Positions 1 through 64,000 of a stretch of DNA of 64,000 bases are shown here, piece by piece. How positions within the stretch are numbered: the stretch's first letter is position 1; each line of letters starts with the position of its first letter. The notes beneath the pieces are model-generated. The model was not told the DNA's origin. It searched no databases and saw only the letters and a program-made list of their open reading frames with translations. This DNA comes from Phycisphaerales bacterium (lineage in GTDB: Bacteria > Planctomycetota > Phycisphaerae > Phycisphaerales > SM1A02): assembly GCA_030749435.1 (NCBI GenBank), contig JASMKH010000001.1, positions 1-64,000 on the forward strand, written 5' to 3'. The translations under genes and the position numbers were made by a program.

Positions 1-2
1 TT

Positions 3-350
3 GCCAGCCTTGAGTTCGGTGTGGCCGTGCTTGGCTGCAAGTTGATCGTGGTCATGGGGCACTCAGCGTGCGGTGCTGTGGATGCTGCGTTGGAGCATCG
101 GCACGACACCAATGCGTTGCCTGGAAACCTCCCAGCTTTGGTTGATCAGATCGTCATTCCTTGTACGGTCAACGCCGACCCGAAGGCGCCTGGCGCACTC
201 GATGCTGCCATTGCGTGCAATGCCCGCGAGGGAATTGGCGGTCTGCTGCGAGGGTCCAAGATTCTTTCAGATGCCGTCGAGGCCGGAACGCTCAAGTTGG
301 CTGCAGGCGTGCAAGACCTCAAGACCGGCCGATTCACGCTGGTCGATTAG
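3..350 (+). CDS. beta-carbonic anhydrase, C-terminal part (5' end outside window)
   Basis: Frame open to window edge reads ASLEFGVAVLGCKLIVVMGHSACGAVDAAL...; GHSxCGA zinc-site motif of beta-class carbonic anhydrases. Confidence 0.88.
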   Translation, partial: ASLEFGVAVLGCKLIVVMGHSACGAVDAALEHRHDTNALPGNLPALVDQIVIPCTVNADPKAPGALDAAIACNAREGIGGLLRGSKILSDAVEAGTLKLAAGVQDLKTGRFTLVD

Positions 351-366
351 AGGCGCTGGCTGATTG

Positions 367-390
367 CCGGGGCGGCGAACACCGCCCCGG
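367..390 (+). terminator. terminator-like hairpin after the carbonic anhydrase gene
   Basis: CCGGGGCGG-CGAACA-CCGCCCCGG, perfect 9-bp stem 17 nt after the stop codon; no clear T-run. Confidence 0.5.
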
Positions 391-539
391 ATGAGATTCA
401 CTGGCATACCCCACTCGGGAGCCAGGCACGGATCGCTCGGGCGGGCCCCTCTGGACTGATGCTTCAGGCAGGGGGGCCCGTATTCCATGCCTCCGTGAAG
501 ATGGCCCATGCCTTCCACGCGCGCCATACCGCGCCTGAC

Positions 540-607
540 CGGCGAGATGATCGGCACGGCGAGATGATCGGCACGGCGAGATGATCGGCACGGCGAGATG
601 ATCGGCG
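540..607. repeat. 17-bp tandem repeat, 4 copies
   Basis: CGGCGAGATGATCGGCA x3 followed by CGGCGAGATGATCGGCG, head-to-tail, read directly. Confidence 0.95.
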
Positions 608-1071
608 CGGCGTCTGCGGTCTCCCACTCTCTGACTCTCCCCAGCGCGCGAGCGCATGCACACGGATACTGCCGTGACGCCATCTGCCTTGGCTCCAATG
701 TCATCGATGATTGGAAGCCTCCCCGGGTGCATCAGAAGGCCGTTGACTTGGCAGCGCTGGTCTTGGCCACCATCGAAGGATTCCGCTGAGGCTCCGGGCT
801 TCTGGACGACCGCCTCAACTGGGCCTCAGTCTCCATCGCTTGAGGCAGCGTTGGCTCCACGAAGCGACTGACAGTGCCTTCGATGACGAGCAGGTACCCC
901 GAACTGTCTCCAGCAATCCCCTCCCGTCCAAGTGACAGCTTCGGGCCTCATGCGCTGAAACCCGAGTCCTGATTCAATCCGAGAACTGGGAAGTCGTGTC
1001 CATGGCCTGCACTCGCTTCGATGGAACCGCACCGAGGCAGGCGGCCGACGGCCCGGGCGCGCAGACTGGAC

Positions 1072-1479
1072 CTACACGCTCCGCTCCAGCATCTGACGCA
1101 TCACCGAGAGCGTGGCATCGCTGACATGGTGTTCCATGCCTTCGGCGTCGCGGGCAGCATTGGCGGGGGGGACGCCGATGTGCAGAAGAAAGTCGAGAAG
1201 GAGCTGGTGCCGCCTTCGAGATCGTCTCGCCATCAATGAGCCTTTGGGTGTGAGCGTGCAGGGACCGTAGGGCTCCTTGTCGATGAGCCCCTCGGCTGAG
1301 AGTCGCTGCAGAATACGTGTGACGGTGACGTGGCTGACCCCCATCTTGGCCGCGAGGTCCTTCACGCGGCACGTGGGCTGGGACTTGAGAATGTCATCGA
1401 TGGCTTCGACGTAGTCCTCCGCCGTCTCGCTGGCATGGTCCTGACGCGTTTTCGCGAATGTGTTGCTTCTTCGTGACAT
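1072..1479 (-). CDS. mntR: MntR/DtxR-family metal-dependent transcriptional regulator
   Basis: ETAEDYVEAIDDIL...VKDLAAKMGVSHVTVTRILQRLSAEGLIDKEPYGPCTLTPKG...RRRHQLLLDFLLHIGV...AEGMEHHVSD; winged HTH plus metal-binding helix; divergent from Mn/Zn transporter. Confidence 0.88.
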   Translation of the reverse strand: MSRRSNTFAKTRQDHASETAEDYVEAIDDILKSQPTCRVKDLAAKMGVSHVTVTRILQRLSAEGLIDKEPYGPCTLTPKGSLMARRSRRRHQLLLDFLLHIGVPPANAARDAEGMEHHVSDATLSVMRQMLERSV

Positions 1480-1526
1480 AGGCGGGCTCCTGCCTGGCCG
1501 CTGGTTGACGATGCTGCATACAAAGT

Positions 1527-1560
1527 GTAGCATTTGCTACGAGCCCGTAGCAAGGGCTAC
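1527..1560. promoter_or_regulatory. pair of palindromic operator-like sites between mntR and the transporter operon
   Basis: GTAGCATTTGCTAC (1527-1540) and GTAGCAAGGGCTAC (1547-1560), both GTAGC-N4-GCTAC, 20 bp apart, in the divergent intergenic region. Confidence 0.75.
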
Positions 1561-1581
1561 ACTTCAGAAAGGACAACCGCC

Positions 1582-2529
1582 ATGCATCGCTGGGCTGCAC
1601 TGTTCGGGGCCTTGGGGATCGCGGGGGCACTTCAGGCCGCCTCGTTGGACATCGTTGCAACCACCGGCATGGTGGCCGACATCGCGCGGCACGTGGCGGG
1701 GGACCGGGCCAGCGTCGTGAACATCATGGGCGAAGGGGTCGATCCCCATCTGTACAAGCCGGTGGCATCCGATGTGCGGCGGATCATGGCTGCGGACGTC
1801 GTGCTCTACAACGGACTGAAGTTGGAAGGCCGGATGGGAGACATTTTCGAACGCGCCGCAGCCAGAGGACGCTTCGTCCGCCCGGTTGCCGCCATGGTCG
1901 ACGAGGCCTACCTGCTCGAGCCGGCGGATGAGCCCGGACACCCTGATCCCCATGTCTGGATGGATGTCAAGGCGTGGATGGCTGCGACGGAAGCGGTGGC
2001 CATTGCGCTGTGCCAGGCTGATCCGCAGGGTTGTGACACCTACCGACACAACGCCGAGTCTTATGTCGCCGAGTTGTCACGCCTTGATGCCTATGTACGC
2101 CGCGTTGTCGGCAGCATTCCGCAGGGGCAGCGCGTACTCGTGACGGCGCATGATGCGTTCAACTACTTCGGCCGCGCGTACGGTCTTGAAGTCATGGGCA
2201 TCCAGGGCATTTCAACTGAATCAGAAGCAGGCCTCGCAGATGTGACGGGTCTTGTTGACACGCTTGTAGAACGCAAGGTCCCTGCGGTGTTCGTCGAATC
2301 AAGTGTTCCGGACAAGTACGTGCGGGCGCTGATTGAAGGCGCCGCGGCACGCGGGCATCAGGTCATCGTGGGTGGAGAGTTGTTCTCGGATGCAATGGGC
2401 AAGCCTGGAACCTACGAAGGCACCTATGTCGGGATGATCGACCACAACGCGACGACGGTTGCAGGTGCGCTCGGGGGTGAGGTTCCTCAGGGCGGTTTCA
2501 GCGGGCCTGCGTCGGAGGCAGGCGAGTGA
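1582..2529 (+). CDS. metal (Mn/Zn/Fe) ABC transporter substrate-binding protein, ZnuA/TroA family
   Basis: Signal peptide, LDIVATTGMVADIARHVAGDRASVVNIMGEGVDPHLYKPVASDVRRIMAADVVLYNGLKLEG; HVWMDVKAW. Confidence 0.93.
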   Translation: MHRWAALFGALGIAGALQAASLDIVATTGMVADIARHVAGDRASVVNIMGEGVDPHLYKPVASDVRRIMAADVVLYNGLKLEGRMGDIFERAAARGRFVRPVAAMVDEAYLLEPADEPGHPDPHVWMDVKAWMAATEAVAIALCQADPQGCDTYRHNAESYVAELSRLDAYVRRVVGSIPQGQRVLVTAHDAFNYFGRAYGLEVMGIQGISTESEAGLADVTGLVDTLVERKVPAVFVESSVPDKYVRALIEGAAARGHQVIVGGELFSDAMGKPGTYEGTYVGMIDHNATTVAGALGGEVPQGGFSGPASEAGE

Positions 2530-2532
2530 TCG

Positions 2533-3351
2533 ATGGATCGTCCTCCCAGCAACCCGGTGACGGTGGCCCGAGGGGCCGAGCACGACCCGGACGCTGCGCT
2601 CTCGATTCATGATCTGACCGTGGCCTACGATCGGCGGCCTGTGCTGTGGGATGTCGATCTCGATGTCCCAGCCGGGTGTCTTGCCGCCATCGTCGGGCCC
2701 AACGGGTCCGGAAAGAGCACGCTGATCAAGGCGTGTCTGAACCTGCTGCCTCGTGTGTCGGGTGACGTGCGAGTGTTCGGCGCATCGGGGCGGTCTTCAC
2801 GTCGCCGTGTCGCCTACGTACCGCAGCGGGAGACGGTCGATTGGGACTTCCCGGTCAGCGCGCACGATGTCGTGGCCATGGGAACGTACGGGCGATTGGG
2901 TTGGCTGCGACCCGTCGGCAAGGCGCAGAAGCGGGCCGCAATGCGGGCGCTCGACCGGGTGGGGCTTGCCGACTACGCGGGCCGGCAGATCAGCCAACTT
3001 TCGGGTGGGCAGCAGCAGCGGGTGTTCCTCGCCCGCGCCCTCGTGCAGGAAGCGGATCTCTACCTCATGGATGAGCCCTTTGCATCGGTGGACGCTGCGA
3101 CGGAGCAGGCCATCGTGGAGGTTCTTCGCGCCCTCCGCAACGACGGCGCGACGCTCGTGGTGGTTCACCATGATCTGCAGACTGTTGCGGAGTACTTCGA
3201 ACACCTCATCCTGCTCAACATGCGTGTCGTGGCCAGCGGCCCGATGGAGGCGACCCTCACAGCCGAGAACCTCCGGGCCACCTACGGTGGCCGACTGACC
3301 CTGCTTGAACAGGCCGCCACGGCACTCGGGCGGCTCTCAAGGGATCGGTGA
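2533..3351 (+). CDS. metal ABC transporter ATP-binding protein
   Basis: Walker A GPNGSGKST, signature LSGGQQQRVFLARAL, Walker B LYLMDEPFASVD. Confidence 0.95.
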   Translation: MDRPPSNPVTVARGAEHDPDAALSIHDLTVAYDRRPVLWDVDLDVPAGCLAAIVGPNGSGKSTLIKACLNLLPRVSGDVRVFGASGRSSRRRVAYVPQRETVDWDFPVSAHDVVAMGTYGRLGWLRPVGKAQKRAAMRALDRVGLADYAGRQISQLSGGQQQRVFLARALVQEADLYLMDEPFASVDAATEQAIVEVLRALRNDGATLVVVHHDLQTVAEYFEHLILLNMRVVASGPMEATLTAENLRATYGGRLTLLEQAATALGRLSRDR

Positions 3352-4676
3352 GCGGGATGCTCCTCGCTACAGCGCTGTTCGATGTGCTGCTGCTGGCCGA
3401 TTGGAACACGCGAGTCGTCGTCATCGGCACCTCCATGCTCGGTGTGGCCGCTGGGGTGGTCGGTTCCTTTCTCGTGCTTCGCAAGCGGGCGCTGCTCGGT
3501 GACACGGTGAGCCATGCCATGCTTCCCGGTGTGGTCGGCGCGTTTCTGATCATGCAGGCGTTCGGTGGCGGCGGCAAGAACTTCGGCGGGCTGCTCCTCG
3601 GGGCGGCGCTCGCTGGCGTGCTTGCGGCATGGGCAGTCCCAGTCCTGCGGCGGGCGACAGGCCTCAAGGATGACGCGATCATGGGCGTGGTCCTGGGTGG
3701 TGGCTTCGGACTCGGCATCGCGATGCTGGGCGTGGCGCAGGCCGTGCCGGGAGGGAACCAGGCCGGTCTGGAGTCCTTCATCTATGGGCGAACCGCCTCC
3801 ATGGTTCAGAGCGATGCGATCGGAATCGGGGCCACCGCAGCCGTGACGCTCGTCATCGCGATTCTGCTCGCCAAGGAGTTTCGGCTGCTGTGCTTCGACG
3901 AGGCGTTTGGCAGGGCGCTTGGGCGAAGGGAGGGATGGCTCGATCTCGGGTTGATGCTCCTTGCCGTGACGGTGACTGTCGTCGGACTGCAGGCGGTCGG
4001 CCTCATTCTCGTCATCGCGCTGCTCATCACTCCCGCGGCCGCCGCCCGATTCTGGACCGACGAGTTCCTTCGAATGATCGCGATTGCGGGTGCGCTCGGG
4101 GCGGTTGCCTGCTGGATCGGCGCGTCCATCAGTGCGCTGGCACCGGACCTCCCTGCGGGGTCGATCATCGTATTGACGTTGTCCTTTCTGTTCGGCATCT
4201 CGATGCTCATCGGTACGAGGCGCGGTGCGATCAAGCGACTCCTGCAGCGCCGCGATCTTCGACGGCGGACCGGCCAGCAGCACCTGCTGCGGGCGGCCGC
4301 CGAATCGATCGAAGCGAGAGACGCCGATGGGTGGGCGCTCAAGGACTTGATGCCGCTACGGAGTTGGTCAGGCGGCCAGTTGCGGTCGCTGCACCGCCGG
4401 GCGGTGCGGCGAGGTGATGTCGTCAGGAGCGAAGGCTGCTATGCATTCACGCCAACTGGGCGAGCCGCGGCGAATCGAGTCGTTCGGAATCATCGGCTCT
4501 GGGAGCTGTTCCTGATTCGGTACGCCGACATCGCGCCCTCGCACGTGGACCGGGATGCCGATCTGGTCGAACATGTGCTCGGTGAATCGCTGGTCAGTGA
4601 ACTGGAAGCCATGCTTGGCGATGGCTGTGGGGGCCTCCGGAGCCCGCATGCAGTGGGGACTCACCATGACGCTTGA
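3348..4676 (+). CDS. metal ABC transporter permease (ABC-3 family) with C-terminal DtxR/MntR-like domain
   Basis: ABC-3 permease LRKRALLGDTVSHAMLPGVV...; cytoplasmic tail LKDLMPLRSWSGGQLRSLHRRAVRRGDVVRSEGCYAFTPTGRAAANRVVRNHRLWELFLIRYADIAPSHVDRDADLVEHVLGESL resembles DtxR winged HTH plus dimerization helix. Confidence 0.88.
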   Translation: MSGMLLATALFDVLLLADWNTRVVVIGTSMLGVAAGVVGSFLVLRKRALLGDTVSHAMLPGVVGAFLIMQAFGGGGKNFGGLLLGAALAGVLAAWAVPVLRRATGLKDDAIMGVVLGGGFGLGIAMLGVAQAVPGGNQAGLESFIYGRTASMVQSDAIGIGATAAVTLVIAILLAKEFRLLCFDEAFGRALGRREGWLDLGLMLLAVTVTVVGLQAVGLILVIALLITPAAAARFWTDEFLRMIAIAGALGAVACWIGASISALAPDLPAGSIIVLTLSFLFGISMLIGTRRGAIKRLLQRRDLRRRTGQQHLLRAAAESIEARDADGWALKDLMPLRSWSGGQLRSLHRRAVRRGDVVRSEGCYAFTPTGRAAANRVVRNHRLWELFLIRYADIAPSHVDRDADLVEHVLGESLVSELEAMLGDGCGGLRSPHAVGTHHDA

Positions 4677-5973
4677 CTACGACGGCTGGATCATCCTGAT
4701 CGGTGTGCTCGTCGCTGCATGTTGCGCGATCCCGGGGAGTTGGTTGGTCGTGCGGGGGATGGGCATGATGGGCGATGCTGTGTCGCACGCGGTGCTGCCG
4801 GGTATTGCCATCGGCTTCCTCGTCAGTGGAACGCGGTCGGGGGCGTGGATGTTTCTGGGTGCGGCGATCGCCGGCATCCTGGCGGCCGTCATAACTCAGG
4901 TCGTTCACCACTGGGGTCGGATTGAGCGTGGGGCAGCGATGGGACTTGTATTCACCACCTTCTTTTCGCTCGGGCTCCTCCTGATCGTGCAGTCGGCGGA
5001 CTCGGTCGACCTTGACCCCAACTGTGTGCTGTATGGCGCTATCGAGCTCGCGCCGCTCGACACAATCTCGATCTCTGGCATGGACGTGCCACGGATGCTG
5101 ATTCCGCTGGCAGCCGTCCTGATCGCCAACGTGGCATTGACGGGCATGCTGTTCAAGGAGTTGCTTGCTGCGGCATTCGATCCGGGCCTTGCGACCTCGC
5201 AGGGGTTCGACTCGCGGTGGCTGCACTACGGCCTCATGGCGTTGACGGCGGCGACCTGCGTTGCGTGCTTTGAGGCTGTGGGGAGCATCATCACGGTCGC
5301 CCTTCTTGTGGCGCCGCCCGCGGCAGCACTGCTGTTCATCCGCCGAATGAAGTGGGTCATCGTGCTGGCGGCGCTGCTCGGTGGACTCGCGGCGGTGATG
5401 GGGCATCTGGCGGCGTTGACGGTTCCCGGGTGGATTCTCGGTGGGAATGTCGATACATCGTCCTCGGGAATGATGGCGGTTGCATCGATGGCGATCTTCC
5501 TCGCTGCAGCGATGTTCGCACCAGGCCGAGGCTCGCTCGCCCGCCGCTGGGCGGCGCGGCGTGATGCGATGCGGGTTGCCGTCGAGGATGCGCTTGGACT
5601 CCTGTTTCGACTGGAGGAACGTGCAGTCACCATGGACCGCGACGAGGTCGAAGGCCTTCTTCGATCCGATGTCAGGATCGGTGGCAGATTGGCGGCCGTG
5701 CTGGCGAGGCTTCGTCGAGGATCTCTGGCGGAGCTGCGCGGAGGGAATTGGAAGTTGACGGTCTCGGGTCGATCCGAAGCGCAAAGCCTGGTGCGAGCGC
5801 ATCGACTGTGGGAGACGTATCTCGCTGGAAGGGCGAGCATCCCGTCGAGCCATCTGCATGCCGCGGCCGAGCGCCTGGAGCACGTCACGGATCCTTCGCT
5901 GGCGGCGCAGTTGCAGCGTGAAGTCGGGGACACGCCGGACGATCCACACGGGCGTCCGATCCCACCGGCCTGA
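4666..5973 (+). CDS. second metal ABC transporter permease with C-terminal DtxR/MntR-like domain
   Basis: ABC-3 permease GMGMMGDAVSHAVLPGIAIGFL; tail ...RAHRLWETYLAGRASIPSSHLHAAAERLEHVTDPSLAAQLQREVG...DDPHGRPIP; start overlaps the upstream gene end. Confidence 0.87.
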   Translation: MTLDYDGWIILIGVLVAACCAIPGSWLVVRGMGMMGDAVSHAVLPGIAIGFLVSGTRSGAWMFLGAAIAGILAAVITQVVHHWGRIERGAAMGLVFTTFFSLGLLLIVQSADSVDLDPNCVLYGAIELAPLDTISISGMDVPRMLIPLAAVLIANVALTGMLFKELLAAAFDPGLATSQGFDSRWLHYGLMALTAATCVACFEAVGSIITVALLVAPPAAALLFIRRMKWVIVLAALLGGLAAVMGHLAALTVPGWILGGNVDTSSSGMMAVASMAIFLAAAMFAPGRGSLARRWAARRDAMRVAVEDALGLLFRLEERAVTMDRDEVEGLLRSDVRIGGRLAAVLARLRRGSLAELRGGNWKLTVSGRSEAQSLVRAHRLWETYLAGRASIPSSHLHAAAERLEHVTDPSLAAQLQREVGDTPDDPHGRPIPPA

Positions 5974-6036
5974 GCGCCGGGTCAATCCTCCTGTCGTGTC
6001 CGCCCCGGGTGGGCTCACGTTGTAGCATGACCGCCC

Positions 6037-7482
6037 ATGGCACGCTCTTGGAAGGTCGCCGAGAAGGGATACGACGAGGCACTTGCATCCGACGATGCCG
6101 CTCGAGGGCTGTATCGATCGGTGATCGAGACACTGAGCCGCTTCGACGAGCGTGAAATTCTCAGGCGGGAGGAACTGCAGGAGGTGTCGCTTGTCAATCA
6201 GGGCATCACCTTCACCGTGTATGGCGAGGAAGAGGGCACTGAGCGGACGTTTCCCTTTGACTTCGTGCCCCGCATCATCGGTAGTGACGAGTGGGAGACG
6301 CTCGAGAGGGGGCTCATTCAGCGGGTGACGGCAATCAACCTGTTCCTTGAGGATGTCTATGGGGATCAGCGATGCCTGCGCGAGAACATCGTTCCATTTG
6401 ATCTGGTGCTCTCTCGGAGCGACTTTCGGCGGGAGCTCATAGGAACTCGGCCGCGTCATGGGGTCTTCACGCACATTGCGGGGATCGACCTGCTTCGCGG
6501 CGAACAAGGCGAGTTTCTCGTTCTGGAGGACAACTGCCGGTGCCCCAGCGGCGTCTCATACGTGCTTGAGAACCGGAACCTGCTCTCACGGGTGTTCCCC
6601 GAGATTTTTGCGAATTACGGAGTCCGCCCGGTGGACACCTATCCGCAGATGCTCCTTGAGACCCTCAAGTTCGCGGCGCCCCGAGGTCGCGAGCGTCCGT
6701 CGGTCGCGGTGCTCACACCTGGTCTGAACAACAGCGCGTACTTTGAACACTCATTCCTGGCACGAGAGATGGGCGTGCCACTTGTCGAGGGGCGGGACCT
6801 CATCGTCGAGAACGATCAGGTCTCGATGCGGACGACCCGAGGCCGGCAGCGGGTGGACGTGCTGTACCGCCGTGTTGACGATGCCTTTCTCGATCCCGTG
6901 GTGTTCAATGCAGGGAGTCTGCTCGGGGTTCCGGGCCTGATCCACGCATGGCGGGCCGGCAACATCACGATTGCCAACGCGCCTGGGGCCGGCGTTGCGG
7001 ACGACAAGTCGATCTATCCCTGGATGCCCGATCTCATTCGGTTTTTCCTCGACGAGGAGCCGCTGCTGGCGCAGGTCCATACCTACATCGGTCGCAAGAC
7101 TGAGGATGCCGCCTACATCCGCGACAACCTCTCTTCGCTGGTCGTCAAGTTGACCGATGGGGCTGGCGGGTACGGGATGTTGGTGGGGCCAACCGCCAGT
7201 GCATCGCAGATCGCCGAGTTCGCGACGGTGTTTGATGCCAACCCCGACGCCTACATCGCCCAGCCACTCGTGGAGTTCTCCTCGCACCCGACCTGGACCG
7301 GGAACGGGTACGCGCCGCGTCATGTCGACATGCGGCCGTTTGTCCTCTTCGGAGAGACGATTCGGGTGCTGGCCGGTGGCCTGACACGAGTCGCGCTTCA
7401 GGAAGGGTCGTACGTCGTCAACTCATCACAGGGCGGCGGGAGCAAGGACACGTGGGTGCTGGCGGAGGAACTCGTTCGATGA
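6037..7482 (+). CDS. circularly permuted type 2 ATP-grasp protein (DUF404/DUF407-type)
   Basis: NQGITFTVYGEEEGTERTFPFDFVPRII...WETLERGLIQRVTAINLFLEDVYG...LEDNCRCPSGVSYVLENR. Confidence 0.92.
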   Translation: MARSWKVAEKGYDEALASDDAARGLYRSVIETLSRFDEREILRREELQEVSLVNQGITFTVYGEEEGTERTFPFDFVPRIIGSDEWETLERGLIQRVTAINLFLEDVYGDQRCLRENIVPFDLVLSRSDFRRELIGTRPRHGVFTHIAGIDLLRGEQGEFLVLEDNCRCPSGVSYVLENRNLLSRVFPEIFANYGVRPVDTYPQMLLETLKFAAPRGRERPSVAVLTPGLNNSAYFEHSFLAREMGVPLVEGRDLIVENDQVSMRTTRGRQRVDVLYRRVDDAFLDPVVFNAGSLLGVPGLIHAWRAGNITIANAPGAGVADDKSIYPWMPDLIRFFLDEEPLLAQVHTYIGRKTEDAAYIRDNLSSLVVKLTDGAGGYGMLVGPTASASQIAEFATVFDANPDAYIAQPLVEFSSHPTWTGNGYAPRHVDMRPFVLFGETIRVLAGGLTRVALQEGSYVVNSSQGGGSKDTWVLAEELVR

Positions 7483-8423
7483 GCGTGATGTTGTCGAGGG
7501 CTGCCGAGAACATCTATTGGATGGGCCGGTATCTGGAGCGGGCGTCCAACCTCTGCCGGATGTTGCAGGTCGCCGAGCAGTTGACCGTGGAGATCCGCGG
7601 CCTGGCGCCGGAAACCGCCGTGGAGTTCTGGTCCGAATTCACCAATGTGTACCGTGGATCGCCAGCTGTGACCGGTGATGTTGATGAGATTCGCATGGCG
7701 GGGTTGCACAACTGGCTGCTCGGACAAGGCAACACGCTCTCCGTCGCGACCTCGATGCACAATGCGAGAGAGAACGCCCGGGCCATTCGGGAGTACCTGA
7801 CGCGGGAGGTCTTTGAGCAGATCAACGAGTGCTGGCTGCATCTGGACGCTGGCGTTCGCGGCGAGGCGAGCCCCGATGTGCTGCTTGGCCAAGTCCAGCA
7901 GGCGGTGTTCGGCATCGGCGGCACGATCGGCCGAACACTCATCCGGGATGAAGCCTGGGTTTTCCTCGATCTCGGTGTGATGCTTGAACGTGTGTACCGC
8001 GTGCTGATGCTTCTTCGTCACAGGCTTCCGCCGCTCATGGCGACGCCCAACGACATCGACATTCCGGTGCATCATGCGCTGCTTCGGTGCGTGCTTCGGT
8101 CGGCAGGGTCGCTTGAGAATTACCGTCGCGTCCATGGCGCGGGCTTGACGCCTCGCCAGGTGTGGAGTTTCCTGTTCTTCGACTCCCAGTCGCCGCACAG
8201 CGTGGCTTTCGGGGTGTCGAATCTGGAAGGGGACCTCGGGGAGATCGAGCGGGGCGGCGTGCTGACCGACGCGGCCCGGCAGGTCGGTCGTCTCTCTTCG
8301 CAGCTGCGGTATGAGTCACAGGATCTTCTCGGCCGACATGACTTCGCCGCGGTGTGTCAGGGGCTTGCGAGCGACATCGAACGGATCCATGAGTCGCTGA
8401 CTCGACTGTACTTCACGGTGTAG
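7479..8423 (+). CDS. alpha-E domain-containing protein (DUF403-type)
   Basis: MLSRAAENIYWMGRYLERASNLCRMLQV; overlaps the ATP-grasp gene by 4 nt. Confidence 0.92.
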   Translation: MSVMLSRAAENIYWMGRYLERASNLCRMLQVAEQLTVEIRGLAPETAVEFWSEFTNVYRGSPAVTGDVDEIRMAGLHNWLLGQGNTLSVATSMHNARENARAIREYLTREVFEQINECWLHLDAGVRGEASPDVLLGQVQQAVFGIGGTIGRTLIRDEAWVFLDLGVMLERVYRVLMLLRHRLPPLMATPNDIDIPVHHALLRCVLRSAGSLENYRRVHGAGLTPRQVWSFLFFDSQSPHSVAFGVSNLEGDLGEIERGGVLTDAARQVGRLSSQLRYESQDLLGRHDFAAVCQGLASDIERIHESLTRLYFTV

Positions 8424-8429
8424 GAATCC

Positions 8430-9386
8430 ATGCTTCTCGGTATCGAACATCATCTGCGGTTTCAATACTCCGCCTTCGTGCGTGAGTCTCACATGGAGGT
8501 TCGCGTTGAGCCGCGGACCCTTCCCGGACAGGCCGTCCACGATTTCGACCTGGCGATCGGCCCGCACGCTCAGCCGAGTCGGCATGAGGATTGGATGGGC
8601 AATGCGCTCCACTGGTTCTCAATCACGGACTATCACGATCGGGTCGAGGTGGCATGCAGGACGCTGGTCGAGACGAGCCCACCGGATCGAGACCCGCAGA
8701 CGCTGGACGTGCCGATTCGAGGTCTGCCGCTGGAACGGGGAACCTGGGACTATCTTCAGTTCGGTGGCCCGGTGATCCGAAGCGAGCGACTCCAACTGCT
8801 TGGGGACGAGCTGCAGCTTCCCGACTGCAAGACGGTGGGGTCCGTGGTCGGCCGTCTGGCCGCAGGGCTCAAGGACCGGGTCGCCTACCGTCCGCTTGTG
8901 ACACACGCCCACTCGACCAGCGAGGACGCGCTCAAGGCAGCGGCGGGTGTGTGTCAGGACTTTGCCCACATTGCGTTGGGGCTGCTTCGACTGAAGGGCA
9001 TTCCGTGCCGCTATGTGAATGGCTACCTGCACGTGGACAACGGAGGATCGCCATCCGAGAGCCATGCATGGATCGAGGTGTGGGCGCCTGAGCGTGGCTG
9101 GATCGGTTTCGATCCCACACACGCGTGCGGCGTTGACGAGCGATACGTGGTTGTCGCCTATGGCCGCAGTTACGCTGACGTGCCTCCCAACCGCGGTATC
9201 TTTCGAGGGGCGGCCGATGAGTGCCTGTCGGTCGAAGTTCGGACAAGCCCGGTCGAGCGCCGCGAGCGTCACCATGCAGGAGCGCCGCTCATCATGGATG
9301 TTCCGGTGTTTTCGGAGGCGCCAGATCAAGTTGCAGTGCATGAGCAGCGTGGTGACGAGGCGGCGGCGCAGCAGCAACAGCAGTAA
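8430..9386 (+). CDS. transglutaminase-like family protein
   Basis: GVCQDFAHIALGLLRLKGIPCRYVNGYLH...SHAWIEVWAPERGWIGFDPTHACGVDERYVVVAYGRSYADVPP; Cys-His-Asp signature. Confidence 0.93.
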   Translation: MLLGIEHHLRFQYSAFVRESHMEVRVEPRTLPGQAVHDFDLAIGPHAQPSRHEDWMGNALHWFSITDYHDRVEVACRTLVETSPPDRDPQTLDVPIRGLPLERGTWDYLQFGGPVIRSERLQLLGDELQLPDCKTVGSVVGRLAAGLKDRVAYRPLVTHAHSTSEDALKAAAGVCQDFAHIALGLLRLKGIPCRYVNGYLHVDNGGSPSESHAWIEVWAPERGWIGFDPTHACGVDERYVVVAYGRSYADVPPNRGIFRGAADECLSVEVRTSPVERRERHHAGAPLIMDVPVFSEAPDQVAVHEQRGDEAAAQQQQQ

Positions 9387-9426
9387 GGTCACCGGGCGGC
9401 GCAGTTTCTTCAAGCGCAAAAAGACA

Positions 9427-9458
9427 ACCGCCCCCCGCCGCAAGCGGCGGGGGGCGGT
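9427..9458. terminator. bidirectional terminator-like hairpin between convergent genes
   Basis: ACCGCCCCCCGCCG-CAAG-CGGCGGGGGGCGGT, perfect 14-bp stem with 4-nt loop. Confidence 0.8.
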
Positions 9459-9476
9459 GTATTGACTACGACAACA

Positions 9477-11789
9477 TCACTCCGTGATGCAGTAGTTCAA
9501 ACTGAAGACCTCGGCGGCCCAGCCCGAACCATCGTCAAGTGCCGAGGATCCGGCACCGGATGCGGACGAGGACATCCAGAGGAACCAGCACTCGCCTTGA
9601 CCACCACTGGTCGATGCGGCGCTGACCCAGTCGGCACTGCCGCCATACCCCATGTCGAACGTCCATCCGTGCAGGGCGTAGGCGCCTGCATAGACGAGGT
9701 CCGTACCGAAGTAGGAGGCGCCCGTGCCGGAGGCGACCTCGGCGCCAGGCAGCCCGCCGCCGTCGGACATCAGCGACCAGGTCATGCCGATGTCGCCGGG
9801 CGTCGCGCACTCGCCCCAACCGCCGCTGTAGACGAGGCCCAGGCCATAGAGCGTGCACTCCGAGACACTCGGCGCCGAGATGCTGGCGGCTCGGGTGTAG
9901 CCGGAGCCGGTATCCGAGGTGCCCGCAGTCCACGACTCGTCGATGCCCAATGGGTCCTCGCCATTGCCGGTCGTGCAGGGCTCGAAGGATGCCGGGCAAC
10001 TGTAGGTGTCGCAGGACTCGCCCGAGACATAGGTGCCGCCGAGCGAAGCGCAATCGGTCGGATCGAGGTCGCCGACGCAGTCGGTGAGCACGCAGCACGC
10101 CGCGGCTGGTGCGTCGGCACCAACAAGCATGACCGAGTACAGATTCGTACCCATGGCGCACGTGTTGTCGCCGCCGTCGAAGTCCTGGCCGACCCAGACG
10201 GAGTAGTTTCCGCCAGCGGGCAAAGTGACTGTCACGGCGCCTTCCTGATTCGGAGCGAGGACCATGTAGTCCACGAATGCGAGCGCGTCATTGTCGACGA
10301 TGCCCATGACCAGCGCGCTGTCGCCACCGCCACTGATGGTCCATTCGCCACCACCCGAGTTGTCGAACAGGTACCAGTCGGTGTCGCGGTAGGTGAGATC
10401 CTCACCGGCGTCACCGCATCCAAGGCAGGTGAAAGTAGACATATATCCGCAGATGGTCTCACCGTTGGCGATGGCGCCGAATGATGGAGGATCAACGTTC
10501 ATGCCACCGTTCGGGTCGCCGTTTGGATCGGATGTGTCTTCCTGACATGGGACACCTTCGTCCGTCGATCCGGCGGGGCACTCGCTCCATCCGCAACTGG
10601 TCGTCGCACAATCGGTGCCTGCACCCATGTACGTCCCGCCGAAGTCAGCGCAGTCGGTCGGATAGAGATCATCGATGCAATCGATCGCGCTGATGCAGCA
10701 CGCGCCGGGTGAGGGCTGTGGACAATCCGCAGCGGCGCAATCGATGTTGTCGCCAGCGTAGGTGCCACCGGCGTCGGAGCACTCTGCGGGCGTTCCCTCG
10801 GTGCAGGAGCCGTCGATGAAGCAGCACGCACCAGCGTGGCAGTCGTCGGCGCAAGTAGAGCCCTCGCCGAGCCAGTCGCCAGCACAGTCATCTTCGACCA
10901 TGTCGTCGTCGCATCCGGCCAATCCCATGCAGCAGGCGCCGCGGGGTCGGCAGTCATCACCGAAGGCGGCGATGACGGTCAGGAGGTCGTCGACATTCAC
11001 GGTGCAGTCACCGTTCGGCAGCGGGAAGCAGTCGCCCGTGGGGCGGAAGGAGCCGTCGCCGGTCTGCCCGAATGTGCCGACCGTTGCCAGGACGTCATCG
11101 ACACCGACGATTCCATCGGGCTCGCCGGAAGGTCCGCTGACGTCTGCAGGGCAGGCCGGCAGCGGCGCGTCGCACGGGTCGGCGCTTCCGGACATGACTC
11201 GGAACGCGAGGTTGCTCGCCGTCACCTGCATGTTGCCGGGCATGCCGAAGCCGCCGCCGGGGTTGGCCTGCCAGCAATTCAAGTCGCCGATGAAGGTGAT
11301 CGGAATGCCCGTCTGGCCGTTCACTCCGAACTCATTCATCGGAATCATGGTGACGTACTGCGTGCCACTGGCAATTGCCCAGCTGCCATCGACGGTCAGC
11401 ATGTCGCCGTAGCCGGTTCCGGACCAGCTTGGATCGACAGAGACCCCGGCATCAGACGATGCGTAGCCGACGAGGTTCGCGGCAGCGTCCTCGACGGCCA
11501 TGTAGAAGTTCACCTGAACACCCGAGACGGCGTCGATGCCGGCGTAGCCGTTCCATCCGGATACGATCGCCGAGACGGACCCGGCGGCCGAGCCGCTGGC
11601 ATTGTCGAAGTCATCGATGGCGGCGATGTCGTAGACCGAGTAAGCCGCTTCGAAATACTGCGATGCAAGCATGTTGCTGGTGTCGATGTCGGATCCCGAC
11701 AGGTCGCCGATCTGATCCATCAGGGCCGTGCCGGCCCCAGCGGATGTGATCATGGCGGCAGCGCCGAGCAGTGCCGTAGTGCTATGCAT
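9477..11789 (-). CDS. secreted Cys-rich repeat protein with dockerin-like EF-hand pair
   Basis: Signal peptide MHSTTALLGAAAMITSAGAG; ADVSGPSGEPDGIVGVDDVLATVGTFG / NGDCTVNVDDLLTVIAAFG; repeated ACC...C...D.C...GGTY.G...C modules. Confidence 0.8.
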   Translation of the reverse strand: MHSTTALLGAAAMITSAGAGTALMDQIGDLSGSDIDTSNMLASQYFEAAYSVYDIAAIDDFDNASGSAAGSVSAIVSGWNGYAGIDAVSGVQVNFYMAVEDAAANLVGYASSDAGVSVDPSWSGTGYGDMLTVDGSWAIASGTQYVTMIPMNEFGVNGQTGIPITFIGDLNCWQANPGGGFGMPGNMQVTASNLAFRVMSGSADPCDAPLPACPADVSGPSGEPDGIVGVDDVLATVGTFGQTGDGSFRPTGDCFPLPNGDCTVNVDDLLTVIAAFGDDCRPRGACCMGLAGCDDDMVEDDCAGDWLGEGSTCADDCHAGACCFIDGSCTEGTPAECSDAGGTYAGDNIDCAAADCPQPSPGACCISAIDCIDDLYPTDCADFGGTYMGAGTDCATTSCGWSECPAGSTDEGVPCQEDTSDPNGDPNGGMNVDPPSFGAIANGETICGYMSTFTCLGCGDAGEDLTYRDTDWYLFDNSGGGEWTISGGGDSALVMGIVDNDALAFVDYMVLAPNQEGAVTVTLPAGGNYSVWVGQDFDGGDNTCAMGTNLYSVMLVGADAPAAACCVLTDCVGDLDPTDCASLGGTYVSGESCDTYSCPASFEPCTTGNGEDPLGIDESWTAGTSDTGSGYTRAASISAPSVSECTLYGLGLVYSGGWGECATPGDIGMTWSLMSDGGGLPGAEVASGTGASYFGTDLVYAGAYALHGWTFDMGYGGSADWVSAASTSGGQGECWFLWMSSSASGAGSSALDDGSGWAAEVFSLNYCITE

Positions 11790-12009
11790 TTGTAAACGCT
11801 CCTTATCTCTTTCTCTACCGGAGAATGCGTGCCCGCCCTTGTGGCGGGTGCAGGGCTCTGGGCCCCCGCCTCCAGTCTATCGGCGGCCGGGCACCGCACA
11901 AGGGGATTACACCCGCTTGGTGGGAGATCTGGGGGTGGTTCGTTCCTGAAGGGGCTCACAACACGGTTCCCGTCCATTCGGTGCGGTCCAGGAGGGGGGC
12001 CCGGGGTCG

Positions 12010-12954
12010 TCAGGAAGCGTCCTGGGTGCAATTCAGCGCGGACCGGAGCGTGGCGTAGCGGGGTTGAAATCCCTGTTCAGCCAGCACAGCGGGTTGGCAC
12101 CGCTGGCTTGCCAGCAGCAACGCTCCGGCCATCTGCCCCATTCCCATCCGCAGCAGCGGGGCAGGCGCGGGAAGGAAGGCCCTGCGGTGGCAGGCCCTGG
12201 CAAACTCCTTCGTGAATGCGCGGTTCGTGACGGGATTTGGGGACACGGCGTTGATCGGGCCGCTGAGCGCGGCGTCGCAGCAGGACCGCAGGAGCACTTC
12301 GACCAGATCCGAGAGGGCAATCCAACTGACCCACTGGGTCCCGCGGCCGAGGTGGCCGCCAAGACCCATCCGGAAGATCGGCCGCATTCTCGCAATCGCG
12401 CCCCCCTGACCGATCACCATTCCGATTCGAATCAACGCCACCCTGAAGCCTGCGTGCGTCAGGCTGCCGCTTGCATGTTCCCAATCCGTGGCGAGGTCTG
12501 CCAGAAACCCCGTGCCGGTTGATGATTGCTCGGTCAACACCTCGTCACCACGGTCCCCGTAGATGCCCGTCGCTGACGCCTGCACGAAGGCGGGTGGCGG
12601 CCGCTCAAGTTGCAGCAGGGCATCGCTCAGGAACCTGGTCGCGTCCACCCGGCTGGATCGGAGCACCGCCTTTCTCCGGCGGGTCCATCGGCGATCGGCG
12701 ACGCCTGCCCCGGCGAGATGAACCACGGCGTCGAGCCCCTCCAGTCTGGGGTCCGGCGTGAAGGGCTCACCGGGGTGCCATTGGATCTCGCCAACATTCG
12801 AAGGGCATCTGCGAACCAGGCGTATCACATCGTGGCCACGGCGGTGGGCTGCAGCGACCAGCGCGGTTCCAACGAAGCCGGAACTTCCGGACACGGCGAG
12901 TCGGAGCGGCGGCTTGGTGCTCGATGGAGTACGCGAGGGCATGGCTGGCACCAT
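12010..12954 (-). CDS. TIGR01777-type NAD(P)-dependent epimerase/SDR protein
   Basis: LAVSGSSGFVGTALVAAAHRRGHDVIRLVRR...LDAVVHLAGAGVADRRWTRRRKAVLRSSRVDATRFL; QASATGIYGDRGDE. Confidence 0.9.
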   Translation of the reverse strand: MVPAMPSRTPSSTKPPLRLAVSGSSGFVGTALVAAAHRRGHDVIRLVRRCPSNVGEIQWHPGEPFTPDPRLEGLDAVVHLAGAGVADRRWTRRRKAVLRSSRVDATRFLSDALLQLERPPPAFVQASATGIYGDRGDEVLTEQSSTGTGFLADLATDWEHASGSLTHAGFRVALIRIGMVIGQGGAIARMRPIFRMGLGGHLGRGTQWVSWIALSDLVEVLLRSCCDAALSGPINAVSPNPVTNRAFTKEFARACHRRAFLPAPAPLLRMGMGQMAGALLLASQRCQPAVLAEQGFQPRYATLRSALNCTQDAS

Positions 12955-13013
12955 AGCCGTGATGCAGGATCTGGATGAGCGTTGGAGATGTGGAGCGGCG
13001 CAGCAGGGGCTTC

Positions 13014-13538
13014 TCAGGCGGCGCGATCATTCTCCTCGTCCTGCATCTCCTTGAGCTTCTGGAGACCTCGGTACTTCCAGTTGTTGACGGTCGACACCGG
13101 GACGCCAAGTGACGCTGCGGCCTCCTGGTAACTCAATCCATTGCATACGACGAGGCGAACGGCTTCCCGCTCGCTCGGCGAGAGTCGATCAAGCTGCGCG
13201 GTCAACGTTCGGCCAAGTTCAGGTGCCGGCTCGGCGTATGGTGCCGACTGCCGCTTGCCCCGGGGTTCTGCGTGGGCAGCCTCGAGGAACCGTTGGAAGC
13301 GGCGTCCGCGGTTGTACCGCCGCTTGATGAGATTGTCCGCGATCTTGATCAGGTAGCTGACCGAGATCTCGTCCAGTTGCTCAAGATGTCTGAGTTGCAG
13401 GAGTTTGGCGAAGACTTCCTGAGCGATGTCTTCGGCACTCTCTGCGGGAAGTGACTTTCTGGCAAAGCAGAAGACACGGGTGTAATACCGGTCGAAGAGG
13501 TCGAGAACAAGGTCGGCACGGTGTTGGGTGATGGGCAC
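13014..13538 (-). CDS. RNA polymerase sigma factor, ECF/sigma-70 type
   Basis: Region 2 LVLDLFDRYYTRVFCFARKSLPAESAEDIAQEVFAKLL; region 4 LDRLSPSEREAVRLVVCNGLSYQEAAASLGVPVSTVNNWKYRGLQKL; GTG start. Confidence 0.88.
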   Translation of the reverse strand: MPITQHRADLVLDLFDRYYTRVFCFARKSLPAESAEDIAQEVFAKLLQLRHLEQLDEISVSYLIKIADNLIKRRYNRGRRFQRFLEAAHAEPRGKRQSAPYAEPAPELGRTLTAQLDRLSPSEREAVRLVVCNGLSYQEAAASLGVPVSTVNNWKYRGLQKLKEMQDEENDRAA

Positions 13539-13956
13539 GGTCGTACTCCTCGTTGCGGCTCCCGTTGGCAAGTCATGGCCGGTCGGGGCTGGGCTGCGAT
13601 GAGGGCCGCCCCTGCACACGCTGCAGGCGACGGTTGTGGCGATTGACGCCGGGGGGCTGGCCGGGGTAGGGCCGGATCCGAGTTGACTGAGCGGCGTCGG
13701 GCTTGCGTTCAGTCGTCCGGGGGTCAGACCTGTGGGGCTCCTTTCCGAATCGGAGGTTGCTGCCGGGAATGGGGCTGGCCACACGCCAGATCCTCTATCA
13801 GAGAAGTTCGCCCAGATCCGAGCCACGGTTCCGAAAGTGGATCAATTTGTCCACCTCTTACTATGTGAGAGAACATATAGCCGTGTGCCGTGTTCTCACT
13901 TTCCTGAAAGATCGTTCGAGATGTGGACGCTGCGGTCCCTATAGAAGGACTTCGTG

Positions 13957-15108
13957 ATGAAACAGACAGTTGTGCTCGGTGGAGGGATGGTGGGGGCCGT
14001 GATGGCCATGGATCTGGCCGCGGACCCGGGGCGGACCGTCACGCTGTGTGATGTCGATGGAGACCGCCTGCGTGGGGTGCAGGACCGATTCCCGGCCCTG
14101 CGAGTCCGGCAGGCGGATCTCTCTGACCAGGCGATGGTCCGGGAGTTGGCCTCCGAGGCCGATCTTGTCCTCGGGGCGCTTCCGAGCCGGTTTGGGCTCG
14201 GGGCCCTCCAGGCGGTGATTGAGACCGGGAAGCCCTACTGCGACATCTCCTTCATGCCGGAGGATGCCTGGAGGCTCGACGAGGCCGCGAAGGCCAGTGG
14301 GACCATCGCCGTGGTTGACTGTGGGGTGGCTCCAGGGATGAGCAATCTCCTTGCTGGTGTGGCCGCCAGACGCCTCTCGCCGTGCCGATCGGTCACCATT
14401 CGGGTCGGCGGCCTTCCGGTCGATCGGCACCTGCCCTGGCAATTCAAGGCGGCGTTCAGTCCCTACGACATCATTGAGGAGTATGTTCGGCCTGCGCGGA
14501 TTGTCGAGCAGGGGCAGGTCCTCGTGCGGGAGGCACTCTCGGACCCGATCCTGATCGACTTCCCCGAGACCGGGACGCTGGAGGCCTTCAACACCGACGG
14601 ATTGCGAAGCCTGACGGAAACGCTGGATGTCCCCAACATGCTTGAGCAGACCATGCGGTATCCCGGGCATCGTGACCTCGCGTGGGCCCTGCGTGAGACC
14701 GGCCTCTTGAGCGACGAGCCCATCGACGTGGGCGGGGTCCGCGTGTCGCCTCGCGAAGTCACGTGCCGAGCCCTCTTCCCGTTGTGGACCTACGAGGAGG
14801 GCGAAGGGGACTTGACGGTGATGCGGGTCGAGGCTCAGGGCGATCTTGACGGGATTCCAACCAACATGCGGTGGGATCTCTACGACGAGATGGACCCCGA
14901 ACGCGGCTGGTCAAGCATGGCCCGTACCACGGCCTTCCCCGCCACGATCATGGCTCGCATGATCGAGTCGGGCATCGTGTCAAGGCCGGGCGTTCATCCG
15001 CCGGAGTGTCTGGCGGGCGATGATCGTGTGCTGGAGACGCTCTTCAGTGAGTTGAGCGCGCGTGGCGTCACCTACCGCGCGCACGTGGAGCCGATACCCC
15101 GCGGCTGA
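13957..15108 (+). CDS. saccharopine dehydrogenase-like / lysine dehydrogenase family protein
   Basis: Rossmann start KQTVVLGGGMVGAVMAMDLAADPGRTVTLCDVDGDRL; VDCGVAPGMSNLLAG; PGHRDLAWALRETGLLSDEPI. Confidence 0.85.
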   Translation: MKQTVVLGGGMVGAVMAMDLAADPGRTVTLCDVDGDRLRGVQDRFPALRVRQADLSDQAMVRELASEADLVLGALPSRFGLGALQAVIETGKPYCDISFMPEDAWRLDEAAKASGTIAVVDCGVAPGMSNLLAGVAARRLSPCRSVTIRVGGLPVDRHLPWQFKAAFSPYDIIEEYVRPARIVEQGQVLVREALSDPILIDFPETGTLEAFNTDGLRSLTETLDVPNMLEQTMRYPGHRDLAWALRETGLLSDEPIDVGGVRVSPREVTCRALFPLWTYEEGEGDLTVMRVEAQGDLDGIPTNMRWDLYDEMDPERGWSSMARTTAFPATIMARMIESGIVSRPGVHPPECLAGDDRVLETLFSELSARGVTYRAHVEPIPRG

Positions 15109-16351
15109 CTTGAGGTGCCAACACCTCCGCCCAGTCCGGCGTGGACTCGCCGAGCATGTCCTCTGCAAGAATCGCCGCCGTTCCGGTAGCGAGCGTGAGC
15201 CCCATCATCCCGTGACCCGTGGCGATCCATGCGTTTGGTGCCGCGGCGCCGACAACAGGCAGGCCCGAGGCGGTGCACGGCCGCAGGCCACACCAGGGCT
15301 TGCCCGCCCGAGCGAGGGCGGCGGCCGGGAGAAAGGCTGCGGTTCCGAGCCGCAACTGCGAGAGCCGCGATCGATCGAGCCGATGATTGAACCCCGAGAG
15401 TTCAAGCGTCCCGGCGATGCGGACCTGCTCGCCCAGGGGCGTGACGGCGATCTTGGCTTCCCGGAGCACACCTGCCATGGTTGGTGGGCGCGGCATGGTG
15501 AGCATGAGGTGGTAGCCCTTTGCCGGCTGCATGCGGATCAGCACGCCGAGTTGCCGCGCGAGTGGCCCGGACCAAGCGCCGGCTGCGAGCAGCAACTTGC
15601 CCGCCTCAACCGAGTGGCCACGGCGGGTCGTCACCCGCCACAGTCCCTCCTTGCGACGCATCGACGTGGCGGCGTGCCCATGCTGCAGCACGCCGCCAAG
15701 GTCGCTGATACGTCCGCGAAGCGCCTCGCACAGGCACTCCGGATCGACACACATGCCCGACTCGTGGATGACCGCGCCCCGCACCGCTTCGTCCCACGCC
15801 GGGTCACGCGTCCGCAGTTCGCGGCCGCTCAACTGGGTTGTTTCAAAGCCGAGCTGCGCCATCCACGCTGTTTCGGCCTCGGCCTCGCGTTCTCCCTGCG
15901 CCGTCCGCCAGAAGTCGGTGAGCCCCGTGCCCGAGAGGGTGGCGTCAGGGCCGAGGTCCTCGGCGAGCGTTTCGAAGCACTCCCGGCTGAGCCGGGACAT
16001 GGCGCCGAGCACCCGCATGGAGTTGCGGTAGTGGTGTTCGCGGCAGGCGAGCCTGAATGAGAGGAGCCAGCGGGCCAGCGGCAGGCTCGGCCGAGGCGGA
16101 ATGAACAAGGGGCTGCGGCGATCAAGCAGCATGTGGAGCGCCTGTGGAGGAATGGCTGGCGATGGAATCGGGGGATGCCCCGGGGCGATTTGCCCCGCAT
16201 TGCCTCGCGAGGCGGTGACCCGATCGGGCCCGGCGTCCAGCACCACGACCTCCATCCCGCGTTTGAGCAACGTGTGCGCGGTGGTGAGTCCGACGATGCC
16301 TCCGCCGATGATGACGACTCGATCCACGTGCGGTCTTGTCACGGGTGGCAT
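15068..16351 (-). CDS. FAD-dependent D-amino-acid dehydrogenase-like oxidoreductase (DadA/DAO family)
   Basis: VVIIGGGIVGLTTAHTLLKRGMEVVVLDAGP; KLLLAAGAWSGPLARQLGVLIRMQPAKGYHLML; C-term NAWIATGHGMMGLTLATGTAAILAEDM. Confidence 0.88.
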   Translation of the reverse strand: MPPVTRPHVDRVVIIGGGIVGLTTAHTLLKRGMEVVVLDAGPDRVTASRGNAGQIAPGHPPIPSPAIPPQALHMLLDRRSPLFIPPRPSLPLARWLLSFRLACREHHYRNSMRVLGAMSRLSRECFETLAEDLGPDATLSGTGLTDFWRTAQGEREAEAETAWMAQLGFETTQLSGRELRTRDPAWDEAVRGAVIHESGMCVDPECLCEALRGRISDLGGVLQHGHAATSMRRKEGLWRVTTRRGHSVEAGKLLLAAGAWSGPLARQLGVLIRMQPAKGYHLMLTMPRPPTMAGVLREAKIAVTPLGEQVRIAGTLELSGFNHRLDRSRLSQLRLGTAAFLPAAALARAGKPWCGLRPCTASGLPVVGAAAPNAWIATGHGMMGLTLATGTAAILAEDMLGESTPDWAEVLAPQVSRGVSAPRARGR

Positions 16352-16444
16352 GCTATGTCCAATCAGCTGGCCTCGATCCGAGCGGGTGGTTCTGCAAGGG
16401 CCGAGACAGTACGGTGCCGTCGTGAGACGCATCAGGAGGACGGT

Positions 16445-17518
16445 ATGACGATCGGTATAGGCATCCTTGGCGCTGGCGCGATTGCACAGGTTCATGCTCA
16501 GGGCATCGCCGATGCGGGTGGGCGGCTGGTCGGTTTCTGTGATCTTGATCAGAAGAAGGCCCAGCAGGCCGGTGGCCAGTGGGACGCGCAGGCATGGTCG
16601 AGCGTCGAAGCCATGCTCGGCTGCGACGAGGTCGAGGCGGTGGTTGTCGCGGTTCCCAATGCTGCGCATGCGCCAATGGCGATTGCAGCGATGGAGGCTG
16701 GCCGCGACGTGCTTCTGGAGAAGCCCATGGCGATGGCCGCAGCAGAGTGCCGCGACATTCTGGCTGTTCGGGATCGGCTCAACCGCCGGCTGCAGGTGGG
16801 CTTCGTGTGCCGGTTTGCCGCGACGGTCCAGGCAGCGCGGCGGCACATCGACGCCGGGCGGCTGGGGCGGATCTACCACGCTCGCGCCGTCATGCTTCGT
16901 CGACGGGGGATTCCGGGTCTTGGGCGGTGGTTCACCGATCGCGCACGCTCCGGGGGTGGCGTCATGATTGACCTTGGTCCGCATCTGGTCGACCTCATTC
17001 TGCACCTGTGCGGACGCCCGGACGTGTCCCGGGTCAGCGCCTCGACGAGCAGTTGTTTCGGCCACCCTCCGAGGGGGTACCGATTTGCAGAAATGTGGTC
17101 CGGGCCGCCCAATCTGGACGGTGTCTTCAACGTCGACGATTCCGCCTCGGCCCTGCTCAGATGTGCGCACGGTCCGACCATCATGCTCGAGACTTCGTGG
17201 GCCTCCCACCTTCCCGACGGGGCGATTGCCGACGGTGTCACCCTGTTTGGCGAGGAAGGGGCGGCGCACTTCGACATCTGGGGCAATGCCGTGACCTTCG
17301 GCACGCAATTCGATGACGAGGTGGTCGATGTCACTCACCCCATCGGTGCGGATGAGGGATGGGGGACGGCCTTCCGTCGCGAGCATGAGTGTTTTGCCGC
17401 GTTCTGCGCGGGCGGTGATCCCGGACCCAGTGGTGAGGATGGACTGGGCGTGCAGCGGGTGCTTGATGCGATGTATCGCTCGGCTGAAGAAGGGGTCGAG
17501 GTCGAGGTCAGCCGCTGA
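16445..17518 (+). CDS. Gfo/Idh/MocA family oxidoreductase
   Basis: IGIGILGAGAIAQVHAQGIADAGGRLVGFCDLD; VVAVPNAAHAPMAIAAMEAGRDVLLEKPMA; GGGVMIDLGPHLVDLILHL. Confidence 0.93.
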   Translation: MTIGIGILGAGAIAQVHAQGIADAGGRLVGFCDLDQKKAQQAGGQWDAQAWSSVEAMLGCDEVEAVVVAVPNAAHAPMAIAAMEAGRDVLLEKPMAMAAAECRDILAVRDRLNRRLQVGFVCRFAATVQAARRHIDAGRLGRIYHARAVMLRRRGIPGLGRWFTDRARSGGGVMIDLGPHLVDLILHLCGRPDVSRVSASTSSCFGHPPRGYRFAEMWSGPPNLDGVFNVDDSASALLRCAHGPTIMLETSWASHLPDGAIADGVTLFGEEGAAHFDIWGNAVTFGTQFDDEVVDVTHPIGADEGWGTAFRREHECFAAFCAGGDPGPSGEDGLGVQRVLDAMYRSAEEGVEVEVSR

Positions 17519-18281
17519 GTTGACCGAGCAGGACCACGACGTCGTATCCCGCGTGCGCGATCACGGCGACGGCGAATCCACGGAGCACGTAGAGCGTCCC
17601 AAGATAAGCCCCAGCCAGGGTGACGAATGCGATTCCGCCAGCAGGAAGCGAGGCGGGATCGTGGTACATGGCGAAGGCGACCGACGTGACGAGGACGGCA
17701 GCGATGGTGCCGGTGGCAGCCTTGGTCTTCATCACATCCACCAGCAGCCAATGGACGGCGGCGATGCCGATCATGCGGAACAGGAGTTCCTCAGAGAGGC
17801 TCGCTCCGATGGCGATGGCGACCGCGTCCATGATCGAAGCCGGCTCCAGTGCCGTGGCGCTCAACGGGTAGGCCTGCAGCGTCCCCAGAAACGCCGCGGC
17901 CGCGAGCAGCGGGGCAGTTCCGATGACGCCCTCGAAGAACAGTTGGGCAGGTGCGGCGGGGGACAGGCTCCAGCGGTCCCGGACAAGCAGATGCCACGAC
18001 AGGAGCGTTGTGAGCACCAGGAGGCTCGTGGCGTGCATGACGAAGATTGGCGAGAGCCCGAAGAAAGAGAGGGCGTTACCAATCTGTGTATGCGCCAAGA
18101 TCCGTGACGCCGACGAATCGGTGCCGTCGATCAACAACGCGACCTCGAGAAAGACGATGAGCGGCAGCAGCGTGGCCAGCGTCGGAAGCGGGCGGTGCCC
18201 CGGCGGTGTCGGTGGTTTCTCAGGAGGTCGCACACGTGGAGTGTCCCAGATGCGCAGCGACCCGGCGCGGGGCCGGGTCAC
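17508..18281 (-). CDS. CPBP-family intramembrane metalloprotease
   Basis: Multi-TM; GASLSEELLFRMIG (EE box) and later FAMYHDPASLPAGGIAFVTLAGAYLGTLYVLRG...AVIAHAGYD. Confidence 0.82.
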   Translation of the reverse strand: MTRPRAGSLRIWDTPRVRPPEKPPTPPGHRPLPTLATLLPLIVFLEVALLIDGTDSSASRILAHTQIGNALSFFGLSPIFVMHATSLLVLTTLLSWHLLVRDRWSLSPAAPAQLFFEGVIGTAPLLAAAAFLGTLQAYPLSATALEPASIMDAVAIAIGASLSEELLFRMIGIAAVHWLLVDVMKTKAATGTIAAVLVTSVAFAMYHDPASLPAGGIAFVTLAGAYLGTLYVLRGFAVAVIAHAGYDVVVLLGQLSG

Positions 18282-18308
18282 GGGGTACGGCTCGGGGTGT
18301 CCGTGAGG

Positions 18309-18587
18309 TCAGCCGGCCAGCGATGCCTTGAGGTCGCGGAGCCTGCGGGAGAGGCGGCTCTTGCGGCGAGCGGCGTGATTCTTGTGAATCGTGCTGGTCG
18401 TGGAGACTTGATCGAGTTCCTTCTGGACCGCGCGGAATGCGGTCTCCGCGGCCTCGACGTTGCGGTCGTGCACTGCGGTCAGAAACTCCTTGGTGCGATC
18501 CTTGAGAACGCGTTTACGCCACCGATTGCGGGCGCGTCTGGCGTCATCCTGTCGCATCTGCTTCTTGCGGGCGGGGGTATTGGGCAC
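18309..18587 (-). CDS. rpsT: 30S ribosomal protein S20 (GTG start)
   Basis: MPNTPARKKQMRQDDARRARNRWRKRVLKDRTKEFL...STIHKNHAARRKSRLSRRLRDLKA. Confidence 0.85.
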   Translation of the reverse strand: MPNTPARKKQMRQDDARRARNRWRKRVLKDRTKEFLTAVHDRNVEAAETAFRAVQKELDQVSTTSTIHKNHAARRKSRLSRRLRDLKASLAG

Positions 18588-18752
18588 CGAATCGTCTCCA
18601 GGTCTGTCGGACGCCATCCCCTCACCTGAGGGGACCGGGTCGGAATCGGGAAGTATCTCAGCCCCGGCCCTCCACGTCAACCACCATGGGGCTTCGGGGG
18701 TTTCGCTCCGTGGCGGCCGCAGGGGGCAGCCGGTACCATGCCCCGCTCCCCA

Positions 18753-18826
18753 GCGGGTGTAGCTCAATTGGATAGAGCATCGGTCTACGAAACCGAAGGT
18801 TGCAGGTTCGAATCCTGCCACCCGCG
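18753..18826 (+). tRNA. tRNA-Arg (anticodon ACG)
   Basis: GCGGGTG...CACCCGC acceptor stem, D arm AGCTCAATTGGATAGAGC, anticodon stem TCGGT-CTACGAA-ACCGA, T arm GCAGGTTCGAATCCTGC; CCA not encoded. Confidence 0.95.
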
Positions 18827-18920
18827 TCTCCACTCGCCCCCAATGACAGCGACCCCGTCCCCGGACTGCGGGGAGGGGGTCGCATCGCACATGAGCGTGG
18901 ATGGCCCTGGTCGATCGTCC

Positions 18921-21839
18921 TCACCCGTCGATCGGGCACTCCTTGCCGTAGTGGACGAGGACTTCCAGAAGATCGAGCACCTCGACGACGTAGTCGCCAT
19001 TGACATCCTCATCACAGAGGACCGGGCCGGGCGGGGGGGGCGGGTCGCCGTCGACACCGTCACAGTTGCCCCACGTATCGATCACGCGGATGAGATCATG
19101 GAAGTCGACTCTCATGTCGCGGTTGACGTCGGGGTTGCAGTAGAGGCATTCCGCGTCGTCGCTGAATGGCTCCAGTTCGAGATAGGGATCCCACCAGGCA
19201 CTCGCATCGCCCCAGACTGCCGAAGTCTCGTTGCAGGCGAAGGCGGAGCCGCCCACGCCGTCGTCATCCAGATCGAAGAATACGGGGTAGCCGATCATGT
19301 CATCGGGGTAGCCCGGATGGGGACCGAAACTGATCATGTCGGAGGCATCGGAATACTCGTTCATGCTCTGAATGTAGACTCCACCGCCCGACCACTCGCC
19401 GACGTTGTTCTGGAACGTGCAGTTGTCGAACCATGGCTCGCATGAGTAACCCGACCAGACGCCGCCGCCATAGCGGGCCGCCGAATTGGCGGCGAAACTG
19501 CAGTTGATGAATGCAGGGTTGCTCCCCTCGACGCCGAAGGGGTAGGGGAACGGGATGCCGATGGGAGTCGATCCCGCACGGTTGACGACTGCCACGCCAC
19601 CACCGATCTGGCCCGTCTGGTTGCCCGTGAATGCGCAGTCGACGAGCAGAGGCGCTGACCGCTCAGCAGCGTACACGCCGCCTCCCCCCCAGTTGGCGGT
19701 GTTGTTATCAAAGCGACAGTTGTCCATGATCGGCTTTGCGCCGCTGGACATGAAGACGGCGCCGCCGCTGTCCGTGGCCATGTTGTCGAGGAAGGTGATG
19801 TTCGAGAAGGTCGGGCTGGATGCGGTCAGGCGAGCGGCGCCGCCGCGGGCTCCATGGCCCGATGTGAGCGTCATGTCCTCGAAGAGCGTAGTCCCCATTT
19901 CCCCTCGATTGCACACGATAAGCGTGGTTGCGTCTTCGCCGTCGAGCACGGTCTCACTCGGTCCGGCTCCCCTGAAGATCAGGGCCTTGCCGCGGGGGTT
20001 GATGGAGACCGGATAGGTGCCAGCCGGGAAGTCGATGATGTCACCGTGGTGGGCGGCAGTGATGGCGTCATCCAGGGCTGACTGAAGCGCGGCCGCATCA
20101 AGGTTTGGATCCATCGGCAGAATGACCGGTGGGTCGTTGACCTCGCACGTGTCGGGTGTGCCGTTGCCGTTGTCATCCTCACAAGTTGGTGCCTGACACG
20201 AACCACCTTCGTCAATCACGGGACCAAAGTAGTTCAGCGGCACGTTGCTGCACGCGATGGTGTTGAGGATGGTGGGCTCCGCGCCGGCTCCAGCGAAGAT
20301 GCCGCCGCCGTCCCCGGCCATGTTGTCCCTGATGATGCAGTCTTCAATCCGAGGGAAGGAGCCGCCACAAAGGATGCCGCCGCCGACGTCGTTCATGATG
20401 CCGGCGTAGGGCCCGGCGTAAGGGAAGCCATTGAGTGCGTCGATGAACACTTCAGCCCCCGCGCCTCCCGCGATGGTGAATCCGCGAAGGATCGTGGTGT
20501 CCCGCTCGCCGCTGGTCATGGTGACCGTGGGAGCCGACCACTTCCAGTCCGGCCAGTTGTCATCGTCGTCGACGTCACCATCACCGTCCGAGTCCCAGTT
20601 GTCGTCGCTCGGCGCTTCAATGACGGTAGCGCCGTGCGATGGATCCCTGGCCTCGATCGTGACGGCCTTGCCCTCAAGGTTGATCGTCTCCAGATAGGTT
20701 CCGGCGGCCACGCGAATCGTGTCGCCCGGGCCAGCGGCGTTGATTGCCGCCTGAATGGTCTGGAAGGGGTCGGCCGGTCCGACGTTCAGAGTGTCGATGT
20801 TCTCATCGCACTCCGAGGCGACGCCGCAGTCGACAGCCACGCAACCGGGAGCCAGCGGGTGGCGGTCTACCCGGCCATAGATGTTCTTGGAGAGAATCGG
20901 AAGTTCAGGGATTCCCATCATGGCATTCTCAGCCTGGTAATTCCCGCACAGGGTGCCGCCGATGAGGTCCACAATGGATCCCTCCGAGGCATAGACTCCG
21001 CCGCCGAGATAGAGCGCCACGTTGGCGTTGATCTCAGGCAGGATCATGGTGACCGTCGCGACGGGGGCCGCGTAGATGGCACCACCCCGAACGGCTGCAT
21101 TCCCGGTGAGGATGGTGGGGAAGGTCGGCCCGGGGTCGTCCCAGAGGTCGAACAGGGTCGGTTGATAGTCCTGCACCGTCAGCGTGGCATTCGTGTGCAC
21201 GTAGATGGCGCCCCCGAGCCCGTAGTTCTCCCACGAGTAGTCGCATCGATTGTTCTGGATGATGCAGCCCTGCACATCGACTTCACCGGCGAGCACCTGA
21301 ATGGCTCCGCCGACGTACCAGTCGAGCATGTCGTCCGGCGGCTGGTCGAGCTCGATTGCCTGGGGAACACCGTCCTGAAGCGTCAGGCCGATCAGCGTGA
21401 TGACCTGATTCTCGCCCTCAAGTTTCAACAGAGGCATGGCGCCCTGGCCCGCCAGAATGACGTTGTCGGGGCCGAAGACAGACTTGATGGTGAGGCTCTC
21501 GATGTCCTCCGGGATGGTCATGACCGCGACTTCATCGAAGTCCTCGAAGTACGTCTCGTCCGTGCCCCCGTCCACGCAGTCGCACACCATGATCGTGTCG
21601 CCGCTTGCCGCGTCGTCGATGGCTTCCTGAATCGAGGAGTACTGGGCGTTTTCGCAACTGCCCATCATGTCATCCAACTCCGGAGGATCATCGACGTGCT
21701 CGTCATTGACGTACAACGTCTCGGACATGGCGGAGGAGGCCGTCAAGAGCGCCACCAGCAGGGCGAAGCCGACGCCCGGGGCAGTGGCTGGTCGGCGGCC
21801 GGTCGCGGCGGGGAGGCGAGGAGTACTCATCTCGGTCAA
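18921..21839 (-). CDS. secreted right-handed beta-helix protein with C-terminal dockerin-like repeats
   Basis: Signal peptide; repeated SSIQEAIDDAASGDTIMV / QTIQAAINAAGPGDTIRVAAGTYLETINL motifs; C-term DVNRDMRVDFHDLIRVIDTWGNC...DVNGDYVVEVLDLLEVLVHYGKEC. Confidence 0.85.
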   Translation of the reverse strand: MTEMSTPRLPAATGRRPATAPGVGFALLVALLTASSAMSETLYVNDEHVDDPPELDDMMGSCENAQYSSIQEAIDDAASGDTIMVCDCVDGGTDETYFEDFDEVAVMTIPEDIESLTIKSVFGPDNVILAGQGAMPLLKLEGENQVITLIGLTLQDGVPQAIELDQPPDDMLDWYVGGAIQVLAGEVDVQGCIIQNNRCDYSWENYGLGGAIYVHTNATLTVQDYQPTLFDLWDDPGPTFPTILTGNAAVRGGAIYAAPVATVTMILPEINANVALYLGGGVYASEGSIVDLIGGTLCGNYQAENAMMGIPELPILSKNIYGRVDRHPLAPGCVAVDCGVASECDENIDTLNVGPADPFQTIQAAINAAGPGDTIRVAAGTYLETINLEGKAVTIEARDPSHGATVIEAPSDDNWDSDGDGDVDDDDNWPDWKWSAPTVTMTSGERDTTILRGFTIAGGAGAEVFIDALNGFPYAGPYAGIMNDVGGGILCGGSFPRIEDCIIRDNMAGDGGGIFAGAGAEPTILNTIACSNVPLNYFGPVIDEGGSCQAPTCEDDNGNGTPDTCEVNDPPVILPMDPNLDAAALQSALDDAITAAHHGDIIDFPAGTYPVSINPRGKALIFRGAGPSETVLDGEDATTLIVCNRGEMGTTLFEDMTLTSGHGARGGAARLTASSPTFSNITFLDNMATDSGGAVFMSSGAKPIMDNCRFDNNTANWGGGGVYAAERSAPLLVDCAFTGNQTGQIGGGVAVVNRAGSTPIGIPFPYPFGVEGSNPAFINCSFAANSAARYGGGVWSGYSCEPWFDNCTFQNNVGEWSGGGVYIQSMNEYSDASDMISFGPHPGYPDDMIGYPVFFDLDDDGVGGSAFACNETSAVWGDASAWWDPYLELEPFSDDAECLYCNPDVNRDMRVDFHDLIRVIDTWGNCDGVDGDPPPPPGPVLCDEDVNGDYVVEVLDLLEVLVHYGKECPIDG

Positions 21840-22156
21840 TCTCCAGAGAAATGCGGCTGCTTCACATCGAAGCTGCCGGAAACCGGGCGCTCAGGTCTCT
21901 CGAACCTGCAGCGTACCAACACCAACCACCTGAGCGAAGGCGCAGGTGATCTCCCCCCGCGGGCCGATTGTACCGGCGGTTTTCCCGCAAGGTTGGCTGC
22001 TTCGGCAGGACGGACCCTCGTTTTTTGTACTGAAACCAGTTCTGATGGGCCCGGGGCCGGGCCGCAGATCGCCGCGGGGGTGCACGCCTTCCTTCCCCGG
22101 CGTTGTGAGCCCACTGCGGCGGGGACTACTATGGCCTCAGCAAGGAGGCGGTGGCG

Positions 22157-22516
22157 ATGAGACGACTGGGTTTGGCGGTCATGGCGATTCTGGCGGGTTG
22201 CCACGCCGGAGGGACGGCAGATCAGCATGTGGACCTTCGGGTCGGCGGCGTGGCGACCGTGACCCTGCCGGTGACCGCAGGAACCGGCTACGCATGGGCG
22301 ATCGACGCGGGCAGATCGACCGGCGCCTCGCACGTCGTCGTGACCGGCGGCGAAACGAAGGTGCCCGGCGACCGGGTGGGTCGCCCGGGCGAGCAGTATT
22401 GGCAACTCCAGGGTCACTCAATCGGGGATGCGGACATCGTCTTTGTGTATCGCAGGCCGTGGCTGAAAGATGCTGCGCCTGTCAAGTCGACCACTGTTCG
22501 GGTCGAGGTTCGTTGA
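22157..22516 (+). CDS. chagasin-like (I42 family) protease inhibitor, probable lipoprotein
   Basis: Lipobox AILAGC; LPVTAGTGYAWAIDAG; VGRPGEQYWQLQGHSIGDADIVFVYRRPW, matching the I42 loops. Confidence 0.75.
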   Translation: MRRLGLAVMAILAGCHAGGTADQHVDLRVGGVATVTLPVTAGTGYAWAIDAGRSTGASHVVVTGGETKVPGDRVGRPGEQYWQLQGHSIGDADIVFVYRRPWLKDAAPVKSTTVRVEVR

Positions 22517-22571
22517 TTCACAAGCACAGGGGCAACGGGGAGGGCCGATATACTGCGCGGCGTTCTTTTGT

Positions 22572-23702
22572 ATGACGGCACACCCCATGAACCAGATTGA
22601 TCCGACGACCGAGTCACGCTGTGAGACCGAGGCCGTGCCGCTGCCGCCGACCGAGGTGCTGCTCGAGTGGCTGCGTGACATGATGCTCATCCGTGAGTTT
22701 GAGGTCCGGTCGATGCAGGCGTACCAGAATCGGCTCGCAGGCGGCTTCCTCCATGTCTACAACGGTCAGGAGGCGGTGGCCGTGGGGACGATTGCGGCGG
22801 TCAATCCGGACGATCCGGTGATTACGGCCTATCGCGACCATGGGCACGCGTTGGCCAGAGGCATGAAGCCCGAGGTGGGCATGGCCGAACTGTTCGGTCG
22901 CATTGGCGGGTGCGCCAAGGGCAAGGGCGGGTCGATGCACTTCTTCGACGCCGAGCACCACATGTATGGGGGCCATGGCATCGTCGGTGCGCAAGTGCCG
23001 CTCGGGGCCGGTCTGGCATTTGCGACGAAATACCGCGACGAGGTCATCGACGGCGGCGCGAGCAGTCACGTCACGCTGTGTTTCATGGGGGACGGTGCCA
23101 TCAATCAGGGGGCTGTGCACGAGGCAATGAATCTGGCGGCGGTGCTTGAGCTGCCGGTCATCTTCATCGTCGAAAACAACCTCTATGCGATGGGCACTGC
23201 GGTCGAGCGATGTACGGCCGCGGGCAGCCACCTGATCGAGCGGGCCCGCGGCTACGGCATGAACGCCGCGTGTCTGGAGGGCATGGATGTGCTTGACGTC
23301 TACCGTGGCATGAAGCCGCTCGTCGATCGCTGCCGCGAGACGAGCCGCCCCTGTTGGGTGGACATGCGGTGCTATCGATTCAAGGGGCACTCCATGTCCG
23401 ATCCTCGAAAGTACAGGACGCACGAAGAGGAGGAGCAGTGGGAGGACCGCGACCCGATCGAGCGGCTGGCGGCCTGGCTTGTGGACCGCGATCTGTTGAC
23501 GGGCGAGGCGTTCAAGCGTCTCGGCAAGGAGATTCGAAGCGAGATTCGTCAGGCGGTGAAGTGGGCCGAGGCCTCTCCGCCGCCCGGCATGGAGGAGCTC
23601 TATCACGACGTGTACGCGGAGCGGTGGGGGCCCTACACGGGCACCAGCATGCCGGAGTTCCTCCAGCGCAGGCGGAATGATCAGGAGGCTTCCGGTGCGT
23701 GA
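22572..23702 (+). CDS. pdhA: pyruvate dehydrogenase E1 component subunit alpha
   Basis: MMLIREFEVRSMQAYQNRLAGGFLHVYNGQEAVAVG...KGGSMHFFDAEHHMYGGHGIVGAQVPLGAGLAFA...GDGAINQGAVHEAMNLAAVLELPVIFIVENN. Confidence 0.93.
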   Translation: MTAHPMNQIDPTTESRCETEAVPLPPTEVLLEWLRDMMLIREFEVRSMQAYQNRLAGGFLHVYNGQEAVAVGTIAAVNPDDPVITAYRDHGHALARGMKPEVGMAELFGRIGGCAKGKGGSMHFFDAEHHMYGGHGIVGAQVPLGAGLAFATKYRDEVIDGGASSHVTLCFMGDGAINQGAVHEAMNLAAVLELPVIFIVENNLYAMGTAVERCTAAGSHLIERARGYGMNAACLEGMDVLDVYRGMKPLVDRCRETSRPCWVDMRCYRFKGHSMSDPRKYRTHEEEEQWEDRDPIERLAAWLVDRDLLTGEAFKRLGKEIRSEIRQAVKWAEASPPPGMEELYHDVYAERWGPYTGTSMPEFLQRRRNDQEASGA

Positions 23703-24675
23703 GATCAGTTTCCGAGACGCATTGCGAGAGGCCATGACCGATGAGATGCGTCGGGATGAACGCGTCTTCCTGATCGGCGAAGAGGTCGCGGAGTATGACG
23801 GGGCCTACAAGGTCAGCAAGGGCATGCTTGCCCAGTTCGGCCCGAAGCGGGTCATTGACACGCCGATTTCCGAGAGCGGGTTCGCTGGCCTGGGCATTGG
23901 CGCCGCCATGATGGGGCTGCGGCCGATCGTCGAGTTCATGTCGTGGTCGTTCAGCTTGGTGGCCGCTGATCCGATTCTCAACAACGCGCCCAAGATGCTC
24001 TACATGAGTGGCGGGCAGTTCGGGTGTCCCATCGTGTTTCGTGGAAACGACGGTGCGGGTGGGCAACTCGGATCAACGCACTCATGGTGCGTCGAGTCGC
24101 TCTACGCGAACGTCCCGGGACTCAAGATCATCATTCCGTCCACACCCTATTCGGCCAAGGGGCTGCTGACGCAGGCGATTCAGGACGACGATCCGGTGTT
24201 CTGTCTGGAGAGTGAGCGGATGCTCGCATTGACAGGAGACGTTCCTGAGGAGTCCTACACCATTCCGATCGGGTCCGCCGACATCGTTCGGCCGGGCTCG
24301 GACTGCACGATTGTGAGTTTCGGACGGCCCGTACACTTTTGTCTGGAGGCGGCCGAAGCACTCGCCAAGGAGGGGATCGACTGCGAGGTCATTGACGGCC
24401 GGTCGATCAAGCCGCTGGACATCGAGACCTTCTCCGCCTCGGTTCGCAAAACCAATTACTGCGTCGTCGTCGACCAATCGTGGGCCTTTGCCTCGGTCGG
24501 TTCCGAAGTGGCTGCCGAATTGCACCGCTTGTGTTTCGATGATCTGGATAATCACGTCCATCGCGTTCACAGTGACGAAGTTCCGGCACCGTACGCTCAG
24601 AATCTTGAGCAGGAGATGCTTCCGAACGCCCGAAAGATCTGTGAAGCAGTCCGCAGTGCCACCTACAACGCCTGA
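23695..24675 (+). CDS. pdhB: pyruvate dehydrogenase E1 component subunit beta (GTG start)
   Basis: FRDALREAMTDEMRRDERVFLIGEEVAEYDGAYKVSKGM...RVIDTPISESGFAGLGIGAAMMGLRPIVEFM. Confidence 0.94.
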   Translation: MREISFRDALREAMTDEMRRDERVFLIGEEVAEYDGAYKVSKGMLAQFGPKRVIDTPISESGFAGLGIGAAMMGLRPIVEFMSWSFSLVAADPILNNAPKMLYMSGGQFGCPIVFRGNDGAGGQLGSTHSWCVESLYANVPGLKIIIPSTPYSAKGLLTQAIQDDDPVFCLESERMLALTGDVPEESYTIPIGSADIVRPGSDCTIVSFGRPVHFCLEAAEALAKEGIDCEVIDGRSIKPLDIETFSASVRKTNYCVVVDQSWAFASVGSEVAAELHRLCFDDLDNHVHRVHSDEVPAPYAQNLEQEMLPNARKICEAVRSATYNA

Positions 24676-24707
24676 GCACGACGTGCCTGTCGAGAGGCGA
24701 GACGCCA

Positions 24708-25988
24708 ATGACCATTGACATCACCATGCCGCGGCTCTCAGACACGATGGAGAAGGGGACCGTCATCAAGTGGCATGTCGGACCGGGAGACGAGGTGACC
24801 GCCGGAGACGTCATCGCAGACATCGAAACCGACAAGGCCACGATGGAAATGCAGTCCTTCGATGACGGCATTCTGTCCAGTATCGTGGTGGATGAAGGCG
24901 TTTCTGTGGACATCGGCACGGTGCTGGCGGTATTGGCCGAAGAGGGCGAGGAGGTCGCTGCGACCCCGGCGAGTGCTGGAAGCGAACCGATCGCTGCGGC
25001 CACCGAGCCACCGGCAACCGACGAGCCCCACCGCATCACACCGGTAGCGCGCCGGCTTGCCGAACAGTACGGCGTCGATGTGGCGACCCTGCGAGGGTCG
25101 GGTCCATCCGGGCGCGTCATCAAGCGCGATGTCCTGGCGGCTGCGAAAACAACCGACGAAGTCAGGGCAGCGGTACCGCCCTCGGCGCAGCGCGAGTCTC
25201 CGCCGGAGGTCACTCCGACGCCGGTGCCGGTGCCTGCTGCATCGATTCCAGCCACGCGGGTGGATCCGGCACCGCAGGCGTTGGCTCACAATGATCGCCG
25301 AGCGCCCGTCACCAGCATGCGACAGACGATCGCTCGGAGGCTGGTCGAGTCCAAGCAGGAGATCCCCCATTATCAGGTGTCCATGGTCTTCGCCATGGAT
25401 GCCATGATGGCGATGCGGCAGCAGCTCAACGTTGAGTTGGCCGATCAGGGTGTCAAACTCTCCGTCAATGACTTGCTCGTGCGGGCCTGCGCCGTGGCCA
25501 TGCACCGCAACCCGCTCATGAATGCCTCATGGGACGAAGACGCCATCGTGTATCACGGCGACGTCAACATTGGCATTGCCGTGGCGCTGCCCGAGGATCG
25601 TGGGGGCGGTCTGGTGGTTCCGGTCATTCATGCCGCCAACACCAAGAGCCTGCGAGTCATCTCCGCAGAGGCTCGAGTGCTGTCGGAGAAGGCGCGTACA
25701 CGGGGACTGTCGATCGAGGAGATGGAAGGCGCCACGTTCACGATTTCCAATCTCGGAATGTTCGGCGTTGACGCCTTCACTGCCATCATCAATCCACCCA
25801 ACAGCGCGATTCTCGCGGTTGGTGCCTCGATTCAGAAGCCGGTTGTCCGAGAGGGCGAACTTGCAGTCGGCTGGGAGATGAACGCGACATTGAGCAACGA
25901 CCACCGCGTCGTCGATGGCGCCACCGCGGCGCGGTATCTCGCGACGCTCAAGGAACTCATCGAGCACCCCGCAGCCATTCTGGTCTGA
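24708..25988 (+). CDS. pdhC: dihydrolipoamide acetyltransferase (PDH E2)
   Basis: Lipoyl domain DIETDKATMEMQSFDDG; peripheral-subunit-binding domain RITPVARRLAEQYGVDVATLRGSGPSGRVIKRDV; catalytic NDHRVVDGATAARYL. Confidence 0.94.
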   Translation: MTIDITMPRLSDTMEKGTVIKWHVGPGDEVTAGDVIADIETDKATMEMQSFDDGILSSIVVDEGVSVDIGTVLAVLAEEGEEVAATPASAGSEPIAAATEPPATDEPHRITPVARRLAEQYGVDVATLRGSGPSGRVIKRDVLAAAKTTDEVRAAVPPSAQRESPPEVTPTPVPVPAASIPATRVDPAPQALAHNDRRAPVTSMRQTIARRLVESKQEIPHYQVSMVFAMDAMMAMRQQLNVELADQGVKLSVNDLLVRACAVAMHRNPLMNASWDEDAIVYHGDVNIGIAVALPEDRGGGLVVPVIHAANTKSLRVISAEARVLSEKARTRGLSIEEMEGATFTISNLGMFGVDAFTAIINPPNSAILAVGASIQKPVVREGELAVGWEMNATLSNDHRVVDGATAARYLATLKELIEHPAAILV

Positions 25989-25991
25989 GGA

Positions 25992-27782
25992 TCAGTTCGT
26001 ACCGGCAAGTTGCCGCATCGTGCGAACAAACCCGCGGGCGGTGGTCTTGAGGCTCATCATGGCGATCGCGGCCCAGCCCACGGCGGCGATGATCCCCGAG
26101 ACGACCAGCAGCCACTGCCCGCCGCCCGCCCCAAGCGGCGAGCCGCTCAGCATCGCCGGGCCGCTGATGGCCAGCACGATGCTGGCGAGCGGGCTTGCGG
26201 ACACGAATGGTGTGACGCCCCAGGCGACGGACGTGCCCGGCCCCGAGACGCAGGGAATGAGCAGCCCGGCGGCCAATCCGGCGATCACCGTTGAGGCCAG
26301 CATCGCATGGCTCGAGCGGCGGCTCCTGACCGACCAGTGCAGGCCGATGGCAATGCAGAAGGCGAGAAATGCAGGAAGCGTGAGGGCAAAGCCGATCAAC
26401 CCCCCCCACGACGCCACCGGCTGCAGCCCGGTGGGCGTCTGCAGCGCGAAGGCGGCTTCCCCACGGCTGGCAGCCAGCACACTTGCGGTCAGCACCGCCG
26501 TCGTGAGCGGCGCGAGCAGGAGCGGGGTCAGAAGCCTGCCGACGCCGATCAACTTGCCTCGCAGGTATGGGGTGGACTGAATGGGCGTGGTCAGCAGGAG
26601 ATCGAGCGTGCCGTCCTCACGGTCGCGGGTGATGGAAGTCGAGGCCGCCGCGATCGCCGCGAGGATCACCACGCTTGTTTCAATGAGGAGCACGATGAGG
26701 ATTCCCGATCGCGCCGTCGTCGGCAGGATGGATCCACCGCCGGCGAGCGAGAGCAACACCACGGTCACGGTGAGCGCGGCGGCAGCCCATCCCCATCGGG
26801 CGGTGTCCTCAAGCCTGCTGCGGGGGCGTCCGCCGGAGGCCCGCCAAGCAATCGGATTGAGCCCGACCGGCCGCGGGCGGCGTACCAGTCGCCGCCGCGA
26901 CGTGCTGCCGCGGCCCATGAGCGGGCCGAGGGTGCGGACGCGAAGGATGGCCCACCCGATGAGCAGCAGGGTGGCCGCGCCGCACGTGGCGAGGTAGGCG
27001 GCAAGGGGCTGACCAAGCCAGAATCGGACGAGCCCGGAACTTCCCAGGGGGGCGTTGGCGACGTATCTGGCTGGCCTCAGGAGTGACTCCAGGACGAGGA
27101 AGGGATTGAGCGGCGTGGCCCAGGTCGTACCCGTGGCACCGAGTACGCCGGGCACCGGCGAGCGAAGGCTCCCATCGGCAATCCAACTCAATGCCAGCGC
27201 CACAACGATCCCGGTGTAGAACCAGAGCACAGCCCGCCTGCCTCCGGTACGGCTGGCCGAGAGCATGACGGCAGCAGCCCCGACGACGCAGGCGGTTCCG
27301 GCAGCAACGGCTGCAGCGAGGACCACTGAGCCGGGATTGACGCCGCCCAGAATCTGGAGACTCAGGAGGATCGGCAGCCCGGCCAGAATCAGGGCAAGCA
27401 CGAAGAACACGCGGCCAGCCAGATTCCCCACGACGATGCCCATCGAGGACATGGGCGTGGTGAGCAGCAGATCCCAGGTCCGGGGGGAGGACTCCTGCTG
27501 AATGGCGCCCGCCATGAAGATGGGAGTCACGAGGCAGATGAGCGCGATTTCGACCAGGGTGGTCGCCTCAAAGATGAAAGCGCCGGCCATCGCCAGGCTT
27601 CGCAGCGAGGCATCGCCTCCGAACCCGACCGTCGCCAGGAGCGAGAGGGCGGCGGTGGCTGCCAGCACCGTGAGAAACAGCACCCGGATGAACTGGTGCC
27701 GCTTCCGCCGTGACGCCGTGACCACGATTCGCTCCACGAGCGGCCGGAAGTGTGTCTGTGTGATGGGTTTGGGGACTGGCAT
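25992..27782 (-). CDS. ABC-2-like transporter permease with two repeated membrane halves
   Basis: Many TM segments; duplicated motif TWDLLLTTPMSSMGIVVGNLAG and TLDLLLTTPIQSTPYLRGKLIG. Confidence 0.75.
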   Translation of the reverse strand: MPVPKPITQTHFRPLVERIVVTASRRKRHQFIRVLFLTVLAATAALSLLATVGFGGDASLRSLAMAGAFIFEATTLVEIALICLVTPIFMAGAIQQESSPRTWDLLLTTPMSSMGIVVGNLAGRVFFVLALILAGLPILLSLQILGGVNPGSVVLAAAVAAGTACVVGAAAVMLSASRTGGRRAVLWFYTGIVVALALSWIADGSLRSPVPGVLGATGTTWATPLNPFLVLESLLRPARYVANAPLGSSGLVRFWLGQPLAAYLATCGAATLLLIGWAILRVRTLGPLMGRGSTSRRRLVRRPRPVGLNPIAWRASGGRPRSRLEDTARWGWAAAALTVTVVLLSLAGGGSILPTTARSGILIVLLIETSVVILAAIAAASTSITRDREDGTLDLLLTTPIQSTPYLRGKLIGVGRLLTPLLLAPLTTAVLTASVLAASRGEAAFALQTPTGLQPVASWGGLIGFALTLPAFLAFCIAIGLHWSVRSRRSSHAMLASTVIAGLAAGLLIPCVSGPGTSVAWGVTPFVSASPLASIVLAISGPAMLSGSPLGAGGGQWLLVVSGIIAAVGWAAIAMMSLKTTARGFVRTMRQLAGTN

Positions 27783-27841
27783 TGGGGGGGCACGGGGCCT
27801 CAATCCATCGGGATCAAGGGTGCAGGGGGGGCATTGGACGA

Positions 27842-27871
27842 CTGACAGGGCCACAGGTCTGGCGTTATAGT
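27842..27871 (+). promoter_or_regulatory. sigma70-like promoter upstream of the stem-loop region
   Basis: CTGACA (27842-27847) - 18 bp - TATAGT (27866-27871); each hexamer matches consensus 5/6. Confidence 0.5.
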
Positions 27872-27888
27872 GGGTTCTTATAACGAGT

Positions 27889-28190
27889 GGTGGCGGGACC
27901 CTGCCAAAGTGCAGCCAACGCCACCTGTTTCACGGCTGGCCACGACACGGGCTGGACCGATTCACTCGGCCGATGGGCCGACACCGATTGCCATGCAACG
28001 GTGATAGATGAAGTGTGCTTTCGGGATGACCACTGTCATCCACCTCCCGGGGTCCGTGTGGGCACTCCGCCCACGGCACAGATCGGCCGACGTCAGGCCG
28101 ATGATCGGTTTGGTGCCCGCCGCTCCCTGCCTGGAGCGGGGGGGGCTGGCGAGGTATCTCGCACGTGTCAGCATGCCCTGAAGGGCATGC
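27889..28190 (+). ncRNA. candidate structured RNA / long 5' leader of rny, family unknown
   Basis: Consecutive stem-loops read directly: 27889-27925, 27967-27980, 27983-28002, 28024-28041, 28058-28074, 28082-28102, 28120-28139, 28149-28162, 28171-28190; no convincing ORF. Confidence 0.55.
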
Positions 28191-28224
28191 GGAGAGTGGC
28201 TGGTCGGTGCTGGGAGTGTTCCTG

Positions 28225-29892
28225 ATGCCGACGTTGGATGTGACTTTCGCGGTGCCGACACTGGTGGGCGGCGGGCTTCACGCTGGGGGAAGCGGCCGGA
28301 TCCCGGACTCCCTGCCGTTGCTGCTGGCGTTCGACTGGACCGCGGCCTTCACGCTGCTTGCCGGTGTGCTGGTGGGCGGGGTCTGCGGCGCCGTCGCGCT
28401 GAAACTGATTGCCGGCAGCGTCGTGTCGGCTGCTCGAAAGGAAGCCGAGACCGTCCGGTCGGCCGCCGCATCGGAAGCGGAGGCTGCCAAACAGAAGTCC
28501 GAATTGGACGCCGAGCGGGCCGCCAAAGATCGCCGCGAGGAGGTTGACCGCGAAGTCGCCGAGGCGCGAAAGGACATCAAGGCCAATCAGGACCGACTCT
28601 CGAAGCGAGAGGACAGTCTCGACGAGAAGACCGAACGGTTGGCCGGACGCGAGTCGTCGCTGGACAAGCGTCAATCCAAGGTGCAGTCCCGGGAGGAGTC
28701 TCTGGAGAAGCGGGCCGAAGTGGTGGAGGCGCGGGACTCCGAGATCACCGCCCGGCTCGCCGAGGTTGCGGAATTGAGCCTGGAGGATGCTCGAGCGGAG
28801 GTGCTCGAGCGCGTTGGACATGAAGCCGAGGAGGAATCCGCCGCCTTGAAGCGGCAGATCGTCGAGGCCGCCGAGAGTGACGCAAAGCGGCAGAGCCGAG
28901 AAATCACGCTCATGGCCATTCAACGATTCGCAGCTGAGCATGTCGCCGACTCGACGGTCAAGTCCGTCAAGATCCCGTCCGATGACCTGAAGGGCCGCAT
29001 CATCGGGCGTGAGGGGAGGAACATCCGGGCGATCGAGCGGGCCACCGGCGCCGACATTCTGGTCGACGACACGCCGGGCGTGATTTCGGTGTCGTGCTTT
29101 GATCCGATTCGCCGCGCGATTGCCGGCGAGTCGCTGGCCCGCCTCGTGGCCGACGGCCGCGTCCACCCTTCGCGGATCGAAGAGATCGTCGCGGCGGTCA
29201 AGAATGACCTTGAGGAGCGGATTACTGAAAAGGGAGGTGCGGCGGTCGTTGAGGCGAAGATGCGTGGCCTTCACCCCAAGGTCGTCGAGGCGATGGGGAA
29301 GCTGCACTTCAGGACCAGCTTCGGGCAGAATGTCCTTCGGCACTCGATTGAAGTCGCTTTTCTAAGCCAGTGCATCGCGGACCAGTTGGGACTCGACGGC
29401 GCGATTGCGCGGCGATGCGGCTTCCTGCACGACATCGGCAAGGCCATGGACCATGAGATGGAGGGTGGACATCCCGCAATCGGGATGGAGTTCGCGAGGC
29501 GGTTCGGCGAGAACCGCGACGAGGTGCTCAACGCCATCGGGGGGCACCATGGCGACATTCCCGCGACGAGTCCATACACACCGATTGTGATGGCTGCGGA
29601 TGCCGTTTCCGGCGCGCGGCCGGGGGCGCGGCGTGAGTCGATGGAGTTGTACATCCAGCGATTGAAACAACTGGAGGACATTGCCCGCGAGAGTGGGGCC
29701 GTGCGTGAGGCGTATGCCATCCAGGCGGGCCGCGAGGTGCGGGTCGTCGTCGACTCCGGCAAAGTCAATGATGACCAGGCGTTTGTGATCGCCGACAAGA
29801 TCGCCAAGCGGGTTGAGGATGAGATGACGTTCCCGGGTGAGATCAAGGTGACGGTGTTACGAGAGACGCGAGCCGAAGCGACGGCCCGATGA
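28225..29892 (+). CDS. rny: ribonuclease Y
   Basis: N-terminal TM, long coiled coil, KH domain IPSDDLKGRIIGREGRNIRAIERATGADILVDDTPGVISVS, HD domain HSIEVAFLSQ...GFLHDIGKAMDHEMEGGHPAIG. Confidence 0.96.
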   Translation: MPTLDVTFAVPTLVGGGLHAGGSGRIPDSLPLLLAFDWTAAFTLLAGVLVGGVCGAVALKLIAGSVVSAARKEAETVRSAAASEAEAAKQKSELDAERAAKDRREEVDREVAEARKDIKANQDRLSKREDSLDEKTERLAGRESSLDKRQSKVQSREESLEKRAEVVEARDSEITARLAEVAELSLEDARAEVLERVGHEAEEESAALKRQIVEAAESDAKRQSREITLMAIQRFAAEHVADSTVKSVKIPSDDLKGRIIGREGRNIRAIERATGADILVDDTPGVISVSCFDPIRRAIAGESLARLVADGRVHPSRIEEIVAAVKNDLEERITEKGGAAVVEAKMRGLHPKVVEAMGKLHFRTSFGQNVLRHSIEVAFLSQCIADQLGLDGAIARRCGFLHDIGKAMDHEMEGGHPAIGMEFARRFGENRDEVLNAIGGHHGDIPATSPYTPIVMAADAVSGARPGARRESMELYIQRLKQLEDIARESGAVREAYAIQAGREVRVVVDSGKVNDDQAFVIADKIAKRVEDEMTFPGEIKVTVLRETRAEATAR

Positions 29893-29910
29893 GCCAGGAG
29901 GCGGAAGCCC

Positions 29911-30483
29911 ATGCCAATCAAAGCAACTGAACTGAGAAAGGGTCAGGCGTTGATCTACGAGGGACAACTTCAGGTTGTTCTTGACACTGATCACGTCAAG
30001 CCTGGCAAGGGGCCTGCCTACGTGCAGGCGAAGATGAAGAATGTGGATACGGGAACAATCAAGACGAATCGCCTCAACTCAAGTGACAAGCTTGAGGACG
30101 TGTCGATCGACCGCCGCAAGATGCAGTACCTCTATGACTCGAGTGGTCATGGCAAGGGACCGTTCGTATTCATGGATGGCGAGACGTTCGATCAACTTGA
30201 AATCGATGGGGAGTTGCTGGGCGATTCGAAGAACTGGCTGATCGAGAGCCTGGAGTGTGTCGTCACGATCTTCGACGGCCGGGCCCTGGGTGTGGAACTT
30301 CCGGCTGCCGTCGAACTTGAGATCACCGACACGGCGCCTCAGCCCAAAGCGGCTACCGCCACCAACCAGTTGAAGGAGGCGACGGTCGAAACGGGGGCGC
30401 GGGTTCGAGTCCCACCATTCATCGACACGGGTCAGCGGGTCAGGATCAACACCGAGACCGGTGAGTACCTCGGCAAGGCCTGA
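29911..30483 (+). CDS. efp: elongation factor P
   Basis: ATELRKGQALIYEGQLQVVLDTDHVKPGKGPAYVQAKMKNVDTGT...; C-term PPFIDTGQRVRINTETGEYLGKA. Confidence 0.95.
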   Translation: MPIKATELRKGQALIYEGQLQVVLDTDHVKPGKGPAYVQAKMKNVDTGTIKTNRLNSSDKLEDVSIDRRKMQYLYDSSGHGKGPFVFMDGETFDQLEIDGELLGDSKNWLIESLECVVTIFDGRALGVELPAAVELEITDTAPQPKAATATNQLKEATVETGARVRVPPFIDTGQRVRINTETGEYLGKA

Positions 30484-30491
30484 TCAGGGTC

Positions 30492-31310
30492 GTGCAGCGA
30501 CTCTCCGAGATCAAGGCGTTGCTGGCCGAGCGTGGACTGAGCCCGCGCAAGCGGTTCGGGCAGAACTTCCTCCACGATCACAATCTGCTTCGGCGACTGG
30601 TCGACGCCTCGAATGTCGGTCCCGGCGATCTCGTGCTCGAGGTCGGCCCCGGTACTGGAACGCTGACCGAGGCGATTCTTGAGCGGGGCGGCGATGTGAT
30701 CGCGGTCGAGATCGATGACGGGCTTGCGGATCTGATGGCCTCCCGGTTCGGCGATCGCATCACACTGGTGCGAGGCGATTGCCTGGGGCGTGGACGATCC
30801 TTGTCGGGTTCGGTTGTCGAGGCAATCGGCGGTCGGCCGTTTCGTCTTCTCGCCAACCTTCCCTATCAGATCGCCAGTCCCCTGATGGTGGAACTGCTGT
30901 TCGAGGACCATGGGTGCATCGGCCAGTGTGTCACTATTCAGAACGAAGTGGCAGACCGGCTGCTCGCTGCTCCCGGATCGTCGGCATGGGGTCCGCTGAG
31001 CATTCTGGTGCAGTGTTCCAGCGACGTCGAGCGAATTGCCACGCTGGGGCCGGGCTGTTTCTGGCCGCCGCCCAAAGTGACCAGCGCCATGGTCCGCATC
31101 ACACCACAGCGGCGACCGGCGCTCGACCTGCGGTCCTTCGCCACATTCATTACAAAGCTCTTCTCGACGCGCCGGAAGCAACTCGGCGGCGTGGTGGGCA
31201 TCGCGTGCGTGCGGGCAGCTGGCATCGAGCCGACACAGCGATGCGAACGGCTCGATATCGATTCACTTGAGCGGCTGTATCGTGCAGTGCGCGATACGGA
31301 GGCCTGCTGA
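30492..31310 (+). CDS. rsmA: 16S rRNA (adenine1518-N6/adenine1519-N6)-dimethyltransferase
   Basis: LSPRKRFGQNFLHDHNLLRRLV...VLEVGPGTGTLTEAIL...LLANLPYQIASPLMVELL. Confidence 0.95.
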   Translation: MQRLSEIKALLAERGLSPRKRFGQNFLHDHNLLRRLVDASNVGPGDLVLEVGPGTGTLTEAILERGGDVIAVEIDDGLADLMASRFGDRITLVRGDCLGRGRSLSGSVVEAIGGRPFRLLANLPYQIASPLMVELLFEDHGCIGQCVTIQNEVADRLLAAPGSSAWGPLSILVQCSSDVERIATLGPGCFWPPPKVTSAMVRITPQRRPALDLRSFATFITKLFSTRRKQLGGVVGIACVRAAGIEPTQRCERLDIDSLERLYRAVRDTEAC

Positions 31311-31314
31311 GGGG

Positions 31315-34300
31315 TCAGAACTTCGTGTTGCTCACCTGCAGGCCAGCGGAAGTTTCATCCTCGATCTGGTCATAGTTCACATAGAACGTCAGATCGAAGT
31401 CCGGGAGCACCCGTGTCAGCCGACCAGTGACCGACTGGAAGTCATCTTCGGAGAAGTTGTATTGGGGCGTGAGTGAGGCCTTGTAGGACTTGGAGAGCTC
31501 GTAGTTGACCGCGAGTTCAAGCAATTCACCCAGCGCGTTGGGCAGGTTGTTCGGAAAGGCGTCGGCGTAGTCATCAGGCACCTCGAAGTACCGGTAGGAG
31601 ACGCCTGTTGACATTCTGGGTGAGTGATCGAAGTCGAGACCGATCGCATAGCGGGTGAATCCGTCGAGGTCGAGGTCCCACGTGCCTTCCCCGACGAGCG
31701 TGATGGCCTCGGCTGGCCTGAAGTCCAGCGAGCCCTCCACGAAATTGCCGAACGAAGACCACAGCGGATTGGCTTCATTCCATCGCGGCGTATACCAGCG
31801 GCGGGTTGCGTCGCTTGTACTGAACGTGGCGGCCACAGAGGTGGTGAGCCAGTCCGCGTCGTACCACCGTCCAGCGCCTCCGCGCTGCGTTTGAATCCGG
31901 TTCCGAAGCCCGAACTGCATCGCTCCGCCTCGCGCGGTCGCATCGACCAGCGGGTCGTAATCCGGGACGTCCAATGGGTCGAAGTTTGCGGCAGAGATCC
32001 AGGTCCGAACCCATGGATCAAAAAGCACGCGGAGCCGATGGAGTCCGAGCGTGTCGTTGTCGACGCCGTTATAGACCCGTTGGAGTGTGGTCGTCGCGTG
32101 GAGCCCAACGCCGCCGATCCCACGCATGTCCGAGTCTTCGCCGGGCACCGTCGTGTCATTCTGAATGAAGCCCTGAAGCTGGGCCGACGCGAACGGGGTG
32201 ACCTGAAACGCGCCGTAGGTCAGGGGCATGGTGACGTGGTGCATGCTGTTGATGCGGGTAAACCAGCCGTCGCCGATTCCTCGCTGCGCCAGGGCAGTGG
32301 CGATGTCATCATTGGGGTTGAACACGACACCCGGGCCACGGTACGCGTTGACGTTGATGCCGTTCTCCGAGGCAGTTCCCTTGGGGATGATCGCCCTGAA
32401 ACGGCTGAACGAAATGTCGCCGCTGTAGGTCAGCGTCTCAAAGAGGTCATCACCGAACCGGCGATAGGTGGCCTTGGGGAACTCGTCGAGCTGGAATCCC
32501 TGCGATGCGAGAAGCCAACTGTTCGAGATAAAGTCATTCAGGGAGTAGTCGATCAGGGCCGAGAGCGAGGCGTTCCCCTCGTCCTTGGAGAGGTACAGGC
32601 TGGTTTCATACTCGCGGCGTTCCCGGAAGTTCGTCTTCTGCCATGAGTTCATGAATACGGCGTCCGAGATCCAGGAGGCCTGCGCCTGCAGTTTCCAGTT
32701 GTTGCCGAGGTTGACGATGTCTTCGAAGAGCATGTAGCCACGCCATGTCTTCGGAACCTGTTCGGTCAGGCCGGTGCTGAGCCGCTCGTCCTTGCTTGTG
32801 TCGTCGTGGATCCCCCACATCGAGAGTCCCCCGCGCTCACCGGGGCGATTCCACTGCCAGTTGAGCCCCAACGCCGGGCCCCGCTTTGAGTAACCGGAGG
32901 TCTCAAGGAGCAGGCGGTCTTCCGGGAGCGGATCGAGTCCGAGCAATGCCGGCAGATCCCACTTGAACTCGATGCCAACACCCTTGTAGTTCTCAAAACT
33001 GGTCGACTGGCCAGCCAGCGGCATGCGATCCGCATAACCCTTGAAGTACGGCCAGTAGAAGAAGGGCACGCCACCGGCCCGGAGTGTGTTGTGCTCGCCC
33101 GTGACTTCGATCTTCGTTTCGGTCCGCGTGCCGTCATCCTGAATTGTGCCGGGAATCTGACGAATCGTCGCGGTGGCGGCTCCGATCGACAGCGTTGGCG
33201 TTGCGAACGAGGAGGCTGACAACTGCACACCGCTGCCGGACCACTGATCTGTGGCAAGTTGGCGCAGCTCATCAGCCCGCGCGAACACCGGTACCCGGCG
33301 TTCACGGTCGTATGTTCTGAGCACGGCGTCGAGCATGACGGCTCGGTCCGTCACGAAGTCGTAGTACATTCGCTGGGCGCGGACCACGTAGTCTTCCCGA
33401 TCGGACTCCGCAACGACGGCACCCTCCAGGTAGATTCCTCGGACGTCTTCCGCGGACATGGTGCCTGCGGCTTCGGTCAACCGGGTCGGGCTGGCATAGA
33501 TGACCGCGCGTTCGGCCGACAGCCGCAGGGCCCCGAGTTCGTCGTTTCGGTTCGCGGGCCGGTAATGGACGACGACGTTTCCGTCGATCAGAATCGTGGA
33601 CTCAATCTCGCCCGCGTCGACCGTGACGTGATTGGCGCTGAACGCGATCGTGGCACCCGGTTGCCGAAGCCAGCGTTCCTCGACGGTCGCTGGAACAAGC
33701 GGATTCTCGATCGCAGCGGGGAGTGATCCGCCGGGGACGGGAACAAAACCAGCCTGCGGCGCGGGCCGATCGACGATCACCGGATGGTCCTCAAGGATCG
33801 GCGGTTGGCGTTCCAGACCGGCGACGTACGCGGCCAGCCGATCATCCGCCTGCTTGACGATGTGCCCGAGCGATCGCGGCTTGCCGGGGGTCATCATCGC
33901 CGTATCAATCACGGTCTCGCCGCGGACGGACCCCACAATGAGCAGATTGCGACCTGTCGGGGCGTGGCCGATGCCCGACGAGGCGGCGCTCGATTCGGGA
34001 ATCCAAAGGGCGACCTGCGTGACAAGCCCGTCGCTGCTCGGGATGCGATCCAGCCAGAGCACGAGACGCGGGCCTTCGAAGCGCCAGCCGGCGATTTCGA
34101 TCAGGGCGTCGCCCTGGACAACGAGCCGCTGGGTACTGCCGTCTCGCCAATGCCACCCTCGCATGCACCGGATGGCGATGTCGCCTTCGCGTGGTTCGAC
34201 CGGCAGCACGAGGCCGCCGAGTGAGTGTCCGGTATGGGCGGGAATGGGGGGAGGCTGCGGGGTTCTTGAGGCGGCCGCAGCGAGTGCGGGTGCGAGCAGC

Positions 34301-34362
34301 AGGGTGGCCCACGCCGCCGCATGGGAACACAACCGCAGAATGGGTGATGACGCGTCCTGCAC
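31315..34362 (-). CDS. LptD/OstA-like outer-membrane LPS-assembly protein
   Basis: OstA-like domain followed by long beta-barrel-like region; PFFYWPYFKGYADRMPLAGQSTSFENYKGVGIEFKWDLP; FNPNDDIATALAQRG; terminal F residue. Confidence 0.7.
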   Translation of the reverse strand: MQDASSPILRLCSHAAAWATLLLAPALAAAASRTPQPPPIPAHTGHSLGGLVLPVEPREGDIAIRCMRGWHWRDGSTQRLVVQGDALIEIAGWRFEGPRLVLWLDRIPSSDGLVTQVALWIPESSAASSGIGHAPTGRNLLIVGSVRGETVIDTAMMTPGKPRSLGHIVKQADDRLAAYVAGLERQPPILEDHPVIVDRPAPQAGFVPVPGGSLPAAIENPLVPATVEERWLRQPGATIAFSANHVTVDAGEIESTILIDGNVVVHYRPANRNDELGALRLSAERAVIYASPTRLTEAAGTMSAEDVRGIYLEGAVVAESDREDYVVRAQRMYYDFVTDRAVMLDAVLRTYDRERRVPVFARADELRQLATDQWSGSGVQLSASSFATPTLSIGAATATIRQIPGTIQDDGTRTETKIEVTGEHNTLRAGGVPFFYWPYFKGYADRMPLAGQSTSFENYKGVGIEFKWDLPALLGLDPLPEDRLLLETSGYSKRGPALGLNWQWNRPGERGGLSMWGIHDDTSKDERLSTGLTEQVPKTWRGYMLFEDIVNLGNNWKLQAQASWISDAVFMNSWQKTNFRERREYETSLYLSKDEGNASLSALIDYSLNDFISNSWLLASQGFQLDEFPKATYRRFGDDLFETLTYSGDISFSRFRAIIPKGTASENGINVNAYRGPGVVFNPNDDIATALAQRGIGDGWFTRINSMHHVTMPLTYGAFQVTPFASAQLQGFIQNDTTVPGEDSDMRGIGGVGLHATTTLQRVYNGVDNDTLGLHRLRVLFDPWVRTWISAANFDPLDVPDYDPLVDATARGGAMQFGLRNRIQTQRGGAGRWYDADWLTTSVAATFSTSDATRRWYTPRWNEANPLWSSFGNFVEGSLDFRPAEAITLVGEGTWDLDLDGFTRYAIGLDFDHSPRMSTGVSYRYFEVPDDYADAFPNNLPNALGELLELAVNYELSKSYKASLTPQYNFSEDDFQSVTGRLTRVLPDFDLTFYVNYDQIEDETSAGLQVSNTKF

Positions 34363-34423
34363 AGTGCGGACGATACCCCGTGCCAGCAGTGGCTGCCACC
34401 TGCCGGCGAGCGTCAGGAGCCCG

Positions 34424-35347
34424 CTAGGCCTCTGAGAACATGGCCTCCACGAAAGCCGCCGGGTCAAAGGGCTCGACATCCTCCGGTCGCTCACCCAGTC
34501 CGACCAGTTTGACAGGGATTCCCAGTTCTCGGGCAATCGGAACCAGAATGCCGCCCCGGGCCGTTCCGTCCAGTTTGGCCAGAAAGATGCCGGTGACGTC
34601 GATGGCTTCGCTGAATCGCGTCGCCTGCACCATGGCATTCTGCCCCTGCGTTGCATCGAGGACGAGCAGCACTTCATGCGGCGCTCCTGGAATACGTTTG
34701 GCCAGCACATCCCGGATCTTGGTGAGCTGCCTCATCAGGCCCGACTCGGTATGCATCCGCCCGGCAGTGTCCACCAGAAGCACATCGACTTGCCGTGCCA
34801 GGGCCGCTTCGACCGCGTCCCATACGACTGCGGCGGGATCGGCACCCTCGGCGCCGCGGACCACGTCAACACCCAGCCGCTCGCCCCAGATGCCAAGTTG
34901 CGCCACCGCGCCCGCTCGAAATGTGTCCGCAGCCGCCAGCAGCACCGATCGGCCATCCGCTCGAAGGGCGTGGGCGATCTTCGCGACGGAGGTCGTCTTG
35001 CCGACGCCGTTGACGCCCGCGACGAGAATGACCAATGGCCCGGTCTCGGCCACGGCCAACGGCGCTGCAACGCCGAGTTTCGCCTGCAACTGCGTCTTGA
35101 GAAACTCGATCGCATCCTCGCCCCGTTCCATGCGTCCCGCCTTGGCATCGGCGCGAAGGGCGGACACGAGTTCCTGCGTCGTCGCGGTCCCGACGTCAGC
35201 CTTGAGCAGGTAGGTCTCGATGAGTCCGATGGTCTCTTCGTCGAGCTGGCGGCCCCGCACGACTCTGGCGAGTGACCCGCCAAGCGCCTCACGGGTACGG
35301 TCGAGGCCCCGCCGCAATGCACCGAACGTCGCGCGCAGAAGCCCCAT
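34424..35347 (-). CDS. ftsY: signal recognition particle receptor FtsY
   Basis: ILVAGVNGVGKTTSVAKIAHAL; LLAAADTFRAGAVAQLGIWGERLGV; LVDTAGRMHTESGLMRQLTKI; FLAKLDGTARGGILVPIARELGIPVKLVGLGE. Confidence 0.97.
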   Translation of the reverse strand: MGLLRATFGALRRGLDRTREALGGSLARVVRGRQLDEETIGLIETYLLKADVGTATTQELVSALRADAKAGRMERGEDAIEFLKTQLQAKLGVAAPLAVAETGPLVILVAGVNGVGKTTSVAKIAHALRADGRSVLLAAADTFRAGAVAQLGIWGERLGVDVVRGAEGADPAAVVWDAVEAALARQVDVLLVDTAGRMHTESGLMRQLTKIRDVLAKRIPGAPHEVLLVLDATQGQNAMVQATRFSEAIDVTGIFLAKLDGTARGGILVPIARELGIPVKLVGLGERPEDVEPFDPAAFVEAMFSEA

Positions 35348-35793
35348 CAGGACGGCTCGCCGGTGGTTGTTGACGTCTCATCAGGTTGTGCCTCGGCGGC
35401 GTCGTGCCACAATCGATCGAGCACGCCGTTGACGAAACGCGGTGAATCGGCCGTACTGAACTCCCGCACCAGTTCGATGGCCTCGGTGATCGCGACCTTC
35501 GGAGGCACGCGGCCGGACGTGATCTCGAACGCGGCGAGCCTGAGAACGCATCGATCGACGAGCGGTTGCCGGTGCCGGGGCCAGTCTGCAGTCAGCGGCG
35601 CGATCAACGCATCCATGTCCTCGCGGGCGGCCCACGACTCGGCCGCCAACGCCATGGCGGCGTCGGCCAGACGCTCATCGATCCCGCCGCCCAGCAGCCC
35701 ATCCCGGACCAGATCGGGGTCGCCCTCGCGGCCGGCGTCGAACTGGCACAGCGCCAGCAAGGCACCCCGGCGGATCACATGATGGTCGTTCAT
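35347..35793 (-). CDS. nusB: transcription antitermination factor NusB
   Basis: RRGALLALCQFDAG...LVDRCVLRLAAFEITSGRVPPKVAITEAIELVREFSTADSPRFVNGVLDRL. Confidence 0.92.
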   Translation of the reverse strand: MNDHHVIRRGALLALCQFDAGREGDPDLVRDGLLGGGIDERLADAAMALAAESWAAREDMDALIAPLTADWPRHRQPLVDRCVLRLAAFEITSGRVPPKVAITEAIELVREFSTADSPRFVNGVLDRLWHDAAEAQPDETSTTTGEPS

Positions 35794-36284
35794 TCGGATG
35801 GCCCCCAACGGAGCCGCGCCATCTCGTTGGCCTGCAGGATCGAAGCGAGCATCGCCTCTCTGCCCTTGTTGCCGTGGGAACCGCCAGCGCGTTGCCGTGC
35901 CTGTTCGATGGTGTCGCAGGTCAGCAGTCCCATTCCGACGGGAACTGCTGACCGAGTCGAGAGTCCTGCCAACTCACCGCACGCGGCGCCGATGATCCAG
36001 CGATCGTGTGAGGTGTCACCCTTGATGACGCATCCGAGTGCCACGTAAGCGTCGGGTTGTGGATCCAGCCGCTGCTGCATGGCAGCGAGGGCCGAGGGAA
36101 GCTCCCATGCACCGGCGCACCGCATGAGGGAGAGGCGATCGATCGAGCCGCCGGCCTCAAGAAAGGCCTCGCGGGCGGCGGACTCCAACGCCCTGACGAT
36201 CTCATCGTGATACATGGCTACCGCGACGGCGACTCGGAGCTTTGATGCGTCATGGCGTGTGCGGTCTTGGAGATACTCAGGCAC
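35790..36284 (-). CDS. ribH: 6,7-dimethyl-8-ribityllumazine synthase (GTG start likely)
   Basis: CAGAWELPSALAAM...AYVALGCVIKGDTSHDRWIIGAACGELAGLSTRSAVPVGMGLLTCDTIEQARQRAGGSHGNKGREA. Confidence 0.93.
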   Translation of the reverse strand: MPEYLQDRTRHDASKLRVAVAVAMYHDEIVRALESAAREAFLEAGGSIDRLSLMRCAGAWELPSALAAMQQRLDPQPDAYVALGCVIKGDTSHDRWIIGAACGELAGLSTRSAVPVGMGLLTCDTIEQARQRAGGSHGNKGREAMLASILQANEMARLRWGPSE

Positions 36285-36360
36285 GGTGCGTGGATCCATC
36301 GATGGGGACAACTTGATCCCGAGCGGGCTATCGTACCGCGAGCGGGTGCGTGCCTGCCTG

Positions 36361-37305
36361 ATGGAGGACAAGACGCTGGCCAGATTGCACGATGGTCATA
36401 CCCGGGGCACGATCATGTTCGGCGCCGCCTGCGATGCGGTGCTGGCGGTGATCGTGACCGGCTCGCTCGGCGGGGGCCAGGACGGGCAGCTCAGCCTTCT
36501 TCCCGCGAGTCTGGCGGCGGCGACGGCGGCGGTATCGCTTGTCGTGTTTGGCGGCGTCCTCAATGACCTGCTCGACTACCGGAGGGATGAAGTCCTGGGT
36601 GGCTCAAGTCCGGTGCCAGCCACCGGGCCTGCAATCATCGTGCTGGTGGGCTCGCTGCTGCTGGCCATGTTCGCGGCCTCGGTGCTGGGCGGCGACGCTT
36701 CCTTCGTCATGCTCGTGCTCGCCGCGTTGCTGCTCTTTCATACGGCCGTGTCCAGGTTCATCCCGGGTATCGGTCTGTTGGTGCCGGGGGCGCTCCTGGC
36801 GGGGGTCATGCTCATCCCGGATTGGCGAATGCCCCTGCCCTCGGCGGTCTGGATGCTCATGACGATCATCGTGGCGACTTCGGTCGGCGTGCACATCCTG
36901 GCGGACAAGCGTCCGGTGCTCTCGCTTCGTGCCGTGCCGGCGGTGATTGCCGGTTGGGTTGTGATGTCCGGCGTCATCCTGACCCTGCAGGCGGGCCGCG
37001 GGTGGGCCATATGGCCGGAAGATGTCTCGATCGCAATGGTGCTGTGGCCGCTTGCCGCGCTGACCTTGCTGGGCGCGGTGGTGCGTTGGAAGATCGCCAC
37101 GGCCTCGTCCAGACGGTCTGCCGCCGGCAAGGTCGTTCGCTATGTGTCGCTCTGGCAGCCGATGTTGGGGGCCAGTTGGTGCGCCGCCATCGGCGCCTGG
37201 ACCGCCGCGACGGGATTCGTTCTCGTGGGTGTGGCTGGCCTGCTGGTCATCGGCGGGTTTCGCGAGTTCACCGGCGTCTCAGGCAAGGATCCCGGTTGGC
37301 GGTGA
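36361..37305 (+). CDS. UbiA-like prenyltransferase family membrane protein
   Basis: Multi-TM; first Asp-rich motif NDLLDYRRDEVLGGSSPVPATG; SVGVHILADKRPV. Confidence 0.6.
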   Translation: MEDKTLARLHDGHTRGTIMFGAACDAVLAVIVTGSLGGGQDGQLSLLPASLAAATAAVSLVVFGGVLNDLLDYRRDEVLGGSSPVPATGPAIIVLVGSLLLAMFAASVLGGDASFVMLVLAALLLFHTAVSRFIPGIGLLVPGALLAGVMLIPDWRMPLPSAVWMLMTIIVATSVGVHILADKRPVLSLRAVPAVIAGWVVMSGVILTLQAGRGWAIWPEDVSIAMVLWPLAALTLLGAVVRWKIATASSRRSAAGKVVRYVSLWQPMLGASWCAAIGAWTAATGFVLVGVAGLLVIGGFREFTGVSGKDPGWR

Positions 37306-37306
37306 G

Positions 37307-39022
37307 TCAGTCGGCCGAGGCCTGCAGCCGGTCCGGGGCAACGCCCAGATAGGGGAGGACGCTGTCGACGAGATCACGCACGACCGGGCCTGCGGTGGAC
37401 CCGCCGTACCAGCGGCCCAGCCCGCGATCGGGATCATCGATGATGCACAGCACGACGAGCCGCGTGTCAAGGGCTGGCGCGCCGGCGATGAAACTCGAGA
37501 CGTACCGATGTTCGTGGTACCCGCCTCCCTCGGCCTTGGGCAGTTGGGCGGTGCCGGACTTGCCGAACATCGAGTACTGGTCCGATTGCACCCGCTTGCC
37601 GGTGCCTTCACGCATCACCAGTTGCATGGTGGCTCGAGTCAGGTCGGAGATCCCGGGGTCAAACACCGGAACCGACAGCGTCGCGGCCCGATCATGGACG
37701 GCCTGAATCGTTGCCGCAGGCATGCGGCCCTCGGACGCGAAGGCGGAGAATGCCCGCGCCATCTGAATCGGCGTGACTGCAATCTCGTGTCCCATTGCCA
37801 CGGACGTCTGGGTGTAGTTCGACCACTTTCCGGAGGGCGTCACGATTCCGATCGTCTCGCCCGGGATGCCGCATCCCGTCGCATGTCCGAAGCCAAGTTG
37901 CCCGACCACCCTGCGGAGCGACCCGTGCGACATTCGCTCGGCGACGATTGCCATGCCACTGTTGAGTGAATGGACCAGCACATGCCGCCACGAGGTGGGA
38001 CCTCGGTCGTGAGCATCGCGGATCCGCCTCCCAAATGAAGTGCGGTGTGGTCCGTGTGTCGGCGTCGGCAGCACTTCATCCGGGGTGGCCAGTCCGGCCT
38101 GCGTGGCGGCAGCCCATACGAATGGCTTGAAGGTCGATCCCGGTTCATACGGATCGCTGACGCACCGATTCCGTCGAAGATGCGGATTCAGATGCTCGGT
38201 ACGCCGATCGATGTCTGCCACGGCGAGCAACTCACCCGTCGCGGGGTCCATGATGACCACCCGGCCCCCCGCAGCGCCGTACGCTGCGACCGCCTCTTCG
38301 AGTCGCGATTCGGCCATGCGTTGGATGACCAGGTCGATGCTCAAACGAACCGTCTCACCGTCTTTGCCGGGCTCGAATCCGTCTGGTGGGATCCACATCG
38401 TGCGTCTGCGGACATCCCGTACGCTGACGATGCGACCTCGTGCCGAATCGAGTGATGTGTGGAGGGCGTGTTCAAGTCCGGAGAGACCGTCGTGTTCGAA
38501 GCCCACGGTTCCGACGAGGGACTGCGCTGTGTCGGAGAGCGGGTAGTGTCTGACGGCCCGCCGCTCGAGCCCGACACCGGGGATCCGCTCGACTCGAAGC
38601 CGCTCAACCTGCCAGTCCTCAAGCAGCCCCGGGAGCGGGATGTACCGTCGATGCAATCGGCCCGAGAGTCTTCGCTGCACTTCGATGGCGGACACACCGA
38701 TAGTCTGCTGCACTCGCACACCGAGCAGGGCCGGGTCTTTCGCCAGGGCCGGATCGATGAACGCCCGCCAGCCGAGCGACGTCGTGGCCAGCACGCGGCC
38801 TCGGCGGTCCAGCAGGTCGCCTCGGCGGACTTGGGGCGTGCGGACACCGAGATCCTCGGCGACTGCGGCGGCCAGTTGATCCCCAGGCCGGTGCTGGAGT
38901 TGCCACACCCGCACCGGGATGCACAGCAGCCCGATCGTCGCTCCGATAGCGAGTGCCGTCGCCCACGATGCGATCCGCAGCCGCTGAGGCGCCCGAGTCG
39001 ATTCCACATCGCCGCGGTCAGT
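37307..39022 (-). CDS. ftsI: peptidoglycan D,D-transpeptidase FtsI/penicillin-binding protein 2
   Basis: PBP dimer domain RGDLLDRRGRVLATT; EPGSTFKPF (SxxK), SLNSGM (SxN), KSGTAQ (KTG-like); position in dcw-type cluster. Confidence 0.9.
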   Translation of the reverse strand, partial: TDRGDVESTRAPQRLRIASWATALAIGATIGLLCIPVRVWQLQHRPGDQLAAAVAEDLGVRTPQVRRGDLLDRRGRVLATTSLGWRAFIDPALAKDPALLGVRVQQTIGVSAIEVQRRLSGRLHRRYIPLPGLLEDWQVERLRVERIPGVGLERRAVRHYPLSDTAQSLVGTVGFEHDGLSGLEHALHTSLDSARGRIVSVRDVRRRTMWIPPDGFEPGKDGETVRLSIDLVIQRMAESRLEEAVAAYGAAGGRVVIMDPATGELLAVADIDRRTEHLNPHLRRNRCVSDPYEPGSTFKPFVWAAATQAGLATPDEVLPTPTHGPHRTSFGRRIRDAHDRGPTSWRHVLVHSLNSGMAIVAERMSHGSLRRVVGQLGFGHATGCGIPGETIGIVTPSGKWSNYTQTSVAMGHEIAVTPIQMARAFSAFASEGRMPAATIQAVHDRAATLSVPVFDPGISDLTRATMQLVMREGTGKRVQSDQYSMFGKSGTAQLPKAEGGGYHEHRYVSSFIAGAPALDTRLVVLCIIDDPDRGLGRWYGGSTAGPVVRDLVDSVLPYLGVAPDRLQASAD

Positions 39023-39284
39023 CATGGGCAGCATCGGGGGGGGGATCGGCGGGCTGTGCCAGGGCGGACCGGAGATCATGATCGTCCGGAACCCCGAGCG
39101 ATGCCGGTTGGATCATCTCTGCGACTTCGGCGCGGGCACGCCAGAGCGAGGTCTCATCGTTCGACATCCGCACGTGAAGCATGCTCATGTCATGCACCAG
39201 CGCGATTCGCTGCTGGCGAAGCGACAGCAGCACCAGACCGATCAGGCCGGTTGTCAGCACTGCGGCGATCAGTCGCCGGGTCAC
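39018..39284 (-). CDS. FtsL-like small bitopic protein
   Basis: Single N-terminal TM IAAVLTTGLIGLVLLSLRQQRIALVHDMSMLHVRMSNDETSLWRARAEVAEMI; between rsmH and ftsI. Confidence 0.6.
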   Translation of the reverse strand: MTRRLIAAVLTTGLIGLVLLSLRQQRIALVHDMSMLHVRMSNDETSLWRARAEVAEMIQPASLGVPDDHDLRSALAQPADPPPDAAHD

Positions 39285-39967
39285 GGTGATGCGTTACCGC
39301 TGGCTGTGTCGGGGTACCGAAGCTTGATCCCAATCCGCAGATCGTCCGCACTGGAGATTCGGTCTCGATTGAGTTCGAGCAGCCGGCTGGTATGACGCGC
39401 TGACCCCATGAGTTGCTGGGCCAGTTCCGAGAGGGTGTCGCCGGGGCGGACTTCGTATTCGCGGATGGTCCGAGATGTCCTGATGGCCGCGGCGGCCTGT
39501 GGCCCCGTGGCTTGCGGGGGACTCGGGGCGGCTTCGGGCTCGGTGCCCAACAACGAGGAAGGGGGAATGATGAGTCGGAGCCCTTCGCGGAGGTCATTCG
39601 GATTCGGCAGGCCGTTGTGGACGGCGAGGTCGGTGGCCCGACGCCGATCACCGTAGTGCTGTGCCGCGATGCCGGAGAGCGTGTCTCCGGCGGCGACGAT
39701 GTGGACCGGGTGGGTCAACCCGCGATTGGTCGGAAGCGAGGCGGCCGCGTCGCTGGCCTCCGCCGCGGGCGCAGGTGCGGGCGACGGCGACGTGACGAGG
39801 GGCAGGTACTCGATCGTTCGGTGGTCGTTGGAAGCGGTGGGGTCGATCACCGCCAGGCTCCCGGGGGCGCCGCGGGCGACTTCGGCCAGATGATCCGACA
39901 CGAGAATGCCGACGACCAGAAGCAGGGCGAAGCCGATGATGATGGCGAACTTGTTCTCCTGGGTCAT
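39281..39967 (-). CDS. membrane-anchored protein with two LysM domains
   Basis: TM near N-terminus; HIVAAGDTLSGIAAQHYGDRRRATDLAVHNGLPNPNDLREGLRLIIPP and EYEVRPGDTLSELAQQLMGSARHTSRLLELNRDRISSADDLRIGIKLRYP. Confidence 0.92.
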   Translation of the reverse strand: MTQENKFAIIIGFALLLVVGILVSDHLAEVARGAPGSLAVIDPTASNDHRTIEYLPLVTSPSPAPAPAAEASDAAASLPTNRGLTHPVHIVAAGDTLSGIAAQHYGDRRRATDLAVHNGLPNPNDLREGLRLIIPPSSLLGTEPEAAPSPPQATGPQAAAAIRTSRTIREYEVRPGDTLSELAQQLMGSARHTSRLLELNRDRISSADDLRIGIKLRYPDTASGNASP

Positions 39968-40038
39968 GTCCACGCATCCATGCGAGGGGGCACTCCGCTC
40001 TGCTGTGACCGGCACCCTGCGTCCTTGCAGGGACCAGG

Positions 40039-40962
40039 TCAGTCGATTGTCGACCGGATGACCCGGAGTCGCGCCGAGCGGCAGCGTGGGTTCCGATCCT
40101 GTTCCTCCTGCCTCGCCTGAACCGCACCAGACGAGACATCCACGGCGAGCCCCTCGCGGACGAGCGACGCGAAGCACTGCTTGACCGGCCGGTCCTCAAG
40201 GCTGTGAAAGGCGATGATGCCGATCCTCGCGCCAGGCCGGAGCCAAGCTACGTCGCCGTTCCTCAATGCCCGCGTCAGTCGATCCAGCAGCGTCTGCAGT
40301 GCTGCGAGTTCATCATTGACCGCGATCCGGATCGCCTGAAACGTCCGAGTCGCGGGATGCTGGCGCGAGGTGCGGGCTCGGACGCCGTAGGCTTCGCGGA
40401 CCAGTGCCGCGAGTTGCCCCGTTGTTTCGATCGGACTTCTGGCGCGTTCAGATGCAATCTTTTGGGCGATCCGGGCCGCGAGCGGCTCTTCGCCATGGTG
40501 CCGGATGATCTCGGCGAGGTCTCGCTCCGAGAGCGAGGCAATCAGCGACGCTGCGGTGGTTCCGCTGGTGGGATCGAGCCGCATGTCGAGCGGGCCCTCT
40601 TCAAGGAAGGAGAATCCGCGGTCCGGATCGTCCACCTGGTTGGATGCGAACCCAAGGTCTGCCAGCACCATGTCCGCAGCGCGTCCCGAGGCTTGCAGAA
40701 ACTCCGGTGCCCGAACAAAGTTGCCCTGCCTCGTGTGATGCGTGACGCCTGCCGCCGCCAACCTGGCCGAAGCGGCGCTCCGATTGTCCTCATCGAGATC
40801 CGTTCCGACGACACACACGTCCCTCGACGCCGAGGCAATGGCCGCGGCATGCCCGCCCCGCCCCAGCGTGCAGTCGAGCAGTGTCTCACCGGGAGTCGGT
40901 GCAAGCAGCGATACCACCTCCTCCAGGAGGACCGGTACGTGGTCGGAGTCACCGCTGCCGCG
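40039..40962 (-). CDS. rsmH: 16S rRNA (cytosine1402-N4)-methyltransferase
   Basis: DHVPVLLEEVVSLLAPTPGETLLDCTLGRGGHAAAIA; DLGFASNQVDDPDRGFSFLEEGPLDMRLDP; IAFHSLEDRPVKQCF. Confidence 0.96.
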   Translation of the reverse strand, partial: RGSGDSDHVPVLLEEVVSLLAPTPGETLLDCTLGRGGHAAAIASASRDVCVVGTDLDEDNRSAASARLAAAGVTHHTRQGNFVRAPEFLQASGRAADMVLADLGFASNQVDDPDRGFSFLEEGPLDMRLDPTSGTTAASLIASLSERDLAEIIRHHGEEPLAARIAQKIASERARSPIETTGQLAALVREAYGVRARTSRQHPATRTFQAIRIAVNDELAALQTLLDRLTRALRNGDVAWLRPGARIGIIAFHSLEDRPVKQCFASLVREGLAVDVSSGAVQARQEEQDRNPRCRSARLRVIRSTID

Positions 40963-40976
40963 CATGAGGTGCCTGC

Positions 40977-42194
40977 TCACATTCCCAGCAGGAGCCGCTC
41001 GGGCGACTCGATGCACTCCTTGATGTGGACCAGAAAGCCCACAGCCTCCGACCCATCGATGATTCGATGGTCGTAGGACACGGCCAGATACATCATCGGT
41101 CGAAGCGTCACAGTGCCAGGCGCCTCCGGGTCTTCCACGGCGCGGTTGGAGATTCGGTGAAGCCCCAGAATCGCGGACTGTGGGGGATTGAGGATCGGGG
41201 TCGACATCATCGACCCGTACACGCCGCCGTTGCTGATGGTGAAGGTGCCGCCCATCAGGTCGTCCATGCCAAGCTGGCCCGCGCGGGCCGCTTCGGCCAG
41301 ACGGGCGATTTCCGACTCGATCTCGGCGAATCCGAGTCGGTCGGCGTTGCGGATGACCGGAACGACCAGGCCTCGGTCCGTACCGACAGCCACCGAGAGA
41401 TCGACATACTCGTGATACTCGATCTCTTCGCCGTCGATCCAGGCGTTGATCGCGGGAAAGGCCTGCAGCGCCGATACAACCGCCTTCGCGAAGAAACTCA
41501 TGAACCCGAGTTTGACTCCGAATCGGTCGTGGAAGTCGTCCTTGTGCGCCTTGCGAAGCCGAATCACTTCCGTCATGTCCGCTTCGTTGAACGTCGTCAG
41601 CATCGCCGCGGTGTGCTGAGCCGTGACGAGGCGTTCGGCGATTCGTCGCCGCAGCGGCGACATGCGTTCGCGTCGTGTACCGCGCTGACCGATCTGGTCG
41701 ATCGGGGTCAGCGGCTCTGGAGCCGGCGTCGTCTCGGTCGGCCTCGCGTTGGCGGCGGAGCGCACGTCGGACTTCATGACGCGGCCTGCAGGGCCGCTGC
41801 CATGCACGGTGCTCAACTCAACGCCCTGATCGCGGGCGATCCGTTTTGCCATGGGCGTCGCTCTGGGGGCGGGTACCTCTGCCGAGGCCGCGTTCTCCGT
41901 GGCGACCTCAACCTGAGCAGCCGGTGAGGGCTCACCCGCCGCGGGCTCGGGACGCGGCGCCTCGCTGTCGATGCGGCCAATCACCGCGCCGACGAGCAGG
42001 TCCGCTCCCTCGTGTTCGCTGATCTGGACGATTCCGCTGACAGGTGCTGGAAGTTCCTGCGTCACCTTGTCGGACTCAATCTCAACGAGCGGCGCGTCGC
42101 GATCGATCCACTGGCCGTCCCTGCACAGCCACCTGCCGAGCCGAACCTCCGAGATGGACTCACCCAGACTTGGAATGACGATGTCCGTGCTCAT
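40977..42194 (-). CDS. sucB: dihydrolipoamide succinyltransferase (2-oxoglutarate dehydrogenase E2)
   Basis: [19 protein letters not shown]...[50 protein letters not shown]. Confidence 0.96.
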
Positions 42195-44995
42195 CCGTGC
42201 TGCTCCACGGGCAGGGGAGATCCCCGACCGGTATCAAGTGCCGACTGAATGATCGCCTGCTGTTCGTCCCGGTGCAGCCGGGACGAGCCGACGGCGGGTG
42301 AGGCATTGGCCGGTCGACTGACGATGTCCAGCCGACGACCAAATCGTTCAGAGAACGTGTCGGCGATCCAGGTCCAGGCGCCCGCGTTTCTCGGTTCCTC
42401 CTGTACCCACGTCCAGTGTCGCACATGCGCATACTTCTCGAAGAGCGACCTGATGTCCGGCTCGGGGAACGGGTACAACTGTTCGATGCGGATGACCGCG
42501 GTATCGGCGGCATGAGGTCCGTCCACCCTGGCGGCGTTCAGGTCCAGCGCGACCTTTCCGCTGCACAGAATGACATGATTGACGCCCGCTGCCTCGACGC
42601 CGTGGTCGTCGAGCACGGGCTGGAAGTGGCCGCTCACCAGGTCGGACACCTTGCTCGTCGCGCTCCGGTGCCGGAGCAGGCTCTTGGGCGTCATGACGAT
42701 GAGCGGCTTCCGGAAACTGCGGAGCATCTGCCTTCGGAGCAGATGGAACATCTGGGCCGGCGTCGTGGGAACCGCGACTTCCATGTTGTCATCGGCGCAC
42801 AGTTGCAGGAACCGTTCCAGCCTCGCCGACGAGTGCTCGGGCCCCATGCCTTCGTACCCGTGCGGCAACAGGCATACCAGTCCGCTGTGCCGCCTCCACT
42901 TACGTTCCGCCGAGGCGATGAACTGATCGAAGTACACCTGCCCGACATTGGCGAAGTCGCCGAATTGCGCCTCCCACAGCACGAGCATGTTGGGATCGCC
43001 AAGCGAGTAGCCGTATTCGAATCCGATGCATCCCGACTCGGTCACGGGTGTGTTGTGTACACACATTCGGGACTGGCCGGTGTCGATGTGATCAAGCGGT
43101 GACCATGCCGCGCCCGTGACAGAGTCGAAGAAGATCGCGTGGCGGTGGCTGAACGTGCCTCGCTGGCAGTCCTCGCCGGTCAACCGAATCGGATGCCCCT
43201 CCAGCAGCAGACTGCCGTAGGCAAGCAGTTCGCCCATCGCCCAGTCGAGCGGCCTGTCATCACTGACCGCGGTGGAACGCTCCGTCAGGAGTCGTTGCAG
43301 TTTTGGATGCGCAGTGAAGCCGTCGGGGACTGCGGCGAAAGCCCCGCAAACCCGGTCGAGCGATTCGCGCCTCACCGATGTGTCAATGTGTGCTCCGCTC
43401 CACGACTTGGAGAACCCTCCCCAGGTCGACTGATCGTCGAAGGCGGGAGGCGTGGGGCGAACCGGCGTCGCCCGGATCCGCTGCTGGGACTCATCCATGA
43501 TCTTCAGCAGTCGCTGCTCGGCCTGGTCCGCTTCCGACGGGTCGATGAGGCCGTCCGATTCCAGCTTCAATGCGTAGTGTTCGACCGTCGCGGGCTGATC
43601 TCGGACGGCCGCGTACAGTTCCGGATTGGTGAATGCGGGCTCATCCGTCTCGTTGTGTCCGTACCGGCGCCATCCCCAGAGATCGATGGCGATGTCATCG
43701 CCAAAGGTGTGCCGCCACGCTACGGCGAGCCGAATCGCCCGCAGGCACTGGTCGGGATCAAGCCCGTTGACGTGCAGGATGGGAATGTCCTGCCCCCGAA
43801 GTACGTCGGTGCAGTAGACGCCCGAAAACGCTTCGTCGTGTTCGGCGGTGAACCCGACCTGATTGTTGATGATGATGTGGATGGAACCGCCGACGTCGTA
43901 GGGCTCCAGTCCGGCCATATTGGCCAATTCCTGCACGACGCCTTGCCCGGCGATCGCTGCGTCGCCGTGAAGCAGGACGGGAAGGCACTTGCTTCTCGTG
44001 GTGTCTCCCCGCAGTCGCTGCTTGGCTCGGACACGTCCGAGGACGACGGGGTGCCCCCATTCCAGGTGAGATGGATTCGAGGCCATGGTGAGGTGCATGG
44101 CGCTGCCGCCGGCGGTCATGATGTCGGTGCTGTAGCCGCGGTGGTACTTGACGTCGCCGCCGCTCTCGACGAAGTCTTCGGTCCAGGCCTCTTCGAATTC
44201 GGTGAAGAGTTGGTCGTAGGACTTCTCGAGGATGTTGACAAGCACGTTGACCCTGCCCCGGTGGGCCATGCCGAAGGCCACTTCTTCGACGCCGTTCCCG
44301 GCGGCGGACTCGAGGAGTTCGGTGAGCATGGGAATGAGCGTTTCGCCGCCTTCAAGGCTGAACCACTTGCTTCCGACGTAGCGGCGCATCAGGAATCGCT
44401 CGAGTCCCGTGGCGCGTTGCAGGTCCAGCAGCGTGCGTCGGCGAACATCATCATCCAGCGGGGTCTGCGCCTCCGGCGACTCGATGCGGTCACGCCACCA
44501 TTCCCGCCGCCGCTTGCAACGGATGTGCTCGCTCTCGACGCCCATTGTCCCGCACCAACTTCGCTTCAACCATGCCTGAATGTCACGCAGCGATGAGGGG
44601 CAGGGCAGCGGCAGGGTGTCCGGATCGAACTGTGCATCGGGGTCCACGCCGCCTGACTCGATGAGGTCGAGCCCCGCGTCGGTCGTTGGCCGCCGCTGGA
44701 GTGGGTCGATGTCGGCGGCGAGGTGTCCCCATTGGCGGTAGGAGGCAATCAGTGCCCGGACTGCGGCCTGCCCGGATCGTTCGCTCGCAGGACGCATCAC
44801 CGAGGCCAGGTCAAATCCCTTGAAAAAGTGCTGCCAGGATGCGGGAACGTCCTCGGGTCTCCGCGACCATCGCCGGTGCAGGTCATCAATCCACGCGGCA
44901 TTCCAGCCGTTGATCCCCTCGACGGCAGGCGGGGGGACCTTGAGCGGCTGACCGGCCGGTGGCGAGGATGATGGGCACTTGTGTTGTGGATCCAT
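42191..44995 (-). CDS. sucA: 2-oxoglutarate dehydrogenase E1 component
   Basis: [80 protein letters not shown]. Confidence 0.97.
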
Positions 44996-45100
44996 CGTCG
45001 AGCCGTCCCTGGGCGCACCATTGGGGGAGAGGCCGGACCGGAGCGGTGCCGGCAAGACCGGAGATTGTACCCCACCCGCGGCTGGCGAAGGGGGTCGTGA

Positions 45101-47416
45101 TCAGCGCAGGGCGACCGGATCCACGTCGATGACCAGTGAGGGATCTCCCAGGGCTTGTGCCTGGAGGGCATCGTGAAGCCACCGCTGCAGCACCTCCGCC
45201 GTTGGGGCGGTGAGCAGGATCTCCAGCCGGTGCTGGTTGCGAATCCGGGCCAGCGGACATGGCATCGGCCCAAGCACATCGACGCCCTCCGGGGCCAGGA
45301 CGCGGAGTGTCGCTGCGACCTGTTCGATCGTCGCCTCACAGGTTGCGAGGTGCTCGTTGCGTGCGATGACGCGGGCCATACGCGTGACCGGGGGAAGCGC
45401 CGCGTCGCGGCGCTGGGCGAGTTCCATTTCGAGAAACGACTCGACGTCGCCGCTGGCGGCCATTGCGATCGAGGAGGCGTCCGGATCGAGGGTCTGGATG
45501 ACCGCGGTTCCCGATGCCGCGCCGCGACCGCACCGCCCTGTCACCTGAGCGACCAGTTGCATGGTGCGTTCGGCCGCGCGGAAGTCCGGCAGGTGCAGCG
45601 CCGTATCGGCGTCGACGACTCCGACGAGCCGAACGCCCGGAACGTCCAGGCCCTTTGCGATCATCTGCGTGCCGAGCAGAACCCGAATGTCTCCTCGCTG
45701 AAAGTCGGACAACACCTGATGAAACTGATCGGCCCGCTGCATGCTGTCGGAGTCCATGCGGTACAGAGTCTCGCCGAGCGTCAAGTCCGGCCTGATGGCG
45801 AGCACCTCTTCTTCGAGCCGCTGCGTGCCCGACCCCAGCCGCATGGGCGTGCCTCCGCACTCGGGGCACGCGCGGGGGAGGCGAACTTCCCTGTGGCAGT
45901 GATGGCATCGCAGGAAGCCGCCCGTGGGGATGTCTCCGGCTCGGTGGTAGACCATCGCGACATCACAATGTTCGCACTCAAGCACCCATGCGCAGGCGCG
46001 GTTGCCGCACGCGATGTGGGTTGCCCACCCGCGGCGGTTGAGCAGCAGCAAGGCCTGATGTCCCTGCTCAAGCGTGCGAGAGAGCATGCTGCGAAGCGTC
46101 GGTCCAAGGGCGCCCCGATACTTCGGGTCATGCCGGCGTTCTTCGTTCATGCTGACGATCCGCGCGCGTGGAATCGTGAGCCCTGGTGCGCGGTCGGCGA
46201 GCCGGTGCAGCGACCAGTCGGGGCGCGTGGCGGCGTTTCGCCAACTCTCAAGCGACGGCGTGGCGCTGCAGAGGAGGACCGGGCACTGCGCCAGGTGGGC
46301 CCGCCGGATGGCAACGTCGCGGCCGTGATACCTGGGGTTCGAGTCCTGCTTGAACGAAGCGTCATGTTCTTCATCAACAATGATCAGACCGAGTCGCTCG
46401 GGGGACACGGGAGCGAACACCCCGCTTCTGGCACCGAGCACGATTCGGGACTCGCCGCTTTGAATCGCCTCCCAGTAGGCATGTCTGGTGGCGGCGGGGA
46501 GGGCCGAATGGACGAGCGCTACTGACTCGGCGGGGAACCGGCTGGCGAGTCTCGTCGCGACCTGTGGTGTCAGTGCGATTTCCGGAACGAGCACCAGCGC
46601 GTGCGCTCCGCGTTCGAGCGTCCGCTCGATCAGTCGCAGGTAGACCTCGGTCTTGCCGCTTCCGGTGACTCCGTAGAGCAGGTGCGACGAAAATCCGTCG
46701 CCAAGCCGGTTCGATACCTCGTCGATGATCTGCTGCTGCGCGTCGGTTGGGGTCGGCGGGGCGGCCACGTCGAGATGGCGCGGCGACCACTTTGATTCGA
46801 TGGACGTCCTGCGGTGTTCTTCCAGAAGACCTCGGTTGACCAGCGCCGTGATGGGGCCGAATGTGGCGACGCCGGCGAGTTCACGCAGGCGGGTTCGTTC
46901 AACTGGAATTGCCTCGGCGGGCAGCGAGCGGATTGCCTCGAGGATGCGCTGCTGCGCGGGGCCAAGTTTCGGCATCTCGCTCGGGGTTGGGGCAGGCGTG
47001 TAGTACCGCCGCTGCATGCGTCCCGTCTGCCGGCGTACAGGGGCGGGCATCATGCCGGTGAGGGTCGGTCCCAGTGGGGCGAGGTAGTAGCGGGCCATCC
47101 AGGCGCCCAGGTCAATGAGTTGTTCGCAGAGTGGTGGGCCGTCTCGGCGGGCCAGGATGTGTTTGGCACGCGCCGCATTGTCAGGTGGCGTCGAAGTCAC
47201 CGGGCACATGACCCAGCCGGAGGTTGGTGTGTTTCCTCGTCCAAGGGGGACCGTGACGGACGCTCCGGGCGCCAGATCCGCCAGTTCGGGCGGGACCGCA
47301 TAGGAGAGCCCGGTCCCGGCGACATCAATGGGGCGATCCACCGCCACGCGGGTCCAGCCGGCAATCGGTTCTGGGAAGAGATCCTGCACGCCGGCATTGT
47401 CTACACTTCCGCTCAT
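45101..47416 (-). CDS. priA: primosomal protein N' (replication restart helicase)
   Basis: LLYGVTGSGKTEVYLRLIERTLERGAHALVLVPEIALTPQV; DEEHDASFKQDSNPRYHGRDVAIRRA; Zn motif HIACGNRACAWVLECEHCDVAMVYHR; LGTQMIAKGLDVPGVRLVGVVDAD. Confidence 0.97.
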   Translation of the reverse strand: MSGSVDNAGVQDLFPEPIAGWTRVAVDRPIDVAGTGLSYAVPPELADLAPGASVTVPLGRGNTPTSGWVMCPVTSTPPDNAARAKHILARRDGPPLCEQLIDLGAWMARYYLAPLGPTLTGMMPAPVRRQTGRMQRRYYTPAPTPSEMPKLGPAQQRILEAIRSLPAEAIPVERTRLRELAGVATFGPITALVNRGLLEEHRRTSIESKWSPRHLDVAAPPTPTDAQQQIIDEVSNRLGDGFSSHLLYGVTGSGKTEVYLRLIERTLERGAHALVLVPEIALTPQVATRLASRFPAESVALVHSALPAATRHAYWEAIQSGESRIVLGARSGVFAPVSPERLGLIIVDEEHDASFKQDSNPRYHGRDVAIRRAHLAQCPVLLCSATPSLESWRNAATRPDWSLHRLADRAPGLTIPRARIVSMNEERRHDPKYRGALGPTLRSMLSRTLEQGHQALLLLNRRGWATHIACGNRACAWVLECEHCDVAMVYHRAGDIPTGGFLRCHHCHREVRLPRACPECGGTPMRLGSGTQRLEEEVLAIRPDLTLGETLYRMDSDSMQRADQFHQVLSDFQRGDIRVLLGTQMIAKGLDVPGVRLVGVVDADTALHLPDFRAAERTMQLVAQVTGRCGRGAASGTAVIQTLDPDASSIAMAASGDVESFLEMELAQRRDAALPPVTRMARVIARNEHLATCEATIEQVAATLRVLAPEGVDVLGPMPCPLARIRNQHRLEILLTAPTAEVLQRWLHDALQAQALGDPSLVIDVDPVALR

Positions 47417-48584
47417 GTCTGACGCGAACCCAACGGCAAGACTGGTCCTGGAGGACGGCGCCGTGTTTACCGGCCGCCCCTTCGGTGCCCGGGCGACGGT
47501 CTGCGGCGAGGTCGTCTTCTCGACCGCGATGACCGGCTATCAGGAGTCGCTGACCGACCCCAGTTATCGAGGGCAGATTCTCGTTTCGACGCCGCCGCAC
47601 GTGGGCAACTACGGGGTGTGCGGCCACGACGTTGAGGCCGGTGAGCCACAGATCCGAGGCTTTGCAGTGCGTGAGATGGCTTCCCTGCGGTCGAACTGCC
47701 GATCCGAGGAGGACCTTCCAGCCTGGTTGGAGCGGTTCGGGATTCCGGGAATCAGCGAGATCGACACGCGGGCGCTGGTCAGACGCCTTCGGGCCGCGGG
47801 CGTGCTCCGCGGCGTGCTGGCCCTCGCCGACGACCGGAGCGACGCCGAACTGGTGGCCGCTGCGAAGGCCCTGCCTGTGATGGCAGGGCAGGATCTGGCA
47901 ACCCAGGCCGGGGCCAATCCGCCTTCCTCGTGGGGAGAATCGCTGGATCGCTGGTGGCCGGGGGCCGGGCAGCCGCCCGCGGGCCCGCCGTATCGGGTGG
48001 TTGCCATCGACTGCGGCGCCAAGCGGAACATCTTCCGGCATCTGGTGGCGGCAGGGTGCGAGGTTCTGCCGGTCGCGGCCGGAACCTCGGCGGAGGCCAT
48101 TCTGGCCATGGAACCGGAGGGGGTGTTCATCTCCAATGGCCCGGGCGACCCGGCGGCGGTCACCGCCGTCATCGAGCCGGTGCGAGCGATGATCGGCGAG
48201 GTTCCAATGTTTGGTATCTGTTTGGGGCACCAGTTGCTGGCCCTCGCCCTCGGGGCGAGGACGTGGAAACTGCCGTTTGGGCACCGCGGCGTCAATCAGC
48301 CGGTCCGTGACCTGGAGGCCGACCGCATCTTCATTACGAGTCAGAACCACGGATTCTGCGTCGATGCCGACTCGCTGGAGGCCGCCGGGTGTCTGGTGAC
48401 CCACCGCCATCTGAACGACGATACGGTGGCCGGATTCCGACACGCCACGCTTCCGATCCGGGGGGTGCAGTTCCATCCGGAGGCGTCCCCAGGACCTCAC
48501 GAAGCGGCCTGCCTTTTCAAGTGGTTCAGTTCCACGATGGCGACCCGGAGATCGGCTGGCGCAGTTGCAGGAAAGGCCCCCTAG
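47415..48584 (+). CDS. carA: carbamoyl-phosphate synthase small subunit
   Basis: LVLEDGAVFTGRPFGARATVCGEVVFSTAMTGYQESLTDPSYRGQILVSTPPHVGNYG; GICLGHQLLALALGARTWKLPFGHRGVNQPV. Confidence 0.97.
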   Translation: MSDANPTARLVLEDGAVFTGRPFGARATVCGEVVFSTAMTGYQESLTDPSYRGQILVSTPPHVGNYGVCGHDVEAGEPQIRGFAVREMASLRSNCRSEEDLPAWLERFGIPGISEIDTRALVRRLRAAGVLRGVLALADDRSDAELVAAAKALPVMAGQDLATQAGANPPSSWGESLDRWWPGAGQPPAGPPYRVVAIDCGAKRNIFRHLVAAGCEVLPVAAGTSAEAILAMEPEGVFISNGPGDPAAVTAVIEPVRAMIGEVPMFGICLGHQLLALALGARTWKLPFGHRGVNQPVRDLEADRIFITSQNHGFCVDADSLEAAGCLVTHRHLNDDTVAGFRHATLPIRGVQFHPEASPGPHEAACLFKWFSSTMATRRSAGAVAGKAP

Positions 48585-48715
48585 GACTACCGTACGCCCT
48601 CTCGGCGCTGCTGGCGAATCGGAATCGCCGGACGTGGCCGGTGATCCTGCAGTCAGCCATCAGAGGCTGGTCGTGGGGGGTCAGTGCGTTCCGAGATTGA
48701 GAGTGGAGACCACGC

Positions 48716-51628
48716 ATGAAGTGCCGCCTGATGGGGCGTATCCGGATCTGGACTTTGGCCACAGCAGCGACCGCGGTGTCCGCGACTGGCCTGCTCGCAG
48801 CCGACGGCGATGCGCCCGGTGAAGACAACACGGAGCACGTTGACCTTGCCACGCAGCACGCTGCGAAAGTGAACGCTGCGTTGCTCGCCGCCCGCCGATT
48901 GGAGCGGGAGGGGTTGTGGCGGCAATCGGCGGCCAAGTACTCCGAAGTGCTGCAACTCATGCCCGGGAATGAGCAGGCCAGCCGCGGCTATCAGCAGGCC
49001 ATGGCAATGCTCGACAGCGGCAGCATGCTGACCGGCTCCGAGCACGGCGGTGCAGCTTCGGTTGAACAGCAGTATCAGGAGCAACGATCCCGCGCCACCG
49101 TGGAGTTCGAGGAGGGCTATGCTCGAGCGAACCAGCTGATGGCACAGGAGGACTTCGCTGGTGCCGACCGCGCCATCCTGACGGCGCAGATCAAGTTGCG
49201 TCAACGCAAACAGTACCTCTCGCAAGGCGAACTTGAGCAGATGAACAAGCGAGCCGAAGACCTGATTTCGGTCATCGGCGAGGCTCGGGTCAACGCGCGG
49301 CTACTCGCCCAGCAGGCTGCGACGCAGGAAGCGGAGCAGTCGCGAACCGCTGAGATCCACAAGGCGGAGACCGAGAAGGCGAAGATCATCACCGAGAACC
49401 TCATTCGGGTCCGTCATCTTCAGGCCGAGTTGAAGTACCGGGAAGCCCTGCAGGTGCTCGATGAGATTCTGTTCATCGACCCCCAGAATCCAGCTGCCCT
49501 GGCCCTGCGTGACGTGATTCGAACCACCGATATGTATCGCCGGTTCAGTGACTATCAGCAGCAGCGGGCGTTTGGCGAAGCCGAGCTTTCGCTCGACCAC
49601 CAGCGACTGCAGCAGATTCCGGCTCGCAACCTCACCGGCCCCGGCGACCGATCCATCAGCGGGCTGATGACCTACCCGGAGGACTGGCCACAGATCAGCC
49701 ATCGACGCGGAACGGACGGCGGCTACATGATGCCCCCCGCGGACCGGGCGGTGTTTCGGAAGTTGCAGGAGATCAAGCTTCCCTTCACGTTCCCCCCGAC
49801 GACCACGTTCGAGTCTGCGCTGAACATTCTGTCCGAAGCGCTCGGTGGTATGCGGATCTACACCGACTGGAAGGCCCTCGAGGAAGAGGGAATCTCCACG
49901 GATACCGAACTGGAACTGGACCTCAACGAGCAGCCGATGGACATCGTGCTCAGCCGCCTGCTTCAGCAGGTCGGCGATGAGAATACGCACCCCGAATGGG
50001 ACGTGCAGGACGGCATGCTGGTCGTATCGACCAAGGCTGCGCTGCAGCGACGGGTCATTCCAATTGTCTACGACATTCGTGACCTCGTCATGCCCATCCC
50101 GAACTTCAACAACCCGCCCAACCTGAATCTGGGTGGCGGCGGCGGTGGCGGCGGTGGCGGCGGCGGTGGCGGCGGTGGCGGCGGCTTCGGCGGCGGCGGT
50201 GGCGGCGGCGGCGGCGGTGGCGGCGGCGGTGGTGGCGGCGCTGGCGGCGGTGTCTACGGCGACTACGACGCCGACGAAGAAGAACTGCTGAACAACCTCA
50301 TCGAGATCATCAAGAAAAACGTTGATCCGCCAAGTTGGTTCGAGGAGACCATCGGCGATCCGATGCTCTTCAACCGCAACCTGGTCGTGCGGCAGACCCC
50401 CGCGAACCACATCAAGATCGGGAAGTTGCTCAGGCAGCTTCGTGAGGCCAGATCCGTGTTGATCAGTGTGGAGGCGAGATTCCTCCGGATTCAGACCGAC
50501 TGGTTTGAGGAGATCGGGGTTGATCTTGATCTGTACTTCAATACCAACAATGGTCTGTGGAACAGCCTCAGAGATCAGAACTCATCGGCCAACCTGAGCG
50601 ACTTCTTCTTCACCGACGGCGCCAATGCCGGGCAATTGAAGCCCGCGGTGCTCTGGAGTTCGGTCAATCAACTCGACGACAACGGAAACCCGGTGGCGCC
50701 GCTCAATACCATCAACTACGGCGCCCAGGAGGCTGTGCCGACCGCCGATGGAGCGGGCGTGCAGTACATCTTTGGCGGCATTGGTGGCGACGGCCAGCCG
50801 GTGCGGCTTGGTGCCGACCAGACCGGCTGGAGCCCCATCGGTGTCGTCAACAACAGCCTGAGCATTGTCGAGTCGATTGCTTCCGGCTCGGCACCCATCT
50901 TTGGGCAGCAGCTTCTGGGCGACGCCCCCGCGCTGGGGTTCGGGATGAAGTATCTCGATGACATTCAGGTCGACCTTCTGGTGAAGGCCACGCAGGCCGA
51001 CGAGCGGTCTGTGCAGTTGTCCTCGCCGCGTCTGACCTTCTTCAACGGTCAGGGTGCCTGGATCTCGATCACCACCGAACAGGCCTATGTGCAGGGGCTG
51101 ACGGCGGCCTCCGGCAGCGGCTCCGGCGCGTTTGTTCCGCAGGTCGGGACAATCAACACCGGTGTCATGCTGCACATCAAGGGTGCTGCTTCGGCTGACC
51201 GTCGCTACGTCACAATGAACGTGAACTTCCAGAAGTCAGAACTCGACGGCATCGCGACCGCGGCCACGACCGGTGCGGCCGGAGGTGGCGGCATCGGTGG
51301 CGGCGGCGCGGCGAACTTTGCCGGACGGATTGAATTGCCGACGATCTCAGTCCAGCAACTTCGTGTCACGACCTCGGTCCCGGACAAGGGCACGGCCATG
51401 CTCGGTGGCTACCGAACCAGCGAGGAGTTTGAGACCGAGGCGGGCGTGCCGCTGCTCTCCAAGATTCCCTACATCAACCGGTTCTTCGCCAATCGAATCA
51501 CGGCGACCGAAGAGAACACCATGCTCATCCTGCTGCGTCCGGAGATTATTCTGCAGCACGAGAACGAGGATCAACTCTTCCCCGGTCTGAGCGAGTCGCT
51601 GCGTCTCGGGTCCGCCTATTCGCCGTGA
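48716..51628 (+). CDS. type II/III secretion system secretin-like protein (GspD/PilQ superfamily) with polyglycine tract
   Basis: Signal peptide; VSVEARFLRIQTDWFEEIGVDLDL; C-term secretin-like TSVPDKGTAMLGGYRTSEEFETEAGVPLLSKIPYINRFFANRITATEENTMLILLRPEII. Confidence 0.85.
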   Translation: MKCRLMGRIRIWTLATAATAVSATGLLAADGDAPGEDNTEHVDLATQHAAKVNAALLAARRLEREGLWRQSAAKYSEVLQLMPGNEQASRGYQQAMAMLDSGSMLTGSEHGGAASVEQQYQEQRSRATVEFEEGYARANQLMAQEDFAGADRAILTAQIKLRQRKQYLSQGELEQMNKRAEDLISVIGEARVNARLLAQQAATQEAEQSRTAEIHKAETEKAKIITENLIRVRHLQAELKYREALQVLDEILFIDPQNPAALALRDVIRTTDMYRRFSDYQQQRAFGEAELSLDHQRLQQIPARNLTGPGDRSISGLMTYPEDWPQISHRRGTDGGYMMPPADRAVFRKLQEIKLPFTFPPTTTFESALNILSEALGGMRIYTDWKALEEEGISTDTELELDLNEQPMDIVLSRLLQQVGDENTHPEWDVQDGMLVVSTKAALQRRVIPIVYDIRDLVMPIPNFNNPPNLNLGGGGGGGGGGGGGGGGGGFGGGGGGGGGGGGGGGGGAGGGVYGDYDADEEELLNNLIEIIKKNVDPPSWFEETIGDPMLFNRNLVVRQTPANHIKIGKLLRQLREARSVLISVEARFLRIQTDWFEEIGVDLDLYFNTNNGLWNSLRDQNSSANLSDFFFTDGANAGQLKPAVLWSSVNQLDDNGNPVAPLNTINYGAQEAVPTADGAGVQYIFGGIGGDGQPVRLGADQTGWSPIGVVNNSLSIVESIASGSAPIFGQQLLGDAPALGFGMKYLDDIQVDLLVKATQADERSVQLSSPRLTFFNGQGAWISITTEQAYVQGLTAASGSGSGAFVPQVGTINTGVMLHIKGAASADRRYVTMNVNFQKSELDGIATAATTGAAGGGGIGGGGAANFAGRIELPTISVQQLRVTTSVPDKGTAMLGGYRTSEEFETEAGVPLLSKIPYINRFFANRITATEENTMLILLRPEIILQHENEDQLFPGLSESLRLGSAYSP
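50131..50253 (+). repeat. GGN-codon low-complexity tract encoding ~40 near-consecutive glycines
   Basis: LGGGGGGGGG...GFGGGG...GGAGGGVY within the secretin-like ORF. Confidence 0.95.
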
Positions 51629-51711
51629 CGCCATCGCGTACCCTCCGCGAGTGGCAGGTGACACTCCGCTCCGGACGCGTGGATCTGAGTCCTACCCCGA
51701 GGAGGCCCTTC

Positions 51712-52080
51712 GTGTCCGATACGTTTCGACATGTTCGAGTTCGGGATGAGGGCGGCGTCACCGAGATCACGATGCTGGATCAGCACATCCTCGATGAGTT
51801 GGTGATCCGGCAGATCGGTGAGGAGATCGATCAGGCCATGGTCGATGCTTCGTCTGCCAACATGGTGTTGAACTTCGAAAGGGTGGATCACCTTTCTTCC
51901 TCGGCGCTCGGACTCCTGATCACCCTGAACAGCCGGCTGCAGGATCGAGACGGTGGGCTCTGCCTGATACACATCGCCGCACCGATCGCCGAGGTGTTCC
52001 GGATCACCAGGCTTGATCAGGTCCTGCGCAGCGAGGCCGACTTCGCATCAGCGAGGTCCGCACTCCTCAGCGAGGGGTGA
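51712..52080 (+). CDS. STAS-domain anti-sigma-factor antagonist
   Basis: VTEITMLDQHILDELVIRQIGEEIDQAM...NMVLNFERVDHLSSSALGLLITLNSRLQDRDGGLCLIHI; GTG start preceded by GAGGAGG. Confidence 0.9.
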   Translation: MSDTFRHVRVRDEGGVTEITMLDQHILDELVIRQIGEEIDQAMVDASSANMVLNFERVDHLSSSALGLLITLNSRLQDRDGGLCLIHIAAPIAEVFRITRLDQVLRSEADFASARSALLSEG

Positions 52081-52282
52081 GGGCCTTCGTGGAAGCCCAG
52101 AGAGACACCTCGCCTGCGCACGCTGCTTCCCCAAGCGTGCTGGGGCATCATGCCGCGGTGCTGAGTGCCCAGCAGCCAGCCTGGTGCTGCACCGCGGCGG
52201 CACCGCGTTTCGGCGGTCCTCCCCCCAGGTGCGGTGGCTCGGGTGCTCCCTGGGTGACGAACGTCGAAGGTGGCCGTTGGGC

Positions 52283-52699
52283 ATGACTGCCTCGTCGCCA
52301 TGGCGCGGTGTGTGGGCGGTGTCTGGCGAGCGAGAGGCATGCCAGCGGGTGCTGGATGAGATTCTGGGCGCCATGAACGATGCGCGGATGGATGATGCGG
52401 TGGTCTTCGCGGTGCGGCTTGCGACCGAAGAGGCGCTTGCCAATGCCGTGCGGCACGGCCACGGTGGCGATCCCTCCTTGTCGCTGCGGGTCGAGGCCGA
52501 GGTCTCGCCCCAATCGGTCATGGTCTCGGTGCAGGACGCGGGACCAGGTTTCGACCCTGCCTCGGTGCCCGACCCGACCGCCGACGAGAATCTGACGATT
52601 GCATCGGGCCGTGGACTGGCCTTGATCCGGGCATTCATGACGGAGGTGGAGGTGCCCCCTCCGGGCAACCGCATCGTCATGCGGTGGCGCGGGTCCTGA
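52283..52699 (+). CDS. RsbW-like ATP-binding anti-sigma regulatory factor (HATPase_c)
   Basis: FAVRLATEEALANAVRHGHGGDPS...VSVQDAGPGFDPASVPDPTADENLTIASGRGLALIRAFMTEV. Confidence 0.9.
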   Translation: MTASSPWRGVWAVSGEREACQRVLDEILGAMNDARMDDAVVFAVRLATEEALANAVRHGHGGDPSLSLRVEAEVSPQSVMVSVQDAGPGFDPASVPDPTADENLTIASGRGLALIRAFMTEVEVPPPGNRIVMRWRGS

Positions 52700-52887
52700 G
52701 CGTCCGGTCAGGCAAGGCCTCGAATCCGGCGTTGGTGCAAGGTCGATCGCGGCGCGATGACCAGATCCGCTGGTGGCCGATCGCTTTGAACTTTCCACCC
52801 TTCCGAGAAGGCCGCCGCCGGACATGGCCCCGGGATGCGAGCAGCCGGAGGTGGGTGCTGCGGGAGGCGGGCATGTCCGCAAAATGC

Positions 52888-52913
52888 ACAAGGCCCGCAG
52901 ACGCGGGCCTTGT
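52888..52913. terminator. terminator hairpin between convergent genes
   Basis: ACAAGGCCCGC-AGAC-GCGGGCCTTGT perfect 11-bp stem; followed on the minus strand by GCATTTTG. Confidence 0.8.
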
Positions 52914-52944
52914 GGAAGGCATCGATGGCTGAAGTTGTGTGGAA

Positions 52945-55900
52945 TCAGTTCGGTCGATCAGATCCGGTCAGGCCCTGGACTTCGACGAAGTCGAGGTAGT
53001 AGTGGTAGTCCTCATCAGTGATTGCACTGGTCATGACTCGGATGTACATCCGATTGGTGCCCGGTTCCAGATACCGGCTGAGTCCTGCCGGAGCGCCCGG
53101 CCACGGCTCGGCGAGCCACGGCTGCGGATCATTGTCTGCCGGGGTCTGGTCTGGTGTGAATTGTCTCCACGCCTTGCGGGAGAAGTCGTACACATAGACC
53201 TTGAATCGTCCCGCCTCATCCGGGCCAATCCGGTTCGTATACACGCCGAAGCCGTCCGTGGCGATCATCTCTTCGCCGATTGCGCACGTGAGCAGAATGT
53301 CCGTGAAGTCGCGGTGCGAACTGTAGTAGATCGCTCCAGGCGAGTAGAAGTCGATCGCGGGGTAGCCCGGTCCCGTCTGCTCGCTGCTCATCCTGACCCA
53401 CTCGTCGTCTCCCTCAAGCGCCAGACTGAATCGCGAGCCATCCTCGAGCACGCCGGAGACGATGTCCATCCGAACGATCCGGAATGGAATGTCCTCGGAG
53501 AAGTCGGCGTCCTCCGGAGTGACGAAGGCCAGGTTCTCAAGGAATCTGCCAAGTCTTGGAATACGACCCACCGACCGTGTCTCGGGATTGGCTTCGTCCA
53601 GATCCCAGGTAAACGTGCCGCCGACATTCCCGGGCGTGTTCAGCAGTCCAGCGGGCTGTCCGCCGGCATTGCCATACACGGCCGTGTCGAAGAGGCGGCC
53701 CTGCAGCACGCTCGGAATCAGTGGATCGTCGTACCACGTCTTGCAGAAACTCTGGGCACACGCGACGCTCGCAGCAACTTGTGAGGCCGCGGCGACTGAC
53801 CCGTCCAACTGGGCTCCGAAGTCATTGGTGTAGGACCGCGCGCGGCCGGTTTCCGTGAGCTGGTAGACGCCGCTGTCCGGATCGGCCGGGTCGACTTCGG
53901 CCGCTCCGTCGATGGTCAGCAGTGTCAGGTTGGCATTGCCGCCGGTTGTCGTGACGGCACCGCCCCAGGCGCACACATTGGGAAGGCCATTGAATTGCCC
54001 GGAGACGGTGTCCCGCGTGCTGTAGTTCGAACTCCACCATCGCAGGTACTGGTCGTCGCTTCCCGGTGCCGCACCGCCGACGACGGTCACATTCGCGATT
54101 CCCGGGAAGTCGGTGTCCTCTGGCAGCGCCACGGCACGGTCTCCCGCGGGCACGATCACGCTGATGTCGGAGGAGGCTGCCAGGGACACGAGGTCAGCCA
54201 CTTCGGGGTCGTCCAGAAGGAAGCCGGTTCCGGCGGTCGACTCGAAGGCGAGCAGGAGGACGTCACCGGAATCGAGCACCGAGAGCGCATGGAGGAATGC
54301 ATCCTCCAACCGCTCCTGCGGACCGAGCCCGGGTGCGGGGACCGCGCGGGTCGGGAAGAAGTAGGTGGTCGCGTGGTGGGCCATGCCGGTGACGCCGAGC
54401 CCATTGTCGGTCGCTGCCAGCACACCAAGTACGGCGGTGCCCCGCGCGGCGAGCGTCGGGTCGCTGAAGTCGAGCGTCACCGCGGGAAGGCCCATCTCGG
54501 GGTCGGACCCCTCAAGGATCACATTCCCGAGATCCTCGTGGACGGCGCCCTGAACCGGCCCGCCCAGCGGTGGCGCCCACGTCTGCAGCCATGCAGACTC
54601 GGCAAGCACCGCGATGTTGACGCCCTCGCCGTAGGCATCGATCTCCTGTCCCGTGGACTGGGAGAGATAGGACATGCCGGAGGCCCAGGTCTCGAAGAAG
54701 TCGGTGTTGCCGAACTCAAAGGGGTCGCCTGCGGGCCACATGCCCATGCCCTCAGCCCTGTAGAAGGGGGCGGGGCACATCTCGTAGATGTTCTGGTGGG
54801 GGGGGACGCACTCACCGACGGGCGTCGTCGCCTGCGGGTCTGACCATGAGAATGGTGCATAGATCAACTGGCGGAGCGCGTCGTTGCCGCTCACATCGCT
54901 GCCGTCGGGGCCCTCGATGTACTCGGTCGATGCGGTACTCGGCGAGCCAGCCCGCTGCTGGTACGCATCCGCTCCGGCGTGAAGTTGAAGCGGGAAGAAA
55001 TCGGGGGTCGTGTCCGAGGATTCGACGGACGGATAGCACAGTTCCCGCGCCTTCATGGCCATGTACGGCGTCCACTGACCGGCAAGGGGTGGCAGCGGAT
55101 CATCTTCATCGAAGTACATGTGCGCGAAGTTGATCCACTCAAGATCGCTGTACTCGTTCGCCGTATCGATGGCGTCCTTCTCCTGCAGCATGGTGGCGAT
55201 TACCCGCATGCAGCAGTCGTAGTCCTGGCACCCGATGAGGACATTCTCGTCGTCTGCAATGGCATCCCAGGCGCTCCGTCCGCTCAAGGAGCCCGGAACA
55301 TTGCACTGGCCCGCCGACGAGAAGATTCCCTGGCAGCGCGGCATGAACTGGTAGAGTCGCCCTGCCTGATCGCGAACCTGCGCGTAGTCGCTGTACGCGG
55401 CATTGTCTGGTGGCACCGGAAGCGGGGGCGCGAGCGAATTGAGCAGCGAGGTGTCAGCCACCTCACAGGTGCCCTCCACGTAGGAGGGATCGATGTACGT
55501 CGGAAGGACGGCGTCGAGGTACGGGTTGATGGTGACGTTGCGGGGGTCAGGGTTGTACTGCCCGGGCGTATAGAGGATGGAGGCGGCCGGGGCTCCCGCA
55601 GGCCAGACGTAGGTCGGGTCATAGGGGCCGTCCTCGGAGACCGGCCAACTTGGCGCCAGGAATGGCGTGATGCCACGGCACGTGTACGCGTCGTACTCGG
55701 TTTGTGGCGTGCCCTGATCTAGCAGGTACCGATCCACGGCGACCTGAACGCACTCAGAGTCCCATGTCGTGTGCTGGCCGGCTTCGCCGCAGCAACCCGG
55801 GAGCACGGTCTCGACGTAGTCGCAGCACGTGTCGTCATTGCAGTAATTGCCGATATAGCACTCCTGCTCGCCCTCCAGTTCGGGCGTCTCGAGCAGGGTC

Positions 55901-58806
55901 GGGAACTGCATGCTGTGCGGGAAGAAACAACTGCCCCGCGTCGGGTCGCCGCTCTCGGGCTGGTCTGTCGGGATCAGATAGGAGAAGACATAGGCGTCGT
56001 AGTCTTCGGGCTGTCCGCCGGCGGGGGGAATTGCCCCGGCTTCAGCCATGTCCCCCTGGTAGATCCAGGTTGTGGCGCCCGCCGCGGGCGACTGCAGGTA
56101 TCGCGCGTTGGGACTGTCGACCGGGTACGGAGTGTCTTGTCCGTAGTCGAAGAGATGGGTGCTGGCCGTCCAGCGGTTCCAACCGTCGTTGAATGGATAG
56201 AGTTTCTCGGCCACGACGCCGCCTGTGGTGTTGCCGGCGTTGTTGTCGACCTGCCACCCATACACCCAGGGGTTCCACGTGGGGTAGACCAGCCAGAATG
56301 GCGCGTGGGGATCGTCGGGATTGTCCCACGGGAAGGTGACTCCCCGCTGTGTGGCCAATCCGAAGTTGGGCGTGTTCTCGAACTCGGTGCAGGTCGGGGG
56401 AAGACCGAACTCCACCGCATGTCCGTAGAACCCGGGATCAAAGATACCGACCGCATCACCGGTGGCGTGCGCGGGATACAGCCCCTCGCTGCCGTCCATC
56501 AGGGGGAACCATTCGAGGAAGTCGGTCTCGGTCAACCCGAGGGTGACGCCGTCGTTGAACCACCGCAGGGGGTCCCAACCGGTCCATTCTGCGTAGGTTC
56601 CGATGTATTCCCATGGAGGAACAATGTACTCCGGCGAGTCACCTGGACCGCACAGTGGATCGATGGCGTCGGAGCGGCCGGGATTCTGCGGGGGGCACCA
56701 CGTCAGGAAGGCGGGCGTTACGCCTCCGGGGTCGGTCGCGTCGCCGCAGTCGTTGAACGGACAGGTTGTTGAGGGGGGCGTAAACCACAGGGTCCACGTC
56801 GGCCGCCACTGGTTCTTGTGGATCCGGTGCACGAGGTTGCCATCGACATCCAGCTCCAGCAGGGACGGGTCCAGCATGTTGGCGAGCCAGAGCGGGTTCG
56901 GCTCCCCCTGCAGGTTGAGTCCGAGGTTCCAGGCCTCTTCACGACAATCGAGTTGACTGGTGATGATGATGGCGCCCGTGTTGTCCATGCAGCCGCCGAG
57001 CACCGTGGTACTTTCAATGCAGCGTCGGTCGCCATCGAACAACAGCTTCGGGAAGCTCGACGCATTACTCTCGTTGACATACCCCTCCCACACGCCTTCC
57101 AGATCCTGGCATCGCTGCTCAGCAGTGGAGGAGTCGTTGTTGGTGACCAGCCGCGAGGTTCCGATGACACGCATTTCGCCGGGCTTCAAACGCATCCAGG
57201 GGTTTGTGTAATCCCACGGATTGCCCTCGGTGGCGTCCCACGGGAACGGGGTCTCGCCGATGGGCAGCAGCCCCTTGCCCTGCCACTGCGGCATAAAGTC
57301 CACCTGCCCTGAGCGGCCGATGCCTGTGTATTGCCACAGTGGCAACGCCTCCATGTCGGGCTGCCACCAGCGGCCACCGGCGTTGGCGGGGGCCCAGTTC
57401 TGGACGAATGTTGGTACGCCGGGCGCGTTCGCGGTCCCCGCGTCGGCGACGTTGCATGCTCGGAACTTGTCGTTGGTCGTCGACGCGGGGTCGGTGTCTT
57501 CGTAGTCTTCAGTCGTGACCGTGTCGACGGCGTCTTCCGTGAAGCAGCACATGCCGAATTGAAGGCGGCAGACGTCGCAGTTGGCATAGGCGCGAGTCCA
57601 CGCCTCCCAGGTCCACGGATCGCCGACGGAACCGGGGACCACTGGCTCGGGATCGCCCGGTGTGAAGGTTCCGCTCCAGATTTCGTCGCAATCATCCACA
57701 TAGGTGTCGGATCCGCCGCGAAGCACGGCCCCCGCGACTCCGCTGTCCGTGCAGCAGGCACCGTAGGCGCGACACGATCCGGGACCGGTGCCGTCCTCTG
57801 AAAATTCGATGGTGACCAGTTGAGCCCAGTCTTGCGGGCCGGTGAAGCTCTCCAGAAGATCGCGGGCAGCCTCCTGGGCCAGGGCTTGGCATGCCGCCTC
57901 GTCGACGATGTCGTTCTCGAAACCCATCAGGTACATTGGCCCGAAGACCTCTGCTTCCCGCACGCTCTCCACGAAGACCTGGAAGCAGCAGGAGTTCGCT
58001 CGCGAACCGCCGCGGGCGGGGGCGTCATGGGGGTCTTGCTTCACGCTGTGGGCGAGCGTGGCCGCTTCCCGGTCCGCGATTCCCTGAAGCCGCAGCCTCG
58101 CTGCAGCTTCGAGGCCAGCAATGCGACCCTGTTGAATCATGGCCTCCCGCTGACGGTCGAACTCCTCCGCAGCCTCGAGTGTCGGGTTGCCAGCGATGGC
58201 GCCCGACCACTGGTTGTTTGCGGACGCGCGATCAGTTCGCTCGGGGCGGTGCCGGATGATTCGGGTTGCGGGTTGAGGTGCCTGCCTGGCGAACGTCACG
58301 AGTTCAAATGCGTCGAGCCGCGAGAGTCGTCCGGCGACGCGGCCCATGGAGTTCGCTTCGCCATTGACCCAGAACGTGGCGCCGACGTCGGCAGTCGAGT
58401 TGCCGCTCCGCAGTTCGGCGCGCTGGCGAAGTTTTTGAATCGTTGCATCGGGCAGTGTGGTTGCCGGTGCCAGTTGCACACCCAGTGAGTCAAGCAAGGT
58501 GTTGACGCCCGTCAGGTCGCGTCCCCGCAGGGAGATGAGTTGGCCGTTGGGCAGGATGCGTGCGCCCAGGCTGCGATCGAGCCGAACCTTGAGTCGGTGA
58601 TTGTTCAGGTCGGTGGGAATGGTGAGGTCGCGGAGCGTGGCTGCGTGGGGAGTGCTGGGGGCGGCTGCGTGCGGGAGGGCAGCGACGCGAGCGTGCGCAG
58701 CAGCGTCGACCGGCCTTGCGGCCATGACGCTGCCAGCAGCAGCCAGTGACATCAGGGAAAGGACGGTGAAGCGTACGCGGCGACGTGTCATCATGGATCG
58801 ACTCAT
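52945..58806 (-). CDS. very large secreted protein with subtilisin (S8)-like C-terminal region
   Basis: Signal peptide VRFTVLSLMSLAAAGSVMAA; Cys-rich middle; subtilase-like order of motifs GEGVNIAVLAES...AARGTAVLGVLAATDNGLGVTGMAHHATTYFF...VIVPAGD...GSVAAASQVAASVACAQSF. Confidence 0.65.
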   Translation of the reverse strand: MSRSMMTRRRVRFTVLSLMSLAAAGSVMAARPVDAAAHARVAALPHAAAPSTPHAATLRDLTIPTDLNNHRLKVRLDRSLGARILPNGQLISLRGRDLTGVNTLLDSLGVQLAPATTLPDATIQKLRQRAELRSGNSTADVGATFWVNGEANSMGRVAGRLSRLDAFELVTFARQAPQPATRIIRHRPERTDRASANNQWSGAIAGNPTLEAAEEFDRQREAMIQQGRIAGLEAAARLRLQGIADREAATLAHSVKQDPHDAPARGGSRANSCCFQVFVESVREAEVFGPMYLMGFENDIVDEAACQALAQEAARDLLESFTGPQDWAQLVTIEFSEDGTGPGSCRAYGACCTDSGVAGAVLRGGSDTYVDDCDEIWSGTFTPGDPEPVVPGSVGDPWTWEAWTRAYANCDVCRLQFGMCCFTEDAVDTVTTEDYEDTDPASTTNDKFRACNVADAGTANAPGVPTFVQNWAPANAGGRWWQPDMEALPLWQYTGIGRSGQVDFMPQWQGKGLLPIGETPFPWDATEGNPWDYTNPWMRLKPGEMRVIGTSRLVTNNDSSTAEQRCQDLEGVWEGYVNESNASSFPKLLFDGDRRCIESTTVLGGCMDNTGAIIITSQLDCREEAWNLGLNLQGEPNPLWLANMLDPSLLELDVDGNLVHRIHKNQWRPTWTLWFTPPSTTCPFNDCGDATDPGGVTPAFLTWCPPQNPGRSDAIDPLCGPGDSPEYIVPPWEYIGTYAEWTGWDPLRWFNDGVTLGLTETDFLEWFPLMDGSEGLYPAHATGDAVGIFDPGFYGHAVEFGLPPTCTEFENTPNFGLATQRGVTFPWDNPDDPHAPFWLVYPTWNPWVYGWQVDNNAGNTTGGVVAEKLYPFNDGWNRWTASTHLFDYGQDTPYPVDSPNARYLQSPAAGATTWIYQGDMAEAGAIPPAGGQPEDYDAYVFSYLIPTDQPESGDPTRGSCFFPHSMQFPTLLETPELEGEQECYIGNYCNDDTCCDYVETVLPGCCGEAGQHTTWDSECVQVAVDRYLLDQGTPQTEYDAYTCRGITPFLAPSWPVSEDGPYDPTYVWPAGAPAASILYTPGQYNPDPRNVTINPYLDAVLPTYIDPSYVEGTCEVADTSLLNSLAPPLPVPPDNAAYSDYAQVRDQAGRLYQFMPRCQGIFSSAGQCNVPGSLSGRSAWDAIADDENVLIGCQDYDCCMRVIATMLQEKDAIDTANEYSDLEWINFAHMYFDEDDPLPPLAGQWTPYMAMKARELCYPSVESSDTTPDFFPLQLHAGADAYQQRAGSPSTASTEYIEGPDGSDVSGNDALRQLIYAPFSWSDPQATTPVGECVPPHQNIYEMCPAPFYRAEGMGMWPAGDPFEFGNTDFFETWASGMSYLSQSTGQEIDAYGEGVNIAVLAESAWLQTWAPPLGGPVQGAVHEDLGNVILEGSDPEMGLPAVTLDFSDPTLAARGTAVLGVLAATDNGLGVTGMAHHATTYFFPTRAVPAPGLGPQERLEDAFLHALSVLDSGDVLLLAFESTAGTGFLLDDPEVADLVSLAASSDISVIVPAGDRAVALPEDTDFPGIANVTVVGGAAPGSDDQYLRWWSSNYSTRDTVSGQFNGLPNVCAWGGAVTTTGGNANLTLLTIDGAAEVDPADPDSGVYQLTETGRARSYTNDFGAQLDGSVAAASQVAASVACAQSFCKTWYDDPLIPSVLQGRLFDTAVYGNAGGQPAGLLNTPGNVGGTFTWDLDEANPETRSVGRIPRLGRFLENLAFVTPEDADFSEDIPFRIVRMDIVSGVLEDGSRFSLALEGDDEWVRMSSEQTGPGYPAIDFYSPGAIYYSSHRDFTDILLTCAIGEEMIATDGFGVYTNRIGPDEAGRFKVYVYDFSRKAWRQFTPDQTPADNDPQPWLAEPWPGAPAGLSRYLEPGTNRMYIRVMTSAITDEDYHYYLDFVEVQGLTGSDRPN

Positions 58807-59155
58807 CTCTCGGCCGGAACGGCCTGGTTCAATCCCCGGGGCTCATTCCCAAGGCGTTCTCAGTCCGATCTGCCCCACAACGCCGGAGCGTGCCAGATCG
58901 GTGAATGCGGTCTCACGACACGCCGTTGCCTGACCGCCTGTGCGGGGGGGCCAACTCGGGCGTAACGACCACCCACTCCGTGCCCTGTGCGGACAGAGAA
59001 TGGAGCCCGGAGTATATCCGCCAAGGCTGGAGGAATGGCGATCAATACCCCCCCCTGAGGCCGGGAGGAGGGGATTCTCCGCAGTTCCGAACATGCCGGG
59101 CGAACCGTCCGCACCAAGCAGGGAGGCCATCGCAGCGGGCGGGCCGCCGGGATGG

Positions 59156-59383
59156 TGGGTGTCCGGCAACGGCTGACAACGGCTGTTGATGGGTGTCCAG
59201 CATTGGGTCTGGGTTGATGGGTGTCCAACAACGGCTGCCGGGATGGTGGGTGTCCAGCATTGGGTCGCCGGGTTGATGGGTGTCCAACAACGGCCGCCGG
59301 GATGGTGGGTGTCCAGCATTGGGTCGTCCGGACCAAGCAGGGAGGCCATCGCAGCGGGCGGGCCGCCGGGTTGGTGGGTGTCC
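59156..59383. repeat. ~29-bp interspersed/tandem repeat, 7 copies of core TGGGTGTCC
   Basis: Core starts at 59156, 59190, 59218, 59247, 59277, 59306, 59375, in alternating contexts TGGGTGTCCAGCATTGG and TGGGTGTCCAACAACGG. Confidence 0.9.
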
Positions 59384-59545
59384 AGCATTGGATCAGCTTG
59401 ACGCAGATTGACGCAGCACGCACCGGGGGGGCACGCCTTGGCGGCCTGCGGAGGGGTGTGTCCTCCGGACGGCGGGCGAGGTGGCCCTGCGGGAGGCATC
59501 GACCGATCGATGGCCAACGGCAGATTGCCCCACCTGCCAATGAGC

Positions 59546-59574
59546 GACGCCCCCTCCCGGAGGGAAGGGGCGTC
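59546..59574 (-). terminator. hairpin downstream of rpoC
   Basis: GACGCCCCCTCCC-GGA-GGGAAGGGGCGTC, 13-bp stem with one mismatch; no strong U-run. Confidence 0.45.
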
Positions 59575-59631
59575 GATTGGGTGTGATCTGTCGGACCTGG
59601 CCAGCCCGAAGCGGGACGCGTCCCGCCGAGG

Positions 59632-62600
59632 TCAGCCGCCTGTTGGCGGGTCCTCGCTCGAGCCAGCGGCGATCGCCTCCATCGCGGCCGCTTCGGCGGG
59701 CTCGCTGGCTGTGCCGGTCATCACGGTCGGCGGCTCCGCCCCGAGCGCCTCAGCACGCTCTGCGGCCGCTTCCATCGCGGCGCGGGCATCGTCCTCTTCC
59801 GTGGTCGGAGGCTCGGCAAGTCGCTCGACCTGCATGTCCGTGTAGGTTCGGAATCCGGTGCCTGCGGGGATCAGGTGGCCGAGCAGCACGTTCTCCTTGA
59901 GCCCCCGCAGTTCGTCGACGGCACCTCGCAGCGACGCCTCGGTGAGCACCTTGGTGGTCTCCTGGAAGGAGGCACTTGAGAGGAACGAGTCGGACTGCAG
60001 CGAGGCCTTGGTGATGCCGAGCAACAGGGTCTGGCCTGTGGCGGGCTGAGCACGCTTGGTCTTCGCTGGAGCCTTGCCCTCGGCCTCGGCGATCGCATTG
60101 ACTTCCTTGACCTCCGCGCGGTCGACCAGATCGCCGACGATGAGCGAGGTCTCGCCCGCATCTTCGATTCGAAGCTTCGAACTCGTAGACTGGTTGAAAT
60201 TCCGGAAAGCGTGTCGATCGATGATCTCCTCAGGGAGCAGACCCGTGTCGCCCGCACGCTTGACCAGAACCTTTGAGAGCATGCACGAGAGGATCGTCTC
60301 AATGTGCTTGTCCGAGATCGGAACACCCTGAGCTCGGTACACGTTCTGGACTTCATCCAGCATGTAGTTGAAGACAAACTCTTCACCCCGGATCGACAGA
60401 ATCTCCTGCGGATCGAGGGGACCTTCGGTCAATGGGTCGCCCGCCTCGACCCAGTCGCCGGCATGCACCAGCAGGTGCTTGCCCTGCGGAACGTGGTGAT
60501 CGATCTCTTCCTGCACATCGGTGATGACTCGGACGGTCATCTTGTTCTTTCGGACATCGTCATGCAGTTCGATCGTCCCGGAGACCTTGGACATGATCGC
60601 CGGATCCTTCGGAGTTCGCGCCTCGAAGATCTCCGTGACGCGAGGAAGACCACCCACGATATCCGCCGAACCGGCGACGTCCTTGGGTTGCCGGGCGAGC
60701 ATCTCACCCTGACTGATCTTCTGGCCCTCTTCCACTTCGATGCGGCACTTCGCCGGAAGGTGGTGGAAGTCGAGGATATGACCGTCCTTGTCCTCAATCA
60801 GAATCTGCGGATGCATCTCGCCCGTGTGCTCGATGACGATCAACTCGTCCTGATCTGCGCCCTTGGCGGCTTCCTTGCGAATCGTCTTTCCGATTTCGAT
60901 GTCTTTGAAACGCACGATGCCGGATTCCTCGGCGAGGATCGGCGTGAGGTGAGGATTCCATTCGACCAGAACCTGACCCTTGGTGAGTGTCTCGCCGTCC
61001 TTCGCGTGGATGATGCCACCGTAGGGAACCTTGTACTTCTCAAGTTCCCGTCCACGGTCGTCGAGCACCGCGATCTCGCCCTGACGCTTCAACGCCACGA
61101 GCCGCTTGCTGCCATCGATGTCGACTTCGACTTCTCGGCACTCCCGCAACTGTGCGGTGCCGGAGTGGCCCGCCCGATAGGAGGTCTCGGTCAGACTGCG
61201 TGATGCAATGCCGCCCGTATGGAAGGTACGCATGGTCAACTGCGTGCCGGGTTCGCCAATCGACTGTGCCGCGATTGTGCCGACCGCCAGACCACCTTCG
61301 ACCAGCTTTCCGGTCGACATGTCCATTCCGTAGCAGCATGCGCAGACGCCACGGCCCGTGTCGCACGTCAAGGGGCTGCGGACCTGAACCGAGTTGATGC
61401 CAAGCTGTTCAATCTGTTCGGCGATCTCCCCGGTGATGACGTTGTTTTCCTTGACGATGACTTCATCGGTCAGTGGATTGATGATTGTCTGCCGACTTGT
61501 TCGGCCGGTGATGATCTCTCGGAGCGGCACATCGACTTCCTCGCCCTTGTAAATGGCACGCTTTGAGATGCCTCGGCGGGTGCCGCAACTGTGCTCGGTG
61601 ACGACGACCGCTTGGGCGACGTCGTACAGCTTTCTGGTGAGGTACCCCGAGTCGGCAGTCTTGAGGGCCGTGTCCGCCAGGCCCTTCCGGGCACCGTGGG
61701 TGGACGAGAAATACTCCAGCACGTTGAGACCCTCGCGGAAGTTCGCGCGAATGGGCGTCTCGATGATCTCGCCGCTGGGTTTGGCCATGAGGCCGCGCAT
61801 TCCGGCGAGCTGCTGCATCTGACTCACATTGCCTCGAGCGCCCGATGTGGACATGAGGTAGACCGGGTTCAGATACGCGTGCCCCTCGGAGCTGTCGATG
61901 GGAACTTCCTGAAGCGATGACATGTCGCGACGATCGTTCTTCAGCGTCTCGACCAGTGCCTTCGTGAGTTCCTCCCGGCAGTGGGCCCAGATGTCCAACA
62001 ATTGATTGTGCCGTTCACGCTCGGTGATTGCACCGGCGCCATAGGCTCGCTTGACCGCGTCGACCTTCTTCTGCGCCGCACCAAGCAGGTCGGCCTTGGA
62101 GGCCGGAATCCGCATGTCGGTGATCGCGATGGACAGGCCGGAAGTCGTGGCGGTCTTGAACCCGATTTCCTTGAGGTCATCGAGCAGGGTCAGCGTTGCG
62201 GCCCGGCCGCAATACTTGAACGTGTCGTCAATGACGCGGCTGCAGCCCTTCTTGCCAAGCGTGCAGTTGTAGAACGGCATGCCGTCAGGAAGAATCGCGG
62301 CGAATCGAAGCCTGCCGACCGTCGTGACAACGCGGCCACTCTCGCCGATGGGCTCGACGCCACCCTTCTCAGTCTTGACCTGACTGTTGAATCGTGGAAG
62401 TCGCACCACGATTCGTTCGTGAAGCGAGATCTGCTTGTGCTCAAGGGCCATGAGTGCTTCGGCCAGATCGCGGAATGCGTGAAGCTCGTGTTCCGGTCGC
62501 TTGTCTTCGTCTCCCATGTGGGTGAGGAAGTACATGCCCATGATGATGTCCTGGCTGGGCGAGACGATCGGGTTGCCGTTGGCCGGCGAGAAGATGTTGT

Positions 62601-64000
62601 GCGTTGAAAGCATGAGGACATGCGTTTCGACCTGCGCTTCGAGGGAGAGCGGGAGGTGCACTGCCATCTGATCGCCGTCGAAGTCGGCGTTGTAGCCGGT
62701 GCAGACCAGCGGATGCAGGGTGATGGCGTTGCCCTCGACGAGCACCGGCTCGAATGCCTGAATACCCATGCGGTGCAGGGTGGGCGCACGGTTGAGCATG
62801 ACGGGATGCTGGTAGATCACCTGCTCGAGAATGTCCCACACTTCGGGGTCGCGGCGCTCAAGCATCCGCTTGGCCGACTTGATCGTATCGGCGAGCCCGT
62901 GCTCCTTGAGGCGTCGAATGATGAAGGGCTGATACAACTCCAACGCGATCTTCTTGGGAAGACCACACTGGTGCAGCTTCAGCTCAGGGCCCACGACGAT
63001 GACCGATCGGGCTGAGTAGTCGACCCGCTTGCCGAGCAGGTTCTCGCGGAAGCGGCCCTGCTTGCCCTTGATCATGTCGGTGAGCGACTTGAGTGGCCGG
63101 TTGCTGCTGCCGAGCACCGGGCGGCGACAGCGGTCATTGTCGAAGAGCGCATCGACGGCTTGCTGAAGCATCCGCTTCTCGTTGCGGATGATGACCTCTG
63201 GCGCGTTGAGATCCATGAGCTTCTTGAGCCGGTTGTTTCGGTTGATGATCCGCCGGTACAAGTCGTTCAGGTCGCTGGTGGCGAAGTTGCCCGAGTCGAG
63301 CAGCACGAGGGGACGAAGATCGGGCGGGATGACCGGAATCACGTCGAGCACCATCCAGGACGGGTCGTTGTCGCTGTTGCGAAGCTGCTCGACAATCTTG
63401 AGCCTCTTGGCAAGATCCTTGATCTTCTGCTTGGATCGGGTCTTGGTAAGTCCCTCGCGGATCTCGGCTGCTGTCGCAGTGAGGTCAAGTCCGTGCAGCA
63501 ACTCAATGACGGCGTCGGCGCCCATCATGGCCTTGAAGGCCGAGGGGCCGTACTCACGTTGCAGTTCCCGGCACGTGTCTTCATCCACGACCTGTCGATA
63601 CTCAAGTTCGGTATCGCCGGGATCCGTAATCACGTAGTCCTGGAAGTAGATGACCTTCTCCAGATCGGAGGTCTTCATTCCGAGCAGCGTCCCCAGTCGG
63701 CTGGGAAGCGCCTTGAAGAACCAGATGTGGACGATCGGCGCGGCCAGATTGATGTGGCCCATTCGCTTGCGTCGGACGCGTGAGTGCGTGACCTTGACGC
63801 CACAGCGATCGCAGATGATCCCCTTGAACTTCGTACCCTTGTACTTCCCGCAGGCGCACTCGTAGTCGCGTTCGGGACCGAAGATCCGTTCGCAGAAGAG
63901 ACCGTCCTTCTCAGGGCGGTATGTCCGGTAGTTGATCGTTTCGGGCTTCTTGACTTCACCGAAGCTCCAACTCCTGATGTCATTGGGGCTCGCCAAGGTG
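59632..64000 (-). CDS. rpoC: DNA-directed RNA polymerase subunit beta' (5' end beyond window)
   Basis: [92 protein letters not shown]; the true start normally lies upstream of LASPxxIRSWS, so the gene is truncated. Confidence 0.97.

Follow-up and report, generated by a model that had tools for sequence, protein, structure and literature searches.

The rny gene of this Phycisphaerales genome is separated from its putative promoter by approximately 350 nt of non-coding sequence that contains a series of perfect stem-loops. What this sequence is, and what it may do for the gene that follows, is the question raised by the locus. The window, which is the whole 64,000-nucleotide stretch of DNA that was analysed, comes from a fragmentary assembly of 1.8 Mb, and its named relatives are Phycisphaerales MAGs. 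As the sequence-only reading had proposed, the gene directly 3' of the leader encodes RNase Y, identified by its RNase_Y_N, KH_1 and HD domains (PF12072, PF00013, PF01966). The efp gene lies downstream of rny and a divergent ABC-2 permease gene lies upstream. RNase P RNA is found elsewhere on the same contig and not at the rny leader. The features of the locus are as follows, in window coordinates.

27842–27871, + strand: sigma70-like promoter CTGACA-N18-TATAGT
27889–27925, + strand: 5' hairpin GGUGGCG...CGCCACC between the presumed transcription start and the core (sequence, minimum-energy fold)
27930–28016, + strand: conserved core comprising the Pa/Pb hairpin, P3, P4 and the AUAGAU motif (covariance model matches, R1 and R2)
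27934–27943, + strand: strand S (GGCUGGCCAC), with a local partner at 27950–27959 (Pa/Pb) or a distal partner at 28196–28205 (P1)
27944–27949, + strand: P2 5' strand GACACG, with loop motif ACGACACG, near-invariant in many members of family f1; its complement CGUGUCGU is kept downstream
27950–27959, + strand: strand A (GGCUGGACCG), local partner of S (Pa/Pb covariation)
27966–27981, + strand: hairpin P3, UCGGCC-GAUG-GGCCGA, covarying, with 97.5–98.6% of cells paired
27982–28003, + strand: hairpin P4, CACCGAUUGC-CAU-GCAACGGUG, with double-sided changes in 7/7 modelled pairs
28004–28012, + strand: unpaired AUAGAUGAA (AUAGAUYSA across the order), candidate RNase Y contact or cleavage site (motif count; 6% paired in the window)
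28024–28162, + strand: variable domain with hairpins at 28024–28041, 28058–28074, 28082–28102, 28120–28139 and 28149–28162 (sequence; differs between genus members)
28164–28169, + strand: P2 3' strand CGUGUC (CGUGUCGU conserved in relatives; paired in the minimum-energy fold)
28171–28190, + strand: hairpin GCAUGCCC-UGAA-GGGCAUGC between the 3' strands of P2 and P1 (sequence, minimum-energy fold)
28196–28205, + strand: P1 3' strand GUGGCUGGUC, just 5' of the Shine-Dalgarno sequence (minimum-energy fold; complementarity to S in the genus)
28212–28216, + strand: Shine-Dalgarno-like GGGAG, 8 nt before the ATG
28225–29892, + strand: rny, RNase Y, 555 aa, with its ATG at 28225

The promoter and the lack of a terminator had both been pointed out from the sequence, and both observations hold. 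CTGACA (27842–27847) and TATAGT (27866–27871), spaced by N18, form the sole promoter-like site in 27780–28300, where 0.1 would be expected, and no terminator-like site was found in the same interval. Transcription would start about 7 nt after TATAGT, presumably near 27879. A TATAGT-like -10 element is retained across most of the window's genus, and many relatives present equivalent -10/-35 pairs, mostly with an N18 spacing, in which the -10 ends approximately 60 nt upstream of the conserved core. Since a promoter occupies this place in most of the relatives examined, being clearest where the elements are TTGACA and AATAAT, the core very probably belongs to the transcribed rny leader.

The leader is predicted to be highly structured. 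The fold of 27872–28224 (-177.7 kcal/mol, z = -4.0) was better than 100/100 dinucleotide shuffles, as was the fold of 27879–28240 (z = -3.6, all 100 shuffles), while the antisense strand folds more weakly (z = -2.5). In the minimum-energy fold of the window, P1, P2 and P4 are formed, AUAGAUGAAG is open and P3 is replaced by another pairing. The low coding potential proposed earlier is borne out, with the ORFs of the leader each matching one relative only, over 18–19 residues, and no conserved leader peptide was found in the rny leaders. All of the inverted repeats listed in the sequence-only reading are present where it had placed them; as a chain of hairpins they are only partly conserved. 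The core at 27930–28016 is maintained, whereas the hairpins from 28024 to 28162 vary even within the genus. The conserved element therefore consists of 27930–28016 and the distal strands 28164–28169 and 28196–28205, to the exclusion of the rest of the chain. A hairpin in the position of 27889–27925 is also suggested in other members of the genus.

Nucleotide similarity to the leader was found in 8/8 genomes of the same genus, always in the same place before rny, and a nucleotide search alone reaches only the genus. Nucleotide matches in other genera (for example G036:C187 and G027:C1) were rejected since they are not at rny. The rny upstream regions of other genera have in common the blocks ACGGCCCGCCC, ACGACACGGGCG, ACCGUU and GAUAGAUUGAA and, further on, CGUGUCGU. 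A MAFFT alignment of the whole core misplaced P3 and P4; as a result, a six-sequence seed and covariance models were used. The first model (R1), with six seed sequences all from genera other than the window's, recovered the window copy blind at 27930–28016 on the + strand (22.4 bits, E = 0.002) and also matched relatives in the genus and the family. With the second model (R2), whose training set includes the window copy, this copy was the single match in the whole genome (E = 3.5e-10).

From these models, the order of the core is a hairpin bearing the ACGACACG loop, P3, P4, and then the unpaired AUAGAUYSA directly after P4. In an alignment of 33 matches, double-sided changes were present in 19/21 pairs, which supplies the covariation that the sequence-only reading had named as a check. 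The paired cells amounted to 94.8% compared to 75.3% in shuffled alignments, the double-changed cells to 111 compared to 28, and 0/500 shuffles reached any of the covariation measures. When the partners were slid by 1–3 columns as a control, pairing dropped to 26–45%. The covariation holds with 60 matches (59 distinct), and the Pa/Pb helices covary across both the 33 and the 59 sequences, so the local pairing of S with A is well supported by comparison. The covariation alignments were fitted to the model and their counts are biased towards it; the blind recovery of the window copy, the strand of held-out matches, the single-sequence folds and the genome-wide position are supports independent of the fitted alignment. 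Among these, the core fold recurs in many single-sequence minimum-energy predictions.

Whole-genome searches with R2 and R3 covered overlapping sets of 151 genomes from the family, 251 and 301 from the order, 298 from the class and 294 from the phylum. Exactly one match per genome was obtained in the 54 Phycisphaerales genomes with a match, a number that is a lower bound given the strict search filters. The rny gene follows on the same strand in 52/52 checkable matches, the other two being near contig ends (G127, G141). Genomes outside of the building of the respective model behaved alike (for example G075 and G105 for R2; G041 and G229 for R3), and the held-out R2 matches with E values up to 0.11 were on the rny sense strand in 17/17 cases. 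The class- and phylum-wide searches revealed no convincing copy outside Phycisphaerales; the one weak match outside the order, in G821 (E = 0.032), lies close to the start of a contig, with no rny, and is probably due to chance. Upstream of rny, family f4 (L080, L088, L090, L100) yielded no recognisable AUAGAUYSA and no convincing core, and the element there has either been lost or become too divergent.

Two long-range helices link the core to the vicinity of the Shine-Dalgarno sequence: P2, formed by GACACG and CGUGUC, and in the window's genus also P1, formed by GGCUGGCCAC and GUGGCUGGUC. The 3' end of P1 is 6 nt upstream of the Shine-Dalgarno sequence, and in 7 of the 8 genus members listed the complementarity of its 3' strand to S extends over 7–11 nt. 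Compensatory changes in P1 are seen within the genus as CGGCUGG/CCAGCCG (L023), GGCUAGCC/GGCUAGUC (L028) and GGCCAGCC/GGUUGGCC (L029). In a partition-function swap test, the leader's own 3' end paired better than a swapped one in 8/8 genus members tested; applied family-wide to pooled relatives, this test was not significant (p = 0.12). A thermodynamic test of the duplex between S and the 3' region was non-discriminating, since long GC-rich regions pair by chance. In single-sequence ensembles, most genomes favour pairing of S with its distal partner; L031, L039 and L070 favour the local one. As the P2 strands are near-invariant and compensatory changes in them are scarce, one example being ACGACACA/UGUGUCGU in L039, P2 is graded as a probable helix rather than a proven one. 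Mimicry of a 16S rRNA stretch by CGUGUCGU was uninformative, with the pattern present in 1/26 genomes.

For the unpaired AUAGAUYSA, the pattern [ACG]AUAGAU[UC][GC]A occurs on the sense strand of 64/130 rny upstream regions and on the other strand of none; approximately 0.7 would be expected from a first-order Markov model, although the pattern was picked on the same 130 regions and the strand contrast is the better control. Immediately 5' of AUAGAU, 61% of 72 loci have the end of a helix with a score of at least 16, compared to 9% of control positions. The sequence AUAGAUUGA places two G/A steps beside P4 within a GC-rich leader, and AUAGAUYSA is the most AU-rich GA-containing window in 53/69 leaders. 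In one genus (L033, region 3419–3498, and L127) the GAUAGAUUC motif occurs twice before rny at a distance of 26 nt (GATAGATTCGATGGCCTCAGGTTACCGATAGATTCA), which is possibly a duplicated site.

Comparison to known families was made with Rfam 15, a check that had been named along with the initial proposal. At the gathering score the window contained only a tRNA elsewhere; at E values up to 10 the leader region gave only an antisense, sub-threshold match to P10; and 20 homologous leaders gave no relevant match. At the gathering score the leader thus matched none of the Rfam 15 families, among them rne5, rne-II, 6S and the riboswitches. A leader of the E. coli rne type was rejected, as the downstream gene is rny and RNase E/G is on another contig (G000:C33). 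6S RNA (RF00013) was also rejected, there being no match in the nine genomes of the genus, and the weak matches of relatives lying off the rny contigs. Those 6S-like matches, mostly below the gathering score, are at G041:C99:18602-18786, G043:C57:40018-40198, G009:C48:20030-20193 and G040:C51:10847-10966; none is in the window's genus, and a divergent 6S RNA may be hidden there.

With its single copy, sense linkage to rny, covariation, upstream promoter, missing terminator and pairing that extends up to the Shine-Dalgarno sequence, the element can be taken, with very little doubt from comparison, as a real, conserved and structured 5' leader RNA in cis to an RNase gene, and the long structured rny leader first proposed from one sequence is upheld. 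As judged by comparison of the genomes, its fold, strand, copy number and linkage to rny are conserved. We infer the use of the promoter, recognition by RNase Y, the site of cleavage and the direction of regulation.

On balance, the leader probably acts in cis in the autoregulation of RNase Y. The 5' leader of the rny mRNA would fold into the Pa/Pb hairpin, P3 and P4 followed by the unpaired AUAGAUYSA, and P2, plus P1 in the window's genus, would place this core beside the Shine-Dalgarno sequence. RNase Y would then recognise its own leader, with AUAGAUYSA beside P4 serving as a docking or cleavage site. Free RNase Y would cut there and decay of the rny mRNA would begin; with RNase Y scarce or occupied by other RNA, the leader would stay intact and rny would be translated. 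Going by what is known of the enzyme family, such feedback is the simplest reading. In S. aureus, RNase Y cuts preferably behind a G in AU-rich RNA (PMC4608709), and in B. subtilis it cuts within a G/A dinucleotide in AU-rich RNA of low structure, often near a stem (PMC11780869). AUAGAUYSA, which is single-stranded, AU-rich and next to a stem, contains G/A and is a likely site of binding or cleavage. The B. subtilis enzyme also autoregulates by cleavage in its own 5' UTR and early ORF, with the strongest cuts in the 5' 50 nt of the UTR, for which a comparable conserved fold is not reported (PMC10303841). A more elaborate version, in which S pairs either with A or with the P1 strand and RNase Y at AUAGAUYSA decides between the two, would make the leader a sensor of decay capacity that couples RNase Y activity to rny translation. 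This two-state switch of S is a tentative possibility and not a result.

The target consensus of RNase Y in B. subtilis is weak (PMC11780869), so a strict 9-mer could mark some other type of protein or ligand site. The leader might then be cis-regulatory for rny while answering to a metabolite or ion as a riboswitch, to RNase E/G or to another RNA-binding protein. A compact covarying core with near-invariant unpaired ACGACAC and AUAGAUYSA is reminiscent of ligand-binding RNAs, and the alternative partners of S, local in a few genomes and distal in most, would fit a switch. The same genomes also encode RNase E/G, which could be the actor in place of RNase Y. Known riboswitch classes are usually found before several genes of one pathway, whereas this element precedes one gene only, once per genome, and has no match to an Rfam riboswitch. 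Taken together, control of the leader by anything but RNase Y is considered rather unlikely. As an observation on the genomes themselves, that of the window encodes RNase E/G at G000:C33:24105-24917, on a different contig from rny, and most relatives tested encode both enzymes; two decay-initiating endonucleases may thus operate side by side.

An independent small RNA, 6S-like or specific to the lineage, was the alternative offered in the sequence-only reading. Such an RNA would lie before rny by chance and might be released by processing. It would account for a promoter of its own, a stable autonomous fold, and helices P1 and P2 that nearly close the molecule. It is nonetheless very improbable and found no support, as 52/52 checkable copies precede rny and none are elsewhere, there is no terminator, P1 reaches to within 6 nt of the Shine-Dalgarno sequence, and 6S matches are absent from the window's genus and off the rny contigs in relatives. 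Less credible still, and largely contradicted, is a reading at the level of DNA, in which GATAGATT would serve a second promoter of rny as its -10, and the palindromes would be DNA sites or GC-rich repeats due to chance. While GATAGATT is similar to a -10 element and the leader is GC-rich, base-pair covariation is far above that of shuffled and slid controls, P4 ends exactly before the motif and occupies the place of a -35, a better promoter lies approximately 60 nt upstream of the core, and conservation extends beyond a hexamer.

Autoregulation by RNase Y, the favored reading, may be set against known leaders of RNA decay genes. The 5' UTR of E. coli rne (rne5), as Diwa 2000 and Schuck 2009 are said to have described, is a long structured leader with a conserved stem-loop used in RNase E autoregulation. 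Both rne5 and the rny leader are long structured leaders with a conserved stem-loop on the gene of a decay-initiating endonuclease; feedback by the enzyme itself, as in rne5, would be a further likeness. The rny leader belongs to an RNase of the HD/KH type in another phylum, with another fold (ACGACAC loop, AUAGAUYSA) and no Rfam match. The rne-II motif of Pseudomonadales (RF01756, PMC2864571) is likewise a structured and probably cis-regulatory RNA that takes its name from an RNase gene and was discovered purely by comparison, but in another lineage and on another gene, and without a match to the rny leader. In B. subtilis the gene is the same, and cleavage of the 5' UTR by RNase Y limits its own mRNA (PMC10303841). 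That leader is 164 nt, and its main cleaved part is AU-rich, with one stem-loop and without a defined recognition motif, in contrast to the approximately 350-nt, GC-rich, multi-helix and conserved leader of Phycisphaerales. The Actino-pnp motif (RF01688, PMC2864571) is also the leader RNA of an RNA-decay gene (pnp), but differs in gene, lineage and fold, and again the rny leader has no match in Rfam. No rny leader element in the Phycisphaerales lineage was found in the open-licence papers searched. The Rhodopirellula-1 motif of Proteobacteria and Planctomycetes is listed without an Rfam entry (PMC2864571). Relative to Rfam 15, the rny leader is classed as a new RNA, while its functional kind, that of leaders acting in cis on RNase genes, is known.

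With this finding, Planctomycetota, a phylum with few described regulatory RNAs, of which the Phycisphaerales are aquatic members, gains an RNA class that Rfam 15 lacks. The finding also points to the independent evolution of structured leaders on decay-initiating endonucleases, for RNase E in E. coli and for RNase Y in Phycisphaerales. For the question of how RNase Y selects its substrates, the conserved AUAGAUYSA beside a stem, found order-wide and together with the core only before rny itself, is a natural substrate on which specific recognition may be tested directly. If the two-state sensor were true, RNase Y, for which otherwise only a weak consensus is described, would have a signal that it recognises specifically.
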